Positions 1-64,000 of a stretch of 64,000 nt of DNA are shown here, piece by piece. Source of the DNA: Stieleria bergensis (GTDB taxonomy: Bacteria; Planctomycetota; Planctomycetia; Pirellulales; Pirellulaceae); assembly GCA_007745635.1 (NCBI GenBank), contig CP036272.1, positions 4,083,521-4,147,520 on the forward strand, in the 5' to 3' direction. The stretch's first letter is position 1; every line of letters starts with the position of its first letter. The translations under genes and the position numbers were made by a program. The notes below the pieces were generated by a model that worked only from the letters and a program-made list of their open reading frames with translations, searched no databases and was not told where the DNA came from.

Positions 1-1
1 T

Positions 2-151
2 TTCCTCGTTCATTATCACACCGCTCGTAATCACCAAGGCTTAGACAACGAGCTGATCATGCCGTTGGATAGTCCACCGGACATCGATGCCGAGATCGAA
101 ACGACTGAACGCCTTGGAGGTTTGCTTCGGTCGTACCGACGCGCGGCTTAG
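2..151 (+). CDS. Integrase-core (DDE) transposase, C-terminal end only
   Basis: The gene enters from outside the window; about 49 residues remain. The frame opened by position 2 reads H-Y-H-T-A-R-N-H-Q-G-L-D-N-E-L-I and runs to a TAG at 149-151. That H-Y-H-x-x-R-N-H-Q-G-L-x-N-x-L-I pattern is the usual end of rve/integrase-core transposases of the IS3/IS481 type. The catalytic DDE residues would lie upstream of the window, so activity cannot be judged. It borders a second mobile module (recombinase at 1793), which suggests a mobile-DNA-rich locus. Confidence 0.7.
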   Translation, partial: FLVHYHTARNHQGLDNELIMPLDSPPDIDAEIETTERLGGLLRSYRRAA

Positions 152-586
152 CTCCTCCGGCCTTCACTCGCTCCGCACCACTCCGGTCTCATAACATCGG
201 GTAATATCTGCTGCGCGGTGCCGCCGTTTTCGATCACTTTTTGCCGGTGCCGTTCTGCCTGCGCTCAAACTCGACCGAGAATCGGATCACATCTACCCAA
301 GCAACCTCGGAATTCATCGGACAAAGTGCGCGTTCGACTTTTTTGACCCCACGGGATACGAACAGTCAAAAGCGCGACATCTGGCGGGGCTGAGCCTATA
401 ACCCCGCGGTCAGGCTGACAGAGATAGCAGAGAGTTTGGTGGAAACGCAGGGCACAAGACGTCACATCGTGTGGAAACGATGTCGCGTAGTGGCGGGAAA
501 CAGAGACGTTTCAATCCTAGAAAACTACCGTAAGTCGTTACGCCGATTGCGGATAAGTCGCACGGACTCTCTGCCGGAGCATTAAA
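152..586. other. Intergenic, no gene recognised
   Basis: About 430 bases follow the transposase stop. A short reverse-strand ORF (265-465) has no recognisable motif and is not credited. The stretch probably contains the right end of the upstream insertion sequence, but no terminal repeat could be assigned because the element's left end is outside the window. Confidence 0.4.
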
Positions 587-624
587 AAACCCCTCGGTCG
601 TAATGGAATACGAACGAGGGGTTT
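587..624. terminator. Strong hairpin, terminator-like in both directions
   Basis: AAACCCCTCG (587-596) pairs perfectly with CGAGGGGTTT (615-624), and the inner TCGTA/TACGA extends the stem after one G-A mismatch. Runs of A on the left and T on the right make it a plausible bidirectional factor-independent terminator. It marks the 5' boundary of the first DUF2924-recombinase module; a comparable hairpin (40668-40698) marks the second. Confidence 0.6.
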
Positions 625-882
625 AAGTTGTGGGCTTCGGTCGGTTTTCCAAAGAATATGTGAAAGGCGGATGAGGTGATTCTTTGGGGGCAGTTACCTC
701 TGAAGTTTCTTTCCAAAGTTCGCGGATTGTTGCGCCTTGTCGCTTCGTGGTGGGGGATGCGAGGTGGTGGTTTTGCTCGGTGGGATTTTTTGGGCGGCGT
801 TGCTCGGGAACGGCATAGGTTACCTGGCCAGGTTGTTGAGTCTGGCGAGGTGACTTGATGACTCGTTCCAAAAGGTGACGCT
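625..882 (+). other. Conserved leader of recombinase module A
   Basis: This non-coding leader resembles the one before module B (40702-41000). Both begin GTGGGCTTCGGTCG, and both carry the identical 18-mer CGGCATAGGTTACCTGGC (811-828 here, 40928-40945 in B), followed by similar text rich in GTCTGGC and GGTGACTT. Conservation outside any shared reading frame suggests a regulatory RNA, a promoter or a recombination site. Which of these it is cannot be told from two copies. Confidence 0.45.
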
Positions 883-900
883 ATTTCTGAATCGGATTCT

Positions 901-1128
901 TTGCCCACGCTCGCGCCGCATGATCGGCGACGGGCGGTCGCGGTGCTGTTGGCTCGGGGTGTGTTGCGGTGGCGACTGCGTCATCCGATGCCGACTTCTG
1001 GGATTTCTGCGAACTCTTTACCCGAGCGGCTTGAGCTTTCGGACAACTCACCGCTCTCTGTTCCAAACGCTCTCTCGGATCGGCCGAGAGACGATTCCGA
1101 TGGGAACAGATTAACGGTGGAGACCTGA
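901..1128 (+). CDS. Small conserved protein of the recombinase module (copy A)
   Basis: A 75-residue ORF homologous to the one at 41010-41213. Both share L-A-R-G-V-L-R-W-R-L-R, then S-A-N-S-L-P-x-R-L-E and N-S-P-L-S-V-P-N-x-L-S-D. Short proteins of this type accompany DUF2924-recombinase modules in planctomycetes. No ATG lies at the conserved start. The nearest usual start is TTG at 901, but similarity to copy B extends upstream to an ATT (883) preceded by AGGTGA, and the frame is open back to a stop at 859-861. The function is unknown. The next ORF begins at 1129, directly after this stop. Confidence 0.45.
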   Translation: MPTLAPHDRRRAVAVLLARGVLRWRLRHPMPTSGISANSLPERLELSDNSPLSVPNALSDRPRDDSDGNRLTVET

Positions 1129-1305
1129 ATGTCTGAAACGAATGATGAACAAGTCGCGGCCATCTTGGCTCGCGGTGTCGCTCGGGTGCGAGCGATTGAA
1201 ACGGACGATACTTGCGATGTTGATGATCGCGATGTTGATCACCGGGCAAAGCGTGATGGCCGAAGCGAAGTGAAGAACGAAAAACGATCGGAGGTGACGC
1301 GATGA
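1129..1305 (+). CDS. Small protein, 58 aa, upstream of DUF2924 (copy A)
   Basis: It starts with ATG at 1129 and ends with TGA at 1303-1305, overlapping the ATG of the DUF2924 gene (ATGA). The N-terminal half matches the 59-aa ORF at 41244-41423: N-D-E-Q-V-A-A-I-L-A-R-G-V-A-R-V-R-A is shared exactly. The C-terminal half is charged and variable. Conservation in both modules, with the same ATGA coupling, argues that it is a real gene despite its size. It may assist the recombinase or the DUF2924 protein; its function is unknown. Confidence 0.6.
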   Translation: MSETNDEQVAAILARGVARVRAIETDDTCDVDDRDVDHRAKRDGRSEVKNEKRSEVTR

Positions 1306-1796
1306 CGCCTGCGATGCGTTTGGAGATTGCAAAGCTGCAAGACATGTCCGTCGACCAGTTGTTGACGAAGTACGAAGACGTCTTCGACGAGGTTTGCCGA
1401 AGCCGTCATAAGCGATACCTGGTTCGCCGCATCGCTTGGCGGATGCAGGTCAACGAAGAAGGCGGGCTGAGTGTCGAAGCGAGACAGCGGGCGCGGCAGC
1501 TTGCACAGAACGCGGACGTTCGTGTGACGCCGCCCAAGGAAGAACTGTTGACTCAGACGCGGTACGCTCCGGTCGAAGAAGACGGCTACACCGATTGGGA
1601 TCCGCGATTGCCGCCGCCGGGCAATTATCTGGAACGGCAACACCGTGGCAAAACCATCCGCGTGTTGGTGCTGACCGACGGGTTCGAGTTTGAAGGCCGG
1701 CGATACCGTTCGCTCACGGCGATCGCCAAAGAAGTTACCAGCGGCAGTTACAACGGGTTCACGTTCTTTCGACTCGGACGGAGGAAGAAGCAATGA
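1302..1796 (+). CDS. DUF2924 family protein (copy A)
   Basis: A 164-residue protein matching the DUF2924 family, which is found next to large serine recombinases in planctomycetes, alphaproteobacteria and phages. The N-terminal half is helical (L-Q-D-M-S-V-D-Q-L). The C-terminal half carries D-P-R-L-P-P-P-G and G-K-T-I-R-V-L-V-L-T-D-G-F-E-F-E-G-R-R-Y-R-S-L-T-A-I-A-K, then Y-N-G-F-x-F-F-R-L-G. This is probably a small DNA-binding or accessory domain; its biochemistry is not established. It is very similar to 41420-41911. The stop overlaps the recombinase start at 1793 (ATGA), so the pair is translationally coupled. Confidence 0.85.
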   Translation: MTPAMRLEIAKLQDMSVDQLLTKYEDVFDEVCRSRHKRYLVRRIAWRMQVNEEGGLSVEARQRARQLAQNADVRVTPPKEELLTQTRYAPVEEDGYTDWDPRLPPPGNYLERQHRGKTIRVLVLTDGFEFEGRRYRSLTAIAKEVTSGSYNGFTFFRLGRRKKQ

Positions 1797-2545
1797 CGAA
1801 AACCAAAGCAGAACAGCCGAAGAATATTCGGTGTGCGATCTACACGCGCAAGTCGACCGAAGAAGGACTCGATCAGGAATTCAACTCGCTCGACGCCCAA
1901 CGCGAATCGTCCGAGTCGTTCATCGCGAGCCAGAAACAAGAGGGATGGGTCGCGCTGCCGGCACGGTACGACGACGGCGGGTTCTCCGGCGGCAACTTGG
2001 AACGGCCGGCGATGAAGCGACTAATGGCCGACATCGAAGCGGGACTGGTGGACTGCGTTGTCGTTTACAAAGTTGACCGGCTGAGTCGATCGCTGCTCGA
2101 CTTTTCACGAATCATGGGAACGTTTGACGAACAAGGCGTCTCATTCGTTTCGGTGACGCAGCAGTTCAACACGACGCACTCGATGGGCCGGCTGACGCTG
2201 AACATCTTGCTGTCATTCGCCCAGTTTGAACGCGAGATCATCGGCGAACGCATCCGCGACAAGATCGCCGCCCAGCGCCGCCGCGGCAAATGGGCGGGCG
2301 GTATCCCGGTGCTGGGGTACGACGTCGACCGCAGCGGGCCGAGTCCGAAGTTGGTCGTCAACGCCGACGAGGCCGCGCAGGTTCGCCGTATCTTTGCCAT
2401 GTACTTGGAACACGAATCGTTGATGCCCGTGGTCCACGAACTGGAACGTCGCGATTGGCGGATGAAGGTTTGGCGAACCAAGAGCGGCAAAGCCAAAGGT
2501 GGTCGCGACTTCGACAAGTCATCCTCAACCTCGACGAAACGGTGA
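1793..2545 (+). pseudogene. Large serine recombinase, truncated after the recombinase domain begins
   Basis: The N-terminal resolvase domain is intact: C-A-I-Y-T-R-K-S with catalytic Ser21, then Y-D-D-G-G-F-S-G-G-N and V-V-Y-K-V-D-R-L-S-R-S. The protein then stops at 250 aa instead of about 526 aa as in the copy at 41908. The match to that copy ends at F-D-K-S-S near base 2522; a short unrelated tail and a TGA at 2543 follow. The rest of the recombinase domain, the zinc ribbon, the coiled coil and the HTH gene that follows in module B are missing. The protein could still cleave DNA in principle, but it is probably dead as an integrase. Confidence 0.85.
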
Positions 2546-2567
2546 CGAAGTCGTGACAACGAAATCC

Positions 2568-2625
2568 CAGGAAAATGGTGGCAGGGAAATGATCCTGCTG
2601 AAATTTTCCTGCCACCATTTTCCTG
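2568..2625. repeat. Inverted repeat between truncated recombinase and DUF1501 gene
   Basis: The left arm from 2568 (CAGGAAAATGGTGGCAGG and on) pairs with the right arm ending at 2625 (CCTGCCACCATTTTCCTG). One mismatch breaks about 23 paired bases, with a loop of about 12 bases. It lies 17 bases before the DUF1501 start and about 45 bases after the break in the recombinase. It may be a small palindromic element, a terminator for the recombinase module, or the scar of the rearrangement. No second copy was noticed in this window. Confidence 0.65.
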
Positions 2626-2641
2626 CCAAAAAAGAGCAACG

Positions 2642-4042
2642 ATGCAGACAACAGACCTACTCAAACGTCGTGAATTCCTCCGACAGGGAACGTTGGGTAT
2701 TGGATCCCTCGCATTGTCTCATTTGTTGACGACCGAAGTTCAGGCAAGCGGGTTGCACCACGCGCCGCGTGCAAAGAACGTAATCTTTCTGCACATGGTC
2801 GGCGGACCGTCGCAGATGGACACGTTTGACCCCAAGCCTGAACTAGACAAATGGGATGGCAAGAGCCTGCCGTCTGAGTTGACAAAGGGACAGAAATTCG
2901 CATTCATCACTCCCGAAGCCAAAGCGATCAAGTCACCATACAAGTTTGCTCCTCGCGGCGACTGTGGCATGGTCATGTCGGAGCTGTTTCCTCAGTTGGC
3001 AACCGTTGCCGATGAGCTAACGATGATTCGCAGCATGCAGACCAACGAGATCAACCACGGCTCGGGTGAACTCTTTCTCCACACCGGCCACGGTCGTCTC
3101 GGCCGACCAACCTTTGGGGCCTGGACGTCGTACGGACTGGGCACGGAGAACGAGAATCTGCCCGCTTACGTTGTGCTCAAGGACAAGCATCCCAACGCTG
3201 GGCCTGCCGCCTGGAGCAGTGGTTTTCTGCCGTCGAGACACCAGGGCGTTGAATTCAGGACTGGCGCGAAGCCGTTGTTCTATCTTGAGAATCCGACCGG
3301 TGTGAACAGCGGACGGCGCAAAGACGTCATCGACACACTCGGCCAACTGAACTCACTCGCTTTCGATCGCTACCACGACCCAGAAATTGAAACTCGCATC
3401 AACCAGTACGAACTTGCGTACCAGATGCAAACATCGGTACCTGAACTAGCAGACTTCGCCAGCGAACCCGACCACGTCCTCAAGATGTACGGACTCGACC
3501 AACAAAAGGCGGGCCAGGACTTTGCCAAGAACTGCCTGCTTGCCCGGCGACTTGTTCAGCGCGGCGTCCGATTTGTTCAGATCTTTAACATGGGGTGGGA
3601 TCATCACCAAAGCATCTACAACGCACTTCCGAAGTCGGCGAAGAAGGTCGATCAAGCCTGCGCAGCACTCATCAAGGACCTGAAACAACGCGACCTCCTA
3701 AAGGACACGCTCGTCATTTGGGGAGGCGAATTCGGCCGCACTCCGATGGTCCAGGAGAACAATGCGGGCACCGGCGCCAAGACTCCTCCAGGCCGCGATC
3801 ACCACAAAGAGTGCTTCAGTATCTGGATGGCCGGTGGCGGAATGAAACCCGGTCTCACCTACGGATCAACTGACGAATTTGGATTTGGCGTCGCCGAAAA
3901 ACCCGTCCACGTTCACGACTTCCACGCCACGTGCCTCCACTTGCTGGGCATTGATCACGAACGTCTCACCCATCGCCACCAGGGCCGTGATTTTCGATTG
4001 ACCGATGTGCATGGACACGTCGTCCACGACATCATTGCTTAA
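2642..4042 (+). CDS. DUF1501 family protein, Tat-exported
   Basis: A 466-residue member of the DUF1501 family, an alkaline-phosphatase/sulfatase-like fold very abundant in planctomycetes. The N-terminus has a twin-arginine motif (K-R-R-E-F-L-R-Q-G) followed by a hydrophobic stretch, so Tat export is expected. Family landmarks include H-M-x-G-G-P-S-Q-M-D-T-F-D-P-K, G-G-E-F-G-R-T-P, G-R-D-H-H and the C-terminal L-L-G-I-D-H-E-R-L-T-H-R-H-Q-G-R-D-F-R-L-T. The length and end look complete. Family members are often paired with secreted cytochrome-like DUF1549/1553 proteins; none is present here. The substrate is unknown; the position beside a glycosidase fragment and a sulfatase suggests a role in polymer use. 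Confidence 0.9.
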   Translation: MQTTDLLKRREFLRQGTLGIGSLALSHLLTTEVQASGLHHAPRAKNVIFLHMVGGPSQMDTFDPKPELDKWDGKSLPSELTKGQKFAFITPEAKAIKSPYKFAPRGDCGMVMSELFPQLATVADELTMIRSMQTNEINHGSGELFLHTGHGRLGRPTFGAWTSYGLGTENENLPAYVVLKDKHPNAGPAAWSSGFLPSRHQGVEFRTGAKPLFYLENPTGVNSGRRKDVIDTLGQLNSLAFDRYHDPEIETRINQYELAYQMQTSVPELADFASEPDHVLKMYGLDQQKAGQDFAKNCLLARRLVQRGVRFVQIFNMGWDHHQSIYNALPKSAKKVDQACAALIKDLKQRDLLKDTLVIWGGEFGRTPMVQENNAGTGAKTPPGRDHHKECFSIWMAGGGMKPGLTYGSTDEFGFGVAEKPVHVHDFHATCLHLLGIDHERLTHRHQGRDFRLTDVHGHVVHDIIA

Positions 4043-4856
4043 CGCGAACGGCACGCCGTTCTCTACTACTAAACGTTACGACGGTGACATCCAAAAACTG
4101 AACGCTGTCTATAAAAAGAACTACCAGTCATTCGATGATCTGGGGACGAAGGGTGGCATCGCCTATCCCACCGGATACTTCACCTACTCGAACAACAAGA
4201 ACAGCGCCACCGACCAGGAAGCCCTGATCGCTGAAATCGTCGTCAAGGTCAACCAGCTTGGGCACAGCGAAATTCGCAAAGTGGATTCGGGCCACATGGT
4301 GCTCGGTTGCTACGTGATAGGCGTCACGTATTCCGCCGAACTTTGGAAGCGGATCACTCCCTACATCGATGTGTTGGCACCACAACACTTCAGCGAAACC
4401 CACAAGATCAATCCGGTGGTGAAAGCCACCGGCCTGCCTGCGCTGCTCAGCGATCAGGTGTTTGGCAACGTCTATCCGGAAGCACTCCTCAAGGCCGGCA
4501 GAACGCCTGGGCCTGTTCCTGATCACTTGGATCGCCGCGTGCTCTATCACTTACTTTCCCGTCGACTGGCCGCCGATCCCGACTTTGTTGGTGTCTCGTT
4601 CTGCGCGTGCCTGCACGACAACGCTCATACCGTTGCCGCCTACGACCGTGGGCAACCAGGTTTCTTCACCATCGACAACGAACCGAGAAGCAAGACGATC
4701 GCTACCGCCCAGGAGGCAAACGAGTTCATTTACAAACACGTTCGCCAACCACTCGGCGAGACAGCGATCAAGAAGCTCGACGAGGATTACCACGAAACGA
4801 TCACGGCTTATCAAGCGATATCAAAAAGGCGAAACGCGTTCCTTGGAGAACAATGA
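4005..4856 (+). pseudogene. C-terminal fragment of an agarase-like glycoside hydrolase
   Basis: The ORF's ATG lies inside the DUF1501 gene in another frame. Recognisable sequence starts only near D-I-Q-K-L-N-A-V-Y-K-K-N-Y-Q-S-F-D-D-L (about 4085). That pattern, with L-A-P-Q-H-F-S, L-L-S-D-Q-V-F-G-N and the later A-D-P-D-F-V-G-V-S-F-C-A-C, resembles the C-terminal part of TIM-barrel agarase/GH50-like enzymes. The N-terminal signal peptide and most of the barrel are missing, so this is most likely a remnant trapped between two intact genes. Family assignment is from motif memory only and is tentative. Confidence 0.5.
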
Positions 4857-4936
4857 CCGTCGATCCTGGTCAGAGTCTCGATGAAAGTGACCATTTAGGA
4901 AACTCAGACAATCATTACTCAGCAGAGCCCCCAGTT

Positions 4937-6766
4937 ATGAATGGACGAACACGACTCGCAAGCATCTTCACTTTTTTGGCCGCTGTTTCGGTCGCGTGCG
5001 CGAGTCTGGTCAGCGCCGCCGGGAATCAGCCGAACATCCTTCTTATTCAAGCCGATGACCTTGGCTTTGACGATCTGTCTATCAACGGAAACACCTGCTC
5101 TCGCACGCCAAACATCGATCAGCTGGCTGAAACTTCGGTCCGTTTCAGCAATTTCATGGTCAACTCCGTCTGCTCTCCGACCCGCGGTTCGCTATTAACG
5201 GGACGCGACTACTGGCGGACCGGCGGTGAAGGCTTGCATGGATGCAAAGAGTTTCTGCATCTGGACGAACGCACCTTTGCCAACGCTTTTCAGGATGCGG
5301 GCTATGCGACCGGCATGTGGGGCAAGTGGCACAACGGCAAGGCGGACGGCTACTGGCCATGGGATCGCGGGTTTGACGATGGCTACTACGCCAAGCTCTA
5401 TCAGTACTTTCCGAGCAGCGGGTATTACAACGGGTATCCAAAGCAAGTGGTTCATGAAGGTGAATGGTCTCCCAAGGTGCTCACGGATTACACCATTGAT
5501 TTCATTTCCAGGAACAAGGACAACGAGAAGCCTTTTCTGGCGTATTTGTCTTTCCTGACCTGCCACTCGACTTGGAACACTCCCGATCGATACAGGAACA
5601 AGTATCTCAAGGACGGTCAGAGTGACACGTTCGCAACCTTGCTGGGGATGCTGGAGTTCATGGACGACCAGGTCGGGCGTGTGCTTGAGCACCTTTCCGA
5701 TTTGGGGTTGGATGAAAATACAGTCGTCGTGTTCATCAGCGACAATGGCCCCAACAAAGGCGGCTCCAAGAATCACAAAGGTGCCGACGTGTTGAGCGAA
5801 GCCGAATGGGCACTGAGAAACAACCATGGTTTCCTGGGCTCGAAATCAAAGCTCTGGCAAAACGGAATCAAGTCGCCGCTCTTTGTTCGATGGAAAGGCA
5901 GGTACCGGCCCGCCGATGTCGAACGACTGGTGACGGTGACCGACGTCTTTCCGACGTTGCTGGACATCGCCAGCATTGAGCTACCCAGGGACAACCCAGC
6001 ACTCGACGGTCGCAGCATCAAGCCCTACTTGGAAGGCGATACAAAATCACTCGACGAGAAACGCGCGGTCTTCACTCATTGGCATCCAACTTGGGAAGGC
6101 GATCACTACGATCCCTTGCAAGACAAGACGGCGCTCGATGCTGCGAAGCAGAAAATGACGCTCATCAACGAGCATTACAAACTGATCCAGAACGAGTATG
6201 CGGTACCGGGCTCACCCAAGCACAGAAAGGGCGTCATCCTGATTGACCTCAAGGCGGATCCGATGGAACGGACGAATGTCGCGGAAACCCATCCACAGAT
6301 CGTTCGCACGATGCAGAGTGAACTCAAGCTTTGGTTCAGCGACGTCGTTGGATCCTTCCATTCGTTCACGCCAACGGTTTTTCAAATCGGTTGGAATGGA
6401 AAGGCGTCGTCAGAGGTGTTGGCATTTGGACCCTCCAAAACGGTTGGCGTCAAAAATACCAGTCACGTCGCCACCGGTTGGGATGCCGTTGGCGACCATG
6501 CCGAGTACCGCATCCACGTGCATCGCGCGGGAACCTACAACGTCTCACTGAAGCGTCTCGCCAAGAAAAACGAAACTACCGCAGTGGTGGTCGTCTCGTG
6601 TAACGGAAAAGAAGTTCGCTCTAAGTTGAAACATACAAGCAGTCAGCTGCTTGGAGCGATGCACCTTGACGCTGGCGAGCACACTCTGAGGGTGGAGATC
6701 GCTGCAATTGAATCAGGTGAACCGTCCAGCCTACAGATCAAAGCGTTGAAATTCGACCGGTCTTGA
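4937..6766 (+). CDS. Secreted sulfatase with C-terminal beta-sandwich domain
   Basis: A formylglycine-dependent sulfatase of 609 aa, taken from ATG 4937. The longer frame upstream only shadows the preceding fragment. A signal peptide (about residues 1-28) precedes N-I-L-L-I-Q-A-D-D-L-G (metal-binding DD), C79-S-P-T-R (nucleophile, to be converted to formylglycine), G-M-W-G-K-W-H and I-S-D-N-G-P. Residues from about 485 to the end form a separate domain with N-G-K-E-V and L-D-A-G-E-H-T-L-R-V-E, typical of a carbohydrate-binding beta-sandwich. It probably removes sulfate esters from an algal polysaccharide in the periplasm or outside the cell; the exact substrate cannot be read. Confidence 0.93.
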   Translation: MNGRTRLASIFTFLAAVSVACASLVSAAGNQPNILLIQADDLGFDDLSINGNTCSRTPNIDQLAETSVRFSNFMVNSVCSPTRGSLLTGRDYWRTGGEGLHGCKEFLHLDERTFANAFQDAGYATGMWGKWHNGKADGYWPWDRGFDDGYYAKLYQYFPSSGYYNGYPKQVVHEGEWSPKVLTDYTIDFISRNKDNEKPFLAYLSFLTCHSTWNTPDRYRNKYLKDGQSDTFATLLGMLEFMDDQVGRVLEHLSDLGLDENTVVVFISDNGPNKGGSKNHKGADVLSEAEWALRNNHGFLGSKSKLWQNGIKSPLFVRWKGRYRPADVERLVTVTDVFPTLLDIASIELPRDNPALDGRSIKPYLEGDTKSLDEKRAVFTHWHPTWEGDHYDPLQDKTALDAAKQKMTLINEHYKLIQNEYAVPGSPKHRKGVILIDLKADPMERTNVAETHPQIVRTMQSELKLWFSDVVGSFHSFTPTVFQIGWNGKASSEVLAFGPSKTVGVKNTSHVATGWDAVGDHAEYRIHVHRAGTYNVSLKRLAKKNETTAVVVVSCNGKEVRSKLKHTSSQLLGAMHLDAGEHTLRVEIAAIESGEPSSLQIKALKFDRS

Positions 6767-6976
6767 TAGCGGGTCGCTGGGCTCGGTGAGTTCATGCGCG
6801 AGTGGTGTATCGTTGGAGCGCAACGCGGACGTCGAGATTGGTCACCGCAAAGCTTCGAAATGAATGCAAGAGAAACGCCACGGGAACGCAACGACGTTTA
6901 TCATCTCAGCGGCACTCGTGATTGCCCTCCACGCGGTGGTCATGGCCCTGGTGAGAAGAGCCTTCACTGGTACCAC

Positions 6977-7435
6977 TTAGAATTTGAAGCGGAAGTGGGC
7001 AAAGAAACTGAAGGCAATGGCGGACGCGCAAATCAAAGTCATCAAAGTGCCCGGCACAAAATTGACATGACCGCCGAGATCCATGAACAGGAAGTACCCG
7101 ATATCCGTCAAACCACCGACGATAGCGGCGAGGAAGATCGCTGCGGTTGAACGTCGCCAGATACAGACGGCGCAAACGGTTGTAAACACGCCAATCCACG
7201 ATAAGTTGAATCCGTGCTGGTTGATAATGGCACCGGCAGCATCAGGGTAAACAATCTCAAGCGTTGCTGGGTTAACCGCATCGGCGATTCCCATGACGGC
7301 TTGTGGCGTCTCGTTGCCGATGGTTAAGACACCAGCAAGGACATGCACCACCCCCCAGATCACCCACAGCACCGCAGCGATTCTCAACAGAGCGGTGGCT
7401 AGTCCTTTTGAGCTTGATTTGTCCTGTGTATTCAT
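6977..7435 (-). CDS. Four-helix membrane protein, coupled to DoxX-like gene
   Basis: A 152-residue integral membrane protein with four hydrophobic segments, about residues 16-38, 75-92, 96-116 and 127-147. No catalytic motif is visible and the family was not recognised. Its ATG overlaps the stop of the DoxX-like gene (ATGA at 7432-7435), so the two are translated together. The pair diverges from a TetR regulator with two operators in the shared control region, so it is probably a TetR-repressed membrane unit responding to a small molecule. Confidence 0.7.
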   Translation of the reverse strand: MNTQDKSSSKGLATALLRIAAVLWVIWGVVHVLAGVLTIGNETPQAVMGIADAVNPATLEIVYPDAAGAIINQHGFNLSWIGVFTTVCAVCIWRRSTAAIFLAAIVGGLTDIGYFLFMDLGGHVNFVPGTLMTLICASAIAFSFFAHFRFKF

Positions 7436-7836
7436 GCCGATTCTCCCGCAGGAGTGTGAACTGTGACGAGCTGCAAACGTCGTGTTGCTGGACGCAGAAA
7501 GTATGACGCGGCGGCGATGCCAAGTATGACCAGCGGGACGATCGTCTCTGCAATCGGATCACTCATGAACGCATGAGACGCGGAAGCGCCGAGGAGATCG
7601 AATGTGAACCCAGCGTAGGCCCACTCTTTCAGAAGCGGAGCACCGGGGATCAGCAAGGCAACCACGCCGAGAACCTTGGCAACACCAAGAATCGTCATCA
7701 AATATTCGGGATAACCCAGGGCTGTGATTGACTCTCTCATCTGTTCGACACGCAGCAGGTTCATAGCACCGCTTGCCGCCATCGCCACGCAGAATAGGGC
7801 CGTTACGGCCCAATAGCCCACCAATTGCTTATTCAT
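7432..7836 (-). CDS. DoxX-like membrane protein
   Basis: A 134-aa four-TM protein starting M-N-K-Q-L-V-G-Y-W-A (ATG 7836); a GTG at 7866 would add ten residues. It shows the DoxX-like pattern: G-A-M-N-L-L near the first helix, then L-G-Y-P-E-Y-L-M-T-I-L-G-V-A-K-V-L-G-V-V-A-L-L-I-P and K-E-W-A-Y-A-G-F-T-F. DoxX-like proteins are small quinone- or stress-associated membrane proteins of unclear chemistry. It is first in a two-gene operon that is probably repressed by the divergent TetR protein. Confidence 0.85.
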   Translation of the reverse strand: MNKQLVGYWAVTALFCVAMAASGAMNLLRVEQMRESITALGYPEYLMTILGVAKVLGVVALLIPGAPLLKEWAYAGFTFDLLGASASHAFMSDPIAETIVPLVILGIAAASYFLRPATRRLQLVTVHTPAGESA

Positions 7837-7877
7837 ATCTCTGATTCGTTTGCGGATTGTTTGCACCGAGATTGCGA

Positions 7878-7895
7878 GTTGACCGTTGGGTCAAC
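7878..7895. promoter_or_regulatory. Probable TetR operator 1
   Basis: A perfect palindrome, GTTGACC-GTTG-GGTCAAC, lies in the divergent region between the DoxX-like gene and the TetR gene. It shares the core TTGACC-N4-GGTCAA with a second site whose centre is 37 bases away. TTGACC could also act as a -35 box. Placement and symmetry fit autoregulation by the adjacent TetR protein. Confidence 0.7.
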
Positions 7896-7915
7896 CATTT
7901 GAAGACTATGGTGAG

Positions 7916-7931
7916 TTGACCCAGCGGTCAA
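7916..7931. promoter_or_regulatory. Probable TetR operator 2
   Basis: TTGACC-CAGC-GGTCAA has the same 6-4-6 architecture as the site at 7878-7895 with a different spacer. It lies 48 bases upstream of the TetR start. The half-sites are identical while the spacers differ, as expected for true protein-binding sites. Confidence 0.7.
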
Positions 7932-7979
7932 GACTGAAGTAGACTGCCGTGATTCGAAACAACGAATGCTTCGCTAAAG

Positions 7980-8585
7980 ATGGGAATAAAGTTGAAGCGA
8001 CTGACCAGAGACGACTTTGTCCAGCAGACCTGCCGATTGCTCAATGAGCGCGGGCGGACTGATTTCACTTTGTCGGACGTACTCGATTCGTGCGGAGCGA
8101 AGAAGGGATCGCTCTATCACTTTTTTCCGCGGGGGAAAAACGAGCTGGTTGTGGCGGCTGTCAACCAGATGGCCGGTTGCGCCGTTGCCCATCTCGAGTC
8201 ATGCTTCGAGGCCGAGGCTTCGGTTGGCGATGCCGTGGCTAAACATGCCTCTGATTTATCAAGGCTTGTGGAAAAGCCAGGCCAACCGATGGCCATTCCG
8301 TTCTCCGCGATCGCAGCCATCACTGGCGATGACAACGAAGAGGTCACGCTTGCCTGCCAACAAGCATTGCATCGGCTCGAGTCGGTCTTCTTGAAGCAAC
8401 TGAAGCAAGACGGCCTGAAAGCCAGTGATGCCAAAAAGCTCGCTACCTTCATCATTTCATCGATTGAAGGGGCCTTTCTGGTTTCCAGAGTTCGTCGATC
8501 AGGACAGCCGCTACGACAGGCTGGCCCGAATTTGCAGTTCCTTGTGGCGACTACGATAGAATCAGAAAGAACGTCGCACCGTTGA
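7980..8585 (+). CDS. TetR/AcrR family transcriptional regulator
   Basis: A 201-residue regulator. The N-terminal helix-turn-helix is clear: R-D-D-F-V-Q-Q-T-C-R-L-L-N-E-R-G, then L-S-D-V-L-D-S-C-G-A-K-K-G-S-L-Y-H-F-F-P-R-G-K (about residues 8-50). The S-L-Y-H-F-F-P pattern is characteristic of the AcrR/YcdC-type TetR_N domain. The C-terminal ligand domain has no visible clue to its inducer. It is divergent from the DoxX-like operon with two TTGACC-N4-GGTCAA operators between them, so autorepression and repression of that operon are likely. Confidence 0.92.
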   Translation: MGIKLKRLTRDDFVQQTCRLLNERGRTDFTLSDVLDSCGAKKGSLYHFFPRGKNELVVAAVNQMAGCAVAHLESCFEAEASVGDAVAKHASDLSRLVEKPGQPMAIPFSAIAAITGDDNEEVTLACQQALHRLESVFLKQLKQDGLKASDAKKLATFIISSIEGAFLVSRVRRSGQPLRQAGPNLQFLVATTIESERTSHR

Positions 8586-8672
8586 GGATTCGTTCTAATC
8601 GGTCCCGTGGGGAACCGATTCTTCCAATCCGCCTTTCAACCCTTCTCACTTACAACACCTGAAACGAATCCT

Positions 8673-9365
8673 ATGAGAACCGCAATCTTCCCGTCCTTGC
8701 TCGTTTGCCTAGGATTCACTGTCAGCACCTTTCCGTCGGGAAGGGCACAGGCCAACGAGTACGAGCCTGAGCTGTTTCAATCCATCGAGCTGATTTACGA
8801 GGAGCAATTCGACAAGGATGCCCCCACACCGAATCCCGAGCATTGGGTGATTCGTCAGGAGACGCAGTGGACGGTGAAGGACGGAGTGATGACCGGAGCA
8901 ATCGCCACCGTAGAGTATCAAGAGAAGATGAGGGCGATTGGAGACGGACACGATGGAACACGGCCCGTCATCTTTCTGAAGCCCGTTCCGAAAGCGTTCG
9001 TTGTGCAAATGCGAGTGCGCTACAACGAGACAGACAAGAAGGGCCGTGACAGAGGTTCTCTGCTTGATCTTGGCCACCATGTCAACTCGTTCATTTTCGG
9101 TGAAGAACAAACAAAGCTGACGCTTCAGAAAGAAATGAAGATCTTCATCAAGGGAGATTTTTTTCCGCTTAACAAGTGGAATGACGTGACCATCGAGATC
9201 AAAGAAGGCTTCCTCCTGATTCAGGTCAACGACCGCAAGGAAGTCATCAAAGACCCGCTGGTCACACTCAAGACAGATAGCGCGGTCCAGCAGATCGACT
9301 TCAAGGGTCAGGATTTCGGAACGGTGCAGATCGACTGGGTCAAACTTTATAAGGGAATCGAATGA
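8673..9365 (+). CDS. Secreted DUF1080/LamG-like jelly-roll protein
   Basis: A 230-aa protein from ATG 8673, chosen because an export signal (M-R-T-A-I-F-P-S-L-L-V to A-Q-A) follows at once. The body has W-T-V-K-D-G-V-M-T-G, then R-V-R-Y-N-E-T, N-K-W-N-D-V-T-I-E-I-K-E-G-F-L-L-I-Q-V-N-D and the ending V-Q-I-D-W-V-K-L-Y-K-G. That is the strand pattern of the DUF1080 (3-keto-disaccharide hydrolase-type) concanavalin-like fold common in planctomycetes. No catalytic residues can be assigned. It sits near sulfatase genes and may bind or process carbohydrate. Confidence 0.7.
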   Translation: MRTAIFPSLLVCLGFTVSTFPSGRAQANEYEPELFQSIELIYEEQFDKDAPTPNPEHWVIRQETQWTVKDGVMTGAIATVEYQEKMRAIGDGHDGTRPVIFLKPVPKAFVVQMRVRYNETDKKGRDRGSLLDLGHHVNSFIFGEEQTKLTLQKEMKIFIKGDFFPLNKWNDVTIEIKEGFLLIQVNDRKEVIKDPLVTLKTDSAVQQIDFKGQDFGTVQIDWVKLYKGIE

Positions 9366-9385
9366 GGTTCTCTAAGCGTTGCACA

Positions 9386-9655
9386 TTACGGCTCGACCTG
9401 ATCGTTCGACATTCGCCGTGAATTTCCGAATTGTCTCTTTTTTGATGGCCACGATTCATCGCCGAGGTGCCATTTTCCGATGTAGCGAGACTTGTAATTC
9501 TTGGCCATGAGGGCTTCGGCGTCCGATAAAGTTCCGATCCCTGACAAGTCAGATCCATTCACCGAAGGTCATCGACAAGGATGAGCACAACATTCGGCCG
9601 AGCTGATGCTGGCCGCAGTCGCGAGAATCAAAAAGACGAGAGTCTTGGAGGTCAT
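9386..9655 (-). pseudogene. Sulfatase remnant
   Basis: Reading from ATG 9655, a signal-peptide-like start (M-T-S-K-T-L-V-F-L-I-L-A-T-A-A-S) ends at a TGA after 28 residues. The same frame then resumes with N-Y-K-S-R-Y-I-G-K-W-H-L-G-D before a TAA at 9386. I-G-K-W-H-L-G is a signature of formylglycine sulfatases. The region encoding the CxPxR active site and everything after K-W-H are gone, so this is an internally deleted relic of another member of the local sulfatase array. Confidence 0.6.
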
Positions 9656-9782
9656 GATTAGGCTGGAACTGGATTTTGGGAATAGCCGCCGCAAGCACTT
9701 TGATGGATAGCTTGCCTACTATTGTTCGTATGGAAGTTTTACTATTGCGTGAGTTGCTGCAACAAATTTCTTTTCGGCGGAG

Positions 9783-11345
9783 TTAGTTGGTTAGGAACTG
9801 CTTGCCCTGAGTAAACGCTACGTGCTGGCGGTTCAGCTGAGCGAGCCTTTTCTCTGTGTCCGCATAGGCAGGATCCCCTGACAGATTCCTCTGTTCCTGT
9901 GGGTCCGTCTCGTAGTCATAGAGTTCGCTGAATTCGGGCTTGGCCGCCAAACGGATGCCCTGCCGCGCCTTGTGTTTCGCACCTTGATACCAGGTGACAT
10001 AGCGATATCGCTTCGTTCGAATCGCGATGCCAGAATACCCATTGCGCCGGTAGACACTGGCAGCGAAATCCTGGACGGCATCGCTTCTGCCTTTCAGGAT
10101 CGGAACGAGACTCTTCCCATCGATACCTTTCGGAATCGGCAATTCGGTCAGCTCGCAGAGTGTCGGGAAAATGTCGATGAAGTTGACCGGCGAGCTATTG
10201 GATTTGCCGCCCGGAAATCCCCCACGGACGATGATCAGCGGTGCGCGCGTGGATTGTTCATAGTTTGTGTGCTTTCCCCACAGTTGCTTGTCGCCCAAGT
10301 GAAATCCGTGATCGCCCCAAAGGACAATCATTGTATTCTCATCGAGTCCGGTCTCTTTGAGTTTCGCAACCAGTTTTCCGACCTGCGCGTCGACATACGA
10401 AACACATGCGAGATACCCGTGGATAAGTTCCTTTTGGATTGCCATCGAGATGGGACCGTCCATGGGAACGCCGCTGTACGTACGGGCTTCGACATAGGGG
10501 GTCTCTGCACAAGCAGGCGCGGCATCGGGGTACTGTTGGAATGGAGCGATTTGCAGTTGCTCGCGATCATAGAGATCCCAATACTTCTTGGGTGCGACAA
10601 ACGGGAGGTGTGGCTTCACAAACCCGATCGCTAGAAAAAACGGTTTGCCGGAGTCCTTCAGTTTCTCCAGTTGCTCAATTCCTCGGTTTGCGATGGCTCC
10701 ATCCTTGTACGCGTCATCGGGGACGTCATAGCATTCCACCGCTGGGGCACCGCCGTGATCACGTACATAAGTGCGAAGCGGCTTGCCGAGAAGTCCCTTG
10801 CTCTTGCCTTGTTTCGTTAGCTTTGAAACCAAACTTTTCAGTGCAGGGTCGTGATAGTGACCGCCGATGGTCGGCCCACTTGAGCGATGGTTGAATGGGT
10901 TTTTCCCGAAGAATTGCGTCCAAGAAACTGCGTCCTGCGGTCCGTCCCAATCACCTTCCACATTGCGTGGGTCGAAGATTTTACCGGTTCCGATTGTCAC
11001 ATAGCCGTTGTTCTTAAAATGCTGCGGCAACGTCGGGATGTCGGGGTACTTAGGACGAAATTTGTCGCGTTCTTCCCCCATACCGTAGATCCCCAACGTA
11101 TCCGGATAGTAGCCCGTCAGTAGGCTAAGACGCGATGGTCCACACAGTGCCTGTTGACAATGGGCGTTGCGGAACAGCATTCCGGCTGCTGTGAGGGCGT
11201 CGATATTTGGCGAATGAACGTGTTCGTTTCCGTAACAGTTCAGCAACGGCTTCAAATCATCAACCGCAATGAACAATACATTCTTCTTCTGCGCTTGTGC
11301 AGGAAACGCAAGGGAAGTAAGCAAGAAGAACAGGCAAAATCGCAT
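9783..11345 (-). CDS. Secreted sulfatase, iduronate-2-sulfatase-like
   Basis: A 520-aa sulfatase. A signal peptide (residues 1-19, ending A-Q-A) is followed by N-V-L-F-I-A-V-D-D-L-K-P-L-L-N-C-Y-G, the form of the first metal motif seen in iduronate-2-sulfatases. Then come C68-G-P-S-R with the formylglycine cysteine, G-T-G-K-I-F, I-G-F-V-K-P-H-L-P-F and L-W-G-D-H-G-F-H-L-G-D-K-Q-L-W-G-K-H. The length is normal. It heads the downstream end of a minus-strand run of sulfatases. The likely role is desulfation of uronic-acid-containing sulfated polysaccharide; the substrate is not proven. Confidence 0.93.
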   Translation of the reverse strand: MRFCLFFLLTSLAFPAQAQKKNVLFIAVDDLKPLLNCYGNEHVHSPNIDALTAAGMLFRNAHCQQALCGPSRLSLLTGYYPDTLGIYGMGEERDKFRPKYPDIPTLPQHFKNNGYVTIGTGKIFDPRNVEGDWDGPQDAVSWTQFFGKNPFNHRSSGPTIGGHYHDPALKSLVSKLTKQGKSKGLLGKPLRTYVRDHGGAPAVECYDVPDDAYKDGAIANRGIEQLEKLKDSGKPFFLAIGFVKPHLPFVAPKKYWDLYDREQLQIAPFQQYPDAAPACAETPYVEARTYSGVPMDGPISMAIQKELIHGYLACVSYVDAQVGKLVAKLKETGLDENTMIVLWGDHGFHLGDKQLWGKHTNYEQSTRAPLIIVRGGFPGGKSNSSPVNFIDIFPTLCELTELPIPKGIDGKSLVPILKGRSDAVQDFAASVYRRNGYSGIAIRTKRYRYVTWYQGAKHKARQGIRLAAKPEFSELYDYETDPQEQRNLSGDPAYADTEKRLAQLNRQHVAFTQGKQFLTN

Positions 11346-11361
11346 TAATCAACTCTCGTAT

Positions 11362-13149
11362 TTACTGATCAATTCGGGTCAACAGCATCAGGCGAAAATC
11401 CATCACCTGCGAACCAGGAATCTCTACAGCTCGCAGCTTCAGTGTGCCCTGGCCTTTGGTCAAACGGATGTTCCCGAGTGTCATGCGTTTGAAATCCTTG
11501 ACATACGATTCCATCCGCTCGTAGCGATCGTGCTCCATCCCCGTCAGTGGTGGATCGTGCGGCTCGGTGATTTGTCCGGTAAGAACACTTTCACGGAAGC
11601 TCAATTCCACGGTCGAGCCGACATCTGCCTTCGGACAGGTGTAGAACAACTCCACTTGATAGATTCCGGTCTTGCCGACTTTGCAGTCCCAGGTGATCGA
11701 ATCCTCGACGCTTAACCAATTGCGAAAGAAGGAATCGTTGGGCCAGCGGTTGGACCGCTCAATATTTCCGTGACCGATTCCGTCTCGCGCCGGAATCTGC
11801 GTCCGCTTCGCATCGGCGTGCCCGATCACAAACGGACGCTCGTCGAATTGCTTTCCAAAGTCAACGAGCATCTCGGCGCGGAATTTATCCGCGACCTGCT
11901 TTAGCTTTGCCACGACTCCCGGCTGCTGCTCGTTGATCGCCTCTCGCTGCCCGGGGTCGCTGGGGATATCGTAGAGCTGGCCTTGATGATCGAGCCGGTG
12001 TTGCTGGGTCCTGACCGACACTTTGCCGTTCCAGTGATGCACCAGTGTGCGATCTTGCCGGCCGTCGGAACTGCCGCTCAGTAGCGGTGCGAAGCTGATT
12101 CCGTCGAGCGGCTTTGTGCCGGTTACTTCAACACCCGCCATCTCGGTGAGGGTCGGCAGCAAATCCATCGCCGAGCATATTTGCGGGATCATCGTTCCCG
12201 CCTTGATCTTGGCTGGCCAGCGGATCAACAGCGGCGAACGCACGCCGCCTTCGTCTGTTGATCCCTTGCGGCCACGCATGCTGCCATTCCAACGGGAACC
12301 ATTGGGGCCGTTGTCACAAAAATAGAGCACGATCGTGTTGTTCGCCAAACTCAGTTCGTCAAGTGTGCTTAGCAAACGCCCGACGTTCCAGTCGATGTTT
12401 TCGCACATCGCCAGCGCCGCCCGAGTGTGACCGACCTTTTCGGAACCCTTCTTTGAGTGATCCTGCGTTAGCTCCAGGTCCTTGAACCTATTCCACCACC
12501 GATCGGGCACCTGCATCGGCGAGTGGGGTGTGTTGTAAGGCAGGTAAATAAAGAACGGATCCTTTTGATGTTGTTCGATATATTCCATTGCCCGGTTGGT
12601 GAGGTCATCAACCAGGAAGCCCTTGCCTTTGACGAGTTGCCCGTTGTGCTCGAGCATCGGGCTGAAGTAGTTGCCCCAATGACCCGAACAGAATCCGTAG
12701 AACTCACTAAACCCTCGCGCGTTGGGATGATACGGATACTGCATGCCGCTATGCCATTTGCCAAAGGCGGCTGTCTGGTATCCCGCACGCTGGAACACCT
12801 CTCCGATCATTGTCTCGTCGGGGTTGACCCGTTCGCCACCCTCTGATGTGTCGTAAACTCCGCATCGTACGTGATGCCTTCCCGTCAGAAACTCCGCACG
12901 AGTCGGCGAACAAACCGGACTCACATAGAAGCGGTCCAACTGCGCCCCGCTTTGCGCCATTGCGTCGATGTTGGGCGTTTGGATCGCCGTGTTTCCATTG
13001 ATGCTGAGGTCACCCCATCCTTGATCGTCCGTCAAAATCACGATGATGTTCGGACGATCCGCATTTGGCTTTCCGGCGCGACACACGCTTGGATTCAAAA
13101 CAGTCAGCCCAAAAAAGATAAGAGCGAGGTTGGTCAGTCGTTGTTTCAT
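11362..13149 (-). CDS. Secreted sulfatase, arylsulfatase-type
   Basis: Taken from ATG 13149 (595 aa), because a signal peptide (N-L-A-L-I-F-F-G-L-T-V-L) follows. The 24 residues upstream in frame look non-native. Motifs: N-I-I-V-I-L-T-D-D-Q-G-W-G-D, C80-S-P-T-R, A-F-G-K-W-H-S-G, Y-F-C-D-N-G-P-N-G and G-G-V-R-S-P-L-L-I-R-W-P. The C-terminal part (about residues 460-595) is a beta-rich appendage. It lies 16 bases upstream of the sulfatase at 9783-11345 on the same strand, so the two are probably co-transcribed. Confidence 0.93.
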   Translation of the reverse strand: MKQRLTNLALIFFGLTVLNPSVCRAGKPNADRPNIIVILTDDQGWGDLSINGNTAIQTPNIDAMAQSGAQLDRFYVSPVCSPTRAEFLTGRHHVRCGVYDTSEGGERVNPDETMIGEVFQRAGYQTAAFGKWHSGMQYPYHPNARGFSEFYGFCSGHWGNYFSPMLEHNGQLVKGKGFLVDDLTNRAMEYIEQHQKDPFFIYLPYNTPHSPMQVPDRWWNRFKDLELTQDHSKKGSEKVGHTRAALAMCENIDWNVGRLLSTLDELSLANNTIVLYFCDNGPNGSRWNGSMRGRKGSTDEGGVRSPLLIRWPAKIKAGTMIPQICSAMDLLPTLTEMAGVEVTGTKPLDGISFAPLLSGSSDGRQDRTLVHHWNGKVSVRTQQHRLDHQGQLYDIPSDPGQREAINEQQPGVVAKLKQVADKFRAEMLVDFGKQFDERPFVIGHADAKRTQIPARDGIGHGNIERSNRWPNDSFFRNWLSVEDSITWDCKVGKTGIYQVELFYTCPKADVGSTVELSFRESVLTGQITEPHDPPLTGMEHDRYERMESYVKDFKRMTLGNIRLTKGQGTLKLRAVEIPGSQVMDFRLMLLTRIDQ

Positions 13150-13189
13150 TGAGTGTCTCTGTTGGCGTGAATTCAAGAGGCAACCGTTC

Positions 13190-14680
13190 CTATTTCGATT
13201 TGTTCTTACGCTTATCCGCATCCCAGACGTTGTAGAGCTCTCGACCGGAGATCACCTGCGGCGCTTCACTCTTGGGAAGCCACTGTTGGGCAAGCTCATG
13301 TTTCATGGCAGCGTATTCTGGATTGCTCGCCAGATTGGTCCATTCTTGCGGATCTCTGGCATGGTCATAAAGCTCTTCCGTTCCGTCGAAGTAGCGTGTG
13401 TAACGCCAGTCCTTTGCACGCAAGCTGTAATTGCCTCGACCCCAGGTGGTCATGGCTGGATTTTCCTTTGGCTTGGCCGGATTTCTCAACCACGGCACCA
13501 GACTCATACCGTCCACGTATTCTGGACACTGCAGTCCGGCAAGGTCACAGAGTGTCCGGTAAACATTGATGAGTCCCACCGGCTCGGCGCAGGTTTCTCC
13601 GTTGCCTTTTTGGCCTCGTGGGTCCCAAATGATGAACGGAACTCGCGTCGATTCTTCCCACAATGAAAACTTGGTGTACGATCGCTTTTCGCCGAGATGG
13701 AAACCGTGATCGGACCAGAGCACCACAATCGTGTTGTCCATGTAGCCGCTCTTCTCGAGAGCTTCCATAACACGGCCCACGTTGTCGTCGGTGAAGGAGA
13801 TGCACGCCAGATACCCGCGCCGGACTTCGTCCCAGCAGTCGTGTGTCTCAAAACTCTGAATCACTGTTTCGCGCGCCATCGACCGTCCTACCGGCGGGAT
13901 ATCGTCCAAGTCGCCCTCTTTGATGGGTGGTGGCGCGATCGAGGCGGGGAACCGATCGTAGTTGGCTTCGGGCGTGATGAATTCAACGTGCGGACGAATA
14001 AATCCGACCGCCAGAAAGAACGGTTTTTCATGCTTCTTGTCCAGAAAACGAATTGCATGGGACGCCGTGCGGTGGTCCATGAAATCGTCGAGCGGATTCA
14101 CGCCCGGACAGACCCGCATGTATTTTTTCTTCCTGTCTGTTTCATCCGCCATGAAGCCTTTGCCTGGGGCTCCCTTGACATTCCGGTCACCATACGAAGC
14201 ATAGTCGTCCCATGTGAGCTCTCTTTCGTAAGTGTTGTCTGGATTGTGAAACACCTTGGTAATGCCACAGGTCGTGTATCCGTTTTCTTTGAACAATCGC
14301 GGCAAGTTGGTGTACTGATCCAGAACCTGGCGATCGACATTCTCGAGCTTGTAGAACGGATAGAGCCCGGACTTGTGTGGCTCGACACCCAGAAGCAACG
14401 CGTTGCGACTGGGAGAGCAAGCTGGCGCTGTGCAATGGGCGTTGGTGAAGTTGACACCTCGTTTGGCAAGCTTGTCCATGTTGGGAGTCTTGGCCTCGGG
14501 GTGCCCGCCCAGGAAACCACACCAGTCGTTCATGTCGTCGATGCAGAGCATCAGGACGTTGGGATACGATTCTTCCGCAGCCACATTGCAGGCAAGTCCG
14601 GCGCAGATTGTCATGCTCAGCGCGACGGGCCAGAGCATTGCTGCGAATTTCAATTTGATCATAGGGTGTATTTTTTCCAT
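13190..14680 (-). CDS. Secreted sulfatase, iduronate-2-sulfatase-like
   Basis: A 496-aa sulfatase; ATG 14662 (M-I-K-L-K-F) is an alternative start six codons in. A hydrophobic signal is followed by N-V-L-M-L-C-I-D-D-M-N-D-W, C-S-P-S-R (the formylglycine cysteine is residue 88 from ATG 14680), G-I-T-K-V-F, V-G-F-I-R-P-H and L-W-S-D-H-G-F-H-L-G-E-K. The I-D-D-M-N-D-W and K-V-F-H pattern groups it with the 9783-11345 enzyme rather than with its direct neighbours. Only 40 bases separate it from the next sulfatase start at 13149. Confidence 0.93.
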   Translation of the reverse strand: MEKIHPMIKLKFAAMLWPVALSMTICAGLACNVAAEESYPNVLMLCIDDMNDWCGFLGGHPEAKTPNMDKLAKRGVNFTNAHCTAPACSPSRNALLLGVEPHKSGLYPFYKLENVDRQVLDQYTNLPRLFKENGYTTCGITKVFHNPDNTYERELTWDDYASYGDRNVKGAPGKGFMADETDRKKKYMRVCPGVNPLDDFMDHRTASHAIRFLDKKHEKPFFLAVGFIRPHVEFITPEANYDRFPASIAPPPIKEGDLDDIPPVGRSMARETVIQSFETHDCWDEVRRGYLACISFTDDNVGRVMEALEKSGYMDNTIVVLWSDHGFHLGEKRSYTKFSLWEESTRVPFIIWDPRGQKGNGETCAEPVGLINVYRTLCDLAGLQCPEYVDGMSLVPWLRNPAKPKENPAMTTWGRGNYSLRAKDWRYTRYFDGTEELYDHARDPQEWTNLASNPEYAAMKHELAQQWLPKSEAPQVISGRELYNVWDADKRKNKSK

Positions 14681-14885
14681 GCGGGGCTCGGCAATTGTAC
14701 TAGCAAAGTGTTGACGTCTCTTGCATCGTTAGCAGGCTGTGGCCATTAAGTGCCGGATCATCGGCTCACACAAAAACTGTATTGGCTGTCTTGCCTGGCC
14801 ATGCGCAAATGAAGACGAAGCACAAACAGCCGCTTTGGTGATGAACCACAGTACTTTCACAAAACTCTCCACTCGGATGAAGCGA

Positions 14886-16511
14886 TCAAAAATCACCGAA
14901 GGTGTGTTGCATCGTGGATAGGCGATTGCGAAGGTCTTCTTTCAATTTCTCAAGCAACGCGGAATTGTCAGCACTCGACGCCAGGTTCGTCTGCTCGTAA
15001 AGATCATCATTCAAATTGTAAAGCTGATCGGCGTCCCAGTAGGCAGGATACATTTTCTCGGTTTGGTAGTTGTGGTGATCGAGTCCGGTCCAGAAGACCT
15101 CACCCGGTCGGGCCTTCATCGCTTTCTCAATTTCAGGTGGGACGCGGTTCGCGATGTATTTCCAATTCTTGGTGACGATGGCCTTCGAGTTCCCCGCTTC
15201 GATCAGCATTCCTTCTCGCCAATCGTCGGAATCCGGATGCCCCATCAATTGAGGGACGAAACTTCGACTATGGGGAGCCGATGCGAGGGAGGAATCTCCA
15301 CTGGCAAGCTCGATCAATGTTGAAGTCAGGTCGATGCTTCCAATCAATGAATCGCAACGCGAGCCAGGTTTGACTTTCGCTGGCCAGGAAGCGATCAGTG
15401 GAACTTTCGCGCCGCCTTCGTAGCAACTGTTCTTTCCTCGGCTGCCGTGGTCGCTTGTGAAGAGGACGATCGTGTTGTCACTCAGGCCGTGCTCTTTGAG
15501 CTTATTGAGAACGGCACCCACATAATCGTCCATCCGAGTTGCCATGGCGTTTTGTTTCGACACGCCATTTGCCTTGACGCGACGAAGAACATCTTCGCTT
15601 GTCGGTAACAAATGTAGCGGGCCATCCAGTAGGCCGTTGGCGGTGACTCGGTTGTCGTACGAACTGACATCGTTGTAGCCGAATGAATACTGGCCATGGG
15701 GAACTGGCAGAGAACAGTACAAAAAGAACGGCTGAGCCTCCTGGCCTGAGTCTGCGGAACCGGCGCTTTCCTCGATAAACTTCAACGCCCCTTCGCATTG
15801 CCAGTCGAGGTTCACGATGGAATTGCCAAACTCCATGCGATCGACGACATCCCAGCCGAAGCCATCACTCAAGTATTCCAAGCCCGCCCGATAGTATGCC
15901 TTGATGCTATCTTCGTATTGCTTCGTGTCTGCATAGGTCGCGTTGGCAACATGTGCCTTTTTGTTGCGTTTTGGCAGAATTTCCTTTGGCATGTTGTGCC
16001 ATTTTCCAATGATCCCGGTCCTGTATCCCCGGTTTTGAAGTTGCTTTGGGAGGCTGTCTTCGGACCGAAGAATATCCGGTTCCCACTCCAGCGTATGGTG
16101 ACTTCCCGCCGGTGTACGCCGCAGCAGAGACTCGCCCTGAAAGGCATACCGACCGGTTAGCAAACAGTACCGGCTGGATGAGCACACCGTGCCGTTGACG
16201 TAAAAACGCGTGAACAGCATCCCCTGACTTGCCAGGGAATCAATGTTGGGTGTGTAAACCTTGGGGTCAGATGGTTTGGCCGATTTGCCGAGGTGTTTTT
16301 TTGCACCACTGGGAGTGGCCCAGACATCCGTCATCCCGGAAGTGACGTTGATCTCGTCCGCATCCAAATCGTCCGCGAACAGGACAACGACGTTCGGTCG
16401 TGCAGAACCAGGTTCTTGGCATAGACCGGTTGATTCGGATAGAAATCCGGATGCGATCGCAAACAGAATGAGGTGAAGAAAGATCGGTGCAAACGGCATA
16501 GGAATTTTCAT
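14886..16511 (-). CDS. Secreted sulfatase with non-canonical CSSSR active site
   Basis: 541 aa from ATG 16511, which begins a good signal peptide; the 44 residues upstream in frame are probably not translated. Motifs: N-V-V-V-L-F-A-D-D-L-D, V-C110-S-S-S-R, I-I-G-K-W-H-N, F-T-S-D-H-G-S-R-G-K and G-G-A-K-V-P-L-I-A-S-W-P. The active-site pentapeptide is C-S-S-S-R, whereas the classical recognition sequence for formylglycine formation is C-x-[PA]-x-R; Ser at the third position is unusual. The S-S-R-Y-C-L-L-T-G-R-Y that follows is otherwise typical, so activity is likely but needs checking. Confidence 0.9.
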   Translation of the reverse strand: MKIPMPFAPIFLHLILFAIASGFLSESTGLCQEPGSARPNVVVLFADDLDADEINVTSGMTDVWATPSGAKKHLGKSAKPSDPKVYTPNIDSLASQGMLFTRFYVNGTVCSSSRYCLLTGRYAFQGESLLRRTPAGSHHTLEWEPDILRSEDSLPKQLQNRGYRTGIIGKWHNMPKEILPKRNKKAHVANATYADTKQYEDSIKAYYRAGLEYLSDGFGWDVVDRMEFGNSIVNLDWQCEGALKFIEESAGSADSGQEAQPFFLYCSLPVPHGQYSFGYNDVSSYDNRVTANGLLDGPLHLLPTSEDVLRRVKANGVSKQNAMATRMDDYVGAVLNKLKEHGLSDNTIVLFTSDHGSRGKNSCYEGGAKVPLIASWPAKVKPGSRCDSLIGSIDLTSTLIELASGDSSLASAPHSRSFVPQLMGHPDSDDWREGMLIEAGNSKAIVTKNWKYIANRVPPEIEKAMKARPGEVFWTGLDHHNYQTEKMYPAYWDADQLYNLNDDLYEQTNLASSADNSALLEKLKEDLRNRLSTMQHTFGDF

Positions 16512-16969
16512 GAGGTCAATCAATGTGGCAAATGCCGAGAACTGGATCGAGCGGTCCCACCACCCGCGGAAACGCTTGCTGGATTCTCGATAGCCGGTAA
16601 TTTTCAATTCAAGCACACGACTTCGATCTGTCTTCAGTCGCACGACTGTCTTGCCTGGTCCATTGTCTACTGAATGTTCACCAGATCAACTGCAAGCTCT
16701 TGCGGCGAGTTCCGCATTCCAGATTAGCCTAAGTCGCAAATACAAAGTGAATAGTCACCCACCGCGCGACGTAACAAAAAAAACGTAGATTTTGATCAAA
16801 TCCGAGCCCCCCAGCATCGGGCAGTCACCGCTGACCGATCCGCTCAACCTCCGTTTGTCCGGCAAAGGGACGAAGTGCCACTCGGGGCTCAAGCCGGTTA
16901 GCTATTCGGCGGCGGGTTACACGGCGGACAGAGCGGGAACCGACATGATGCAAGAATCCATCGATGCTT
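16512..16969. other. Intergenic, no gene recognised
   Basis: About 460 bases lie between the CSSSR sulfatase start and the glycosidase stop. A run of A with AACGTAGATTTTGATCAAAT near 16780-16800 is A/T-rich and could hold the sulfatase promoter. Short ORFs on either strand show no motif. The stretch from 16800 is more GC-rich and may belong to the imported glycosidase segment. Confidence 0.35.
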
Positions 16970-19015
16970 TCAGTCTTGAACCTTCTTGATTGTTAGTACG
17001 ATCGGTTCCGCTTTTACGGACAGGTTGGCCACGAAGAACCCATTGCCCCGGGCGATGAACTCGATGCCCCCGGAAACTGGTTTTCCTTTGGCGAGCCAAA
17101 GCCCGAAGGGGCCAGTCTCATGGAGCTTGACCTGGAGACTCTTCTCGGTGGATTCAATCAACTCCACCGCGGCGGCCGGGAGGTATTTGTCGGTGCGCCC
17201 GATCACGGCCCAGCCGTTTTCGATGGGACTGAGTTGCAGCAGGCGGTCGCCGAAACCCTCAATGCTAACATCGTATCCATCGGCGATTTCTTGAGCGGTC
17301 TCCCGGTAGAAGTCATAAACCAAGAGTCCCTCGGCGGGCTGTTCCCAGACGCCGGAATAGGGCTGGATCATCCCGCCGCCAGCCGCATAGTCCGCCGGGA
17401 CAATGGTGGTGGAAAACTCGGGATTGTCTTCCTCGGCGTCGCCATGAAAGTTGTAAATGGCGACGCTCAGAGCTTGGTTGGCCAGCGGCGCCATGACGCG
17501 ATGCAGGCGTTCGGCTTGCATCGGTTGGAAAATATCCTCGGGCAGCGGGGCGGCGGGAGCCAGCGGGCGTAGCAATAGGCCATCCTCGTAGCACAGCGGC
17601 TTGATGTTTTCCATCTCCAGATGGTCATAAGGATCGGAGAGGTAGACCGGCGCCCCGGAGAGCGCCTTGGAGACGGCCATCATGCGCCCGGCAAACGGGT
17701 CGTTGGAATGGAACATGTCGTGGTCGCCCCAAGCAATCTGGCCGAGCCACGGGATGGCGGCGTAGGAGTCGTAGAGATGGTTCTTGGCCTTTTCCAGATT
17801 GCCCTTGCTGTAGTCGGCCGAGCAGCGCCCGACGCTGGAGTTACCGGAATTGAACAGGAATTGCGGCTGGTGCCAGTTGCAGTTGATCAGTCCGTTGAAC
17901 TGTTTTTCGACGATCTCGTGATAGATCCGCGCATAGGTGACGGTCGCTTCCGCCGGATTGTCGATCGCATGGGTGTTGTCTTCCGGAAATGTGGCGACGA
18001 CGGAGTTCTCGTCGGTCCCGGCATAAAAGGGCAGCAGACCTCCGTAGAAATCGACTTTCACGAAGTCAATGTCGTCGCGCTTGGAAAAGCTGAAGAGGAA
18101 GTCGAGGAAAGCCTCCGCATCCTCCGCATTGGGTTTGGCGATCCGCTTATTGTTGCGCGTGGTCATCATGTGCTTGGAGATCTCGCCAAGCTGTCCCGGA
18201 GCCCGCACGGCCTTGTTCTCGCCCATGAGAGCGTGCCACATGCCGACCCAGCGGATGCCGTCATCTTCGCGCAGGGCGGTCAGCGGCTGGTAGCCCTGCG
18301 GGAAGGTGGCGCTTTTCGGCGTCAGCGTCTGATTGTTAAAATGCCCGTCGTCAACGAGGAAATAGCGCACCGGCGCAGGAGAAGCGGCGAGTCCTTTGAG
18401 TTGATCGACCAGCAGGTCGGAGGTGATATTCTTGTGGAATTCCTCCCATGAGCACCAGCCGAGGTATCGGAACATCTCGGGATAGTCCTTCGCGGCGCGT
18501 AGCTTCATGTGACCTTGGATCTGGGGCGTTTTGGCGGCCGATGCCCAGACCTTGGAACAGGCTTCGTAGGGTGTGGCTCCGCGCGCCCAAGCTACCAGCG
18601 GAAAGTCGCCTTCGATGGCGGCCTTGCCGTGAGTGCCGAACTTCAAGATGAAGTCGTTGCCGTCGGGCGCAAACCAAGAATAAGCCGCGTCGCCGGAGAG
18701 CGGGAGAACCGCGAGATAGCGGTCGTCACTAAGTTGAAGCAGGAGAAACTTGCCGCCTTCATCACCCACGGGCGTCGTGACGGGATGACCGATGACGCGG
18801 TTGCCGGCATAGGGCCACCATTGGCTACTGTAGTAGACGCCGCGGCTGAACTCCGGCACCTTCAGCGTGAAGGTGCCCATCACGCCTTTTGAATCTGGTG
18901 AGGCCGTATGGTCTTCCAGAACCTTCACTCCATTTTCCGTTGTTCGGAGGTCGAGTGTGGCGGCTTGAACCGAGAGAAGACTAGCCAGCAGGGGATGGAG
19001 AAGTATCTTCGTCAA
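16970..19015 (-). CDS. GH36/Sip1-type (raffinose synthase/alpha-galactosidase-like) glycosidase
   Basis: A secreted glycoside hydrolase of about 681 aa. Landmarks of the Sip1/GH36 barrel are Y-L-G-W-C-S-W-E-E-F-H, Y-F-L-V-D-D-G-H-F-N, D-F-V-K-V-D-F-Y-G-G (predicted nucleophile Asp) and H-D-M-F-H-S-N-D-P-F-A, then A-L-S-G-A-P-V-Y-L-S-D-P. I place the start at TTG 19015, which begins a signal peptide (T-K-I-L-L-H-P-L-L-A-S-L-L-S-V-Q-A). An in-frame ATG at 19072 lies within IS110-derived sequence. The IS fragment abuts the 5' end, so the native promoter may be lost. It would act on alpha-galactoside or related oligosaccharides; specificity is not known. Confidence 0.8.
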   Translation of the reverse strand: MTKILLHPLLASLLSVQAATLDLRTTENGVKVLEDHTASPDSKGVMGTFTLKVPEFSRGVYYSSQWWPYAGNRVIGHPVTTPVGDEGGKFLLLQLSDDRYLAVLPLSGDAAYSWFAPDGNDFILKFGTHGKAAIEGDFPLVAWARGATPYEACSKVWASAAKTPQIQGHMKLRAAKDYPEMFRYLGWCSWEEFHKNITSDLLVDQLKGLAASPAPVRYFLVDDGHFNNQTLTPKSATFPQGYQPLTALREDDGIRWVGMWHALMGENKAVRAPGQLGEISKHMMTTRNNKRIAKPNAEDAEAFLDFLFSFSKRDDIDFVKVDFYGGLLPFYAGTDENSVVATFPEDNTHAIDNPAEATVTYARIYHEIVEKQFNGLINCNWHQPQFLFNSGNSSVGRCSADYSKGNLEKAKNHLYDSYAAIPWLGQIAWGDHDMFHSNDPFAGRMMAVSKALSGAPVYLSDPYDHLEMENIKPLCYEDGLLLRPLAPAAPLPEDIFQPMQAERLHRVMAPLANQALSVAIYNFHGDAEEDNPEFSTTIVPADYAAGGGMIQPYSGVWEQPAEGLLVYDFYRETAQEIADGYDVSIEGFGDRLLQLSPIENGWAVIGRTDKYLPAAAVELIESTEKSLQVKLHETGPFGLWLAKGKPVSGGIEFIARGNGFFVANLSVKAEPIVLTIKKVQD

Positions 19016-19843
19016 GAGAAAGTTCGTTTTCAGCAGCGCACACTCGACAAGATCGATGCCTGGAGTCTTCAAGCTGCGGACAGTGATCCGCTGCAGTGCC
19101 TACTCACCGAGCAGTGGAAACAACTCGTGCAAGTTCGTGATCTACTCAGCGAACAAATCAACGAAACGGAAAAAAAGACCGCGAATTACTTGGTCAAAAC
19201 GCCTTATGTCCTATTGTTGTCGGTCAAGGGAATCAATGTTGTCTCAGCGGGTGAACTTGCCGGTGAAGCTGGGCCGATCGAACACTACGCTTCCGCCACC
19301 GCGATCAACGGACGTGCTGGCCTGTATCCTTCACGGTATCAAAGCGATGAAGTGGATCGAAGCGGCACTGTGGCTAAGAACTGCAATCGTCGGTTGCGTG
19401 CCGCATGCATTTTAGTCGCCAAGAATTTGGTGAAGTGTCACCCGTACTATCGTGGCTTGGCGGCGATCTGGAAGAAGCGTGGTGTCGTGACGGTGGACTC
19501 ACAGTGCCGGATGGCCAATCGTGCCAATCGGATGGTGTTTCAAAGGGTGAGCGGACGTCAAGTCTGGCGAGGCAAGGGGGTTGATCGCGAATACCTGTTG
19601 TACAAACTGCGTGAGTTCCATCGCACGCATGGTAGTGATCTCGAGCAAACGGTCGCTGACATGAACGAAGCATTCGCTTGGCTTCCCAAGAGCACCTACG
19701 AAAGCGAAGCCCAATCGCTCGCCAAATTGGCTAAACCGAAACGTCGTGGTGCGACTTCGATCCGTGATCTGCTGATTCCTCTTTTAACTCGTCTTGGAGT
19801 TCGCTCCGGCAATACGATAAACTCGACATCGTCCGAAGCTTAG
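19016..19843 (+). pseudogene. IS110-family transposase, C-terminal part
   Basis: About 276 residues match the second half of IS110/IS1111 transposases: the coiled linker, then S-V-K-G-I-N-V-V-S-A-G-E-L-A-G-E-A-G and A-I-N-G-R-A-G-L-Y-P-S-R-Y-Q-S-D (Transposase_20 domain, including its Ser region), then N-R-R-L-R-A-A. The N-terminal DEDD/RuvC-like catalytic domain is absent. The frame runs back to an ATG at 18908 only by reading antisense through the glycosidase gene. The boundary with the glycosidase lies near 19010. It is an inactive remnant marking an edge of an acquired segment. Confidence 0.75.
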
Positions 19844-20161
19844 AGCCCGCACTGGCTCGTCGTGCTCGCAGGGGCACACTGACAACATCATCTGACCCCG
19901 AGGGTAGGCGTGGCTGGCAACAGTCACAGTCAACAAGCCCGTGGAAAAAGCGTGATGCTCTGTCAGCGGTTCAAACGCCGGATAAGACAGTGTGAGGCTT
20001 CTAAGCTTCGGATATCTACCAGGGTGGCGAGACTGAACCCTTCAATGCTGACGGAGAAGTGCCCGCAGCAACGACGAACCATTGGACTTTGAGAGTCAAA
20101 AAAACTACCCTGTCGGTGGTGCCGCTAGACGTACGCGCCTGCGTCGCCAAAGCAGTCAAAA
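19844..20161. other. IS110 3' non-coding end and junction to GH2 remnant
   Basis: About 320 bases follow the transposase stop, with no credible ORF. In IS1111-type members of the IS110 family, the non-coding end carries the guide (bridge/seek) RNA. This stretch could be a remnant of that, but no loop structure was resolved by eye. It ends at the broken C-terminus of the GH2 fragment. Confidence 0.35.
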
Positions 20162-20509
20162 TCATGTTCGACCATGACAGTGCTTTTCTTCACCACCCGC
20201 GCCGAAGTGTAAGCGGATGGCTTTACCTTTGATTTCAGCCGGCACGTTGAAGGACTTTCGATACCAGCCAATGCCCTCGAAATCTTTGCAGACCGTTTCC
20301 CAAGAACAGGGAATGTCCACTTCGATTGCACTCGAAGCAGGGAAGTTCTTATCCAGGTGCCATTCTTTGCTTTCTCCAGCCTGTTGTTCATCAAATACCA
20401 ATTCCCAGGAGCCATTCAGGCTGATGGTTTCTGCCCCGCACGGCAGGCAGGCCGCTAGCCAGGCAAACGCTGCAATCGCCATTAAGCCCCAGATCTTCCT
20501 TACATACAT
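20162..20509 (-). pseudogene. GH2 beta-galactosidase/glucuronidase, N-terminal fragment
   Basis: From ATG 20509, a signal peptide (L-M-A-I-A-A-F-A-W-L-A-A-C-L) is followed by I-S-L-N-G-S-W-E-L-V-F-D, I-P-C-S-W-E-T, G-I-G-W-Y-R-K-S-F-N-V-P and I-R-L-H-F-G-A. This is the start of the sugar-binding jelly-roll of GH2 enzymes. The reading frame is lost directly after F-G-A and the remaining protein (normally 600-1000 aa, including the catalytic barrel) is missing. The break coincides with IS110-derived DNA. It is a non-functional relic; its neighbours suggest a former polysaccharide-degradation locus. Confidence 0.75.
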
Positions 20510-20547
20510 ATCGTTTCTCCTTCTATTAAATCCTTTCGATTGAATAA

Positions 20548-21987
20548 TCATTTTCTAGGTGTCGGCAACGGCGCATTGGTATCGCTCCGCCACTTCGCCA
20601 GCGCTTTGCGCAGACGGCCAGTGTGTTCAGGATGTTTTTGTGCCACATCCTGTTGTTCGGAAATATCGTTTTTCAGGTCAAACAACTGGACCGAACCGTC
20701 TTCCAGGCTTTCGACCAGCTTCCAGTCGCCCCATCGGACAGCACTGGCCGGACGTTGGCCCACATCCTTGTAAATCCGGTAGCCCGGATAATGCCAAAAC
20801 AGTTTGCGTTCCTGTTCCGATGGCGTTTTGCCGCGAAGCAGAGGCCACAGTGACTGGCCGTCCATGGGTTTGCCAGGCGCCTTTCCGCCGCCAGCTACTT
20901 CCATCAGGGTGGGCAAGAAATCGAGTTGAGACACCACGGCATCATTGAGCGAGCCAGCTTCAATATGCCCAGGCCAGGTCACTGACAGAGGAATCCGTAT
21001 CCCGCCTTCCCACAAGGTGCTCTTACCAAGTTTGAGCGGATAGTTGGAAGTGTAACGCCCAAGGGCCAAGCCGTTTTCCACCTTACCCGAAGGACCTCCG
21101 AGTAGACCACCGTTATCCGATGTGAAGATGATCAAGGTGTTTTTTAACAGTCCCCCCTTTTTCAATGAGGTATTCAGGGCTCCCACACTTTGGTCCAGTG
21201 CTTCCACCATCCCGGCATATAGCGGATTGCCGTGCAACTTCGAGGGCTTCAGCGCTTTGTATTTGTTCTTCAGTTCTTCCTTCGGTTCCAGTGGTTTGGT
21301 TCCTGGCCCCATCGCAGTGTGGACGAGTGTATGGGGTAAATAGAGAAAGAATGGCCGGTCGTCATTTTTGTCCAGAAACTGATCCGCACAGAGACTGATA
21401 TAGTCCGACGAATACCCTGAGGGTTCCGGGTAGTCACCGGACTGGCGCAGATAAGACATTTTCACATCGAGATGACCGCCATTGCGTAGCATAACAAAGT
21501 CATCAAAACCGCGCTGAGAAGGCTTTTCCCTGCCAACATGCCACTTACCAAACATACCGCACCGGTAGCCCGCTGCCTTGAGAAGCTCTCCCAATGTATT
21601 ATTATCCGCAGGCAAACGCAGTTCATTGTCTGGCTGAACCATTGGCAATTCATCGAGAGGTTTTCCCCGAGCCTTTACGCCCACAACTACCTCATAGACA
21701 CCAAAGCGCGCAGGATAACGACCTGAAAGCAGACCTACCCGGGAGGGGGCGCACAAAGCCGCTGGACTGTACGCTTGCGTAAAGCGCATCCCAGCTTTCA
21801 TCAGAGAATCAATATTCGGGGTCTGATGATACTCATTGCCATAGATGGAGAGATCGGCATAGCCAAGATCATCCGCGTACAGCAGCACAATATTTGGCTT
21901 GTCCTGAGCCTGGGCGACTCCGACAAAGATCAGCACTCCCATCCCGCACAGGGTGCGAGATAAATTTTGAACTAAGCGTTTTATCAT
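20548..21987 (-). CDS. Secreted sulfatase, CAPSR type
   Basis: A 479-aa sulfatase with a signal peptide ending A-Q-A (about residue 28), N-I-V-L-L-Y-A-D-D-L-G-Y-A-D, C79-A-P-S-R, M-F-G-K-W-H-V-G, F-T-S-D-N-G-G and W-E-G-G-I-R-I-P-L-S-V-T-W-P. The N-terminus and codon use (more A/T-ending codons such as TTT, CAA, GAT) differ from the sulfatases at 9.8-16.5 kb, which suggests separate acquisition. Its start lies 2 bases from the stop of the next sulfatase (21990), so the pair is one operon. The GH2 fragment follows 38 bases downstream. Confidence 0.93.
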   Translation of the reverse strand: MIKRLVQNLSRTLCGMGVLIFVGVAQAQDKPNIVLLYADDLGYADLSIYGNEYHQTPNIDSLMKAGMRFTQAYSPAALCAPSRVGLLSGRYPARFGVYEVVVGVKARGKPLDELPMVQPDNELRLPADNNTLGELLKAAGYRCGMFGKWHVGREKPSQRGFDDFVMLRNGGHLDVKMSYLRQSGDYPEPSGYSSDYISLCADQFLDKNDDRPFFLYLPHTLVHTAMGPGTKPLEPKEELKNKYKALKPSKLHGNPLYAGMVEALDQSVGALNTSLKKGGLLKNTLIIFTSDNGGLLGGPSGKVENGLALGRYTSNYPLKLGKSTLWEGGIRIPLSVTWPGHIEAGSLNDAVVSQLDFLPTLMEVAGGGKAPGKPMDGQSLWPLLRGKTPSEQERKLFWHYPGYRIYKDVGQRPASAVRWGDWKLVESLEDGSVQLFDLKNDISEQQDVAQKHPEHTGRLRKALAKWRSDTNAPLPTPRK

Positions 21988-21989
21988 AT

Positions 21990-23492
21990 TTACTTCTTGC
22001 TGCCGCCTCTCCTTCTATATTGCTGAGGAATTGGCATGTTTGGATTCGCCTCCGTCAACTGCAGGTAGAGTTTCGGGGGGAGGAAATTCGGGCCTGGTTG
22101 ATCCGGCATGTCTTTTTGCACATTGCGGGAGATATTCGAGATCTTCTGGAGCATTGATGCCGCGATTTCAGGATGCCGGGAGATCACGTTTTTCTTTTCA
22201 GAGACATCCTCGTTAAGATTATAAAGTTGGGGTGCCTTGACTCCCTTGGTTTCGAATCCAAGCAACTCTCGATTGCGAAAATAGCCCAGCATGCCATCAT
22301 GGCCGGCTGTTGTTTCGTAGTTAACCACGAGCTTCCATTCGCCCCGGCGCAGCGCAGCGGTTCTGGGGTTCATGAAAAACAGGGGAGTTTTCCGCTCAAA
22401 TTCTTCGCCCTTAAGATGGCCGTAGAAACTGCTTCCGTCGATGGCCCGATCAGCCGGCACAGGCAATCCCGTGATGCTGCAAATGGTCGGTAACAAATCG
22501 AGGGTAGAAAGTGCGGTGTTATCGCTAGTCCCCGGCTTCACCACGGTGGGCCAGCGGATAATCGTCGGCATGCGGATGCCACCCTCATAGACCATTCCCT
22601 TGCCACTACGGTAAATGCCAGAGTCTCCGGCAAGATTCTTATCTCCATATTTCGCTCCGTTGTCGCTGGCAAAAAACGTGAAGGTGTTTTCCTGATACTT
22701 GAGTCGTTCCACCTCAGCCAGCAGACGTCCTAGCTGATAATCCAGATGAGAAACGTTGGCATTGTATTCTTGTTTTTGCTCTGTCAGCCCCTGGCCTTGA
22801 TACATTTTCGAGAATTGCTCGGGATGAGCCAGAGCCAAATGAGGTTCATGCGTCCAAACAACCAGGCAAAACGGCTTCGATTTATCTTTACGATTACCCA
22901 TCCACTTAATCGCTTCGTCCACAACGATCTGACAAGCATAGCCCTCAACCTTGCCCAATACCTCACCGTTGCGAACGAACGTTTCCGGATCTTTGTGATC
23001 AGGTATGGAGTTGTTTTGAGTCGCAAGCCAGTGATCAAAGCCGTGATCACTTGGGGTCGGTTCATTCTTGAAATCATTGTGTGCGTTCAGTCCCCACTTT
23101 CCAACAAAACAGGTGTCGTAGCCTTTTTGCTTAAGGAGTTTCCCAAATGTAATTTCATCCGACTGAAGGTGCGCCACCGTGTCTTTATGAATGTATGTAT
23201 AGATTCCAAGACGATGCGGTGACCGTCCTGTCATCATCCCACCGCGACTTGGCGAACAGGAAGGCGCCGGGACATAAAACTGTGTGCAACGGACTCCTTC
23301 ACCCGCCATTTTGTCGAGGTAAGGGGTCTTGATGGTTTTGCTGCCGAAACATCCCAAATCGGCGGATCCTAAATCGTCCGCCATCATAATCAAAAAGTTT
23401 GGGAGGGTTTCTGCATAAGCAGGCAAGCCCAAGAGCATACAAAGAGATAGCGCTAGTGTTCTCATCAGGGTCGTCATTTTTTCCGTTATCAT
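21990..23492 (-). CDS. Secreted sulfatase, CSPSR type
   Basis: A 500-aa sulfatase; an alternative ATG five codons in (23477) also precedes the signal peptide. Motifs: N-F-L-I-M-M-A-D-D-L-G-S-A-D, C79-S-P-S-R, F-V-G-K-W-G, W-T-H-E-P-H, F-F-A-S-D-N-G-A-K-Y-G and Y-E-G-G-I-R-M-P-T-I-I-R-W-P. In the usual K-W-H motif the His is replaced by Gly (K-W-G-L-N-A-H), with a His a few residues later, a variation worth noting. It is first in an operon with the 20548-21987 sulfatase. Upstream lies an ISNCY-like element, so its promoter may be mobile-element derived. Confidence 0.9.
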   Translation of the reverse strand: MITEKMTTLMRTLALSLCMLLGLPAYAETLPNFLIMMADDLGSADLGCFGSKTIKTPYLDKMAGEGVRCTQFYVPAPSCSPSRGGMMTGRSPHRLGIYTYIHKDTVAHLQSDEITFGKLLKQKGYDTCFVGKWGLNAHNDFKNEPTPSDHGFDHWLATQNNSIPDHKDPETFVRNGEVLGKVEGYACQIVVDEAIKWMGNRKDKSKPFCLVVWTHEPHLALAHPEQFSKMYQGQGLTEQKQEYNANVSHLDYQLGRLLAEVERLKYQENTFTFFASDNGAKYGDKNLAGDSGIYRSGKGMVYEGGIRMPTIIRWPTVVKPGTSDNTALSTLDLLPTICSITGLPVPADRAIDGSSFYGHLKGEEFERKTPLFFMNPRTAALRRGEWKLVVNYETTAGHDGMLGYFRNRELLGFETKGVKAPQLYNLNEDVSEKKNVISRHPEIAASMLQKISNISRNVQKDMPDQPGPNFLPPKLYLQLTEANPNMPIPQQYRRRGGSKK

Positions 23493-23654
23493 TTATCCGC
23501 TTTCCTAATTAGTGTCCGTCCGGAAACTGAATGGGACCGTAAATCACGGGCGATTTTTGGAAAAAGCTCCTCGAAGATCGAACCAACAAGTTGGTTCGCG
23601 CGTTGAAGTTGTTGACTAAAAGCAATTTCAAACACAAATCTTCGAGGAGTGAAC

Positions 23655-23905
23655 GTGGTCCGAAAACATTATCAATCTCAGCATCGATTCGACTGCAGCC
23701 CCATCGCACAAGTCGAGCTCAACGTCGAATGCCGAGACGAAATCATTCCAATTCTCGCTGGCTTGCAGCTCCTTTATACCAACAACGAACTTCGACACAA
23801 AGCTGTCAAGTTGGTCGCAGCCGATCTCAATGAAGACTCACGCCGAGATGTCGGTCGCCCCGGTATGGATGATTGGCACGTCGTTGTCTTGGCCGCAGGG
23901 AGCAG
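23655..23905 (+). pseudogene. ISNCY-like transposase, N-terminal 84 residues
   Basis: It starts at GTG 23655 behind a GAGGAG ribosome site (M-V-R-K-H-Y-Q-S-Q-H-R-F-D-C). It continues with C-R-D-E-I-I-P-I-L-A-G-L-Q-L-L-Y, L-V-A-A-D-L-N-E-D-S-R-R-D-V-G-R-P-G-M-D-D-W and V-V-V-L-A-A. This is the start of a transposase type common in Rhodopirellula. It breaks exactly where the RAYT element's inverted repeat begins (23906). The element's left end is probably near 23512 (TAGTGTCCGTCCGGAAAC). Confidence 0.7.
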
Positions 23906-23922
23906 CAAAGGTGTCAGGAGTC
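23906..23922. repeat. Left terminal inverted repeat of RAYT element
   Basis: CAAAGGTGTCAGGAGTC is perfectly inverted relative to 24643-24659. The ISNCY transposase reading frame continues into it (K-G-V-R-S) before drifting off. Confidence 0.75.
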
Positions 23923-24606
23923 TTTGTTGGGGAGATCGCGTACTCTGGGCCGTCCGCGCGGGCGAAGAGTCGATTCCAGGTCGAATCGGCGGGCGGTGGA
24001 TTCTACCCAAGTCTCGTTTCCAAAAGGACTCCCACGTTTGATGCTCCAGCGAACAGCATCGATCTCGCCCTGGGTCAGCGGCTCATTCACACGAGCGACC
24101 CACCCTGGAAGTCGAGCCAGTGGCCATGCCGAAAGCAATTTTGGGTCAGGCTCTGGACGTGAGAGCCAGCGATACAGCGATCCCCAACGCCAGTCTTCGG
24201 CGCGATCAACCAATTCCGCACGCAGTGCATTCCGCTCGACATAGCGGGCAACCACAAAGAAGTGATCGTCATCCTGAATCGGAAAACTCTTGAACCGTCC
24301 TTGATAGACATGTCCCTGTCCCGATGTTTGATAGTGAGCGTGGTAGCGTTGGGTGTGTGTCAGCGTGACCCATCGCAAGAAGTTGCTCATGCCACCGTTT
24401 TCAGTTGGCCGCAGCACGAAATGCCAATGGTTGCTCATCAATTGGTAGGCCAGAATTTGACAGGGATACCTCTCTAATCCTTCGGCGAGGATTCGCTCGA
24501 ATGCGTTGTAGTCCGCATCTTTCTTGAAGATTTCGCTCTTCGCGTTCCCACGGTTTAGGGCGTGATAGAGGCAATTCGCTTCGTCAGCTCGTTTGGGTCG
24601 GGGCAT
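23914..24606 (-). CDS. REP-associated tyrosine transposase (RAYT, Y1_Tnp/HUH)
   Basis: A 230-aa protein of the IS200-like Y1 transposase superfamily, RAYT branch. It begins M-P-R-P-K-R and has Y-H-A-L-N-R-G-N, then the HUH motif in M-S-N-H-W-H-F-V-L. Next come Y-H-A-H-Y-Q-T-S-G-Q-G-H-V-Y-Q-G-R-F-K-S-F-P and Y-V-E-R-N-A-L-R-A, which would carry the catalytic tyrosine region. The C-terminus is basic (R-P-R-G-R-P-R-V-R). Such enzymes nick single-stranded DNA at REP hairpins. Palindromic repeats occur 1.4-12 kb away, but with a different sequence from this element's own ends, so a link is unproven. Confidence 0.88.
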   Translation of the reverse strand: MPRPKRADEANCLYHALNRGNAKSEIFKKDADYNAFERILAEGLERYPCQILAYQLMSNHWHFVLRPTENGGMSNFLRWVTLTHTQRYHAHYQTSGQGHVYQGRFKSFPIQDDDHFFVVARYVERNALRAELVDRAEDWRWGSLYRWLSRPEPDPKLLSAWPLARLPGWVARVNEPLTQGEIDAVRWSIKRGSPFGNETWVESTARRFDLESTLRPRGRPRVRDLPNKDS

Positions 24607-24637
24607 CCAAGCACCCTATCACCAACTCCTCCTCAAA

Positions 24638-24952
24638 TCAATGACTCCTGACACCTTTGTTTTCTCTGTCGATCAGGCCGCGCTGAACTAATTGGTCGAC
24701 GACGCGAGTGATCGCCGGAGCGACTTGAATCATTCGGTCGGCAACTTCCAGGCACGGCATCGGCTCGCCTTCGCCACGCATGATCCGCATCGCGTTGTAC
24801 TGTGACGGCGTCAATTCGTATTCACGCAGCAAGCGAGCAAGCCGGTTCTCAAGCAAATCGCTGGTGCGGAGAATGCTGAGCATGGCTTCCTGCTGGACCG
24901 AGTCGAACGGTCCCTTCTTTTTCAGTTGATGGCGGAGCGAGGCGGACGGCAT
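24638..24952 (-). pseudogene. MarR-family regulator, 3' end truncated
   Basis: From ATG 24952 (an earlier start at 24979 would add nine residues) the protein reads as a MarR winged helix: L-L-E-N-R-L-A-R-L-L-R-E-Y-E-L-T-P-S-Q-Y-N-A-M-R-I-M-R, then E-V-A-D-R-M-I-Q-V-A-P-A-I-T-R-V-V-D-Q-L-V-Q-R-G-L-I-D-R. It ends at 104 aa with K-G-V-R-S-H, encoded by the RAYT element's inverted repeat. The beta-wing and the C-terminal dimer helices (about 40 residues) are lost. Probably inactive. It lies downstream of a patatin gene on the same strand. Confidence 0.8.
24643..24659. repeat. Right terminal inverted repeat of RAYT element
   Basis: GACTCCTGACACCTTTG is the exact complement of 23906-23922. It now encodes the last residues and stop of the truncated MarR gene. 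Confidence 0.75.
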
Positions 24953-25006
24953 GTTTTGATTTCCATTGAAGCAACGCACTTAGTTTACATGTGATCTATC
25001 GGCGTG

Positions 25007-26032
25007 TCAACCGGATCGCTTGACGTATTTTTCCGTTCGCTCGGCAAAGAACCTGGGGGCCAGCCGCTCGAAGACCTCCCCGCCGACCCGATGCCCTTCA
25101 GCGAACAAAGGCTTCGTCGCTGCCGTGTTGTCGAGCGTCCACGAACTGTCGGTCATCGGAAAATTCAGGTGGTGGTAGCGTTTGCCCAGCACGATGGACA
25201 GCGGCAACTGCGTCCCCTGAACCTGCGAAATGCTCATTACTTCGGCCACATGCCGAGACCAAAACAACATGCCCGCGTCCCCGCCGGGTGGCGTCAGGCT
25301 GTACGTCGATTGCCCGGTTCCGATCGACAGCATCTCGACTTGGCTCAGGTCCAGCCCTTCGTCGGTCTCCGGTTTCCCCTCGGCCAAGATCCGTGCCGCT
25401 TCGGACAACGCGACGACGCCGGGGTCGATCGCCCACAACCCGCCGTCGGCGTAGTCCTTGCCGTCGGGCAGCGTCTTGTGTGGGAAGTACGTCGGCGCGG
25501 CAGCAGCGGCCACGATAATGTCGGCGACGCGGTAGTCGTATTCCGGTCGCTCGATTGGCAAGTGCGGCGTGCGAAAAACGGCGGTCACGCCATCAGTCAA
25601 GTTCACCGCCGGAACGATTAACCGGCAACGATCGGCATCTCGCATTCGCTGGTCGCCGAAGCCGTCTTCCATGGACGCGGTCAAACGAAACGGGCAGTAT
25701 CGTGACTGAAAGAAGTGATCCAGATTCATCTTGGCCCGTCGACCGAGTAGCTTGCGGGCGGTCGGATAGATCCACCGATAGCGAGCCTTCGGAACATACG
25801 GATCGCGAGCGTGAAAGATCGCTTCGCTGTGTTTGTTGTAGAACGTTTCGACATCGGCAGCCGACATACCGCAACAAAGCGCCGACGCGGTGATCGAGCC
25901 AGTCGACGTGCCGGCGATCAGATCGAAGTATTCCGACAGCGGAGCATCGAGACGTTTTTCAAGTTCAGCCAGAACGCCGATCGCGAACGCGCCTCGAAGT
26001 CCACCGCCGGCTAATGCGAGAATGCGAAACAT
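25007..26032 (-). CDS. Patatin-like phospholipase
   Basis: A 341-aa patatin-family acyl hydrolase. The oxyanion motif G-G-G-L-R-G is at residues 9-14, the nucleophile elbow G-T-S-T-G at about 45-49 (catalytic Ser), and the dyad D-G-G in Y-A-D-G-G-L-W at about residue 218. There is no signal peptide, so a cytoplasmic lipase or phospholipase acting on membrane lipids is expected. Similar enzymes serve lipid turnover or, beside nucleotide cyclases, in CBASS defence. No cyclase is nearby, so a housekeeping role is more likely. Confidence 0.92.
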   Translation of the reverse strand: MFRILALAGGGLRGAFAIGVLAELEKRLDAPLSEYFDLIAGTSTGSITASALCCGMSAADVETFYNKHSEAIFHARDPYVPKARYRWIYPTARKLLGRRAKMNLDHFFQSRYCPFRLTASMEDGFGDQRMRDADRCRLIVPAVNLTDGVTAVFRTPHLPIERPEYDYRVADIIVAAAAAPTYFPHKTLPDGKDYADGGLWAIDPGVVALSEAARILAEGKPETDEGLDLSQVEMLSIGTGQSTYSLTPPGGDAGMLFWSRHVAEVMSISQVQGTQLPLSIVLGKRYHHLNFPMTDSSWTLDNTAATKPLFAEGHRVGGEVFERLAPRFFAERTEKYVKRSG

Positions 26033-26048
26033 GATGTCGTCCTAAAAT

Positions 26049-26111
26049 AGTGGCACGTTGGTCCCCAACGTGATTGTGTCGTTCATTCACGGTGGGGACC
26101 ACCGTGCCACT
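26049..26111. repeat. Double-hairpin palindromic repeat, copy 1
   Basis: Bounded by AGTGGCAC and GTGCCACT. The left arm is CACGTTGGTCCCCAACGTG and the right arm CACGGTGGGGACCACCGTG; each is a hairpin of its own and the two arms also pair with each other. It ends one base before the TGA of the TMEM175-like gene (26113-26115) and separates that gene from patatin. Confidence 0.9.
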
Positions 26112-26112
26112 C

Positions 26113-26685
26113 TCATTCAAACAACTTCTCAATACGCCGATCCGGGATCGTCCACAACACTGCAACAATCGCATAGATCGCAACAGCGGCCAGTGGTTCA
26201 TAGACCGCCACCACCATCGCAGCTCCATACACCACCAGCGACAGTTTGCCTTTCCAATCCGTGCCAACAGCGTTCGCCAACCGCGAGTCCGCACCTTGAA
26301 AGCGAATGATCGACGTTTGCAGCAATTTGTAAGCGACCGCCGCGAATAGCAAGATCGTTCCATACGTCGCGGTTGGCAGCGGGCTAAACTCGCTCGCCCG
26401 CATCCAGTTCGTCCCGAATGGAAGCAGTGACAACCAGAACAAAAGATGCAGATTCGTCCAGAGGATCGTGCCGTTGATTCGATCGGTGACCTGCAACATG
26501 TGATGGTGATTATTCCAATAAATCCCGAGATAAAGGAAACTCATCACATAAGTCGCGATCGACGGCAGGACTTCGGCGAGTCCGGTCCACGAAGTATCCG
26601 ACGGTGCTTTGATGTCGAACACCATCACCGTAATCACGATGGCGATCACGCCATCACTGAATGCTTCGAGTCGTCCTTTCTTCAT
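26113..26685 (-). CDS. TMEM175-family (DUF1211) potassium channel-like protein
   Basis: A 190-aa membrane protein taken from ATG 26685; the upstream 18 residues of the frame come from the palindromic repeat. It opens with R-L-E-A-F-S-D-G-V-I-A-I-V-I-T, the F-S-D-G-V signature of bacterial TMEM175/DUF1211 channels. About six hydrophobic segments follow, with Y-W-N-N-H-H-H-M in the second and L-S-L-L-P-F-G-T-N-W in the third. Bacterial members form tetrameric K+ leak channels. It stands alone on the minus strand between two palindromic repeats. Confidence 0.9.
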   Translation of the reverse strand: MKKGRLEAFSDGVIAIVITVMVFDIKAPSDTSWTGLAEVLPSIATYVMSFLYLGIYWNNHHHMLQVTDRINGTILWTNLHLLFWLSLLPFGTNWMRASEFSPLPTATYGTILLFAAVAYKLLQTSIIRFQGADSRLANAVGTDWKGKLSLVVYGAAMVVAVYEPLAAVAIYAIVAVLWTIPDRRIEKLFE

Positions 26686-26705
26686 GAGGCGAATCGTAGC
26701 ACAAT

Positions 26706-26768
26706 AGTGGCACGGTGGTCTCCACCGTGAATGAATCAATCCATCACGTTGGAGACCAACGTGCCACT
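26706..26768. repeat. Double-hairpin palindromic repeat, copy 2
   Basis: The left arm is CACGGTGGTCTCCACCGTG and the right arm CACGTTGGAGACCAACGTG. It lies in the divergent region between the TMEM175-like gene and the flavin reductase gene, so it is the only copy in a likely promoter region. Confidence 0.9.
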
Positions 26769-26782
26769 ATTTGAGAATCATC

Positions 26783-28441
26783 ATGAATCGACCCGCCGTT
26801 CCGACCGGACGTGATCGCGAAGCCTTCCCGACGCTTTCGCAGGAACAGATCGACCGTGCCACGCGGTTCGGCTCGCTTCAAACGATGGCCGATGGAACTC
26901 GCGTGTTCGAGCGTGGCCAACGGCAAGCCGATTTCTTCATCGTTCTGTCAGGCTGCATCGAGATCTTTGATTACGACTGCGATGGCGCGGCACAGGTCTT
27001 TACCAAACACTGTGACAACCAGTTCACCGGCGAGATCGACTTGTTCAGCGATCGAAAAGTCTTGGTCGCCGGACGCACCGCGGGCGAAACGACAGCCATC
27101 CGCTTCAACCGTCAGCAATTTCGTGAACTGCTGGCGGCCGAACCAGACATCGCCGAGATCGTTTTGCGAGCCTTCATCATTCGGCGTCTTGGGATTCTCC
27201 AGCAGAACCTCGGCGGTTCGATCCTGCTCGGTCATCGCAACGACCCGCTCACTTTGCAAATCCGTCGCTTCCTTCGTGGCAACGGCTATCCGGCTCAAAC
27301 CATCTTTCATGGTGACGAACCGATCGCCGATAAGATCCTGTCCAAGCATAACGCGACCGCCGACGACCTGCCAATGTTGCTATGTCACGGCGAAGAAGTC
27401 TTGCGAAAGCCGTCAATCATGCAAGTCGCCGAAGCGGTCGGCATCGTCGAGTGGCCGACCGCGGGCCGTTGCTATGACCTTGCCGTGATCGGTGGCGGAC
27501 CGGGCGGGATGGCCGCGGCGGTGTACGGAGCGTCGGAAGGTTTGTCGACGGTGGTTCTGGAACGGGAGGCTCCCGGCGGCCAAGCGAGCACGAGCAGCAA
27601 GATCGAAAACTACCTCGGGTTCCCCAATGGTTTGTCCGGCCAAGAACTCGCCGGTCGGGCGCAGATTCAAGCACAAAAGTTCGGTGCAACGCTCGCCCTT
27701 CCGATGCAAGTCACCGGCGTCGTCGGCGACAAACCGCCGTATGAAGTTCAAGTCGAAGGCGGCCCGCCGGTGTCGGCTCGCTCGATCGTCATCGCCAGCG
27801 GAGCGACTTACCGCAAACTCGGCTTGTCGAACGATTCCAAGTACGAAGGCCGCGGCATCCACTACGCGGCAACCGCCATTGAAGCGGGGCTTTGCGAAGG
27901 CAACGAAGTCGTCGTGGTCGGCGGCGGCAACTCGGCCGGCCAAGCCGCCATCTACTTGTCCGGCAAGACCAAACACGTTCACCTGCTGGTCCGCCGCGAC
28001 GGGCTTTCCGAAACGATGTCGGACTACTTGATCCGTCGCATCGAAGCCTCATCAAAGATCACGTTGCACACGCGCACCGAAATCACGCAGCTCGCCGGCG
28101 AACCGAGCTTGCAACAGATCACTTGGACGAACCGGGATACCGGCGAAGTCAAAACCAACGACATCAAGCATCTGTTCTTGATGATCGGCGCGGTGCCGAA
28201 TTCTGGTTTCCTAAACGGTTGCGTGCTCACCGACGCCAACGGATTCATCTGCACCGGTCAAGATGTTATCGCCGAAAACGAATGGAATGAAAAACGCCCG
28301 CCCGAACCATTTGAAACAAGCCTGCCCGCAGTTTTCGCGATTGGCGACATTCGAGCCAACAGCGTCAAGCGAGTCGCCAGCGCCGTCGGCGAAGGCAGCA
28401 TCTGCGTTCAATTCGTCCACCGAGTGATCGCGAACCCATAG
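26783..28441 (+). CDS. Cyclic-nucleotide-binding domain fused to thioredoxin-reductase-like flavoprotein
   Basis: 552 aa from ATG 26783. Residues about 25-130 form a CNMP-type domain (F-I-V-L-S-G-C-I-E-I-F, F-T-G-E-I-D-L-F-S-D-R). Residues about 230-550 are a class II pyridine-nucleotide disulfide reductase fold: V-I-G-G-G-P-G-G-M-A-A-A for FAD, G-G-Q-A-S-T-S-S-K-I-E-N-Y-L-G-F-P, V-V-G-G-G-N-S-A-G-Q-A-A for NADPH and F-A-I-G-D-I-R. The redox C-x-x-C of thioredoxin reductases is absent where expected (the text there is G-I-H-Y-A-A-T), so it is probably a ferredoxin/flavodoxin reductase-type or quinone-reducing enzyme controlled by a ligand. Its stop TAG is supplied by the palindromic repeat. 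Confidence 0.88.
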   Translation: MNRPAVPTGRDREAFPTLSQEQIDRATRFGSLQTMADGTRVFERGQRQADFFIVLSGCIEIFDYDCDGAAQVFTKHCDNQFTGEIDLFSDRKVLVAGRTAGETTAIRFNRQQFRELLAAEPDIAEIVLRAFIIRRLGILQQNLGGSILLGHRNDPLTLQIRRFLRGNGYPAQTIFHGDEPIADKILSKHNATADDLPMLLCHGEEVLRKPSIMQVAEAVGIVEWPTAGRCYDLAVIGGGPGGMAAAVYGASEGLSTVVLEREAPGGQASTSSKIENYLGFPNGLSGQELAGRAQIQAQKFGATLALPMQVTGVVGDKPPYEVQVEGGPPVSARSIVIASGATYRKLGLSNDSKYEGRGIHYAATAIEAGLCEGNEVVVVGGGNSAGQAAIYLSGKTKHVHLLVRRDGLSETMSDYLIRRIEASSKITLHTRTEITQLAGEPSLQQITWTNRDTGEVKTNDIKHLFLMIGAVPNSGFLNGCVLTDANGFICTGQDVIAENEWNEKRPPEPFETSLPAVFAIGDIRANSVKRVASAVGEGSICVQFVHRVIANP

Positions 28442-28497
28442 TGGCACGTTGTTCCCCAACGTGAATACGGACATCACGTTGGAGACCAACGTGCCAC
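28440..28497. repeat. Double-hairpin palindromic repeat, copy 3
   Basis: It lies between two convergent genes. Its first bases (ATAGTGGCAC) provide the TAG stop (28439-28441) of the flavin reductase gene. Its other end is two bases from the TGA of the porin gene. One arm carries a single mismatch (CACGTTGTTCCCCAACGTG). Position and shape would also suit a bidirectional terminator. Confidence 0.88.
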
Positions 28498-28499
28498 GA

Positions 28500-29936
28500 T
28501 CAAAAGAACCAGGTTGCCCACAACAGAACAAAGTCGGCCTGCTTCCCGCCGGCGTCGGTGATGGCGTCGGTGATGGCGTCGCCGGGTTCAAGGTGAACGT
28601 AGGCGGCGGTGGTTTCGATGGATTGGATTGGTCGCCATTCGAGAGCGATCGAGATCGTGTCGCCGATGTAGCGAGCATCGGTTGCATCGCCCGCGATCGC
28701 GGGGACGCCGGGCGGAACATAAATCGCGTCTTCGGTGCTGAACCGCCACAAGAAATCCCACAATACGACGGCGGTTAGCTTTTCGGTAAGTTCGACGTCG
28801 AGGTTGAGGTTCAAGTCGTAGAGGTTGGCCGGCGAGAACGCGGCGGCTTCGCTGAAGTAGCTGTTGTTTGGGTACAAAGCATTGAACGTGCCGAGCCGTC
28901 CGTTGCCTGGACTGCGATCGCCGCTGATGACGTCGAACTTCATTCCCAGTCGTGGTTTGAGTGGGACTTCGGCGAAGGTGTAGCCGGCAACGTTGGCAAT
29001 CGTCCATGCGAAGATTTCGTCGTCGGCAATCGAACCGAATTGCACAATCGGTTCGATGTTGTAGTCCCACCCGTTTCGGACGCCGAAGAAACGCATTCCG
29101 AACGAGTGGCGGTGCTCGTCGCCAGCGACCGAATCGAACCGGGCATCCTTGTTGCGGTAGCCAAGGTAGAAAGCGTCCAAAGATAGTGGCACGCTGGTCC
29201 CCAACGTGTTCTCAGAATTCTTCACGATGGGGACCAACGTGCCACTATGAATCGTCGAGTAGCTTCCCCAGAGCAGTCGGTCGGTCGAAGGGTCGTTGTC
29301 AGACGCATCGCCACCAAAGTTGACATCGGAACCAACGATAAACTGCGTCTCGAACTGATCGTTCTCAAACATGAGTCTCGCGGCATCAAAGCTGCGTCGG
29401 ATGTTGGGACCGTTTCGCGTTGCGACCAAACGGCCCGAACCCAACGAGAAAGTTTGGCGGCCGACTTGGGCCGATAGCCGCCCGCGGTCACCTTCGATCA
29501 ACGTCACGTCGGCCAGCAGTTGCTGGAAGTAGAACGGATCTTCGTCGATCGGCGAGGCTTCAAACGGCGATCCAAATTTGAACGAGCTGCCGACCTCGGT
29601 GAAAGCTCGAAACCAATCGGTCGGCCGATAGTCGATGTCCAGATAGAGCCGCTGCAACAAGTAGTCGTCGTCGGCATCCTCCGCGAAACCGAACTCACGG
29701 TTCCGCCACGACTCAAATTGCTCGCGAAACTCTCCGCTGATCTTCAGCACCGATGGATCAAGGGGTAGTAGCCGCTCGAGCAACGCTTCGTCGGGATCGA
29801 CGTCGACGCGTTCCCGAACAGGACCCGTTTCGGGGATGGCCAGAACGGTATTTGGAGTGGCGTCTTGCCCAAAAGCGCGACCAACACAGCAGACGACCGT
29901 GAGGGCGACGAAAATCCATTTTCGTTTGAAATTCAT
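28500..29936 (-). CDS. Outer-membrane porin, alginate-export-like, with in-frame repeat insertion
   Basis: A 478-aa protein with a signal peptide (M-N-F-K-R-K-W-I-F-V-A-L to A-F-G-Q). It shows alternating beta-strand sequence, R-L-Y-L-D-I-D-Y-R-P-T-D-W-F-R-A, Q-V-G-R-Q-T-F-S-L-G-S-G-R-L-V and R-N-G-P-N-I-R-R-S-F-D-A-A, ending in aromatic F-F. This matches alginate_exp (AlgE-like) beta-barrels. Bases 29185-29246 are a copy of the dispersed palindromic repeat read through in frame as H-S-G-T-L-V-P-I-V-K-N-S-E-N-T-L-G-T-S-V-P-L-S. It probably lengthens a loop, since both flanks still read as barrel sequence. Confidence 0.85.
   Translation of the reverse strand: MNFKRKWIFVALTVVCCVGRAFGQDATPNTVLAIPETGPVRERVDVDPDEALLERLLPLDPSVLKISGEFREQFESWRNREFGFAEDADDDYLLQRLYLDIDYRPTDWFRAFTEVGSSFKFGSPFEASPIDEDPFYFQQLLADVTLIEGDRGRLSAQVGRQTFSLGSGRLVATRNGPNIRRSFDAARLMFENDQFETQFIVGSDVNFGGDASDNDPSTDRLLWGSYSTIHSGTLVPIVKNSENTLGTSVPLSLDAFYLGYRNKDARFDSVAGDEHRHSFGMRFFGVRNGWDYNIEPIVQFGSIADDEIFAWTIANVAGYTFAEVPLKPRLGMKFDVISGDRSPGNGRLGTFNALYPNNSYFSEAAAFSPANLYDLNLNLDVELTEKLTAVVLWDFLWRFSTEDAIYVPPGVPAIAGDATDARYIGDTISIALEWRPIQSIETTAAYVHLEPGDAITDAITDAGGKQADFVLLWATWFF
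29185..29246. repeat. Double-hairpin palindromic repeat, copy 4, inside a gene
   Basis: Same architecture as the intergenic copies (AGTGGCAC to GTGCCACT), with two stem mismatches (CACGCTGGTCCCCAACGTG, CACGATGGGGACCAACGTG). The unit including the terminal AT (29183-29248) is 66 bases, a multiple of three, and contains no stop in the porin frame. The host gene stays open. Confidence 0.88.
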
Positions 29937-29949
29937 GATGATCCGTCAC

Positions 29950-30318
29950 TCAGAGTTTGACGCTGAACAACTCGTGCCAGTCGATGTAGATGAAATACTC
30001 TGCGATCTTGCCGTCGCGGACTTTGAAGACGTCGCAGAACGGAACCGTCAAATCGGAATCGTCCATGCGACGATACGATACCCTGCCGCGATAAACCGCC
30101 GTATCATCCACCGCGAACTTGTCGTCGATGGTGTGCTTGATCGAATGGATGCTGGCGTAGAGGCTGTCGAAGACTTCAGCGACGGCTTCGGTTCCACGAA
30201 CGCTGTCTTGGTTGCCCGGTTGCAACACGCAGTCGTCGGTCAAGAACGTCAAGACGTTTTTCGTTTCCATCGTGTCGATGGCCGGCGAGAGATCGTCGAT
30301 GAAGTCATGTAGAGGCAT
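29950..30318 (-). CDS. NTF2-like/SnoaL-type protein
   Basis: A 122-aa single-domain protein from ATG 30318. The pattern L-T-D-D-C-V-L-Q-P-G-N, G-T-E-A-V-A-E-V-F-D-S-L, D-D-K-F-A-V-D-D-T-A-V-Y-R-G-R-V and F-C-D-V-F-K-V-R-D-G-K-I-A-E-Y-F-I-Y-I-D is that of the SnoaL/NTF2 cone fold, including the usual C-terminal K-I-x-E-Y-x-x-Y-x-D. Members isomerise or hydrolyse small molecules or are polyketide-related cyclases. The substrate is unknown. It is cytoplasmic and lies between the porin and pirin genes on the same strand. Confidence 0.85.
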   Translation of the reverse strand: MPLHDFIDDLSPAIDTMETKNVLTFLTDDCVLQPGNQDSVRGTEAVAEVFDSLYASIHSIKHTIDDKFAVDDTAVYRGRVSYRRMDDSDLTVPFCDVFKVRDGKIAEYFIYIDWHELFSVKL

Positions 30319-30357
30319 CAAAGTTACTTCGGTGAGTGGAGTCGAGCTTGAACTGTC

Positions 30358-31056
30358 TTAGGCAAGATCGAAAACCATGATTTCTGCATCGGTGATCGCT
30401 TGGCAAGTCAGTGCCGTCTCCTCACTGACGGCGGCGGCGTCGCTTGTTTCCAATCGGTGGCCCGCCAGATCGACGCTGCCGTGAAGCACCTGTAACCACA
30501 CATGACGATCGGCTTGGGTTGGAATTTCGACTTTAACGTCTTTCGTCAGCTTGGACAGATAAACACGCGCATCGCTGTGGATGACAAGCGATCCGTCTTG
30601 ACCCTCTGGCGACGCAACCAATCGCAGTTGATCGGCAAGTTGATCGTCGGGGAAGCGTTGTTGCTGGTAGGTCGGTGCTAGACCGCGTTCATTCGGGATC
30701 AACCAGATTTGATAAAAATGAACCGGGCGGTCCGACGAAGGATTGAATTCGCTGTGTTCGATTCCCGTGCCGGCACTGATGCACTGAAACTCGCCCGGCC
30801 CGAGCACTTCGCCGTTGCCCATCGAGTCTTTGTGTTCCAATGCTCCATCGAGCACATAGGAGATGATTTCCATGTTGTCGTGAGCGTGCGTGCCGAAGCC
30901 CTGACCGGGTGCGACGCGGTCCTCGTTCATCACTCGCAGACTTTGGAAACCCATATGATTGGGGTCTCGATAGCCCGCGAACGAAAACGTGGGATAACTA
31001 TTGAGCCAACCGTGTTCGGCGTGGCCGCGCTCGTTTGCTTTGCGTAGTCGAATCAT
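30358..31056 (-). CDS. Pirin-family cupin (quercetinase-type)
   Basis: 232 aa from ATG 31056 (M-I-R-L-R-K-A-N-E-R-G-H); the longer frame upstream translates the palindromic repeat. Pirin hallmarks are the metal ligands in G-F-G-T-H-A-H-D-N-M-E-I-I-S-Y-V-L, then H-S-E-F-N-P-S in I-E-H-S-E-F-N, F-Y-Q-I-W-L-I-P and the C-terminal cupin with L-Q-V-L-H-G-S-V-D-L. Members bind Fe and may act as redox sensors or quercetin 2,3-dioxygenases. It probably belongs to a stress or redox group with its neighbours. Confidence 0.93.
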   Translation of the reverse strand: MIRLRKANERGHAEHGWLNSYPTFSFAGYRDPNHMGFQSLRVMNEDRVAPGQGFGTHAHDNMEIISYVLDGALEHKDSMGNGEVLGPGEFQCISAGTGIEHSEFNPSSDRPVHFYQIWLIPNERGLAPTYQQQRFPDDQLADQLRLVASPEGQDGSLVIHSDARVYLSKLTKDVKVEIPTQADRHVWLQVLHGSVDLAGHRLETSDAAAVSEETALTCQAITDAEIMVFDLA

Positions 31057-31076
31057 TGGTTTGGTTCCTTGTTTAT

Positions 31077-31140
31077 AGTGGCACGTTGGTCCCCAACGTG
31101 TTTGCCTAGTCGCGTTCACGTTGGGGACCAACGTGCTACT
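31077..31140. repeat. Double-hairpin palindromic repeat, copy 5
   Basis: Both arms are of the GTTGG/CCAAC type. The distal end is changed to GTGCTACT. It lies between pirin and the amidohydrolase gene, whose TGA begins two bases away (31142-31144). Confidence 0.88.
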
Positions 31141-31141
31141 A

Positions 31142-32971
31142 TCACTTCGCATAGCCACCGAAGTGAGCCACCGGCGACCACGTCGGGCTGACGGCGGGCA
31201 ACTCGGGATCGAGTTCAGCAAATTCTTTCGACGCGTAGGTAGCTCGGCCATCCACCATCGTTAAAAGCGACTCGATGTCTTTGATCTGTTCCGCGTCGAC
31301 CGAAAAGTAGTCATCCGACAACACGGTCAAGTCGGCGAATTGCCCCGGAGCGATGCGGCCTTTGATTCCATCCTCGCCGCTGAACCAAGCACTGCCGGTC
31401 GTGTAAAGACGCAAGGCTTCATCGCGAGTCAAACAGTTTTCTTTCGGATACAACCGCGTGCCACCGACGGTCTTACCGGCCACCATCCAGTACAACGACA
31501 ACCACGGGTTGTAGCTGGAAACGCGGGTCGCATCGGTGCCGGCCCCGAGCGGAATGCCGCTATCGACCAGCTTTCGCAGCGGTGGTGATTGGGCGGTGAC
31601 TTCTTCGCCGTACCGTTGCAAAAAGTATTCACCCGCAAACGCCATTCGGTTTTGAATCGCCACGCCGCCGCCGAGTGCCTTCACGCGAGCGATGCTTTCG
31701 GGCGAGATCGTTTCGGCGTGATCAATCGCCCAGCGACGGCCGGCGAAGTCGATTTCGTTCTGGTCCAGTTCTTCAAAAACATCAAGCAATTGGCGGATGG
31801 ATTCGTCGTAGGTCGCGTGCTGACGGATCGGCCAGTTGTTCCGCAGCAACAGCCGAGCGACCGGTAGCAACTGTTCCCTCATATCCGGTTCCAACTCGGG
31901 ACGCGGCGAAAGAAAGTTTTCAAAGTCACCGGCTGCCCAAACGAGATACTCGCCACCGCCACGAACCGTGTACCCGTGCAGCGTTCGCATCGCGTCGTTG
32001 TAGTCGCGTTCATTCGCCTGCAACCAACGTCGAAAGTCAACGAACTCCTTGCCAGGTGTTTGCGGGAACAAATAGACGCTGACCCGCATCGGCATCTCGC
32101 CGCGACGCGCGAGCACTTCGGTCGCGATGTAGTTGTCGGGGAAGTTGTGACCGCCGCCGCCCGCATCGACGACACTCGTCAAACCAAAGCGAGCCAACTC
32201 GTGATACCAATGCTTGGTCGAATTGATTTGATCGTTGACCGACATCGCCGGTAACGCTCCGATCGTCTTGTAAAGAATCATCGCGTTGGGTTCGGCGTAC
32301 AATTCCGCTCCGCCGTCGGTGAACACGTAGCGGCTTTGGTCATTGGGCGGCTGAGTGTCCTCGGTGATGCCGAGAGCTTCGCAGCCGGATTGGTTCAAGA
32401 AGCCGACGCTGTACAGGAACATGACGTACACCGGCGTGTCCGGGGCGACCTCGTTGAGTTCGGCAACGGTTGGCAGGCGACGCTCCTCGAATTGGTACGG
32501 CGACCAACCACCGATCACTCGCACCCATTGACCCTTCGGCGTTCGAGCGACTTGCTCGCGGATCATTTCGAGGCCTTCTTTCAACGAACGAACGCCGTCC
32601 CATCGTAATTCCAGGTTGTAGAAGCGACCGCCACGAACTGCGTGGATGTGCGAGTCGTTCAAACCGGGAATGACGGTCCGCCCCTGCAGGTCAATGACCT
32701 TCGTTTTGTCCGTCCTCAGTTGTTCGACCTCCGCGCGATCACCAACACGAACGAACCGGCCGTCCGCGATCGCACATGCGTTGGCATTCGATTGACTTTC
32801 AACGCCGGTGTAGATGTCTGCGTTGAAAAGAATCGTGTCGGCGACGTCGGCCTCTTCGGGAACGAACGTGTCGTTCGGTTGGCCGGTGTAGTCGGGTTGC
32901 TGTGCGATGACGCGGTTGGCTGTCGCAAATGCGACGACGAGAACGATGAAAGCGATTCGATTCATTGTCAT
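31142..32971 (-). CDS. Secreted amidohydrolase (YtcJ-like, amidohydrolase_3)
   Basis: A 609-aa metal-dependent hydrolase with a signal peptide (M-T-M-N-R-I-A-F-I-V-L-V-V-A-F-A to V-I-A-Q). YtcJ-type features are D-T-I-L-F-N-A-D-I-Y-T-G near the N-terminus, V-I-P-G-L-N-D-S-H-I-H with metal-binding histidines, W-A-I-D-H-A-E-T-I, G-A-G-T-D-A-T-R with the catalytic Asp, and G-Q-F-A-D-L-T-V-L-S near the end. It hydrolyses an amide or N-formyl type bond, probably in the periplasm; the substrate is unknown. It is flanked on both sides by palindromic repeats. Confidence 0.92.
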   Translation of the reverse strand: MTMNRIAFIVLVVAFATANRVIAQQPDYTGQPNDTFVPEEADVADTILFNADIYTGVESQSNANACAIADGRFVRVGDRAEVEQLRTDKTKVIDLQGRTVIPGLNDSHIHAVRGGRFYNLELRWDGVRSLKEGLEMIREQVARTPKGQWVRVIGGWSPYQFEERRLPTVAELNEVAPDTPVYVMFLYSVGFLNQSGCEALGITEDTQPPNDQSRYVFTDGGAELYAEPNAMILYKTIGALPAMSVNDQINSTKHWYHELARFGLTSVVDAGGGGHNFPDNYIATEVLARRGEMPMRVSVYLFPQTPGKEFVDFRRWLQANERDYNDAMRTLHGYTVRGGGEYLVWAAGDFENFLSPRPELEPDMREQLLPVARLLLRNNWPIRQHATYDESIRQLLDVFEELDQNEIDFAGRRWAIDHAETISPESIARVKALGGGVAIQNRMAFAGEYFLQRYGEEVTAQSPPLRKLVDSGIPLGAGTDATRVSSYNPWLSLYWMVAGKTVGGTRLYPKENCLTRDEALRLYTTGSAWFSGEDGIKGRIAPGQFADLTVLSDDYFSVDAEQIKDIESLLTMVDGRATYASKEFAELDPELPAVSPTWSPVAHFGGYAK

Positions 32972-32992
32972 GTTGATGTGCTTTTGAAAAAT

Positions 32993-33051
32993 AGTGGCAC
33001 GGTGGTCTCCACCGTGAAGAGTTCACACACGTTGGGGACCAACGCGCCACT
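32993..33051. repeat. Double-hairpin palindromic repeat, copy 6
   Basis: The left arm is of the GGTGG/CCACC type and the right arm of the GTTGG/CCAAC type with one change (AACGCGCC). Its end, read on the minus strand, gives CCATAGTGG, in which TAG (33050-33052) is the stop of the next gene. Confidence 0.88.
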
Positions 33052-33583
33052 ATGGCTTGTGCAGCCAGCCCGCAAACCATTTCGTCAAATTGGGCATGAC
33101 CAGCCATGTCAACGTGATCACCGCCGCAAGGACCACGACAGCGGTCACCAAAACTGGATGGATGAACGAAAGCTGCGGTGCCAGCAGTCGCGACCAAAAC
33201 AGCACGACAGGAAAAACGCCCAGCCACGTGACCACGGCCATTTTCCATCGCGGTGGTGTCTTGCCGGAATCACCGCGAAAAAACGCTTCCAGACCATGCA
33301 AATTGCGATGCACCGGATCGCCTTCGACCAAGTCGGCGACTTCGGCCTGCCAGTCGGCAAACAAATCCGAAGCGTAAAACTCGGCCATGTGTTCTTCGCT
33401 GCCGAACGATCGCAGGATGCCGTACTCACGCGGCCGACTCGCATCGGTCGGTCGCAACAGGTGGGCTCCCGTGGTTCCGTGATGGCCCATCGACCGAGCG
33501 ACGAAGCTTTTCAATGCTTCTTCAAACTCGGCTTCCTTGCCTTCGCGAACGATGCGTGTGATGGCGCAGTGGATGCCTGGCAT
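33050..33583 (-). CDS. Antibiotic-biosynthesis-monooxygenase-like protein with C-terminal membrane segments
   Basis: A 177-aa protein. Residues 1-95 form an ABM ferredoxin-like domain (C-A-I-T-R-I-V-R-E-G-K-E-A-E-F-E-E-A-L, Y-G-I-L-R-S-F-G-S). The C-terminal part has two hydrophobic helices (about residues 114-132 and 140-163), as in membrane-tethered ABM proteins. These proteins are usually small oxygenases or of unknown function. It lies four bases from the isochorismatase-like gene, so the two form an operon. The stop codon is contributed by a palindromic repeat. Confidence 0.88.
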   Translation of the reverse strand: MPGIHCAITRIVREGKEAEFEEALKSFVARSMGHHGTTGAHLLRPTDASRPREYGILRSFGSEEHMAEFYASDLFADWQAEVADLVEGDPVHRNLHGLEAFFRGDSGKTPPRWKMAVVTWLGVFPVVLFWSRLLAPQLSFIHPVLVTAVVVLAAVITLTWLVMPNLTKWFAGWLHKP

Positions 33584-33587
33584 CTGG

Positions 33588-34220
33588 CTAGCCCTGCTTC
33601 GCTTCTTGCAGCTTCGCGTAGCTGGTCATCAGGTTGCAATAGTTGGGCAGATGGTTCGACAGCAAGTTGCCGAGGCCTTCCATGTCGTTTCGCCAATCGC
33701 GATGCAATTCGCACGCAACGCCAAACCAGTTCATCATCTGGGCACCGGCCGCCGACATGCGATTCCAAGCCGCTTGCTGAACAGTTTGGTTGAACGTCCC
33801 CGATGCGTCCGTCACCACGAACACGTCGTAGCCCGCTTCGATGGCTGATAGCGTCACGAAGCCAACACAGACATCCGTCACGACGCCGGCGATGATCAAT
33901 TGCTTCCGCCCAGTCGCCTCGACGGCCTTCACAAAATCTTCATTGTCCCAAGCGTTGATTTGGCCGGGACGATGAATGAACGGCGCGTCTGGATGCCGTT
34001 CAACAATCTCCGGCACAATCGGTCCATTGGGGCCTTCGTCAAAACTAGTCGTGATCACGGTCGGCAGGTTGAAAAACTTGCCGATGTCGGCCAATGCGAT
34101 CACGCTGTTCTTGAAATCATCGGGCGTGAAGTCTTGAACCAGCGAGATCAATCCCGATTGGTGATCGACCAGCAACAGAGCGGCTTGGTCTTTGTCGAGT
34201 CGATTGTATTTCTGTCCCAT
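33588..34220 (-). CDS. Isochorismatase-family hydrolase
   Basis: A 210-aa cysteine hydrolase of the isochorismatase/YcaC type. The triad is visible: Asp in L-L-L-V-D-H-Q-S-G-L, Lys in the R-P-G-Q-I-N-A-W region (I-N-A-W replaces the usual K in some YcaC-like members), and Cys in I-I-A-G-V-V-T-D-V-C-V-G-F. The C-terminal N-W-F-G-V-A-C-E-L-H-R-D-W is typical of YcaC-like hydrolases. The substrate is unknown. It is first in an operon with the ABM-like gene and downstream of two AraC regulators, which may control it. Confidence 0.9.
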   Translation of the reverse strand: MGQKYNRLDKDQAALLLVDHQSGLISLVQDFTPDDFKNSVIALADIGKFFNLPTVITTSFDEGPNGPIVPEIVERHPDAPFIHRPGQINAWDNEDFVKAVEATGRKQLIIAGVVTDVCVGFVTLSAIEAGYDVFVVTDASGTFNQTVQQAAWNRMSAAGAQMMNWFGVACELHRDWRNDMEGLGNLLSNHLPNYCNLMTSYAKLQEAKQG

Positions 34221-34319
34221 GGACGAGATTCTCCAGAGAGATTTGAGAAACGAATTGTCTTCTTGTGATATTACAACCCTATCGCGAATGGCTATAGAAC
34301 GATCTTGCTCAAAGTGCCG

Positions 34320-35210
34320 CTATTTGCGACGCCACTTTTGCGGTGTCGTGCCCACGATGCGTTTGAAGTGGCGGCCCATGTGTGATTGGTCCGAGAATCC
34401 GCAATTCAATGCCACATTCGCAATACTCAGTGTGGGAGCACCCGACAGCATCGCTTTTGCTCGTTCGATCCGCACTCGCGTCAAGTACTCCCAGGGAGAG
34501 ACGCCGAGCGATATCGCGAATTGCCGACTGAAGTAGAACTTGCTGCTGCCCGCCGCGTTCGCCAACATTCCGATTGACAGGTCTTCAGCGAAACTACTCT
34601 GCACCAAGTCAATCACTCGGGCCAGCGCGTCGGTTGACAGACCCGATTTAAAGGGGTTTGTCGACTTGGGCAGACACTCTCCAAGCTCAAGCAACCGCAT
34701 GACAAGCGATTGCATCGCCGATTCGACAAAGAGCCGTCCGTTTGGACTATGTCCAATCGCTTGTCGCCAAACGTTCTTTACCAGCGACTCGACCAGCGGA
34801 TCAATGTTTACCTGTGAATGGACTCGACCGAAACAATCGTGTTCACCGACATCCGATTCTAGAAACCAAGACTGAATAAGCTGCCACGGGCAACTCACGA
34901 TTAAAAACTCGCAATCTCCGTCTCCGCGAATATCAGCATATTGATGGGCCGGGGCAACGCCAAAGGAATTCAACGAGTGCCCAAGATCAAAGCGACCGTG
35001 CCCGACGTCGATGTTTCCACGGGTGGCTCCACCCACCAACATCTGAATATGCAGGTCCGGGGTCGGAGGGTCTGAGAACATTTCCGTCAGACGCACTCTG
35101 CAACACGATATATCCGTCTCAGCGATCTCAGGAATTTCAACGGACTGGGCCTGTTTTGTAAAGTCAGCGTTTTTTGCCCAAGCGGAGTAGCTCAAAAAAT
35201 CCGAGTTCAT
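34320..35210 (-). CDS. AraC-family regulator, second of a tandem pair
   Basis: 296 aa from ATG 35210, which overlaps the upstream AraC stop by four bases (ATGA). The N-terminal sensor domain is about 190 residues. The C-terminal double helix-turn-helix has I-G-M-L-A-N-A-A-G-S-S-K-F-Y-F-S-R-Q-F and I-A-N-V-A-L-N-C-G-F-S-D-Q-S-H-M-G-R-H-F-K-R. It is clearly a paralogue of the neighbouring regulator: both end G-R-H-F-K-R-I-V-G-T-T-P-x-x-W-R. The likely targets are the isochorismatase/ABM pair downstream. Confidence 0.92.
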   Translation of the reverse strand: MNSDFLSYSAWAKNADFTKQAQSVEIPEIAETDISCCRVRLTEMFSDPPTPDLHIQMLVGGATRGNIDVGHGRFDLGHSLNSFGVAPAHQYADIRGDGDCEFLIVSCPWQLIQSWFLESDVGEHDCFGRVHSQVNIDPLVESLVKNVWRQAIGHSPNGRLFVESAMQSLVMRLLELGECLPKSTNPFKSGLSTDALARVIDLVQSSFAEDLSIGMLANAAGSSKFYFSRQFAISLGVSPWEYLTRVRIERAKAMLSGAPTLSIANVALNCGFSDQSHMGRHFKRIVGTTPQKWRRK

Positions 35211-36154
35211 GCCTTCTCCCTCCAAGTCCGGGGCGTAGTGCCAACGATTCGCTTGAAATGCCGACCCATGTGGGCTTGATCGGCGAACCCGCATTCGGTC
35301 GCGATCGCGGCAAGCGATGCTTCTTCATCCTTCATCAACGCCTCTCTCACACGGCCGATCCGCCAACGCAAAACGTGCTCCATCGGCGAGCTTCCCGTCG
35401 TGGCCTTGAACAGTCGCGAAAAGTGAAAGCGGCTGCAATCGGCGACGTTCGCCAATTCGTCTAGCGAAAGCGAAACGCCATTTTTGTGCTCTATAAAGTC
35501 GATGACGCGGCAAAGGTCTCGTTGGGAAAGCTTGGCCCTCGGCTTGAGCAGCGGCGTCTTCAATCCGCCCAGTTCAATCAATCGCAGCAAGATCCAATTG
35601 ACCTGTTCGTCAAACGCAATTTGTTCATCAGCTGCATCACTTTGAGAAAGACGATGCAGCGAGCGAATCGAATCCTCGATGATTGCGTCGTAGAACATCT
35701 CCGTGTGAAGGTGGGGCGGCAAATGCGTGCAATCGCGATCCAGAAAGCTTTCCAACTGGGGTCTCAGTTTTGACCACGGGGAACTGAGCGTCAAAAAGTC
35801 ATACGGTCCAGGGCCAGCAATTTCCGTCGGTACGTCAGGTGCGAAAAGGGCGATCATTCCCGCTCGCGGACGACACTCAAAACGACCAAATCCAAAATCG
35901 AGTTGATTGTCATGCGTCGCCCTGCCAGCAGAGATCAGACCAAGAACAAGGTCCGGCGTGGCAGGATCCGAGAAGGCTTCGCCCAATCGAGAGTGGGTTA
36001 GCGTGTAGTGTCCGCACACGGAAGCGTCTTGAGAGAAGATCTCCTGAGGGCCATCGTAGTGACGCACCCAGCTTGCAAAACTTGGGTAATGTCGCTGTCG
36101 ATGCCTTTCTGGATCTGACTCGGGCACGTTCGATGAGTTTGCAAGCGTTTCCAT
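35207..36154 (-). CDS. AraC-family regulator, first of a tandem pair
   Basis: A 315-aa regulator of the same layout as its neighbour. The sensor part carries S-D-P-A-T-P-D-L-V-L-G-L and G-F-G-R-F-E-C-R-P-R; the HTH part carries L-D-E-L-A-N-V-A-D-C-S-R-F-H-F-S-R-L-F and I-A-T-E-C-G-F-A-D-Q-A-H-M-G-R-H-F-K-R. A short shared text (TAGAACGATCTTGCTCA at about 36264 and again near 34290) suggests that duplication included upstream DNA. The two genes are translationally coupled, which is unusual for regulators and suggests they work together or form heterodimers. Confidence 0.92.
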   Translation of the reverse strand: METLANSSNVPESDPERHRQRHYPSFASWVRHYDGPQEIFSQDASVCGHYTLTHSRLGEAFSDPATPDLVLGLISAGRATHDNQLDFGFGRFECRPRAGMIALFAPDVPTEIAGPGPYDFLTLSSPWSKLRPQLESFLDRDCTHLPPHLHTEMFYDAIIEDSIRSLHRLSQSDAADEQIAFDEQVNWILLRLIELGGLKTPLLKPRAKLSQRDLCRVIDFIEHKNGVSLSLDELANVADCSRFHFSRLFKATTGSSPMEHVLRWRIGRVREALMKDEEASLAAIATECGFADQAHMGRHFKRIVGTTPRTWREKA

Positions 36155-36282
36155 CGGCGATAAGCATTCAATTTTGTTGAAGAATCAGTCAGCCTTCATT
36201 TTCTGCGAAAACACCGCCGCAGGGAACCGAGCATCGAAACTAGAACGCTTCCCATCCCGCCGATAGAACGATCTTGCTCATC

Positions 36283-36340
36283 GTGGCACGTTGGTCCCCA
36301 ACGTGATTGCAAAACTCACGGTGGGGACCACCGGGCCACT
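36283..36340. repeat. Double-hairpin palindromic repeat, copy 7
   Basis: The left arm is of the GTTGG/CCAAC type and the right arm of the GGTGG/CCACC type with one change (CCGGGCC). On the minus strand its end reads CCATAGTGG and gives the TAG stop (36339-36341) of the kinase gene. Confidence 0.88.
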
Positions 36341-38618
36341 ATGGCTCCAACCCGCTCATGTCCCAAACGCGGATGGTGCCGTCGCGGCTGCTCGTTGCGA
36401 TGCGGTGGGCGGTGGGGTCGAGCGAGACGTTGTGGACGGCGGAGGTGTGACCGCGGAGGGTCGCGACGGCGTCGCCGGTGGCGATCTCCCAGACTCGGGC
36501 GGCTCCCATTTGTTCGCCGGTGACCAAGTGCGTGCCGTCGGCACAGAACGACACGCCCCAGATGTCGCCTTCGCTGCCGATCAGCTCGCTGGTTTGCGTT
36601 CCGGTTTCGCTGTTCCAAATTCGCACGTTCTTGTTCCAACCGACCGTGGCGAGTTTGTCGCCGACGGGGGCGAACTTGACGTTGTAGATCGGGCCGTCGT
36701 GACCGGTCATGGATTGACGCAGTTCCAACGTGTCAGCATCGAACAGGCGGACAATTTTGTCGCTTCCGACGCTGGCGATCAGCTTGCCGTCGGCGGAATA
36801 GTCGACGCCGAGAATCGAACCTTCGTGAGTTGTCGTCGCGACCTCTTCACCCCTGTCGAGATCGTAAACGTGCAGTTGGCCGTCGCGATCGCCCGCGACG
36901 ATGCGAGTTCCATCGGGTGAAAATGCGACGCCGCGAACGGCACTGGTCGCTTTCCATTGCCGGATCAGATCAAACGTGTCGGTGTCCCACAATTTGACAA
37001 GGCTATCGTCGCCGCTGGTCACCAACATCGGACGATCAGGGTGATACGCCGTTGTCCAAACGATGCCGCGATGAGCATTAAAGCTCTTGAGCAACTTTTG
37101 ATCAGCGACGTTCCAAATGCGAACGCTGCCGTCTTCAACCGCCGCTGCGATCTGCTTGCCGTCGGGTGCGAAGTCGATGGACCAAACCGTGCCGGGATTG
37201 TCAGGCAATACGACCGAGGGAAAGTTGTCACCGGAATCGGGACGCATCGCGATGAAGGTGCCGACGGCAATCAGCAATCCGACGACTCCGGCAAGCCAAG
37301 CGGCCAAGACCCAGCGACGTTCGAGACGCCGATAGCTGCCCGAGAGCTTTTTCACTTCGCTGGCCGCGACTGCGGGAACTTGCAGTGGCGAGATCGGACC
37401 GTACTCGTTGACGATCGAGGCGAGTGCCGTCGCTACCGATGATGCCGATTCGGGTCGGTCGGCCGGTTTCTTCGCCAGCAGCGACATGATCAGATCGGAC
37501 AACGGACGCGTGATACCGGCGTTGACTTTGTGCGGGGCGTCAGGCGTGACGTTCATGATGTTCTGCATCACGCCGAGAGCCGACGGAGCTTGGAACGGAG
37601 CGACGCCGGTCGCCATTTCGTACATGACCGCGCCGAGCGAAAACAGGTCGCTGCGTTCATCGGCGGTTTCGCCGAGGGTTTGTTCGGGCGACATGTACAG
37701 TGGCGTTCCGGTGACCATGCCGGTCTCGGTCAGCTTCACATCGTCAGTCGTGCGAGCCAAACCGAAGTCCGTTAATTTCACTCGATCGGTTTTGGTTTCA
37801 ATCAGAATGTTGGCCGGCTTGATATCGCGGTGAACCATGTCACGTTCGTGAGCAGCCGAAAGCCCCGCGGCGGTTTGCATCGCGATGCGGGCGACTTCGT
37901 TGGGAGGCAGCGGTTGGCCATCTCGCAAACGATTCTCCAGCGTATCACCGTCGATCAATTGCATGACCAAGTACGCGACTTCGCCTTCTTGGGCCTTGGC
38001 GACCTGATACATCGACACGACGTGTTCGTGAGCGATCGCGGCAGCGGCTCGACCTTCGCGGCAAAACCGTTGCCGGGCAATGTCGTTGGATTGATACTGC
38101 GGATTGAGAACCTTGATCGCGACGCTGCGTTGCAGATGTGTGTCGAACGCTTCGAGCACGATGCCCATGCCACCACGTCCGACTACGCGAGCGATCTGGA
38201 AATGATGTAGCTTTCCGATGTAGGCCGGATCGTCTGACGGTTCGAGGAATTCAAGATCGCCGGTTGGTTTTGCGGGGACAAACGGCAGACCGCCGTCAGT
38301 ATCGGCAACGCTGGACGTTCCTTCGGCTGGCGTGTCGGCGGCGCTGGTCGAGATGCCGGACAACGAAGTCTTGATCTCTTCGTCGATGGCTTTGATCGCC
38401 GGCCAATAGGCGGACTGGTCCGGTGGGTTGAGCGACTTCACATCGGCGACGAGCGAGTCGATCGGAATTTCTCCGGTCGCCATCGTTTGCAGTGCGTCTT
38501 GGCAGTGACCACAATCCTCGAGGTGCTTCTCCCACGACGCAGCGGACTGCTCATCAACGCTGCCGTTGATAAGGTCGCGTAGCTGAGGTTCCGAAAGGTG
38601 ATCGGCGATGGCGTTCAT
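36339..38618 (-). CDS. Membrane Ser/Thr protein kinase with zinc-finger N-terminus and WD40 propeller
   Basis: A 759-aa protein. Residues 32-39 (H-x3-C-x2-C) form an anti-sigma-type zf-HC2 finger. Residues about 140-400 are an Hanks-type kinase: V-G-R-G-G-M-G-I-V-L-E-A-F (ATP loop), A-I-K-V (Lys169), H-R-D-I-K-P-A-N (catalytic loop) and D-F-G-L-A-R. One TM helix (V-L-A-A-W-L-A-G-V-V-G-L-L-I-A-V-G) is followed by about seven WD40 repeats (S-x-D-x-x-V-K-L-W-D type), outside the cytoplasm. It overlaps the ECF sigma gene by four bases (ATGA), so a zinc-finger kinase probably controls that sigma factor. Confidence 0.95.
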   Translation of the reverse strand: MNAIADHLSEPQLRDLINGSVDEQSAASWEKHLEDCGHCQDALQTMATGEIPIDSLVADVKSLNPPDQSAYWPAIKAIDEEIKTSLSGISTSAADTPAEGTSSVADTDGGLPFVPAKPTGDLEFLEPSDDPAYIGKLHHFQIARVVGRGGMGIVLEAFDTHLQRSVAIKVLNPQYQSNDIARQRFCREGRAAAAIAHEHVVSMYQVAKAQEGEVAYLVMQLIDGDTLENRLRDGQPLPPNEVARIAMQTAAGLSAAHERDMVHRDIKPANILIETKTDRVKLTDFGLARTTDDVKLTETGMVTGTPLYMSPEQTLGETADERSDLFSLGAVMYEMATGVAPFQAPSALGVMQNIMNVTPDAPHKVNAGITRPLSDLIMSLLAKKPADRPESASSVATALASIVNEYGPISPLQVPAVAASEVKKLSGSYRRLERRWVLAAWLAGVVGLLIAVGTFIAMRPDSGDNFPSVVLPDNPGTVWSIDFAPDGKQIAAAVEDGSVRIWNVADQKLLKSFNAHRGIVWTTAYHPDRPMLVTSGDDSLVKLWDTDTFDLIRQWKATSAVRGVAFSPDGTRIVAGDRDGQLHVYDLDRGEEVATTTHEGSILGVDYSADGKLIASVGSDKIVRLFDADTLELRQSMTGHDGPIYNVKFAPVGDKLATVGWNKNVRIWNSETGTQTSELIGSEGDIWGVSFCADGTHLVTGEQMGAARVWEIATGDAVATLRGHTSAVHNVSLDPTAHRIATSSRDGTIRVWDMSGLEP

Positions 38619-39214
38619 GACTCGTCGTTGATTTGTGTTTCAATGGCATTCCGCAGCTTCGCCGTCACGCGGCTGCGAGCAACGTAGACAGCCCCTTTTG
38701 ACATGCCAGTTTGTTTGCCGGCTTCTTCGGCCGACATGCCTTCGATGGCGGTCAGTTCAAACGCCGACCAAGTTTTCGGTTCGATCGTCGGTTTCAAATC
38801 CGCCATCGCTTGGGCGATGAGTTGGCGTTGATGTTCGAGCTCCCATTGCTGCTGCAGTTCATCGTTGCCGGCGATCTGCCCGAGCATCTCGAACTGAGCG
38901 GTGTCGTTCGCGGTCGGGCCGATACGCTTGCGTTTCTCGAAGTACGTCGACAGCTTGTTGCGAGTGATCGTGAACAACCAAGCTCGAAAGCCGCCTTTCT
39001 CTTTGGCATAGTCCAACCGTCCGATTGCCATGCCGACGCTTCGCATGACATCCTGGACTAAATCGGAAGCATCTGAGTCCTGCAGCCCTCGACTGCGGAT
39101 GAATCGGTACAACATCGGTCCGTAACTGTCGACAAAATCTCCCCACGCTCCATGATCATCGCGATCGCGGAGCCGAAGCACTAAACTGGCTCGGGTGATG
39201 GGAGATTCTGTCAT
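38615..39214 (-). CDS. ECF RNA polymerase sigma factor
   Basis: A 199-aa sigma-70 family protein. Region 2 is D-F-V-D-S-Y-G-P-M-L-Y-R-F-I, S-D-L-V-Q-D-V-M and F-R-A-W-L-F-T-I-T-R-N-K-L. Region 4 is L-T-A-I-E-G-M-S-A-E-E-A-G-K-Q-T-G-M-S-K-G-A-V-Y-V-A-R-S-R-V. The wording around A-E-E-A-G-K and V-Y-V-A-R-S-R-V matches planctomycete ECF groups that are linked to WD40 kinases. It is first in a two-gene operon with the kinase at 36339-38618. Confidence 0.95.
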   Translation of the reverse strand: MTESPITRASLVLRLRDRDDHGAWGDFVDSYGPMLYRFIRSRGLQDSDASDLVQDVMRSVGMAIGRLDYAKEKGGFRAWLFTITRNKLSTYFEKRKRIGPTANDTAQFEMLGQIAGNDELQQQWELEHQRQLIAQAMADLKPTIEPKTWSAFELTAIEGMSAEEAGKQTGMSKGAVYVARSRVTAKLRNAIETQINDES

Positions 39215-39279
39215 CTAAATTGCATTCGAGGTTAATGGCGAGTTTAACCTTTCAGCGGACGATGCCGTAGATGGCTCGA

Positions 39280-40029
39280 TCAAGTCGGTGTTTCCGACAT
39301 GTCCGCCTCGACCACGTTCTCGGCAAAGCTCTGATAGGCCGAACCAATCTGTTTGGCCATGGAATCGGGCCAGGCGTGAAAATGGGCGTCACGAATGGCG
39401 TCGAAAATCGCGTTGGCCACAAACGAGGGCGGTTCGGCGATCTCACCAAAGCCAGCGGAATCGGCCATGTCGGTTTTGATGGGACCGGGATGCACGCTGA
39501 CGACATGGGTCCCTTGATCAGCGAGCGATTCTCGCAGCGATTGAGTCATTGAATAGCTGGCGGCTTTTGATGCGGAGTAGGTCGCAACGTTGGAGAAAGC
39601 CTTTACCGAAACGGCCGAATTCAACTGGACAAGAGCACCGCCACCGTTTGCCTTCAGAACCGGTGAAAATGCGTGTGCAATACGCAGCAAACCGTAGAGG
39701 TTCACGTCCAGCTCGAATTCCAGATTGGTAAATGCATCGCCATCAAGAGCTTCGCTGTTCGTCGCGACACCCGCGTTGTTGATGACCACGTCCACATCGC
39801 TTGCGACCTTGGCCGCTTCGGTGATCGAATCCGCATCCTGCAAATCGACGCGAATTGGAACCACTTTGTCGCCGTGCTCGGCTACCAACGTCGCTGCCGA
39901 ATCCACATTCCGCACGGCGGCGTAAACCTTCCCGGCCCCGCGAGCGATTGCTTCTTCGACGATCGCCCGTCCGATGCCGCGATTCGCACCTGTGACCAAA
40001 ACCGTTTTATTGTTGATGTCGAAAGTCAT
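39280..40029 (-). CDS. Short-chain dehydrogenase/reductase
   Basis: 249 aa from ATG 40029; the frame stays open 109 codons upstream, but those codons have no SDR content. The Rossmann motif T-G-A-N-R-G-I-G (classical TGxxxGIG) is followed by N-N-A-G-V, active-site Ser in L-N-S-A-V-S, and Y-S-A-S-K (Tyr-x-x-x-Lys). H-P-G-P-I-K-T-D-M supports an NADP(H)-dependent oxidoreductase of the classical family. The substrate is unknown. It is a single gene; no operon partner. Confidence 0.93.
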   Translation of the reverse strand: MTFDINNKTVLVTGANRGIGRAIVEEAIARGAGKVYAAVRNVDSAATLVAEHGDKVVPIRVDLQDADSITEAAKVASDVDVVINNAGVATNSEALDGDAFTNLEFELDVNLYGLLRIAHAFSPVLKANGGGALVQLNSAVSVKAFSNVATYSASKAASYSMTQSLRESLADQGTHVVSVHPGPIKTDMADSAGFGEIAEPPSFVANAIFDAIRDAHFHAWPDSMAKQIGSAYQSFAENVVEADMSETPT

Positions 40030-40667
40030 GTGTCTGTCTCCGAGAAGGCTTGTGTGGAAAGATTCGTCGTCGCTCGTCATCCGCGACTGAGAGGGAATAC
40101 CGACGTCCGTGACCCGCCTTACAGCACCCGCGAACATTTTCTTCAACGTTTTGCGATCGCGATCTGAAAGCTGGCCTTCGGCGCGATCAATTCGACCGTC
40201 GTCGCTCAGCAAATCCAGCTCAGCTACGCCCTGTCGACGGCACGATCCCAGCCAAACTCGACCAGTGCCGAGAGCGATGAGCGATTTACAACTGCCCTCA
40301 CACACTCCTACGCCCTGACGAGCTTTCGGACCGTTCGAGTCGTTCCGTACGTTCAAGAATCACATTACCTGACGTTTCTCTGTTTCTCCGCCGCAGAATG
40401 AGCCGGCAGTTGCCCCCTCAATCGAGAATCGCTCAGAAACCCAGCGTTTTGCCGCGTAAATCCTTTCCGTATCCGGACCGTCTGGGAGAGTCGGACGACT
40501 CTTAACCCGGACCGACAGAGAAACGAAGAAACAGAGAAAACGGCCAAAAACGCCGCTATCCCATAACCCTGCGGTCGCCCCCGCCCACACCGACAGCCAA
40601 GAAACGAAGAACGCGACCAACCAGCGGCGAACTCGCAAGCACCGCAAAACACGGCGTAAAAACGAAG
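40030..40667. other. Intergenic, no gene recognised
   Basis: About 640 bases lie between the SDR start and the hairpin before module B. Open frames on the minus strand (40365-41048 and the SDR extension) have no motif and a biased, repetitive composition. Several short repeats such as GAAACGAAGAAACAGAGAAA (about 40512-40531) and a second GAAACGAAGAACG near 40600 give a tandem-like look. The SDR promoter should lie at the left end. Confidence 0.4.
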
Positions 40668-40698
40668 AAAGGCCGGCATGGAAACCATGCCGACCTTT
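40668..40698. terminator. Hairpin at 5' boundary of recombinase module B
   Basis: AAAGGCCGGCATGG (40668-40681), loop AAA, CCATGCCGACCTTT (40685-40698), with one mismatch. A and T runs flank the stem. It occupies the same position relative to module B as the hairpin 587-624 does to module A, although the sequences are unrelated. Confidence 0.6.
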
Positions 40699-40701
40699 CG
40701 T

Positions 40702-41000
40702 TCACTTGTGGGTCTGAAAGCTTTTGGAACTTTCAGAGAAGTTGTGGGCTTCGGTCGCTGACCAAGCGGGAGCCTTGGTCGGCGTCTTCGGTGATGCAAT
40801 TGCGAGTGATTACCGTTGAAGTGATTGGAAAATCCATTGGTTTGGTTGCGCACGGTGGTTCTTGGGTGGGGGTGCGATTGCTGTTTTGATTGTCTTGGGT
40901 GGTTCTGCGAGCACGTTTTGAAAAACGCGGCATAGGTTACCTGGCTGGGCTGTTTGGTCTGGCTCGGTGACTTCGATGCTCGTTTCCAAATGGTGATCCT
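40702..41000 (+). other. Conserved leader of recombinase module B
   Basis: Counterpart of 625-882. It shares GTGGGCTTCGGTCG and CGGCATAGGTTACCTGGC (40928-40945), followed by GGTGACTT and, just before the small ORF, TCCAAATGGTGATCCTATTTCT (TCCAAAAGGTGACGCTATTTCT in A). The matching text survives despite a frame break between the copies, so conservation is probably at the DNA or RNA level. Confidence 0.45.
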
Positions 41001-41009
41001 ATTTCTTCT

Positions 41010-41213
41010 TTGAATGACTCGGCTCTCTCGCCGAGTGAGCGGCGGCAACGGCTGGCCGCCGTCTTGGCTCGGGGCGTTTTGCGGTGGCGTTTGCGCAATC
41101 CGTCGCCTGTTTTGAAAACTTCTGCGAACTCTTTACCCGCTCGGCTTGAGTTCCGTTCCAACTCACCGCTCTCTGTTCCAAACGGTCTCTCGGATGGTCC
41201 GAAAGACGATTGA
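41010..41213 (+). CDS. Small conserved protein of the recombinase module (copy B)
   Basis: A 67-aa ORF from TTG 41010, homologous to 901-1128: shared L-A-R-G-V-L-R-W-R-L-R, S-A-N-S-L-P-x-R-L-E and N-S-P-L-S-V-P-N-G-L-S-D. Similarity begins before the TTG at an in-frame ATT (41001) behind GGTGA, exactly as in copy A. This raises the possibility of a non-standard start. The function is unknown; the helical R-x-L-R face suggests nucleic-acid contact. Confidence 0.45.
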   Translation: MNDSALSPSERRQRLAAVLARGVLRWRLRNPSPVLKTSANSLPARLEFRSNSPLSVPNGLSDGPKDD

Positions 41214-41243
41214 AGAACAGACCACGATTCGGTGGAGAAGTGA

Positions 41244-41423
41244 ATGAACCAGTCGAACGATGAACAAGTCGCCGCGATCCTGGCCCGCGGCGTCGCTCGC
41301 GTGAGAGCCATGGAAGCAGCCGGCGAACCGGTGCCCGATACCGAAGCAAGCCGCAATGCGGCCAATGACGACGCGGCAGCGAAAGAACAACAACACAACA
41401 CGCAAACGGAGGCGAAGCGATGA
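41244..41423 (+). CDS. Small protein, 59 aa, upstream of DUF2924 (copy B)
   Basis: ATG 41244 to TGA 41421-41423, overlapping the DUF2924 ATG. The N-terminus N-D-E-Q-V-A-A-I-L-A-R-G-V-A-R-V-R-A is identical to that of the 58-aa ORF at 1129-1305. The C-terminal half is Ala/Glu/Gln-rich and not conserved. Conserved coding with a divergent tail and the same overlap indicates real translation. No known domain. Confidence 0.6.
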   Translation: MNQSNDEQVAAILARGVARVRAMEAAGEPVPDTEASRNAANDDAAAKEQQHNTQTEAKR

Positions 41424-41911
41424 AACCGGAGACTGAATTGCAGATCGCGGCACTCGACGACATGACCATCGACCAACTGCGGGCGAAATACGAAGTCGTC
41501 TTCGATGAAGAATGTCGAAGCCGGCATCGACGTTACTTGTTGCGGCGGATCGCTTGGCGGTTGCAGGTCAACGATGAAGGCGGACTGAGTGTCGAAGCAC
41601 GGCAGCGAGCCAGGCAACTGGCCATGAACGCGGACGTACGTGTCACCGCGCCGAAGCCCGAGGCACTGAAAACCTTGCGGCGCGTGCCGGCCCAGGAAGA
41701 CGGTTACGCCGATTGGGATCCGCGACTGCCACCGCCGGGCAACTACGTCGAACGGTTGCACAAAGGAAAGATGGTTCGCGTTTTGGTGCTGACCGACGGC
41801 TTTGAATTTGAAGGTGAACGGTTTCGGTCACTCACGGCGGTCGCCAAGAAGGTGTCCGGATGCAGCTACAACGGGTTCGTGTTCTTTCGATTGGGGAGGA
41901 AGCCAGAATGA
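41420..41911 (+). CDS. DUF2924 family protein (copy B)
   Basis: A 163-aa DUF2924 protein, close in sequence to 1302-1796: shared Y-L-x-R-R-I-A-W-R-x-Q-V-N-x-E-G-G-L-S-V-E-A-R-Q-R, D-W-D-P-R-L-P-P-P-G-N-Y and V-R-V-L-V-L-T-D-G-F-E-F-E-G. Its ATG and stop both overlap neighbours (ATGA), so small ORF, DUF2924, recombinase and the HTH gene are read as one coupled unit. It probably assists the recombinase; no direct evidence of mechanism. Confidence 0.87.
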   Translation: MKPETELQIAALDDMTIDQLRAKYEVVFDEECRSRHRRYLLRRIAWRLQVNDEGGLSVEARQRARQLAMNADVRVTAPKPEALKTLRRVPAQEDGYADWDPRLPPPGNYVERLHKGKMVRVLVLTDGFEFEGERFRSLTAVAKKVSGCSYNGFVFFRLGRKPE

Positions 41912-43488
41912 GTGAAGCACCCAACAAACAACCGGCGACCATTCGGTGTGCCATCTACACTCGAAAGTCGCACGAAGAAGGCCTGCAGCAGGAATTCAAC
42001 TCGCTCGATTCGCAGCGAGACGCGGCCGAGAACTACATCGCCAGCCAATCGCAAGAAGGCTGGGTCGCGCTGCCCAACCGCTACGACGACGGCGGCTACT
42101 CGGGCAGCAACCTCAAGCGTCCGGCGATGGCCCGGTTGCTGGCCGACATCGAAGCCGGCGAGATTGACTGTGTGGTCGTTTACAAAGTCGACCGGCTCAG
42201 TCGATCGCTGCTCGACTTCTCGCGAATCATGGGAACGTTCGATGAACAGAACGTTTCCTTCGTCAGCGTCACGCAGCATTTCAACACGACTCACTCGATG
42301 GGCCGGCTGACGTTGAACATTCTGCTTTCGTTCGCCCAGTTCGAGCGAGAGATCATCGGTGAGCGGATTCGCGACAAGATCGCGGGCCAGCGTCGACGAG
42401 GCAAATGGGCCGGCGGCATTCCCGTGCTGGGCTATGACGTCGACCGCACCGGGCCGAGCCCCAAGTTGGTTACCAACGCCGACGAGGCCGTTCACGTGCG
42501 GCGAATCTTTGCGATGTACTTGGAAATGCAATCGTTGCTGCCGGTGGTGGATGAATTGCAGCGGCTCGGATGGTTCAACAAGTCTTGGCGAACTCGCACC
42601 GGCAAAGTCCGTGGCGGATACATGTTCGATAAATCGTCGGTTCATTACCTGCTGAAGAACCCACTCTATATCGGCCGGATCAAACACAAGGACCAAACGT
42701 TCAAGGGCGAGCATCAAGCGATCGTGGATCGGAAGGTCTTCGACGCCGTACAGGCTTTGCTGAAAAGCAATAGCCGTGGCAAAGGCAATCGGATCGCGAA
42801 CAAGTACGACGCATTGTTGCGAGGTTTGTTGGTCTGCCCGCAATGCAACAAGGCGATGGTCCACAACGTCGCTCGTCGTGATTCGCGAGTCTACCGTTAC
42901 TACACCTGTCAGACGGCGATCAAACGCGGCTACAAGAATTGTCCGTTCCCGTCCCTGCCGGCCGGCGAGATGGAAGACGCGGTGGTCGACCACATCCGCT
43001 GCATCGCGTCGGACGCCGAGCTACGCCGCGACGTGTTGCAGCAATCGCAAACGCAAGGCGATTCTGAACTGGAAGCCCTTGTTTCGCAGGAACGGTCCTT
43101 GGTTGCCAAGATGACGCGTTGTCACGAAGAAATCGCACGGATGACCGGCGACGCCGACACGACCAGCGTTGCGACGGACCGGTTGGCAACGCTTCACGAA
43201 CAAGTCGCGTCGGTCGAACGAACCCTCGCGACCGTCCGTGGCGATGCGGAAACGCTTCGCGAACAGAGCTTCACCGAAACGGACATCAACGCCGCGTTCG
43301 CGGACTTCGACAACGTCTGGAATGCGTTGACGACGACCGAGCGAATTCAGGTTTTGAACTTGCTGGTCGAGCGAGTCGAGTTCGACGCGGACGACAGCAC
43401 GATCGCGATCACGCTGCATCCGTCCGGAATCAAATCACTGACACAAGAACTCAACCCCGCACCCGAACCCAACGAGACAACCCGATGA
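41908..43488 (+). CDS. Large serine recombinase, full length
   Basis: 526 aa from ATG 41908, chosen because it overlaps the DUF2924 stop exactly as in module A (an upstream in-frame start at 41860 is not needed). Domains: resolvase catalytic domain, residues 12-160, with Ser21 in Y-T-R-K-S and Y-K-V-D-R-L-S-R-S; recombinase domain, about 180-290 (L-K-N-P-L-Y-I-G-R-I); zinc ribbon with C-P-Q-C-N-K and Y-Y-T-C-Q-T at about 320-350; then a coiled coil, about 390-460. It catalyses site-specific recombination through a phosphoserine link and may move this module or a larger island. Confidence 0.95.
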   Translation: MSEAPNKQPATIRCAIYTRKSHEEGLQQEFNSLDSQRDAAENYIASQSQEGWVALPNRYDDGGYSGSNLKRPAMARLLADIEAGEIDCVVVYKVDRLSRSLLDFSRIMGTFDEQNVSFVSVTQHFNTTHSMGRLTLNILLSFAQFEREIIGERIRDKIAGQRRRGKWAGGIPVLGYDVDRTGPSPKLVTNADEAVHVRRIFAMYLEMQSLLPVVDELQRLGWFNKSWRTRTGKVRGGYMFDKSSVHYLLKNPLYIGRIKHKDQTFKGEHQAIVDRKVFDAVQALLKSNSRGKGNRIANKYDALLRGLLVCPQCNKAMVHNVARRDSRVYRYYTCQTAIKRGYKNCPFPSLPAGEMEDAVVDHIRCIASDAELRRDVLQQSQTQGDSELEALVSQERSLVAKMTRCHEEIARMTGDADTTSVATDRLATLHEQVASVERTLATVRGDAETLREQSFTETDINAAFADFDNVWNALTTTERIQVLNLLVERVEFDADDSTIAITLHPSGIKSLTQELNPAPEPNETTR

Positions 43489-43931
43489 CCATCATCAAAC
43501 GCAAAGTCGACTTCAAGCTGAAGGCCCGAAGCCGCAAGACAATCAAGCCGGCGGGCGAGAACGATCCGGCCGACAAACCCAAACGCCGGGGCAAGATCCC
43601 ACGCGTGTCGCGATTGATGGCGTTGGCGATCCGGTTCGACGAAATGATCCGCAGCGGCGAAGCCAAAGACGCAACCGAGCTAGCGATCTTGTACGACGTC
43701 ACGCAACCACGCATGTCGCAAATCCGCGCCCTCTCGCTACTCGCTCCCGACATCCAGGAAGCCCTGCTGAACCTGCCTCAAGAAACCAACGGTCGCAGCC
43801 CCATCCACGAAAAACTCCTCCGCCCGATCTGCAGTGAGATTCAATTCGACCGTCAGCGTGAGATGTGGGAAGATATTCGGTCGAACCAAAGTGATCCATC
43901 GCCGCTGTCTATCGTGACGCAAGATCGGTAG
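43485..43931 (+). CDS. Basic helix-turn-helix protein downstream of recombinase
   Basis: A 148-aa protein whose ATG overlaps the recombinase stop (ATGA). The first 45 residues are very basic (K-R-K-V-D-F-K-L-K-A-R-S-R-K). Then M-A-L-A-I-R-F-D-E-M-I, D-A-T-E-L-A-I-L-Y-D-V-T-Q-P-R-M-S-Q-I-R-A-L-S-L-L forms a clear HTH, followed by L-L-N-L-P. It is probably a DNA-binding accessory or directionality factor for the recombinase. No counterpart remains behind the truncated module A. Its 3' end overlaps the convergent DUF305 gene region. Confidence 0.75.
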   Translation: MTIIKRKVDFKLKARSRKTIKPAGENDPADKPKRRGKIPRVSRLMALAIRFDEMIRSGEAKDATELAILYDVTQPRMSQIRALSLLAPDIQEALLNLPQETNGRSPIHEKLLRPICSEIQFDRQREMWEDIRSNQSDPSPLSIVTQDR

Positions 43932-44380
43932 GTGCATCGCGTTCAAGATCCGCGATGAGTTGCTTCATTTGGGCAATCTCCTTCCTTTTGTGCCTCGATG
44001 ATTTCGTTGGCGAGTTTGCGGACGCGAGGGTCGCTGATCTCGGCTCGTTCGCTGGTCAGAATCGCGATTGAATGGTGCGGGATCATCGCTTTCATCCATG
44101 ACACGTCTTGCACGGTCTCTTGGCTGCGGACCAACCAGAGTGTTCCGAGAAAGACCACGAAGCTAGTGATGAAGATTCCAATGTTGGCTTTCTTGTTTCG
44201 ATACATGCCGAGCATGAACCCGAGCATGATCGTCGCCATCGTCGCCCCCATCAGCAACGCCATGTAAAAATGCGTTTCGCTCCAAACGACGTGATCAAAG
44301 GCGTAGGTGTTCAGATACATCAACCCGTACATGACCGCGGTCGATGTGGCGATCATGCCGGCGAATAGTTTGTAGGACAT
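43909..44380 (-). pseudogene. DUF305 protein, frameshifted near its C-terminus
   Basis: From ATG 44380: four hydrophobic helices, then the DUF305 signature W-M-K-A-M-I-P-H-H-S-I-A-I-L-T-S and R-V-R-K-L-A-N-E-I-I-E-A-Q. The open frame ends at 43943 with an atypical tail. Dropping one base in the A/G run near 43980 restores E-I-A-Q-M-K-Q-L-I-A-D-L-E-R-D-A-P-T and a TAG at 43909, the normal family ending. So this is a one-base frameshift (or sequencing error) in an otherwise complete gene. DUF305 proteins are often linked to metal stress; a copper-storage gene is divergent from it. Confidence 0.75.
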
Positions 44381-44565
44381 GGTGTGTTCTCCGTCGGGAC
44401 CGCTGCCAGGATGCGAACGCGAAACCCGACTCGCGGGCGATTTTGCAAACGAGTTGCGACATGAAGGAGCATACCGTGTGCCGATGGGAACCGTTTTGGG
44501 CATGCGGTTTGCTGCCTCGCGGACAGTATCACTCCCTGCACTTTCTTTCTCCGAAGGAGTTCAAC

Positions 44566-45003
44566 ATGAATCGTCGAAACGTAATCGCTGCCATGGCAAC
44601 CTCATCGGCCGCCTTGATGACCGCAGCTACCGCCCGAGCTGATAAGCACGATGTAGGTCACTCCAGTGCCGACGGATTGGATTTGGATTGTGCTCTGACG
44701 TGTTCGGATTGCGTGGCCCACTGTGAGAATTGCGTTGCGGCATGCTTGAAGGCGATGGCCAGTGGCATGGACGACATGATGGCGTGCATTCAAATTTGCA
44801 TGGACTGTGCGGACATCTGCCGAGCGTGCGCGGCCAGCGATGCTCGCGGCGGTCCGATGTCGAAAGCGATCATGAAGCTGTGCGTCGAAAGTTGCCGCAA
44901 GTGCGTCACGGAATGCGAAAAGCACGACCACCCCGAATGCAAAGCGTGTGCGAAGGCCTGCCAACGATGCGTTGAAGAATGTCAGTCGGAACTCAACGCG
45001 TAA
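44566..45003 (+). CDS. Csp-type four-helix copper storage protein, exported
   Basis: 145 aa from ATG 44566, behind a GAAGGAG ribosome site. The signal (M-N-R-R-N-V-I-A-A-M to A-R-A) carries an R-R pair, consistent with Tat export as in Csp1. The mature part has about 20 cysteines, mostly in C-x-x-x-C and C-x-x-C spacing along helices (C-A-L-T-C-S-D-C-V-A-H-C-E-N-C, C-I-Q-I-C-M-D-C-A-D-I-C-R-A-C, C-R-K-C-V-T-E-C). This is the DUF326 copper-storage pattern, binding many Cu(I) ions inside a four-helix bundle. It probably buffers copper; ZIP and DUF305 genes are neighbours. Confidence 0.92.
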   Translation: MNRRNVIAAMATSSAALMTAATARADKHDVGHSSADGLDLDCALTCSDCVAHCENCVAACLKAMASGMDDMMACIQICMDCADICRACAASDARGGPMSKAIMKLCVESCRKCVTECEKHDHPECKACAKACQRCVEECQSELNA

Positions 45004-45022
45004 CTCCAGCCCAGCACCAACC

Positions 45023-45205
45023 ATGGACTTCATTCGTCTCCTGCTCGTCTTCCTACTGCCGCCCGCCGCCGTCGCGATGCAGTTCGGCATCGACCGTCAT
45101 TTCTGGATCAGCGTCATCTTCACGCTGATCGGGTTCGTGCCTGGTGTGATCTACGCGATCTACATCATGGCATCACGTCGGCCCGGCCTGTCACGATTGG
45201 CCTAG
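45023..45205 (+). CDS. YqaE/Pmp3-like small membrane protein
   Basis: 60 aa from ATG 45023, 19 bases after the copper storage gene. Two helices: F-I-R-L-L-L-V-F-L-L-P-P-A-A-V-A and F-W-I-S-V-I-F-T-L-I-G-F-V-P-G-V-I-Y-A-I-Y-I. The P-P-A-A-V near the first helix end and P-G-V-I-Y-A-I-Y in the second are the UPF0057/Pmp3 signature. Members modulate membrane potential under salt stress. Co-transcription with the copper protein is likely from spacing. Confidence 0.88.
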   Translation: MDFIRLLLVFLLPPAAVAMQFGIDRHFWISVIFTLIGFVPGVIYAIYIMASRRPGLSRLA

Positions 45206-45223
45206 CCGACGTCCGGATCATCG

Positions 45224-45544
45224 GTGAGGTACCCCACTACGCCCGACGGTCGCTACTTCGTTCACAAAGAACGACTCTGGCGATGCACGAACCCGGCTCT
45301 CGATAGAACCATGCGGCAAACCCTGGTCAACGATTTGATGACCGCCCGACGTGACGTGGGAACAACCAAACGTGCCGGCGACGAAGCGGCAACAAAAGCC
45401 GCCCGTGCGAAAGTCCACGCCGCCAAAGTCGCCCTCGGCGAACGCGGCCCGACGTGGTGGGACGACGACACCGACTACAACCGCCACCTCATCAAGAACA
45501 CGCCCTATGCCGGCTGGTGGTCAACGCGGGCGCAGTCAACTTAG
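45224..45544 (+). CDS. Conserved hypothetical protein
   Basis: A 106-aa soluble protein starting at GTG 45224. Sequence: R-Y-P-T-T-P-D-G-R-Y-F-V-H-K-E-R-L-W-R-C-T-N-P-A-L, then L-V-N-D-L-M-T-A-R-R-D-V, an Ala/Lys helix, and L-G-E-R-G-P-T-W-W-D-D-D-T-D-Y-N-R-H-L-I-K-N-T-P-Y. I recall this pattern as a widespread conserved protein (sometimes mislabelled biopolymer transporter Tol), usually near other stress genes; its function is unknown. It overlaps the convergent ZIP gene by four bases. Confidence 0.75.
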   Translation: MRYPTTPDGRYFVHKERLWRCTNPALDRTMRQTLVNDLMTARRDVGTTKRAGDEAATKAARAKVHAAKVALGERGPTWWDDDTDYNRHLIKNTPYAGWWSTRAQST

Positions 45545-46257
45545 CCGTCCAGCAGGACTTGGCCGACGACGCCGAGCAGAAACCCCAGCACGGCTCCGAC
45601 GGCGGGCAGCTTGCGGTCGCCGTCTTTGGCTTGCGGTGCGAGATCTTGGAACGTCAGATACAAAATTCCGCTGGCGGCAAACAGCATGACAAATGCGACC
45701 AGTTTGGGGTACGCCGACAGATAGCTGAATCCGATCCAACCGGCGATCGGCCCCAGCGGCACCAACGCACACAGCAACCCGACGATCTTCCAATCGGAAC
45801 TTCCGCCGCTGGCTTTCAACTCTCGAAACGAATTGAAACCCTCGGGCAAGTTTTGCAACCCGATCAAGATCGCCAGCAACGCGCCCGTGCTTTCGCCATG
45901 AGCGAACGCCGCGCCCAACGCGATCGCTTCGGGAACGAAATCCGACACCATCGCGACCAACTGAGCGGCCGAACTCTTCGATCGAGCCAGCACCGTTTCC
46001 AAACCCCAAAACGAGATGCCACCGATCAAGAACGCCAGCACGATCCAGCCGAGCGATAACTCACGCACGCCCTCAGGCACCAACACCAACGCGACCGCCG
46101 AGATCAACACGCCGCCGCCGAACGCGATCACGCTGTGCCGGAACTCATCCTCGATCCACTGCGGCGAAATCCGCTCGAACATCGCGAGCACGCCACCGAC
46201 CGGCATCGCCGCCCCCGCGATCGTCGTCATCACCAACACCTGAATTAGCTCACTCAT
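45541..46257 (-). CDS. ZIP-family metal transporter
   Basis: A 238-aa protein with about eight hydrophobic helices. V-S-D-F-V-P-E-A-I-A-L-G-A-A-F-A-H-G corresponds to TM4 of ZIP transporters (H/N-S-x-P-E-G form, altered here), and L-Q-N-L-P-E-G-F-N-S-F to TM5, with the paired E residues of the metal site. ZIPs import divalent zinc, iron or manganese into the cytoplasm. Its start overlaps the DoxX-like gene by eight bases, so the two are coupled, probably with a metal-related role given the copper-storage gene nearby. Confidence 0.9.
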   Translation of the reverse strand: MSELIQVLVMTTIAGAAMPVGGVLAMFERISPQWIEDEFRHSVIAFGGGVLISAVALVLVPEGVRELSLGWIVLAFLIGGISFWGLETVLARSKSSAAQLVAMVSDFVPEAIALGAAFAHGESTGALLAILIGLQNLPEGFNSFRELKASGGSSDWKIVGLLCALVPLGPIAGWIGFSYLSAYPKLVAFVMLFAASGILYLTFQDLAPQAKDGDRKLPAVGAVLGFLLGVVGQVLLDG

Positions 46258-46642
46258 CCGTCGCCCCCACCCGCTTCACCGCCGCCCACCAAACCCAGGC
46301 GATCAACAACCCCTGCAACGGTAACCGAACCACCAACGCCCAAAACGGAATGTCCGGAAACCGATCCGCGTGGAAAACCATCTCCATGTTCGCCGGAAAC
46401 ACCGCCACCAACAACGCGATCAATCCCCACCCCGCCGCCCGCCGCAACTTCGGTACCGCGACGCCAATCCCGCCAGCCACTTCAAAGAACCCCGACACGT
46501 AAATTAATGCCAACGGCCAAGGCAGATAGGCCGGCATGATCTTCAAGTAAACGTCCGGCGACACGAAGTGATTGATGCCGGCAGCGATGAAGAGACATGC
46601 GAGCAAGGCGATGGAAAACGTTTGCAACAATGGTTTTGTCAC
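46250..46642 (-). CDS. DoxX-family membrane protein
   Basis: A 130-aa protein starting with GTG 46642. Four hydrophobic segments and the pattern A-G-I-N-H-F-V-S-P-D-V-Y-L-K-I-M-P-A-Y-L-P, then S-G-F-F-E-V-A-G-G-I-G-V and F-P-A-N-M-E-M, typical of the DoxX/YphA branch. It lies upstream of and overlaps the ZIP gene. Its start is three bases from the stop of the nuclease-like gene, also on the minus strand, so the three genes may share a transcript. Confidence 0.88.
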   Translation of the reverse strand: MTKPLLQTFSIALLACLFIAAGINHFVSPDVYLKIMPAYLPWPLALIYVSGFFEVAGGIGVAVPKLRRAAGWGLIALLVAVFPANMEMVFHADRFPDIPFWALVVRLPLQGLLIAWVWWAAVKRVGATDE

Positions 46643-46645
46643 GAG

Positions 46646-47740
46646 TCAATCCGTGATGCGCAAACGTTTGCGGAGCCGTTCGATCGTGTGTTGCCACTTG
46701 GCTGTTTTTGGTCGCGCAACCGTGTTCTGGTTGCCGAACAGACCTTTCTCTTTGATTGCGTCATCAAGCGACGTAGTTTCAAGCCACCGCACCTTCACGT
46801 AATGTTCGATCTCGTCTTCCGCGAGGTCCATTTTGGGTAAAGGCGAAATGACTTCGGTGATAGGCTTTGTCGAGCCATCCTCGAGTTCAACCTTGAATTC
46901 CTGAATTGGCGTTGGCTCTCCCTCGATTACGCCGACTGCAACGTAGCCTGTTCCCGGAACATTCACCCATATTCGTTTGCCCGGCTCCAGAAGGGCCAGC
47001 GTTCGAGTGTAAAAGCTGCCTCCGCCCGCCGCGATATAGCCATACTTTCGGCCGTCTTCCCAGCGACGTGACAAACCAACGCCGAAGTTCACATAAAACT
47101 CGCCGTTCCATGGTTCGCTGCTTTTCCCTTCGACCGCTTTAACCTCCGCCTCCGTGGGATCAATCAACCAGACGCGGCTGAGATACTCGCGGCCCTCATC
47201 AATGAAAAATCGGAAGAAGACCGCATTGATCGCGACGCTATGCTCGTCGTTGAGATAGTTGACGATTCGTTCGGTGCTCGCGTCCAAATGGCCAGCAACG
47301 ACCAGCAACTCGTGACCCTCGTTCCATGTCTCCGGCAAATCATTCGCACCGAACTTTTGGCGAAAGGCGTCGTCGAGGCTCAGCCCCGATTGCTCGGGTT
47401 GATACTTGTTGATGAACGAGTCAAAGATCGAGGCGACTTTGTCGTCCTCCAACTCGCGAATCCACGAACCGTAGTCCAAAATCTGGGCCACGATTTCGCG
47501 GGGTGTTTTGTCCCGTTTCAGCTCGATCACGACCAGTTTGCCATCGGCGTCCATCGCTAGCAGGTCTATGAACTTGCCGAAGGCGGTCATTACCTGGCGT
47601 CCGATCAGCAGCAAGCGAGGGTCGAGGATGCTCAAGTCGGCGGCCAAGATTTCTTCGAGCTTTTCCTCTTTGGGGATCGGCACGAAACGCACCTTCTCGG
47701 GCTTATCGCCCAAGCGCCAAATTCCAACTTCGACCGTCAT
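46646..47740 (-). CDS. DUF91/NucS-like PD-(D/E)xK nuclease domain protein
   Basis: A 364-aa protein. Residues about 30-100 hold the NucS/DUF91 nuclease core: I-G-R-Q-V-M-T-A-F-G-K-F-I-D-L-L-A-M-D-A-D-G-K-L-V-V-I-E-L-K-R-D-K-T-P-R and Q-I-L-D-Y-G-S-W-I. This gives D-x-n-E-x-K and a following Q, the expected catalytic set. The C-terminal half (F-Y-V-N-F-G, R-K-Y-G-Y-I-A-A-G-G-G, L-x-x-G-D-x-I-like W-V-N-V-P-G-T-G-Y) is a small beta-rich domain. Such proteins occur near restriction genes; here a type I R-M operon is 0.5 kb away and divergent. Role in defence is an inference. Confidence 0.85.
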   Translation of the reverse strand: MTVEVGIWRLGDKPEKVRFVPIPKEEKLEEILAADLSILDPRLLLIGRQVMTAFGKFIDLLAMDADGKLVVIELKRDKTPREIVAQILDYGSWIRELEDDKVASIFDSFINKYQPEQSGLSLDDAFRQKFGANDLPETWNEGHELLVVAGHLDASTERIVNYLNDEHSVAINAVFFRFFIDEGREYLSRVWLIDPTEAEVKAVEGKSSEPWNGEFYVNFGVGLSRRWEDGRKYGYIAAGGGSFYTRTLALLEPGKRIWVNVPGTGYVAVGVIEGEPTPIQEFKVELEDGSTKPITEVISPLPKMDLAEDEIEHYVKVRWLETTSLDDAIKEKGLFGNQNTVARPKTAKWQHTIERLRKRLRITD

Positions 47741-47789
47741 TGTTGCTCCAAGTGAGGTGGCCGCATTTCGCGTCCGGTGAGGTTGCTAG

Positions 47790-48119
47790 TCAGACGACGG
47801 TGTCTAGCAGGCGTTCGAGCTCATCGAGCTCTCGGCGGCTGCAGTTGGCAAGCTTGCGGAACAATTCGGGACGCTGGCGAATTCGTTTGCGAATTTGCGT
47901 CGGCACCTTATCGGCCAGCAGAAGCAACTCATCCTCATTCGCCTTCAACGACTTGGAAAGCCGTTTGATGAATCGTTCCGACGGGTATTCGCCATTGCTC
48001 AGCTTCCCGTTTTCGACTTTGCAAATGTACGACATGCTGACCTCCAGCAGACCAGCCAGATCTGCCTGTGTCAGGTCGCGTTGCTGGCGTAAACATCGAA
48101 CGTGATCGCCGAATTGCAT
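47790..48119 (-). CDS. XRE-family HTH regulator of the R-M locus
   Basis: A 109-aa protein with an N-terminal Cro/CI-type HTH: L-R-Q-Q-R-D-L-T-Q-A-D-L-A-G-L-L-E-V-S-M-S-Y-I-C-K-V-E-N-G (residues 10-38), then S-E-R-F-I-K-R-L-S-K-S-L. A short helical tail follows. It diverges from hsdR with 116 bases between, so it is the likely controller (C-protein-like) of the type I R-M operon, and possibly of the nuclease-like gene downstream of it. Confidence 0.9.
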   Translation of the reverse strand: MQFGDHVRCLRQQRDLTQADLAGLLEVSMSYICKVENGKLSNGEYPSERFIKRLSKSLKANEDELLLLADKVPTQIRKRIRQRPELFRKLANCSRRELDELERLLDTVV

Positions 48120-48153
48120 GGTTTGCTTCCCAGATTGTTGCGAGGGGAATCTG

Positions 48154-48182
48154 AACGTATGCTATAAGCACAAAATAGTCAA
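48154..48182 (-). promoter_or_regulatory. Possible XRE promoter with embedded palindrome
   Basis: Reading the minus strand, TTGACT (48182-48177) and TACGTT (48159-48154) are spaced by 17 bases, a fair sigma-70-type pair upstream of the XRE start. Inside the spacer lies TGCTATAAGCA (48160-48170), an 11-base palindrome that could be the protein's own operator. Based on sequence only; weak -10. Confidence 0.35.
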
Positions 48183-48235
48183 TCTTCCGCGCCACCATCG
48201 TCGCATTCATTCACCCTGACTCGGACGGCAAGACG

Positions 48236-50725
48236 GTGCCCCAAGCCAAGTACGCCGACTACAGCGAACGCGACATCTGCACCAAGCTGATCACGCCTGC
48301 GCTGTTGGCGGCCGGTTGGACGCAAGAACAGTTTCGCGAAGAGGTCAAGCTGACCGCCGGCCGAGTCGTCGTCCGTGGCAACAAAGCGACCCGGTTGGAA
48401 GGACGTGACGAAGAAGGTGGTCCCAAGTTTGCGGACTACATGCTATACGCCAATCCGCAAACGCCATTGGCGTCGATCGAAGCCAAGCGGAACAAGTATC
48501 CCGTCGGTCACGGGATGCAGCAGGGGTTGGGCTACGCCGAACGTGTCGACGCACCGTTCGCGTTCAGCAGCAACGGCGATGGTTTCCTGATGCACGACCG
48601 CACAGGACTGGGCGAAGTGATCGAACGAGAGATCGGCCTAGACGAGTTCCCAACCTACGAAGAACTCTGGGCCAAGTATCTGCAATGGAAAGGCTGGGAC
48701 ACCGAAGAATCACTGTCCCTGATCCAACAACCCAACCACGACGACGGCAGCGGACGCGAGCCGCGTTACTATCAGCAAGTCGCCATCAATCGAGCCATCG
48801 AAGCGGTCGCCAAGGGCCAGGACCGGATGATGTTGGTCATGGCCACCGGCACCGGCAAAACCTACACCGCGTTCCAAATCATTTGGCGACTATGGAAGGC
48901 CAAAGCGAAAAAACGAATCCTGTTTCTGGCCGACCGTAACATCCTGGTCGATCAAACCATGCTGCAAGACTTCGCCCCATTCGGCGACGTCATGCACAAG
49001 ATCCAAAATCGCGAAGCAAAGAAGAACTACGAGATCTATCTCTCGCTGTATCAAGCGGTCACCGGCAACGACGAAACCAAACAGATCTTTCGTCAATTCC
49101 CCCCCGATTTCTTCGACCTGATCATCGTCGACGAATGCCACCGCGGCAGCGCCAATGAAGACTCCGCCTGGAGAACCATTTTAGAATACTTCGGCTCCGC
49201 AACGCAGATCGGTCTGACGGCGACGCCCAAAGAGAAAGCCGCCGAGCGGGACGACGAAGGCAAACGACAAGTTCACGACCCCGAATTCAATTACAAGTAC
49301 TTCGGCGAACCGATCTACACCTACTCGTTGAAACAAGGCATCGAAGACGGCTTCCTCGCACCTTACAAAGTCATTCGCATTGTCAGCGACGTCGACGCGA
49401 TCGGGTTTCGACCCACGCCCGGCCAAACCGACCGCGCCGGCCAAGTCATCGAGGACCGCGAATTCTTCTCGACCGACTTCGATCGCCAAATGGTGTTGAC
49501 CAAGCGGACCGAGTTTGTCGCTCGCAAGGTCTGGCAATACATGCAGGCCACCGATCCGATGTCCAAGACGATCATCTTTTGTGATGACCAACCGCACGCC
49601 GAGCGCATGCGGCAGGCCATGGTCAACCTGATCCCCGAAGCCGCCAGCAATCGTCGCTACGTCGTCCGAATTACCGGCGACGATCGCGAAGGCAAAGATC
49701 AACTCGGCTACTTCATCGACCCGGACGAACCGTATCCCGTTGTCGCCACCACCAGCAAGTTGCTGACCACCGGCGTCGACGCCAAAACTTGCAAGCTGAT
49801 CGTGCTGGACCAAACAATCAACTCGATGACCGAGTTCAAACAGATCGTCGGCCGCGGCACACGCATCAACGAAGACCACGACAAGCTGTTCTTCACCATC
49901 ATGGATTTTAAAGGCGCGACACGCCTTTTCGCCGACCCCGACTTTGACGGCGAACCCGTCACGATCTACGAACCCGGTCCCGACGACGACATCGTTCCGC
50001 CTGATGATGAGGACAGCGACGAAGACGAAACGGAGGACGACACAGACGAAGGCGACGGAGAAGCCGACGACTCGGATGATCCCGACGACGATGACGACAC
50101 CGGCGGCGATCCGCCCCCACCGCCGCGACAACGCTACGTCGTCGACGATCACGACGTTGGTGACGGCATCACGCAAACGCGTTACCTCGACGGCAGCGGC
50201 CAGCTTCGCACGACCGAGTACCGAGTCCACCTCCGCGACGAAATCAAGCGTTGCCTATTGCACGAATACGCCCAACTTGAAGACTTCATCTCTCGCTGGA
50301 CGAGTGCCCAACGCAAACGAGCCGTCTTGACCGAGCTCGCCGACGTCGGCATTCAAATGGACTCGCTCTACGAAGCCGTTCCCGGTTCGGCGGAAATGGA
50401 CGTGCTCGATTTGCTGCTTCATATCGTTTGGGATCAGAAACCATTGACCCGTCGCGAACGAGCCGATCGTGTTCGCAAACGCAACTACTTTGCGAAGTAC
50501 GGCGACGACGCCCGCGCCGTCTTGGAAGCGTTGCTCGACAAGTACGCCGAGAACGGCATCGTCGACATCGAAGACGCGAAGATTCTGGAATTGCCGCCGT
50601 TCACCGGCTTCGGCACAAAGACCCAAATCCGGCGAGAGATATTCGGCGGCAACGATGAATACTCCGCCGCCCTGACCGATCTCGAAAAAGCTCTCTACGA
50701 GCCCGATGATTCCACGGCGGCATAA
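48236..50725 (+). CDS. hsdR: Type I restriction enzyme R subunit
   Basis: 829 aa from GTG 48236. The N-terminal nuclease domain has D67 and E82-A-K84 (PD-ExK type). The motor has Walker A A-T-G-T-G-K-T (203-209), D-E-C-H (299-302), L-T-A-T-P-K-E and Q-I-V-G-R-G-T-R (motif VI). A very acidic linker (about 49978-50130, over half Asp/Glu, then a proline run) precedes the C-terminal domain that docks on HsdM. It translocates and cuts unmodified DNA. It is 48 bases ahead of hsdM. Confidence 0.95.
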   Translation: MPQAKYADYSERDICTKLITPALLAAGWTQEQFREEVKLTAGRVVVRGNKATRLEGRDEEGGPKFADYMLYANPQTPLASIEAKRNKYPVGHGMQQGLGYAERVDAPFAFSSNGDGFLMHDRTGLGEVIEREIGLDEFPTYEELWAKYLQWKGWDTEESLSLIQQPNHDDGSGREPRYYQQVAINRAIEAVAKGQDRMMLVMATGTGKTYTAFQIIWRLWKAKAKKRILFLADRNILVDQTMLQDFAPFGDVMHKIQNREAKKNYEIYLSLYQAVTGNDETKQIFRQFPPDFFDLIIVDECHRGSANEDSAWRTILEYFGSATQIGLTATPKEKAAERDDEGKRQVHDPEFNYKYFGEPIYTYSLKQGIEDGFLAPYKVIRIVSDVDAIGFRPTPGQTDRAGQVIEDREFFSTDFDRQMVLTKRTEFVARKVWQYMQATDPMSKTIIFCDDQPHAERMRQAMVNLIPEAASNRRYVVRITGDDREGKDQLGYFIDPDEPYPVVATTSKLLTTGVDAKTCKLIVLDQTINSMTEFKQIVGRGTRINEDHDKLFFTIMDFKGATRLFADPDFDGEPVTIYEPGPDDDIVPPDDEDSDEDETEDDTDEGDGEADDSDDPDDDDDTGGDPPPPPRQRYVVDDHDVGDGITQTRYLDGSGQLRTTEYRVHLRDEIKRCLLHEYAQLEDFISRWTSAQRKRAVLTELADVGIQMDSLYEAVPGSAEMDVLDLLLHIVWDQKPLTRRERADRVRKRNYFAKYGDDARAVLEALLDKYAENGIVDIEDAKILELPPFTGFGTKTQIRREIFGGNDEYSAALTDLEKALYEPDDSTAA

Positions 50726-50773
50726 CCGACTCTCATTTCCTTCCATCCACGACACACACAGGCAAACCAGAGA

Positions 50774-52522
50774 ATGAGTCTCTCGTCAACGATCAAATCC
50801 ATCCAAGACATCATGCGGAAAGATGATGGCGTCGATGGCGATGCCCAACGGATCGGGCAGCTCACGTGGATGCTGTTCCTGAAGATCTTCGATCAACGCG
50901 AAGAAGAATGGGAAGACGACGCGGCCGACGCCGACAAGAAATTCAAGAGCGTCATCCCCGAAGAATGCCGTTGGCGAAATTGGGCCAAGGAAAAGAACGG
51001 TGCGCCGGTGATCCCACCCAGCGACCTGATCGAACACGTCAACGCCGTCGTCTTTCCCAAACTGAAAGACCTTCCCATTCCACGCGGCGACGATGCCCGC
51101 GCCGCCAAGGCTAAGGTCGTTCGCGAAGTCTTCGCCGACGCCAACAACTACATGAAGTCCGGCACGTTGATGCTGGACGTCATCTTGAAACTCGATCAAG
51201 CGATCAACTTTCACAACCAAGGCAACCGCGACGAACTGGGGCAGCTTTACGAACAGGTCCTAAGCGATCTCCGGGCGGCGGGCAACGCGGGCGAGTTTTA
51301 CACGCCACGAGCGGTCACCGAGTTCATGGTGCGGATCGTCAATCCCAGCCTGAAGAAACGCGAGGTCGTCTTTGATCCCGCGTGCGGCACCGGCGGTTTC
51401 TTGACCGCGACGATCGAGAACTTTCGTCGGCAACTGACCAAGCGATCCAGTGCCAAGGATCGTACCGCGATCGAGCAGTGCATTCGCGGCATCGAAAAGA
51501 AACAACTGCCGCACTTGTTGTGTGTTACCAACTTGTTGCTGCACGGCATCGACGTCCCCAGCCAAGTCGAGCACACCAACACGTTGGCCCGAGGCTACAA
51601 CGATTGGAACAAATCGGAACGCGTCGATTGCGTCATCACCAATCCTCCCTTCGGTGGCATGGAGGAAGACGGCATCGAATCCAGCTTTCCCGCCGACGTC
51701 AAAACCCGCGAAACCGCCGACCTGTTCCTGACGCTGATCGTCAAAAAACTGCTCAAACCCGGTGGCCGTGCCGCGATCGTTTTGCCCGACGGCACACTGT
51801 TCGGTGACGGCGTCAAAGCGGTCATCAAACGCAAGCTGCTCGAAGACTGCAACCTGCACACGATCATCCGGTTGCCCAACGGCGTGTTCAATCCCTACAC
51901 AGGCATCAAAACGAATTTGCTGTTTTTCACCGAAGGCACACCGACCGAAACGATCTGGTTCTATGAGCATCGTTATCCCGAGGGCCAGAAAAGTTACTCG
52001 AAAACCAAGCCGATGCGTTTGGAAGAGCTCGATCCAATCGCTGAGTGGTGGGGCGACGAGAAAGACGGCTTCGCATCCCGAGTCGAAACCGAACAAGCCT
52101 GGAAAGTCGACTTTGCCGCGTTGCGCACCGACGCGGAAGCCAAAGCCCAACCGCATTGGGACAAAGCCGAGTCGCTCAAGAACGAAGCGTCGGCGATTTA
52201 CGAGAACTTGAAGGCGTTGAAAGCATCTGCCCGCAGCGAATCGGACAAGAAGAAAAAGAAGCAGATCGAAAAGGAAGCCGCCGAGGTCGAACAGCAACAC
52301 GAGACGCTGACCAACCAGAGCAAGAACGAGCAATCCGCCGGCGACCAGATTTACTGGCCCATCTACAGCCTCGACATCAAGAACCCGAACACGGTCGAAG
52401 ACGGCCCCGGTGATCCAGACAAGTTATTGAAACAGCTCAAAGCGATTCGAGCCAAAACCGATGGAACGATTGACGAATTGAAGCAGGAACTTGAAGCGGC
52501 GTTGGTTGGAGCAGCCGAATGA
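50774..52522 (+). CDS. hsdM: Type I DNA methyltransferase M subunit
   Basis: A 582-aa N6-adenine methyltransferase. A helical HsdM N-terminal domain (about 1-145) precedes G-E-F-Y-T-P-R-A-V-T, the SAM motif D-P-A-C-G-T-G-G-F and the catalytic N-P-P-F-G-G. The C-terminus is a long charged coiled coil (K-K-K-K-K-Q-I-E-K-E-A-A-E-V-E). It protects host DNA at the site set by HsdS. The stop overlaps the HsdS start (ATGA at 52519-52522). Confidence 0.96.
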   Translation: MSLSSTIKSIQDIMRKDDGVDGDAQRIGQLTWMLFLKIFDQREEEWEDDAADADKKFKSVIPEECRWRNWAKEKNGAPVIPPSDLIEHVNAVVFPKLKDLPIPRGDDARAAKAKVVREVFADANNYMKSGTLMLDVILKLDQAINFHNQGNRDELGQLYEQVLSDLRAAGNAGEFYTPRAVTEFMVRIVNPSLKKREVVFDPACGTGGFLTATIENFRRQLTKRSSAKDRTAIEQCIRGIEKKQLPHLLCVTNLLLHGIDVPSQVEHTNTLARGYNDWNKSERVDCVITNPPFGGMEEDGIESSFPADVKTRETADLFLTLIVKKLLKPGGRAAIVLPDGTLFGDGVKAVIKRKLLEDCNLHTIIRLPNGVFNPYTGIKTNLLFFTEGTPTETIWFYEHRYPEGQKSYSKTKPMRLEELDPIAEWWGDEKDGFASRVETEQAWKVDFAALRTDAEAKAQPHWDKAESLKNEASAIYENLKALKASARSESDKKKKKQIEKEAAEVEQQHETLTNQSKNEQSAGDQIYWPIYSLDIKNPNTVEDGPGDPDKLLKQLKAIRAKTDGTIDELKQELEAALVGAAE

Positions 52523-54240
52523 GCGTTGCGGAGAAACTTGTTGATTATGAAGTATTGAAACGTGAGCCCGATGTGGTCGTAGCTGAGCTACGCCCATTCG
52601 TGTTTGCCAACGCTGGCGTTAAAGCAATTCGCGAATTGATGTTGGAACTAGCCGTTACGGGAAAGCTAACAGAGCGACTTCACGACGATGATTCCGCCGC
52701 TGCAGATCTTGATGAGATCGCTGCAGCTAGACAGACGCTGGCCGTATCATTGGGTGTGAGGATCAAAACTGCAAAACAGGCTGACGCTCGAACTCGTCAT
52801 GCTGATTGGCCGTGTGAGTGGGCGACAACATCGGTTGGCAATCTAGGCGTGTTTTTGGGTGGCGGTACACCCTCGAAACAGAATCCCGCGTACTGGGAGG
52901 GCGATATTCCGTGGGTAAGTCCGAAGGATATGAAACGCCCCTACATCGAGGATGCCATCGACCATGTATCTGCGGAAGGCGTCGAAAACTCATCCGCGAA
53001 AATGATTCCACGAGACTCTGTATTGATGGTGATTCGTGGAATGATTCTGGATCACTCCTTTCCGGTGGCTGTTTCTGAAAGAGACCTGACCATCAATCAA
53101 GACATGAAGGCATTGGTTTTGGCGATGCCAGCAAGTCGCGAATTCGTTCTGCTCGTATTCCAAGCGTTTAAACGCAGAGTCCTGAGTCTCGTCCAGCGAT
53201 CTTCTCACGGTACGTGCCGCTTGCCGATTGACGATGTCGCCAATTTGGCATTCCCACTTCCCCCGCTCGCCGAGCAGAAGCGGATTGTGTCGAAGGTGGA
53301 TCGTTTGATGGGGATTTGTGATCGGCTGGAGTCGGAGCGTCGGGAGACGTTGTCGCTGACCGACCGAAGCCGCCGCAGCGTGCTGGCGAGCCTGACGAGC
53401 AGCCGCGATGCTGCGGAACTCGCATCGAGTTGGCGTCGCCTCTCGGACCACTTCGAGATCCTCCACGACCGCCCCGAAACCCTCGCCGACCTCCGCCAAA
53501 CCATCCTCGCCCTCGCCGTCCAAGGCAAACTCGTCACGCAAGACCCGGATGAGGAAGAGATAGTTTTGCCAGAAATAAAGTCTCGGCATGTTCGACCAAT
53601 CAACAATGACGAAACACCATTTTGCGTTCCGCCAAACTGGCGTTGGTATCGGCTCGGCCAGATGGCGGAGTTTTTGAATGGAGATCGAGGGAAGAACTAC
53701 CCAAATCGAAGCGAATATGTCGCCGATGGAATTCCTTTCATCAATACCGGGCATATTGATCCAGATGGAACGCTATCGCAATCACGCATGAATTACATCA
53801 CTCGCGATAAATTCAATACGTTGCGTAGCGGCAAGATCATTCCCGGTGACTTAGTCTATTGCTTGCGAGGGGCAACGATTGGGAAAACGGCAGTTGTCGA
53901 ACCTTTGATCGAAGGCGCAGTGGCATCTTCGCTTGTTATAATTCGGCTAAGTTCTTGGCTTTCTCAACGGTACGCCTATCTGTACTTGAAAAGCCCGTTG
54001 GGCATGGAGCTGATCAAACGATTCGACAACGGTTCTGCCCAACCAAATCTCGGAGCTAAAAGTTTGGAGGAATACGTCGTTCCAACTCCACCGCACGCCG
54101 AACAGCACCGCATCGTCGCCAAAGTCGATCGCCTTCTCGCCCAATGCGACCGCGTCGCCGAGCAACTTCGCCAACGCCAAGCCACCACCGAACAACTGCT
54201 CACCGCGACCATTCACAGAATTCTCGAGGTGGCGCAGTGA
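52519..54240 (+). CDS. hsdS: Type I specificity S subunit
   Basis: A 573-aa protein with two target-recognition domains. TRD1 spans about residues 95-260 (W-A-T-T-S-V-G-N-L-G to P-L-P-P-L-A-E-Q-K-R-I-V). TRD2 spans about 375-540 (W-R-W-Y-R-L-G-Q-M-A-E-F to P-T-P-P-H-A-E-Q-H-R-I-V). Each is followed by a conserved helix with K-V-D-R-L. A repeat L-A-V-x-G-K-L in both halves is characteristic. It defines the bipartite recognition site; the two half-sites cannot be read from the protein. Base composition inside the TRDs is less GC-rich than in the conserved parts, typical for swapped domains. Confidence 0.95.
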   Translation: MSVAEKLVDYEVLKREPDVVVAELRPFVFANAGVKAIRELMLELAVTGKLTERLHDDDSAAADLDEIAAARQTLAVSLGVRIKTAKQADARTRHADWPCEWATTSVGNLGVFLGGGTPSKQNPAYWEGDIPWVSPKDMKRPYIEDAIDHVSAEGVENSSAKMIPRDSVLMVIRGMILDHSFPVAVSERDLTINQDMKALVLAMPASREFVLLVFQAFKRRVLSLVQRSSHGTCRLPIDDVANLAFPLPPLAEQKRIVSKVDRLMGICDRLESERRETLSLTDRSRRSVLASLTSSRDAAELASSWRRLSDHFEILHDRPETLADLRQTILALAVQGKLVTQDPDEEEIVLPEIKSRHVRPINNDETPFCVPPNWRWYRLGQMAEFLNGDRGKNYPNRSEYVADGIPFINTGHIDPDGTLSQSRMNYITRDKFNTLRSGKIIPGDLVYCLRGATIGKTAVVEPLIEGAVASSLVIIRLSSWLSQRYAYLYLKSPLGMELIKRFDNGSAQPNLGAKSLEEYVVPTPPHAEQHRIVAKVDRLLAQCDRVAEQLRQRQATTEQLLTATIHRILEVAQ

Positions 54241-55799
54241 TCTTTCGCCGAGAGAATGGAAAGAAAGGAAGGTCGTCCAAAACCGAATGGACCGCTTTTT
54301 TCAAAGGCGATGGCTGGGATGACTTCGGTTTCACCACCACATTCTCTGTTCGGATGGTTTCACCCGCAGGCGAACAGCATCAACTTGGGTCCGTGAAGAT
54401 CGGTAAGAAAGGGCTCAGCACCGGACGTATTTCCAGCCATCCTCTTCCGAATGAATTCGAGGAACTCACCAATACATTTTTCTCCATTGGACAAGATATC
54501 AACTATTACGCGACGCTAAAATCGCTGGGTGATGATGTGCGGGAGGAGTATTTGGCAAAGATGCGAGACATCGCCTTTCAGCCGAATCTAATCGAGAGGT
54601 TTGCGAGCGAGCCGTCGATGAACGAGTCACTATTCCGATCCGTTCATCGTAATTTGGCGAAGACTCAGTTCCATCGAGTCGCACTTGGCAAAAATCTTCG
54701 AGAGGCTTTCGAGTTTGCCTACACCAAGAAAACCAAGCAACCAATCGAGATGAATTTCCCCGTAATTCCGGAGTCTCAACCGCCAACGAACGTTCATGTG
54801 CTCATCGGAAGCAATGGGGTTGGCAAGACAACGCTTCTTAAACGGTTCGCTGATCTGGTGCGATTTCCAACGTTATCTTTACCGGGCGAGAGTTTTGAAA
54901 TCTCATCTAGCGAGGACGACACGGAAGAGTTTTGGAACCTCGTCGTTGTCGCATTCAGTGCGTTTGATACGTTTGGTGAAGAGCCGGCCGAGTTTGATTC
55001 AAAATCAGCGTCTGACGTCAAATATTTCTATTTCGGATTAAAGACCGAGGGCGAGGAGGTCGCCGAAGAGGATGAGGATGACGGAGAAGACGGCCAGCGC
55101 TACGTGCACAAATCGACGGATGACCTTGTTGAAGACTTTGAGAAGAACCTTGGTTTGATCGTTCGGTCGAGGAAGGGAAAAACGGAGAGGTTCGCAGATG
55201 CGATCAAAATTTTGTCGTCAGATCTTTTGATTGGGAGTTCATTGTTTCCGGAGGAATTCGACGGTGATGAATTTCTGTCAAATCCAAATGTCCAAGCGTT
55301 GGTCGAGGTTTTTCGGGAGATGAGCTCCGGACACAAGATCGTGCTCCTTTCCCTAGCTGGCTTGGTTAATCGCGTCGCTGAGAAGACGCTAGTGCTAATT
55401 GATGAACCGGAAACGCATTTGCATCCGCCGTTGTTGTCGGCGTACATCCGAGCGGTGTCAAAACTGCTGATCGAACTGAACGGTGTTGCGGTGGTCGCGA
55501 CACATTCGCCGGTGGTTCTTCAGGAAGTCCCGCAAAGCTGCGTCTGGAAACTGAATCGCCAGGGCGACTCGTTCCGAATCGACAGGCCCACGGTCGAAAC
55601 GTTCGGCGAGAACGTGGGCACACTGACTCGCGAGGCTTTTGGACTCGAAGTTACCCGCAGCGGTTTTTTTCAAATGCTCTCCGAGTTGTGCGAAAAGCAC
55701 GACAGCTATGAAGAGGTGCTCGAAGCGTTGGGCGGCCAGCTAGGCGCAGAAGGCCGCGCGATGGTCAGGATCATGCTTGCGGAGAGGGTGTCTCAGTGA
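54237..55799 (+). CDS. AAA ATPase, PtuA-like (Septu type)
   Basis: 520 aa from GTG 54237, which overlaps the hsdS stop (GTGA). The ATPase has a split nucleotide-binding domain: Walker A G-S-N-G-V-G-K-T at 191-198, an insertion of about 170 residues including an acidic stretch, then L-L-S-L-A-G-L-V and Walker B T-L-V-L-I-D-E-P-E-T-H-L-H-P with the H-loop A-T-H-S-P-V-V. This ABC/SMC-like, OLD-type ATPase followed by an HNH nuclease gene is the layout of Septu (PtuAB). It probably senses an infection signal and controls the HNH partner. Confidence 0.8.
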   Translation: MIFRRENGKKGRSSKTEWTAFFKGDGWDDFGFTTTFSVRMVSPAGEQHQLGSVKIGKKGLSTGRISSHPLPNEFEELTNTFFSIGQDINYYATLKSLGDDVREEYLAKMRDIAFQPNLIERFASEPSMNESLFRSVHRNLAKTQFHRVALGKNLREAFEFAYTKKTKQPIEMNFPVIPESQPPTNVHVLIGSNGVGKTTLLKRFADLVRFPTLSLPGESFEISSSEDDTEEFWNLVVVAFSAFDTFGEEPAEFDSKSASDVKYFYFGLKTEGEEVAEEDEDDGEDGQRYVHKSTDDLVEDFEKNLGLIVRSRKGKTERFADAIKILSSDLLIGSSLFPEEFDGDEFLSNPNVQALVEVFREMSSGHKIVLLSLAGLVNRVAEKTLVLIDEPETHLHPPLLSAYIRAVSKLLIELNGVAVVATHSPVVLQEVPQSCVWKLNRQGDSFRIDRPTVETFGENVGTLTREAFGLEVTRSGFFQMLSELCEKHDSYEEVLEALGGQLGAEGRAMVRIMLAERVSQ

Positions 55800-56671
55800 T
55801 CTCGCTCCAATTCCCAGAGTTCGACCACACTTCAGAGCAGTTCTACGACGATTCCGTGGCGACAACGACTCCGCTGGATAAGCGTGGGCGTTTGCAGGGT
55901 GCATCGGCAACTATTGTTCGGTCGATTGCCGAGTATCGCGATCTTGCAAGCAAGCGACGTCTCCATGATGTACCCGTAACATCGGACCCGTTCGGCGGCG
56001 CTAAACCCACCGATTTCAAGTCGCTTTACGGTTCGTACATGCAGACGAAAACTGGAGCCGGTCGGGAATTCTACGACGCTCTGATGGTTGCAAACTCCCC
56101 GCCCCTTTGTGCCTATTGTGGCACTCGAGAGGCCAAGGCGCTTGACCATTTCCTGCCACGCAAACACTACCCGCATCTTTCGATCACTTTGGAAAACATC
56201 GTTGCGTGTTGCACTGACTGCAACACGGAAAAACTAGACGCGGTCCCTGGTGGTCAGCATGAGACATTTTTCCACCCGTACTACGAGGCGTTTCCGGATC
56301 AAGATTGGTTGACCGCAAGCGTCTTGTACGACAAACCTGTCGCCGTGGTTTTTCGGGTGACCGACGGCATCGCCGAAGTCGATAGGATTCGTCATCAGTT
56401 TCACGAATTGAAATTGGGTCGGATTTTCGGATTGCACGCAACTACCGAGTTGATGAGTGGTTCGAGGCGACTGATCGAACTCGGTAGGTGCTCGGAATCC
56501 TCGCTTCGAGAACATTTGTGGGGGACTGCAGACAGTGCAAGCGAATTTCCTTGGTACCCATGGAAGCCTACCTTGTACCGAACGCTCGCCGAAGATGATT
56601 GGTTTTGTGAAGAGGGCTATGAATTGTTGTTGCCGATTCAGCCATCCGGTAACCGATCAGGAACCACGTAG
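55796..56671 (+). CDS. HNH nuclease, PtuB-like (Septu type)
   Basis: 291 aa from GTG 55796, overlapping the ATPase stop (again CAGTGATCT at the junction, as at 54237). The zinc-dependent HNH core is C105-A-Y-C108-G, A-L-D-H-F-L-P-R (Asp117, His118), T-L-E-N134-I-V, C139-T-D-C142-N. Length and domain position fit PtuB-type partners. It would nick or cut DNA when released or activated by the ATPase. Its stop is followed after six bases by the GHKL ATPase gene. Confidence 0.82.
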   Translation: MISLQFPEFDHTSEQFYDDSVATTTPLDKRGRLQGASATIVRSIAEYRDLASKRRLHDVPVTSDPFGGAKPTDFKSLYGSYMQTKTGAGREFYDALMVANSPPLCAYCGTREAKALDHFLPRKHYPHLSITLENIVACCTDCNTEKLDAVPGGQHETFFHPYYEAFPDQDWLTASVLYDKPVAVVFRVTDGIAEVDRIRHQFHELKLGRIFGLHATTELMSGSRRLIELGRCSESSLREHLWGTADSASEFPWYPWKPTLYRTLAEDDWFCEEGYELLLPIQPSGNRSGTT

Positions 56672-56677
56672 TCAAAT

Positions 56678-57571
56678 GTGTTTTGGTACTGGCACCCTGA
56701 AGAAATCGGGAATGACGGAGAAATCAAGGCAATGATCTTGGACGTCGACCTAGTGGAACGGCTTCAACGTGCTGTCGCGAAAGGAAAGTCGATTGAGACC
56801 TTCATTTCAGCGTTGACCTCTGCGACGCTTCCGGGGCTTGTCGAATATGGTTGCCTCCGCAGCGGCTACCCATCGCTGCCACGTTTACCGCAGGCAATTG
56901 TGGAATCGGAATTGGGATGTGCTTTGGAACGTGTATCGTCGCCGATGGGATTGCGTTGGAGCGGTACTCGGCGACCACCGCCGGCTCTGATGACACCTCA
57001 ACGTTTTGAGTTCATTGTCGTGCTGGGCGAACCGGAGGTCACGAGCGATCGGTGGTTTGAATTTGCGTCGCGACTGCGACTGTCCGCGAAGGCGATTGGA
57101 TTTTCGATGACTGAGGCGACCGACTTCGGTGCCGCCGTCCAAGAAATGGCCGACAACGCGGCGCTTCACAGTTCGACCAGTGTCGGTGCATTGATCGGGT
57201 ATCGGGCTATCGAAGAATCAATCGTTTGCACCATCGCAGACGTTGGGGTCGGGGTCTTGGCCTCGCTTCGCACAAGTCCGCGTTACAAGCATCTGAAGTT
57301 GCACAGCGAGGCGATTCGGACGGCGCTGAAGGAAGGTGAGTCACGACTCGATGATCGACCGGGCGGCTTCGGTTTCAACGACGTGTTCAAAACCATGGCC
57401 AAGCACCGGGGCACCGTTCGCTTTCGCAGCGGTGAAGCTGCAGTATCCCTGGACGGCCAAGATGACTTCACCGACATCAGCTTGGTGCACTCAGTCGATT
57501 TCCGACCAGGATTCCAAGTCACGATTTGCTGCCGGTCCTCCGATCGCTCATCGAAAGAAAACCTGATTTAA
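56678..57571 (+). CDS. GHKL (histidine-kinase-type) ATPase, anti-sigma-like
   Basis: 297 aa from GTG 56678; ATG 56732 is an alternative start 18 codons in. The C-terminal half carries the Bergerat ATP site: N-box V-Q-E-M-A-D-N-A-A-L-H-S, G1 D-V-G-V-G and G2 G-G-F-G-F-N-D-V-F. There is no dimerisation/phospho-His helix, so it is not a sensor kinase but resembles stand-alone RsbW/SpoIIAB-type ATPases that often pair with STAS proteins. The N-terminal about 130 residues are unknown. It opens a compact operon whose second gene encodes a STAS-like protein. Confidence 0.8.
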   Translation: MFWYWHPEEIGNDGEIKAMILDVDLVERLQRAVAKGKSIETFISALTSATLPGLVEYGCLRSGYPSLPRLPQAIVESELGCALERVSSPMGLRWSGTRRPPPALMTPQRFEFIVVLGEPEVTSDRWFEFASRLRLSAKAIGFSMTEATDFGAAVQEMADNAALHSSTSVGALIGYRAIEESIVCTIADVGVGVLASLRTSPRYKHLKLHSEAIRTALKEGESRLDDRPGGFGFNDVFKTMAKHRGTVRFRSGEAAVSLDGQDDFTDISLVHSVDFRPGFQVTICCRSSDRSSKENLI

Positions 57572-57654
57572 ATAGGCTGTGGGTATTGCCAGCATAATCG
57601 AACGGTCCTATTCTTAGGTAATGCACCTGAGAGAGTGAGGTTCTCGAAAACGCC

Positions 57655-58227
57655 GTGGCACGAATTATTCTCCTTACCGAAACGCTCCAAACCGGCTTCC
57701 TTCAGGGAAGGCCGCTCGGACGCAAGCATTTCCCAATGCTCTGCGCTGCGATCAGTGAATCGCCCGAGGGAGGATTGGTGCTGTTGGATTTTCGAGGAAT
57801 CGACATCGTGACGGGGTCATGGATCAATGAAGCATTGGTTCCGCTGATCGGATGGATGGCCGACGGCCGCAACGATCTTTATCCGATCTTGATGAACCTG
57901 AAATCAGATTGGATCGACGATTTACAACTGGTGTCGGAGTGGAACCATTGCTGTTTCCTCGCCGGTGAAGGTTCGACGCCCCCACGATCGGCGGTCTTGG
58001 CCGGCGCGTTGGATCCTGGGCAACGACAAACATTCGATGCGGTGATCGCTTCGTCGGGCATCACGGGCGCGGAGCTCGAACGGCAGCACGCTGAAACCAA
58101 GGTGAAGGCAACAGCGTGGAACAACCGGCTCAAAGATTTGTTTCAGAAACGCTTGCTGCAACGTGAAAAGCGTGGCCGTGAACAGGTCTACCGATCGGTC
58201 GTTGCGGAGGTTGTTTTCCATGGGTGA
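57655..58227 (+). CDS. STAS-like (DUF4325-type) protein
   Basis: 190 aa from GTG 57655. The strand-turn L-V-L-L-D-F-R-G-I-D-I-V-T-G-S-W-I-N-E-A-L (about residues 42-62) is the STAS-like DUF4325 core; such proteins are found next to GHKL ATPases. The C-terminal half is helical and basic (N-N-R-L-K-D-L-F-Q-K-R-L-L-Q-R-E-K-R-G-R). The expected role is a switch partner of the upstream ATPase by analogy with anti-anti-sigma factors. It overlaps the next gene by eight bases. Confidence 0.65.
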   Translation: MARIILLTETLQTGFLQGRPLGRKHFPMLCAAISESPEGGLVLLDFRGIDIVTGSWINEALVPLIGWMADGRNDLYPILMNLKSDWIDDLQLVSEWNHCCFLAGEGSTPPRSAVLAGALDPGQRQTFDAVIASSGITGAELERQHAETKVKATAWNNRLKDLFQKRLLQREKRGREQVYRSVVAEVVFHG

Positions 58228-58600
58228 GAATCTCAAAAAGGGTCACTGCGAAGCCTTCAAAAAGGGCACCGACCGCCAGATGCTCGTCATGTCATCGCCG
58301 CAATTGTTCCGGCGTCCCGACATGGAACTAACGCGGGTCGATGCCAACCTCCTTGACGGAAAGCTGGTTTCGATTGGCGAAACGTTGCTGGCTCAACAAT
58401 CCGGCGATCTTCCGATGGTGTTCTTGAGTAAAGGAAGTGAACCAATCGCTACGATTGAGGGTGAAGGCGCAGCCAAGCTTGTCGAAGCGATTGAGGGATC
58501 GGATTGTCCGGATTTCGCCGAGGTGAATGTCGTCGATGTTTGTGACATCTCGGACAGCATCACCGTGCAATTGATCGACGAGGAGCGAAACGATGGTTAG
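58220..58600 (+). CDS. Unknown protein, 126 aa
   Basis: From ATG 58220, overlapping the previous stop by eight bases; GGAGG is 12 bases upstream. It is soluble and acidic, with no cysteine cluster; predicted alternating strands and helices (L-D-G-K-L-V-S-I-G-E-T-L-L-A-Q-Q, V-F-L-S-K-G-S-E-P-I-A-T-I-E-G-E-G-A). No known domain was recognised. Its place between the STAS-like and Cys-rich genes, with the same eight-base overlaps, makes it an obligate part of the operon. Confidence 0.7.
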   Translation: MGENLKKGHCEAFKKGTDRQMLVMSSPQLFRRPDMELTRVDANLLDGKLVSIGETLLAQQSGDLPMVFLSKGSEPIATIEGEGAAKLVEAIEGSDCPDFAEVNVVDVCDISDSITVQLIDEERNDG

Positions 58601-59693
58601 CACACCCAAGCAAATGAAGACCCTGCGACCGTCCGTGAAAGTTCCGGAGGATTTCGTCGCTGCTGGGTGCGAAACATGCGGACTGCTTCAGCATTGTGGT
58701 GGCATGCGGAACGAACGTGCTTTGCTCACCTGCGTCGACCAGTTCTGTTGCGGTTCGGGCGACTGTGACAACGTCTGCCCCGACCATCCCGACTATGCGA
58801 AGCGAGTGAGGGAAATTGGTGGCTTCGGACGGCACCGCATCGGGCCGATGCAACAAAACGATGCTCGCCTTCCTACCTACGTTCCGCTGGTTCATCACGG
58901 CTACCGTCGTCAATCGAATTTGCACGCGGAAGCGGTCGCGATGTGCCCGTACAACTTTTTGAAACAGAAGGGGAAACGCTACGTTTCCAACGTTCAGGAT
59001 CAAGACTCACTTCGCGACAAGTTCAAGATCGCCGCGGACGCGAAGCTGATTCTTTGCGGGACCGCCAAAGATAAGCCGCTGGAGGCATATTGGACGCATC
59101 GCCGCGTCGAGCAGACGATGGACTTGATCGCCGCGATCAATCCCGACCTGTACATCGCTCCGAACTTTTCGATGTTCTTGGACGTGCCGCGTCACGACAA
59201 CCTATTTAACATCAAGCGTCAGTTGCTTTGTCTATCGGAGTTGTCCGCTGCCGGCGTGTCGGTGGTTCCACACATCAGCGCAACGATGCCACATGATTGG
59301 GATAATTGGCGCGCATTCTTGCACGAACACATCGACATCCAGCACATCGCATTCAATTTCCAAACAGGCTACAGCGATCGCGGTGAGGCGAAACTCGCAT
59401 TGAATCGGTTGGTGCGGTTGCAGCAGGCTCTCGGCCGCAGTCTTTCACTGATCATGATCGGCGGTTCGCAGTTTTTGGAAATCGCGATGCTAAATTTTGG
59501 ACGCTTGACTGTCGTCGATTCCACTCCGTTCATGAAGACTCAACATCGCCAGCGACTGGTAATGAACGGCTCAAAGCGACATTGGGTAAAGTCGCCAACC
59601 CAGCGGGGAACGCCTATCGACGATTTGCTTCAACATAACGTCGGCAGTTATTCGACACAGATCGCTCATCGAGTGGGTGAGCTGTTCAATTAG
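58593..59693 (+). CDS. Cys-rich protein, possibly DUF4417-like barrel
   Basis: A 366-aa protein overlapping the previous gene by eight bases. The N-terminus has eight cysteines within 37 residues (C26, C29, C35, C47, C52, C53, C58, C62), suggesting a zinc or Fe-S site. The rest (D-L-Y-I-A-P-N-F-S-M-F-L-D-V-P-R, G-V-S-V-V-P-H-I-S, I-A-F-N-F-Q-T-G, L-S-L-I-M-I-G-G-S-Q-F) reads like a TIM-type barrel. It loosely resembles DUF4417 phage-associated proteins, but this is not a firm match. Function unknown; possible nucleic-acid-processing enzyme. Confidence 0.6.
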   Translation: MVSTPKQMKTLRPSVKVPEDFVAAGCETCGLLQHCGGMRNERALLTCVDQFCCGSGDCDNVCPDHPDYAKRVREIGGFGRHRIGPMQQNDARLPTYVPLVHHGYRRQSNLHAEAVAMCPYNFLKQKGKRYVSNVQDQDSLRDKFKIAADAKLILCGTAKDKPLEAYWTHRRVEQTMDLIAAINPDLYIAPNFSMFLDVPRHDNLFNIKRQLLCLSELSAAGVSVVPHISATMPHDWDNWRAFLHEHIDIQHIAFNFQTGYSDRGEAKLALNRLVRLQQALGRSLSLIMIGGSQFLEIAMLNFGRLTVVDSTPFMKTQHRQRLVMNGSKRHWVKSPTQRGTPIDDLLQHNVGSYSTQIAHRVGELFN

Positions 59694-59768
59694 ACAATTG
59701 ACCGAGGATTCTCGTGCAGCGGTCTTTTGCGTGGCAACGAAGTTCTATCACAGCAAGAGAACGATTGA

Positions 59769-60767
59769 ATGAATCTAACGCGACTATTCGCTTACGAAGT
59801 TTATCCACAGAAGAACGACGAGAACCCCGTCGCGCCTTCTGGCGGAAAAATCGTCCAAAGCACCCCACTGAAGAAAACGCTCTCGCAACTGATTCGAGAC
59901 AACCGATTGGAAACGCAGACGCCAATTGCGTTTACGGTCGAAGATCCCAAGGCAAAGCAACGCGTGAACGTCGTCCGGGAGTCCGTGCTCAACTTCGCCT
60001 TTGGTCGTGGAGACACAGTGAAAAATAACGCTGGCTATCTTGCATTGCGACTGTCGGAAGTAATGGACGGACGTTCCAATCCGTTCTTGCTTTTGATCTC
60101 GTGCTTCAAGGAAGGCGATGCGTCAAGCATCGTGTTGTGGGCGTTCCCAAAAGACGAAGGGCTGCAGTTTTCGGCAACCGCGAATGGAGCGAAGGTGACG
60201 GTGATCGAGGATGTATTCAATATTTCTTCCACACTCCGAAAGGCTGCGATCTTCACCGGCAAGAACGAGGAAAACTCACTCTGGGAAGGTCGAATGGTTG
60301 ACCTTCAAAGTGGACGAACGGATTTATGGGTCGAACGATTTCTTGCCTGCCGACTTTCTGTCAGTGGAGTTCACGGCACCACGATCCTATCCGAACACCT
60401 GTCGCAAGCATACCGACAAACCAAGTCGGATTCCGTACGGGAAGAACTCTTCAACGCCATCATCGGTGTGCGAACGGCACCTGTTCGCCGAACTTCGTTT
60501 CTGAAGTTCGCAAATGATTATCTCGGCGACGGTGCGAAGGCGGAGTTCTTATCGATCGTTCCAAGCGAGCAACAGTCGATGAGTTTTGACTTCGATCGCG
60601 AGACGTTTGAGGCCAAGATTGGCATTCGGGTTGTTAAAACTCCTGACCAAGTCATGGTGGCCGCTCCCCTGCAAACGATTGGCAATACGGTCAAAATTGC
60701 AGGGGACCGTATCGACCTATCTTCCCAGATTGAGTCGCAGTATTTGAAGGCGGGTAAGCGTGGTTGA
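59769..60767 (+). CDS. Unknown protein, 332 aa
   Basis: ATG 59769, 75 bases after the previous stop. No signal peptide or TM segment. Text such as K-N-N-A-G-Y-L-A-L-R-L-S-E-V-M-D, L-L-L-I-S-C-F-K-E-G, V-L-W-A-F-P-K-D and S-F-L-K-F-A-N-D-Y suggests an alpha/beta protein, faintly like nucleoid-associated NdpA/37-kDa proteins, but I do not claim homology. It ends in an eight-base overlap with the hydrolase gene, so the two probably act together. Confidence 0.7.
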   Translation: MNLTRLFAYEVYPQKNDENPVAPSGGKIVQSTPLKKTLSQLIRDNRLETQTPIAFTVEDPKAKQRVNVVRESVLNFAFGRGDTVKNNAGYLALRLSEVMDGRSNPFLLLISCFKEGDASSIVLWAFPKDEGLQFSATANGAKVTVIEDVFNISSTLRKAAIFTGKNEENSLWEGRMVDLQSGRTDLWVERFLACRLSVSGVHGTTILSEHLSQAYRQTKSDSVREELFNAIIGVRTAPVRRTSFLKFANDYLGDGAKAEFLSIVPSEQQSMSFDFDRETFEAKIGIRVVKTPDQVMVAAPLQTIGNTVKIAGDRIDLSSQIESQYLKAGKRG

Positions 60768-62013
60768 GAACGACTGGGAGAACGACCGAACTCAGGGTCT
60801 CGCAATTTGTGGACGGCTTGAGACGTACCTAAGGAATTGTTTGCAGCCACTCGATCTTGATTTAGATATTCGCTGCACCTTGAAAAGCAGTGATGACGAG
60901 AGCCCGAGTTGCGAAATGTCGGTTCCGCGTGGTTCGCTCGGCGATGTCCAAACAATGCTTGCCAAAGAGCTGAGCTTGCTTTCCGAATCAACTGTTGGGG
61001 AAGAATCGGAGCTCACCTTTGAAGCCGTGATTCCGGCAATTCTGAAGAGCGAAAATTGGAACGGAGACCAGGTCTTTTTGCTCACCATTCATCAGTCTGA
61101 ATCTCTACCTGAACGTAATGAGGGAGAATTACCAGCGATAGTGAAGTTCTCCGTGGACCCAAATTACGGACGGTCGGCAACGGAAATCACCCACGTAATC
61201 GTGATGATCCACGGTATTCGCGACATCGGAAATTGGCAGCACAATGTGACTCACAATTTGGTCGCGAAGGGAACCGCAGTCGAGATGCTTCAGTATCAGC
61301 TGTATCCGGCCATGCGTTTTTTGTGGCCATGGGACGGCTCGAAAACTCCGGTGCAACGCGTCCTAAAGCGGATGCGAGCGCTGAAGAATCAATATCCAAA
61401 TGCTCGAATGTCCGTCATCGCTCACAGCTTCGGCACCTATGTGACGCTGAAGGCGATTGAAGCTGACGCCGATCTCCAATTTTGGAAAATCGTATTTTGT
61501 GGTTCGGTAGCCAACGAGCAATTTGAGTGGTCCGACATCAAGCGACGGATCGGGGACGGCGACCGCGCAACGAAGGACTTCGTCATCAACGACTGCGGAA
61601 CTGGTGACGTTTTCCCGATCCTTGGTGCGACTTTCGGATGGCACTACGGCATGGCTGGTGCCACAGGGTTTTCAGAGGGTTTCATTGTCAATCGCTTCCA
61701 CAAATCGGTTGACGGTCTCAAAGGAGGGCACGGACTGTACTTCAGCCCTGAATTCGTTCGCCAGCATTGGCGACCATTCTTGATCGAGGATCAAGCACCG
61801 AGTTGTGGAGACGGAGTTCAAGGAGAGGATCTCCCGCGCATCGTCAAATGGCTGTACCACGGTTGGTTCCGGTGGCTCTGTCGATTTTTGGCTTGGATCG
61901 CTCTCTTCATTGCGTTCCTGGCGGGTGTGGTCTTATCGGCCCGGCTTGTAATCGCAGCCTGGCCTGCGATTTGCGATTTTACGCGACAATTGTTCGGTCT
62001 CGATTCGGCCTGA
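60760..62013 (+). CDS. Alpha/beta hydrolase with C-terminal membrane anchor
   Basis: 417 aa from GTG 60760 (eight-base overlap upstream). The hydrolase core begins near residue 145: V-I-V-M-I-H-G-I-R-D (oxyanion H-G) and nucleophile Ser223 in I-A-H-S-F-G, with candidate Asp in N-D-C-G-T-G-D and His in G-G-H-G-L-Y-F. A strong hydrophobic segment (W-L-C-R-F-L-A-W-I-A-L-F-I-A-F-L-A-G-V-V, about 372-402) anchors the C-terminus. The N-terminal 140 residues are unknown. As last gene of the operon, it may be a lipase-type effector acting at the membrane. Confidence 0.8.
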   Translation: MVENDWENDRTQGLAICGRLETYLRNCLQPLDLDLDIRCTLKSSDDESPSCEMSVPRGSLGDVQTMLAKELSLLSESTVGEESELTFEAVIPAILKSENWNGDQVFLLTIHQSESLPERNEGELPAIVKFSVDPNYGRSATEITHVIVMIHGIRDIGNWQHNVTHNLVAKGTAVEMLQYQLYPAMRFLWPWDGSKTPVQRVLKRMRALKNQYPNARMSVIAHSFGTYVTLKAIEADADLQFWKIVFCGSVANEQFEWSDIKRRIGDGDRATKDFVINDCGTGDVFPILGATFGWHYGMAGATGFSEGFIVNRFHKSVDGLKGGHGLYFSPEFVRQHWRPFLIEDQAPSCGDGVQGEDLPRIVKWLYHGWFRWLCRFLAWIALFIAFLAGVVLSARLVIAAWPAICDFTRQLFGLDSA

Positions 62014-62347
62014 ATCAGGTTTGCGATGATCGAAATGGCATGTCGACAACGAGTTGCTTGACTCGTTTCGTGATGATCGACTCGTGAACAAATGAAATCT
62101 TTCCGACCCGGTGGACCAAACGTGTCACGGGGGTGGGCTTCAATGCTCGGACTGGCATTTGATAGCAAAGTTTTGCGTTGGGGGATTGTCTGGGTCAGGT
62201 GGACATGTCTAGGATGACTTTCGGTGCAAAGTACGCACTTCACTTTTGCGGTTTGCCGGGCCGGTTGGTTCGGCGTGGCGGCGGGGGTGTGGTTGGGTCG
62301 GTCGTGGGTGGCCGGCGTTTTCGTTTGGAGATTGGGAATATGAGTGA
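62014..62347. other. Intergenic, likely control region of the XRE/ImmA pair
   Basis: About 330 bases with no credible ORF. AAGTACGCACTT (62229-62240) is a small palindrome that could be an operator for the following XRE protein. From about 62270 the sequence becomes unusually G-rich on this strand (GGCGGGGGTGTGGTTGGG). Confidence 0.35.
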
Positions 62348-62761
62348 ATGGATTGGGTTGCCTCGTTTTTCGGGGGCGGTGCGGTGAAAAAGGCGGTTCA
62401 AAAGAAACGGACGACGACGGATTTCGGCGGTCGGCTGCGTGAAAAACGGCTGGCGAAGCAGATCACGTTGCGGAAGTTCGCGACCATGATCGGGGTGTCG
62501 TCGACGTACCTGTCGCAGGTCGAACAGGGACGGTACGACCCGCCGACGGCGGATCGGGTGCGGCAGATCGCGGAGATCCTGGGCGAGGACGTGGACCTGT
62601 GGATCGGGCTCGCTGACCGTGTGCCGGAGGACATGGAGGAGATTGTCAAAGAGCATCCCAAGGAGATGCCGGAACTGATGCGGGCGGCTCGGGGTTTGAC
62701 GCCCGAACAATTCGCCAAACTTCAACAAACCATCGGACGCATGAGAGCAAAGGTGAAGTAA
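62348..62761 (+). CDS. XRE-family HTH regulator paired with ImmA/IrrE
   Basis: 137 aa from ATG 62348; GTG 62384 (V-K-K-A-V-Q-K-K-R) is a likely alternative because the first 12 residues look unlike the family. HTH: L-R-E-K-R-L-A-K-Q-I-T-L-R-K-F-A-T-M-I-G-V-S-S-T-Y-L-S-Q-V-E-Q-G-R-Y-D-P-P (about residues 30-66). Then I-A-E-I-L-G-E-D-V-D-L-W-I. It sits two bases ahead of a metallopeptidase gene, the classic repressor-protease arrangement in which the ImmA-type protease cleaves the repressor upon stress. Confidence 0.92.
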   Translation: MDWVASFFGGGAVKKAVQKKRTTTDFGGRLREKRLAKQITLRKFATMIGVSSTYLSQVEQGRYDPPTADRVRQIAEILGEDVDLWIGLADRVPEDMEEIVKEHPKEMPELMRAARGLTPEQFAKLQQTIGRMRAKVK

Positions 62762-62763
62762 CC

Positions 62764-63495
62764 ATGGTCGTGGATTTACTGGCACAGGGAATTGACGTGC
62801 CCGAACTTTCGCCGGAAACAATCGCTGCGATGGCCAGCGACGTGCTGGCGGATTACGAGCGGATGGTCGGTGCGAACAACGAGGCTCCGATCGAAGTCGT
62901 CGATATTGCGACCAGTCTGCTCGGGTTGGAGTTTGCGTTTGCGGATTTGCAAACGGAGTTCGAGGATCGCATCCATGGGGTGCTGTACACACGCCGGAAG
63001 TTGATTCACATCGACACGGAACTGGATCCGGATCGGTGTCCGGCGATGACGCCTCGGTTTAACTTCACGCTTGGGCATGAAATCGGGCATTGGGTTTTGC
63101 ACCGGCACTTGTTCATTGACGACGACGGCCATCCGTTGGTGTTCGATGACGACAACGCGCCCGACATCATCTGCCGTTCAACGGGTCGGCGGCCGTTGGT
63201 CGAACGACAAGCCGACGCATTCGCGGGTTGTCTGTTGATGCCGGAACCGTTGCTGCGGCAAGCGTGGAAATCGTTCGTCGGTGACGACGGTCCGATCAAC
63301 GATTCGGAAATCAAGAAATCTTCGCCGAAGGTCGATCCGAATCGGATCTCGTTCATTGATGGCGATGGCGAGCGAGCGACGGATCCGCAGCGACTGTTGC
63401 GGGAAGCGTTCTGCGAACCTTTGGCGGCGAAGTTCATCGTTTCTCAGGAGGCGATGCGGATTCAATTGGAAACACTGGGACTGTTCTCAGAGTAG
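62764..63495 (+). CDS. ImmA/IrrE-type metallopeptidase
   Basis: A 243-aa zinc protease: H-E-I-G-H-W-V-L-H-R-H at about residues 109-119 (HExxH), and a third ligand in R-Q-A-D-A-F-A-G-C-L-L-M-P (the E of the usual E-x-x-A-x-x-F-A is D here). It is coupled to the XRE gene at 62348-62761 and expected to inactivate that regulator on a signal such as DNA damage or phage infection. Such pairs control mobile elements and defence loci. Confidence 0.9.
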   Translation: MVVDLLAQGIDVPELSPETIAAMASDVLADYERMVGANNEAPIEVVDIATSLLGLEFAFADLQTEFEDRIHGVLYTRRKLIHIDTELDPDRCPAMTPRFNFTLGHEIGHWVLHRHLFIDDDGHPLVFDDDNAPDIICRSTGRRPLVERQADAFAGCLLMPEPLLRQAWKSFVGDDGPINDSEIKKSSPKVDPNRISFIDGDGERATDPQRLLREAFCEPLAAKFIVSQEAMRIQLETLGLFSE

Positions 63496-63565
63496 AGGGG
63501 GACTTGCGGAGCGGTCGGCTTCGCGGGGTTGTGAACGCTTCCGCGTTGGGGGCGTTATTTTTTCA

Positions 63566-63582
63566 AAGCACATAAAGTGCTT
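63566..63582. promoter_or_regulatory. Palindrome upstream of partial gene
   Basis: AAGCAC-ATAAA-GTGCTT is a perfect 6-5-6 palindrome 34 bases before the last gene. The half-site AAGCACA also occurs next to the other XRE gene (48165-48171). It might be an operator for the adjacent XRE protein. Weak evidence. Confidence 0.4.
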
Positions 63583-63615
63583 ACCTTGCACAGACTTTTC
63601 AGGGGAGCGGAAGCT

Positions 63616-64000
63616 ATGAGTTTAGGGGGATTCAATCCGAGGACGGTGTTGCGGCAGACGACCAACGGGTTACTGGATGAGTTGTTCGGGCGAATGGAAG
63701 TGCCCATGCGGTTGAATTGGTCGGACCTCGCAGAGATGGACGTTGACCCGATGTTTGAAGCGTATCAGTCGCTCGATGACAACGATCACGACCGTGCCGA
63801 GGTGATGTTGCGTGACCTTCATCTGATGACCGGCGAAGAAGCTCAACGGGTTGTGTTTCAACAGATCAAGCAAGCCAAGATGGATGACTTGCTGGCGGAA
63901 CTGGAACAACTGGAGAGTCGTTACGATTGTGCCGCGATCGCGTATTTGGAAGCACCGCAAGCGTACCAAGCGGCGATGCGTTTTTCCAAAGCCGACCGCG
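63616..64000 (+). CDS. Unknown protein, N-terminal 128 residues (runs off window)
   Basis: ATG 63616 follows AGGGGAGCGG, a good ribosome site 6-15 bases upstream. The frame stays open to the window edge: M-S-L-G-G-F-N-P-R-T-V-L-R-Q-T, then L-W-S-D-like N-W-S-D-L-A-E-M-D-V-D-P-M-F-E-A-Y, V-M-L-R-D-L-H-L-M-T-G-E-E-A-Q and a helical stretch L-A-E-L-E-Q-L-E-S. No domain could be recognised from this part. Placement behind the XRE/ImmA pair suggests more defence or mobile-element genes beyond the window. Confidence 0.7.
   Translation, partial: MSLGGFNPRTVLRQTTNGLLDELFGRMEVPMRLNWSDLAEMDVDPMFEAYQSLDDNDHDRAEVMLRDLHLMTGEEAQRVVFQQIKQAKMDDLLAELEQLESRYDCAAIAYLEAPQAYQAAMRFSKADR

What the first reader, a model, noticed from the sequence alone, without database searches (positions are those of the whole stretch)
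56678..62013. Candidate undescribed operon: GHKL ATPase, STAS-like switch, Cys-rich protein and membrane-anchored hydrolase
Six genes on one strand directly follow the R-M/Septu-like genes (6 bases after the HNH gene). Three junctions share the same 8-base overlap (58220-58227, 58593-58600, 60760-60767), which suggests long-standing co-inheritance. The first two proteins look like an anti-sigma/anti-anti-sigma pair, the fourth has an eight-Cys cluster, and the last is an alpha/beta hydrolase with a C-terminal TM helix. Sensor-switch-effector logic in a defence island is a recognised pattern, but this gene set does not match a system I can name. That it is a defence system is an inference.
Basis: partly seen in the sequence, partly recalled or inferred. 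Interest (0 to 1): 0.78.

Follow-up and report, generated by a model that had tools for sequence, protein, structure and literature searches.

The report
Switch cassette beside swappable phage defences
Four of these six genes form a mobile genetic switch, related to a recently described stress-activated bacterial immune controller but with two extra parts, which sits beside many different anti-phage systems in several bacterial phyla; the last two genes look like one such system, probably a membrane-attacking one.

Summary
The six genes are real, but they are two modules, not one six-gene system.

Module 1 (orf1-orf4: GHKL, STAS-winged helix, small protein, DUF4417) recurs complete in 56 of 58 non-redundant loci, from Planctomycetota to Alpha-, Beta- and Gammaproteobacteria, Myxococcota, Acidobacteriota and Armatimonadota. 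orf1/orf2 match the published immune controller pair CapK/CapS (EMBO J 2026) in kinase core, phospho-serine and STAS-winged-helix layout. They differ: no N-terminal HTH, mostly another gene order, another operator, two extra obligatory proteins. I found a conserved operator (TCTCAC-N9-GTGAGA type; 57611-57633 in the window) on the STAS-gene promoter. Module 1 lies beside Gabija, Kiwa, pAgo, HerA, Mokosh and others; closely related cassettes carry different neighbours.

Module 2 (orf5-orf6) follows module 1 in only one other genome seen. Elsewhere orf5 homologs pair, without module 1, with hydrolase, patatin or RelA/SpoT enzymes: a likely two-gene abortive-infection unit.

Control of the downstream operon, the input signal and the DUF4417 role are inferred. 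No second operator was found before the effectors, so a self-contained four-gene system remains possible. New variant of a known kind.

The parts
57586..57614 (+). Promoter of the STAS-small-DUF4417 operon (possibly reading on into orf5-orf6): TTGCCA, 17 bases, TATTCT
   Evidence: Consensus scan, 9 of 12 matches, one of 4 sites found against 2.9 expected, so weak alone; a similar layout (-35, -10, operator) is visible by eye upstream of the STAS gene in many of the loci printed
57611..57633 (.). Operator TTCTTAGGTAATGCACCTGAGAG, predicted binding site of orf2, overlapping the -10 box; 21 bases before the orf2 start
   Evidence: Symmetric weight matrix learnt on 57 upstream regions, window score 10.0 against a maximum of 9.5 in 1140 shuffled regions
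56732..57571 (+). orf1, CapK-like GHKL ATPase/kinase (ATG start preferred to GTG 56678)
   Evidence: E138, N142, H146, D170, G172, G174 invariant in 56 of 56 homologs; aligns with the CapK kinase core, N142 = CapK N218; phrog_3364 E=7e-15
57655..58227 (+). orf2, CapS-like STAS + winged-helix repressor; S55 = CapS phospho-serine S54
   Evidence: S55 in 57 of 58 homologs; the family profile matches residues 1-162 of the 182 of CapS, E=4e-10 in a one-sequence search, and PDB chains 9z71/9z72, E=3e-4 and 2e-3
58220..58600 (+). orf3, small conserved protein of unknown fold, invariant N-terminal Met-Gly
   Evidence: Found in 58 of 58 non-redundant loci (a 54-residue remnant in L057); M1 and G2 in 58 of 58; only single weak Pfam hits among 51 members, best E=0.05
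58593..59693 (+). orf4, DUF4417 protein with N-terminal 8-Cys domain and probable TIM-barrel-like enzyme domain (barrel inferred from motif spacing only)
   Evidence: DUF4417 E=5e-5, below Pfam's cut-off; homologs on plasmids annotated DUF4417; seven Cys and D160, E164, W167, N191, R200, R209, H227, D235, T258 in 57 of 57
59769..60767 (+). orf5, partner/recogniser protein of a two-gene effector unit
   Evidence: Family found in 6 of 397 genomes of the class and in 6 plasmid records of Rhizobium/Agrobacterium (2 of 6 opened); in the nine neighbourhoods opened the next gene on the same strand codes for an enzyme or, in L095, for a protein of the same length as the RelA/SpoT partner
60760..62013 (+). 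orf6, alpha/beta hydrolase with C-terminal membrane segment, candidate effector
   Evidence: 53% identical homolog in L011 and a second hydrolase partner in L072

Best explanation
orf1-orf4 are a mobile control cassette of the CapK/CapS type with two added obligatory parts; orf5-orf6 are the two-gene immune operon it controls in this genome. Shown by sequence: the conserved four-gene set, the kinase and phospho-serine residues, the STAS-winged-helix layout, the conserved palindrome on the STAS promoter, the swapping of neighbours. Inferred: in quiet cells the orf2 dimer sits on 57611-57633 and silences the operon that reads through orf2-orf3-orf4 into orf5-orf6 (75-base gap after orf4, no terminator-like match on + within that gap). 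On stress, the kinase orf1 (upstream of the operator, so available) phosphorylates S55, orf2 leaves the operator, and the whole operon is induced. The DUF4417 enzyme with its small partner is probably the added sensing or signal-shaping arm, since it is kept with the switch whatever the neighbour. orf5 then recognises the infection and licenses orf6, which attacks the membrane and stops phage spread.
For: Four-gene set in 56 of 58 non-redundant loci; the 51 genome loci were found through the STAS gene alone, so the other three genes are a fair test. The GHKL gene precedes the set in planctomycetes and follows it elsewhere, on either strand, so the set survives rearrangement. CapK/CapS residues align. 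Palindrome: 42 of 57 upstream regions beat the best of 1140 shuffled ones; the best site ends 3-22 bases before the start codon in 55 of 57; at threshold 9.0, 48 hits in 44 of 57 loci lie just upstream of STAS genes against 6 anywhere else in 912 kb. First downstream gene, same strand, is a known defence gene in 20 of 52 loci with at least 1 kb of room: Gabija 8, Kiwa 4, pAgo 4, one each of Mokosh, HerA, Ppl-like, type IIG R-M (HMM support). L056 and L059 share 91% DNA identity through the cassette, then carry different effectors, then 87% again. At least 12 effector changes on the tree of 26 labelled cassettes.
Against: No operator-like site precedes the effector operons, unlike CapKS which has two sites. 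In 18 loci the GHKL gene is convergent to the set and lies between it and the effector, so read-through from the STAS promoter can hardly drive the effector there. 24 of 52 loci have none of the named defence systems among the genes I could label; 18 of these matched none of my 23 reference proteins at all. A terminator-like match on + lies inside orf5 (60065-60086), though such matches are no commoner than in shuffles (8 found, 7.7 expected). No aromatic residue equivalent to CapK W68 could be placed. orf5-orf6 as a defence system rests on gene pairing alone.
Confidence: 0.6

Rival explanations
1. The four genes are a self-contained immune or toxin-antitoxin-like system, as VapKSC is: the kinase and STAS repressor control only their own operon, and the DUF4417 enzyme with the small protein is the effector. 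It merely settles in defence islands next to other systems.
For: The only operator found is autoregulatory. Four genes strictly kept, DUF4417 with invariant polar residues as in an enzyme. In convergent-GHKL loci the effector is not in the operon. 24 of 52 loci show no named defence system near by. VapKSC is a precedent for a kinase/STAS pair owning its own toxin.
Against: 20 of 52 loci have a known defence gene as the very next co-directional gene, and in the compared pairs the shared DNA ends near the cassette edge where the neighbour differs, more than island residence would need. orf2 keeps a DNA-binding winged helix, unlike VapS.
Confidence: 0.3
2. All six genes are one dedicated defence system.
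For: Same strand, tight overlaps, and the same six-gene order in L011 with the same three 8-base overlaps.
Against: Only one other genome seen holds all six; the cassette occurs with many other neighbours, and orf5 homologs occur with other enzymes; none of the seven such loci scanned holds any of the four cassette genes.
Confidence: 0.05
3. orf5 is a nucleoid-associated (NA37/YejK-like) DNA-binding protein and orf5-orf6 is a DNA-sensing effector pair.
For: One of 9 orf5-family members matches NA37 collinearly over 258 residues at E=0.12 (E=0.08 for the longer form).
Against: Not significant; eight of nine members do not match; profile against E. coli YejK gives nothing.
Confidence: 0.15

Closest known systems
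CapK + CapS (Chambers et al., EMBO J 2026, PMC13373217)
   Same: GHKL kinase plus STAS-winged-helix repressor beside diverse immune operons; kinase Asn and substrate Ser align; also often sandwiched between an R-M system and a second immune operon, as in this window
   Different: No N-terminal HTH in the kinase (mostly 240-290 against 368 residues); STAS gene followed by two extra conserved genes; GHKL before or after the set; operator TCTCAC-N9-GTGAGA instead of TTAA palindromes; one site found, not two; neighbours Gabija, Kiwa, pAgo, none of which the paper's main text names (its supplementary data sets were not seen)
VapKSC (same paper)
   Same: CapK-like kinase without the HTH, STAS partner, operon with its own enzyme
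   Different: VapS has a short C-terminal region instead of a winged helix; the enzyme is a PIN nuclease; three genes, no DUF4417 or small protein in the description
CapH + CapP (also in this window, 62348-63495)
   Same: DNA-damage control pair of immune operons
   Different: HTH repressor cleaved by a peptidase; other protein families
ParB-CTPase-DUF4417 fusions of phages (PMC12704722, passages read)
   Same: DUF4417 domain
   Different: Fused to a ParB fold; the passages name no kinase/STAS partners; function unknown
Two-gene abortive-infection effectors (Kiwa; patatin or RelA/SpoT effector units, recalled)
   Same: A partner protein beside a membrane- or nucleotide-attacking enzyme
   Different: The orf5 members scanned match no KwaB profile; only one weak unrelated PADLOC hit (L071, TniQ, E=0.02)

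Membership tests
CapK/CapS | GHKL kinase with intact N, G1 and G2 boxes | tested here: met
   E138, N142, H146, D170, G172, G174 in 56 of 56; G212 and G214 in 55 of 56; CapK matched at E=1.3e-11 in a one-sequence search, kinase core only
CapK/CapS | STAS + winged-helix substrate with conserved phospho-serine | tested here: met
   S55 in 57 of 58, aligned with CapS S54; match to residues 1-162 of 182 of CapS
CapK/CapS | N-terminal HTH domain in the kinase | tested here: not met
   The N-terminal HTH region of CapK has no counterpart in the alignment
CapK/CapS | capK immediately followed by capS | tested here: not met
   Met in the seven planctomycete loci including the window; elsewhere the GHKL gene follows the DUF4417 gene on either strand
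CapK/CapS | Operators with TTAA half-sites before capS and before the downstream operon | tested here: not met
   A different palindrome, found before the STAS gene only
CapK/CapS | Neighbouring immune operon | tested here: met
   20 of 52 first downstream genes; 28 of 52 loci with any of the named reference defence genes
CapK/CapS | ssDNA-binding aromatic (W68) and ssDNA-activated kinase | tested here: inconclusive
   Aromatic columns exist in the N-terminal part but none can be equated with W68; activation is not testable here
CapK/CapS | Induction by DNA damage | not testable with these tools
   Needs a reporter assay
Kiwa (for orf5-orf6) | KwaA/KwaB profile match | tested here: not met
   No PADLOC hit to KwaA or KwaB for orf5, orf6 or the homologs scanned
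NA37/YejK (for orf5) | PF04245 match over cut-off | tested here: not met
   Best 12.7 bits against a cut-off of 24.6, one member only
DUF4417 (for orf4) | PF14386 match over cut-off | tested here: inconclusive
   23.2 bits against a cut-off of 28.9 for the window protein; homologs on plasmids are annotated DUF4417

The most novel reading that the evidence does not exclude
DUF4417 with the small protein is a previously unknown sensing or signal-making arm that feeds the kinase/STAS switch (or is itself its first effector), giving a portable four-part immune controller that different defence systems, Gabija above all, have repeatedly come to adjoin, with one operator type shared across phyla.
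Probability: 0.4. Interest if true: 0.75.

Novelty: new variant of a known kind. Interest (0 to 1): 0.6.

Why it matters
How immune operons are kept silent until needed is an open question, and for Gabija, Kiwa and pAgo I found no controller of this type in the papers searched. A four-gene cassette found beside many of them, with a predicted phospho-site and a predicted operator, makes the question directly testable: one reporter, two point mutants, one gel-shift. It also supplies a search handle (the operator plus DUF4417) for unrecognised defence operons; the orf5/enzyme pairs are a first candidate.

Tried and rejected
Rejected: a six-gene unit (only L011 shares all six). KwaB for orf5: no profile match. 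NA37 for orf5: one weak collinear hit, not confirmed with E. coli YejK. A shared N-terminal adaptor between orf6 and the patatin effectors: suspected from reading, not supported by profile alignment. A second operator before effector operons: not found. Known fold for DUF4417 or the small protein by sequence against solved structures: nothing significant. A phage origin: no STAS match in 50,697 phage records, none for orf5 or its relative L073; one locus in IMG/VR (L063), whose host or viral nature I did not check.

Limits: the genome loci were found by the peptide pattern [ATP]TAWNNRLx[SDG], so invariance of that stretch in those 51, and in L063, is by construction; it is free evidence only in the 6 plasmid loci and the window. 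My gene caller was a simple codon-usage one; it gave no genes for L033, which is missing from the neighbour counts. Neighbour labels come from BLAST to 23 reference proteins, of which 17 have a PADLOC HMM hit (Gabija, Kiwa, pAgo, HerA, Mokosh, type IIG, Hachiman, and a Ppl-like one that rests on the C-terminal part only); DUF499, DUF1156 and DUF3800 labels are annotation or recall, and orf5/orf6 are the window's own. Only 8 of the 42 matching plasmid records were opened. Rows dropped: L001 (own locus), L023 (near copy of L022), L008 and L009 (DUF4417 without the cassette); from the operator matrix L061 (broken genes); from the tree L033, L057 and L061. The tree is a quick one and warns of long branches, the window's among them. 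I have no genome-wide null for the neighbour enrichment, and related loci are not independent; the argument rests on the very next gene being a defence gene in 20 of 52. The HSFG elbow, TIM-barrel and sigma-70 readings are from recall and motif shape.

Full report
WHAT WAS CHECKED. The six ORFs, their strand and the three 8-base overlaps are as described. The GHKL gene most likely starts at ATG 56732, not GTG 56678, since homologs align from there. HMM libraries gave little: GHKL E=0.07, DUF4325 E=0.05, DUF4417 E=5e-5 (below its cut-off), hydrolase families near 1e-3, nothing for orf3 and orf5 in Pfam. PADLOC gave nothing for orf1 and orf3-orf6 and one marginal hit for orf2 (CARF, E=0.04). The genes just upstream are a PtuA-like ATPase and an HNH protein (PDC-M01A E=8e-171, PDC-M01B E=1e-65), and a CapH/CapP-like pair starts 334 bases downstream of orf6.

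THE UNIT IS FOUR GENES. Plasmid relatives of the DUF4417 protein (42 of 72,556 records matched; 8 of the 42 opened) lie in two contexts. In the two Streptomyces plasmids opened it sits beside ParB and amidoligase genes. In the planctomycete plasmid and the five alphaproteobacterial ones opened, it follows a STAS gene and a small gene. A scan of genome contigs (one genome for each of 84,980 species) with the STAS alignment gave 51 loci, and IMG/VR gave one. With the six plasmid loci and the window, and without a near copy (L023), that is 58 loci. HMMs of the four families find all four genes in 56 of 58; L033 ends at a contig end before the GHKL gene, and L057 keeps only STAS and a remnant of the small gene. 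L061 is counted although its STAS and GHKL genes are broken. STAS, small and DUF4417 are contiguous and co-directional; the GHKL gene comes first in planctomycetes and last elsewhere, on the same or the opposite strand. In two plasmids (L005, L006) the annotated 'hypothetical protein' after DUF4417 lies antisense to the real GHKL gene. In 397 genomes of the window's class, 9 carry the STAS gene, including 1 of the 5 listed genomes of its genus (the window's own): patchy, as for a mobile element. Of the stretches fetched around these, six hold all four genes (two of them the same loci as L003 and L014) and L085 is cut by its contig end.

RELATION TO CapK/CapS. The STAS profile finds PDB chains 9z71 and 9z72 (E=3e-4 and 2e-3). 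A 99-residue piece of 9z71 matches at 100% the plasmid protein WP_001567865.1, which PMC13373217 names as E. roggenkampii CapS; 9z72 shows Ala at the phospho-site, as the paper's V. cholerae CapS S58A would. I read parts 1 to 6 of 12 of that paper, its bioinformatics section, and word searches. It shows that CapK, a ssDNA-activated GHKL kinase, phosphorylates a STAS serine of the repressor CapS and so induces the adjoining immune operon. Against the reference capKS locus (L096), our S55 (57 of 58) aligns with the CapS phospho-serine, our N142 (56 of 56) with CapK N218, and the orf2 profile matches residues 1-162 of the 182 of CapS. Differences: no HTH in the kinase, mostly another gene order, two extra genes, another operator. 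The paper's main text contains no mention of Gabija, Kiwa or Argonaute, and its only DUF family is DUF4747; its supplementary data sets were not seen.

THE OPERATOR. Upstream of the STAS genes stands a palindrome. The exact form CTCA-N11-TGAG occurs in 29 of 58 upstream regions, while in 20 shuffles no 4-base gapped palindrome reached more than 3. A symmetric matrix learnt on 57 regions places 42 above the best of 1140 shuffled regions and 15 not. The best site ends 3 to 22 bases before the start codon in 55 of 57; the two others (L038, L043) score low, as do L015, L036, L057, L003 and others. At one threshold (9.0), 48 hits in 44 of 57 loci lie just upstream of STAS genes (four loci have two overlapping hits), and 6 lie elsewhere in 912 kb, where one set of shuffled loci gives 7. 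The matrix was trained on these same upstream regions, so the scarcity of sites elsewhere and the position are the independent part. In the window the site is 57611-57633 and overlaps a -10 box (TTGCCA-N17-TATTCT). No matrix hit precedes the effector operons. A search for another shared palindrome there gave little: in the 18 convergent-GHKL loci the commonest 4-base one was in 5 against a shuffle maximum of 3, with close relatives among the loci, so I do not take it as a signal; the other three groups did not exceed shuffles. This differs from CapKS and weakens the claim that orf2 directly controls every neighbour.

NEIGHBOURS SWAP. In 52 loci with at least 1 kb downstream (window left out), the next gene is co-directional in 37 and a known defence gene on the same strand in 20: Gabija 8, Kiwa 4, pAgo 4, and one each of Mokosh, HerA, Ppl-like and type IIG R-M. 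28 of 52 have any of these or Hachiman in the fetched stretch; 24 have none of them, of which 6 matched DUF499/DUF1156, DUF3800 or orf5/orf6 references and 18 matched nothing. HMM checks on representatives support the names. A further planctomycete of the window's family has a pAgo gene next (L084). Pairs of related cassettes with different effectors are direct evidence: L056/L059 (93% protein identity; 91% DNA identity across the cassette and 4 kb upstream, different effector, 87% identity beyond), L007/L022 (89% protein; Mokosh/DUF3800), L040/L034 (78%; HerA/pAgo), L005/L006 (74%; Kiwa/Gabija). On the cassette tree the 26 labelled rows need at least 12 effector changes (the least possible for 10 labels is 9; shuffled mean 16.8, as low in 0 of 200), with 5 for Gabija and 3 for pAgo. 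So neighbours are partly inherited and repeatedly exchanged.

OPERON IN THE WINDOW. orf5 starts 75 bases after orf4, and no terminator-like match on the + strand lies in that gap. One such match lies inside orf5 (60065-60086) and two after orf6 (62223, 62297); with 8 matches found on both strands against 7.7 expected, none is evidence. Read-through from the STAS promoter into orf5-orf6 is therefore plausible here, with orf1 outside the repressed operon.

orf5-orf6. L011 alone shares the pair behind the cassette (orf5 68%, orf6 53% identical). The orf5 family occurs in 6 of 397 genomes of the class, the window's included. In each neighbourhood opened, the next gene on the same strand is an enzyme: hydrolase with a C-terminal hydrophobic segment (window, L011, L072), patatin phospholipase (L070, L071; Pfam E=4e-20 and 1e-31), RelA/SpoT-type protein (L062, L073, and Rhizobium L094; in Agrobacterium L095 the partner of equal length is annotated hypothetical). 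None of the seven loci L062, L070-L073, L094 and L095 (11-18 kb each) holds any of the four cassette genes, while L011 gives all four in the same scan. L070's pair lies beside Wadjet-like genes and L073's beside type I R-M genes (both named by reading). One partner with exchangeable toxic-type enzymes suggests an abortive-infection unit; no experiment or profile proves it.

MECHANISM AND DOUBTS. The best reading is a CapKS-type switch with a DUF4417 arm, controlling the orf5-orf6 effector unit here. Against it stand the single autoregulatory operator, the convergent-GHKL loci and the 24 of 52 loci without a named defence neighbour; these keep alive the rival of a self-contained four-gene system like VapKSC. 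DUF4417 has seven invariant Cys and at least nine other invariant polar or aromatic residues, as an active site would; its fold is unknown to me (no significant match in solved structures) and structure prediction was never available. Papers: DUF4417 occurs in 3 papers of the library, of which I read passages of one (PMC12704722); Gabija with GHKL and STAS in none, CapK with CapS and Gabija in none, DUF4325 with defense in two that did not look related from their listing. Subscription papers and preprints are mostly not in the library.

Noticed in passing
window 62348-63495: A CapH/CapP-like pair (HTH E=2e-9; M78 peptidase E=1e-18) starts 334 bases downstream of orf6: a second, unrelated damage-responsive controller pair right after the first.
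   Followed up: partly
window 54144-56671: PtuA-like ATPase and HNH protein (PDC-M01A/B) between the type I R-M genes and the cassette; the paper on CapKS reports the sandwich of R-M, controller and immune operon in nearly 20% of its loci.
   Followed up: partly
L005:9054-9953 and L006:9054-9893 (minus strand): Public annotation puts a hypothetical protein antisense to the real GHKL gene in two rhizobial plasmids.
   Followed up: yes
L062:7869-9622, L073:8448-10222, L094:4872-6631: orf5 family protein overlapping a RelA/SpoT-domain gene, in planctomycetes and rhizobial plasmids: a candidate two-gene nucleotide-toxin unit.
   Followed up: partly
L070:6622-9760 and L071:8527-11011: orf5 family protein beside a patatin phospholipase; in L070 the two genes overlap by 8 bases, and genes that look like Wadjet JetC/JetD by reading lie near by.
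   Followed up: partly
L008 and L009: DUF4417 beside ParB-domain and three amidoligase genes on Streptomyces plasmids, without the other cassette genes.
   Followed up: no
L012:11155-12354 and L022:11712-12860: DUF3800-like proteins (by reading) directly behind the cassette in a Phycisphaerae MAG and in Rhizobiales: a possible further effector, no PADLOC match.
   Followed up: partly
window 8643-8665: A second operator-like site (score 11.1) far from the cassette; about the number expected by chance.
   Followed up: no
L057 and L061: Decayed cassettes next to Gabija genes, one truncated and one with split STAS and GHKL genes.
   Followed up: no
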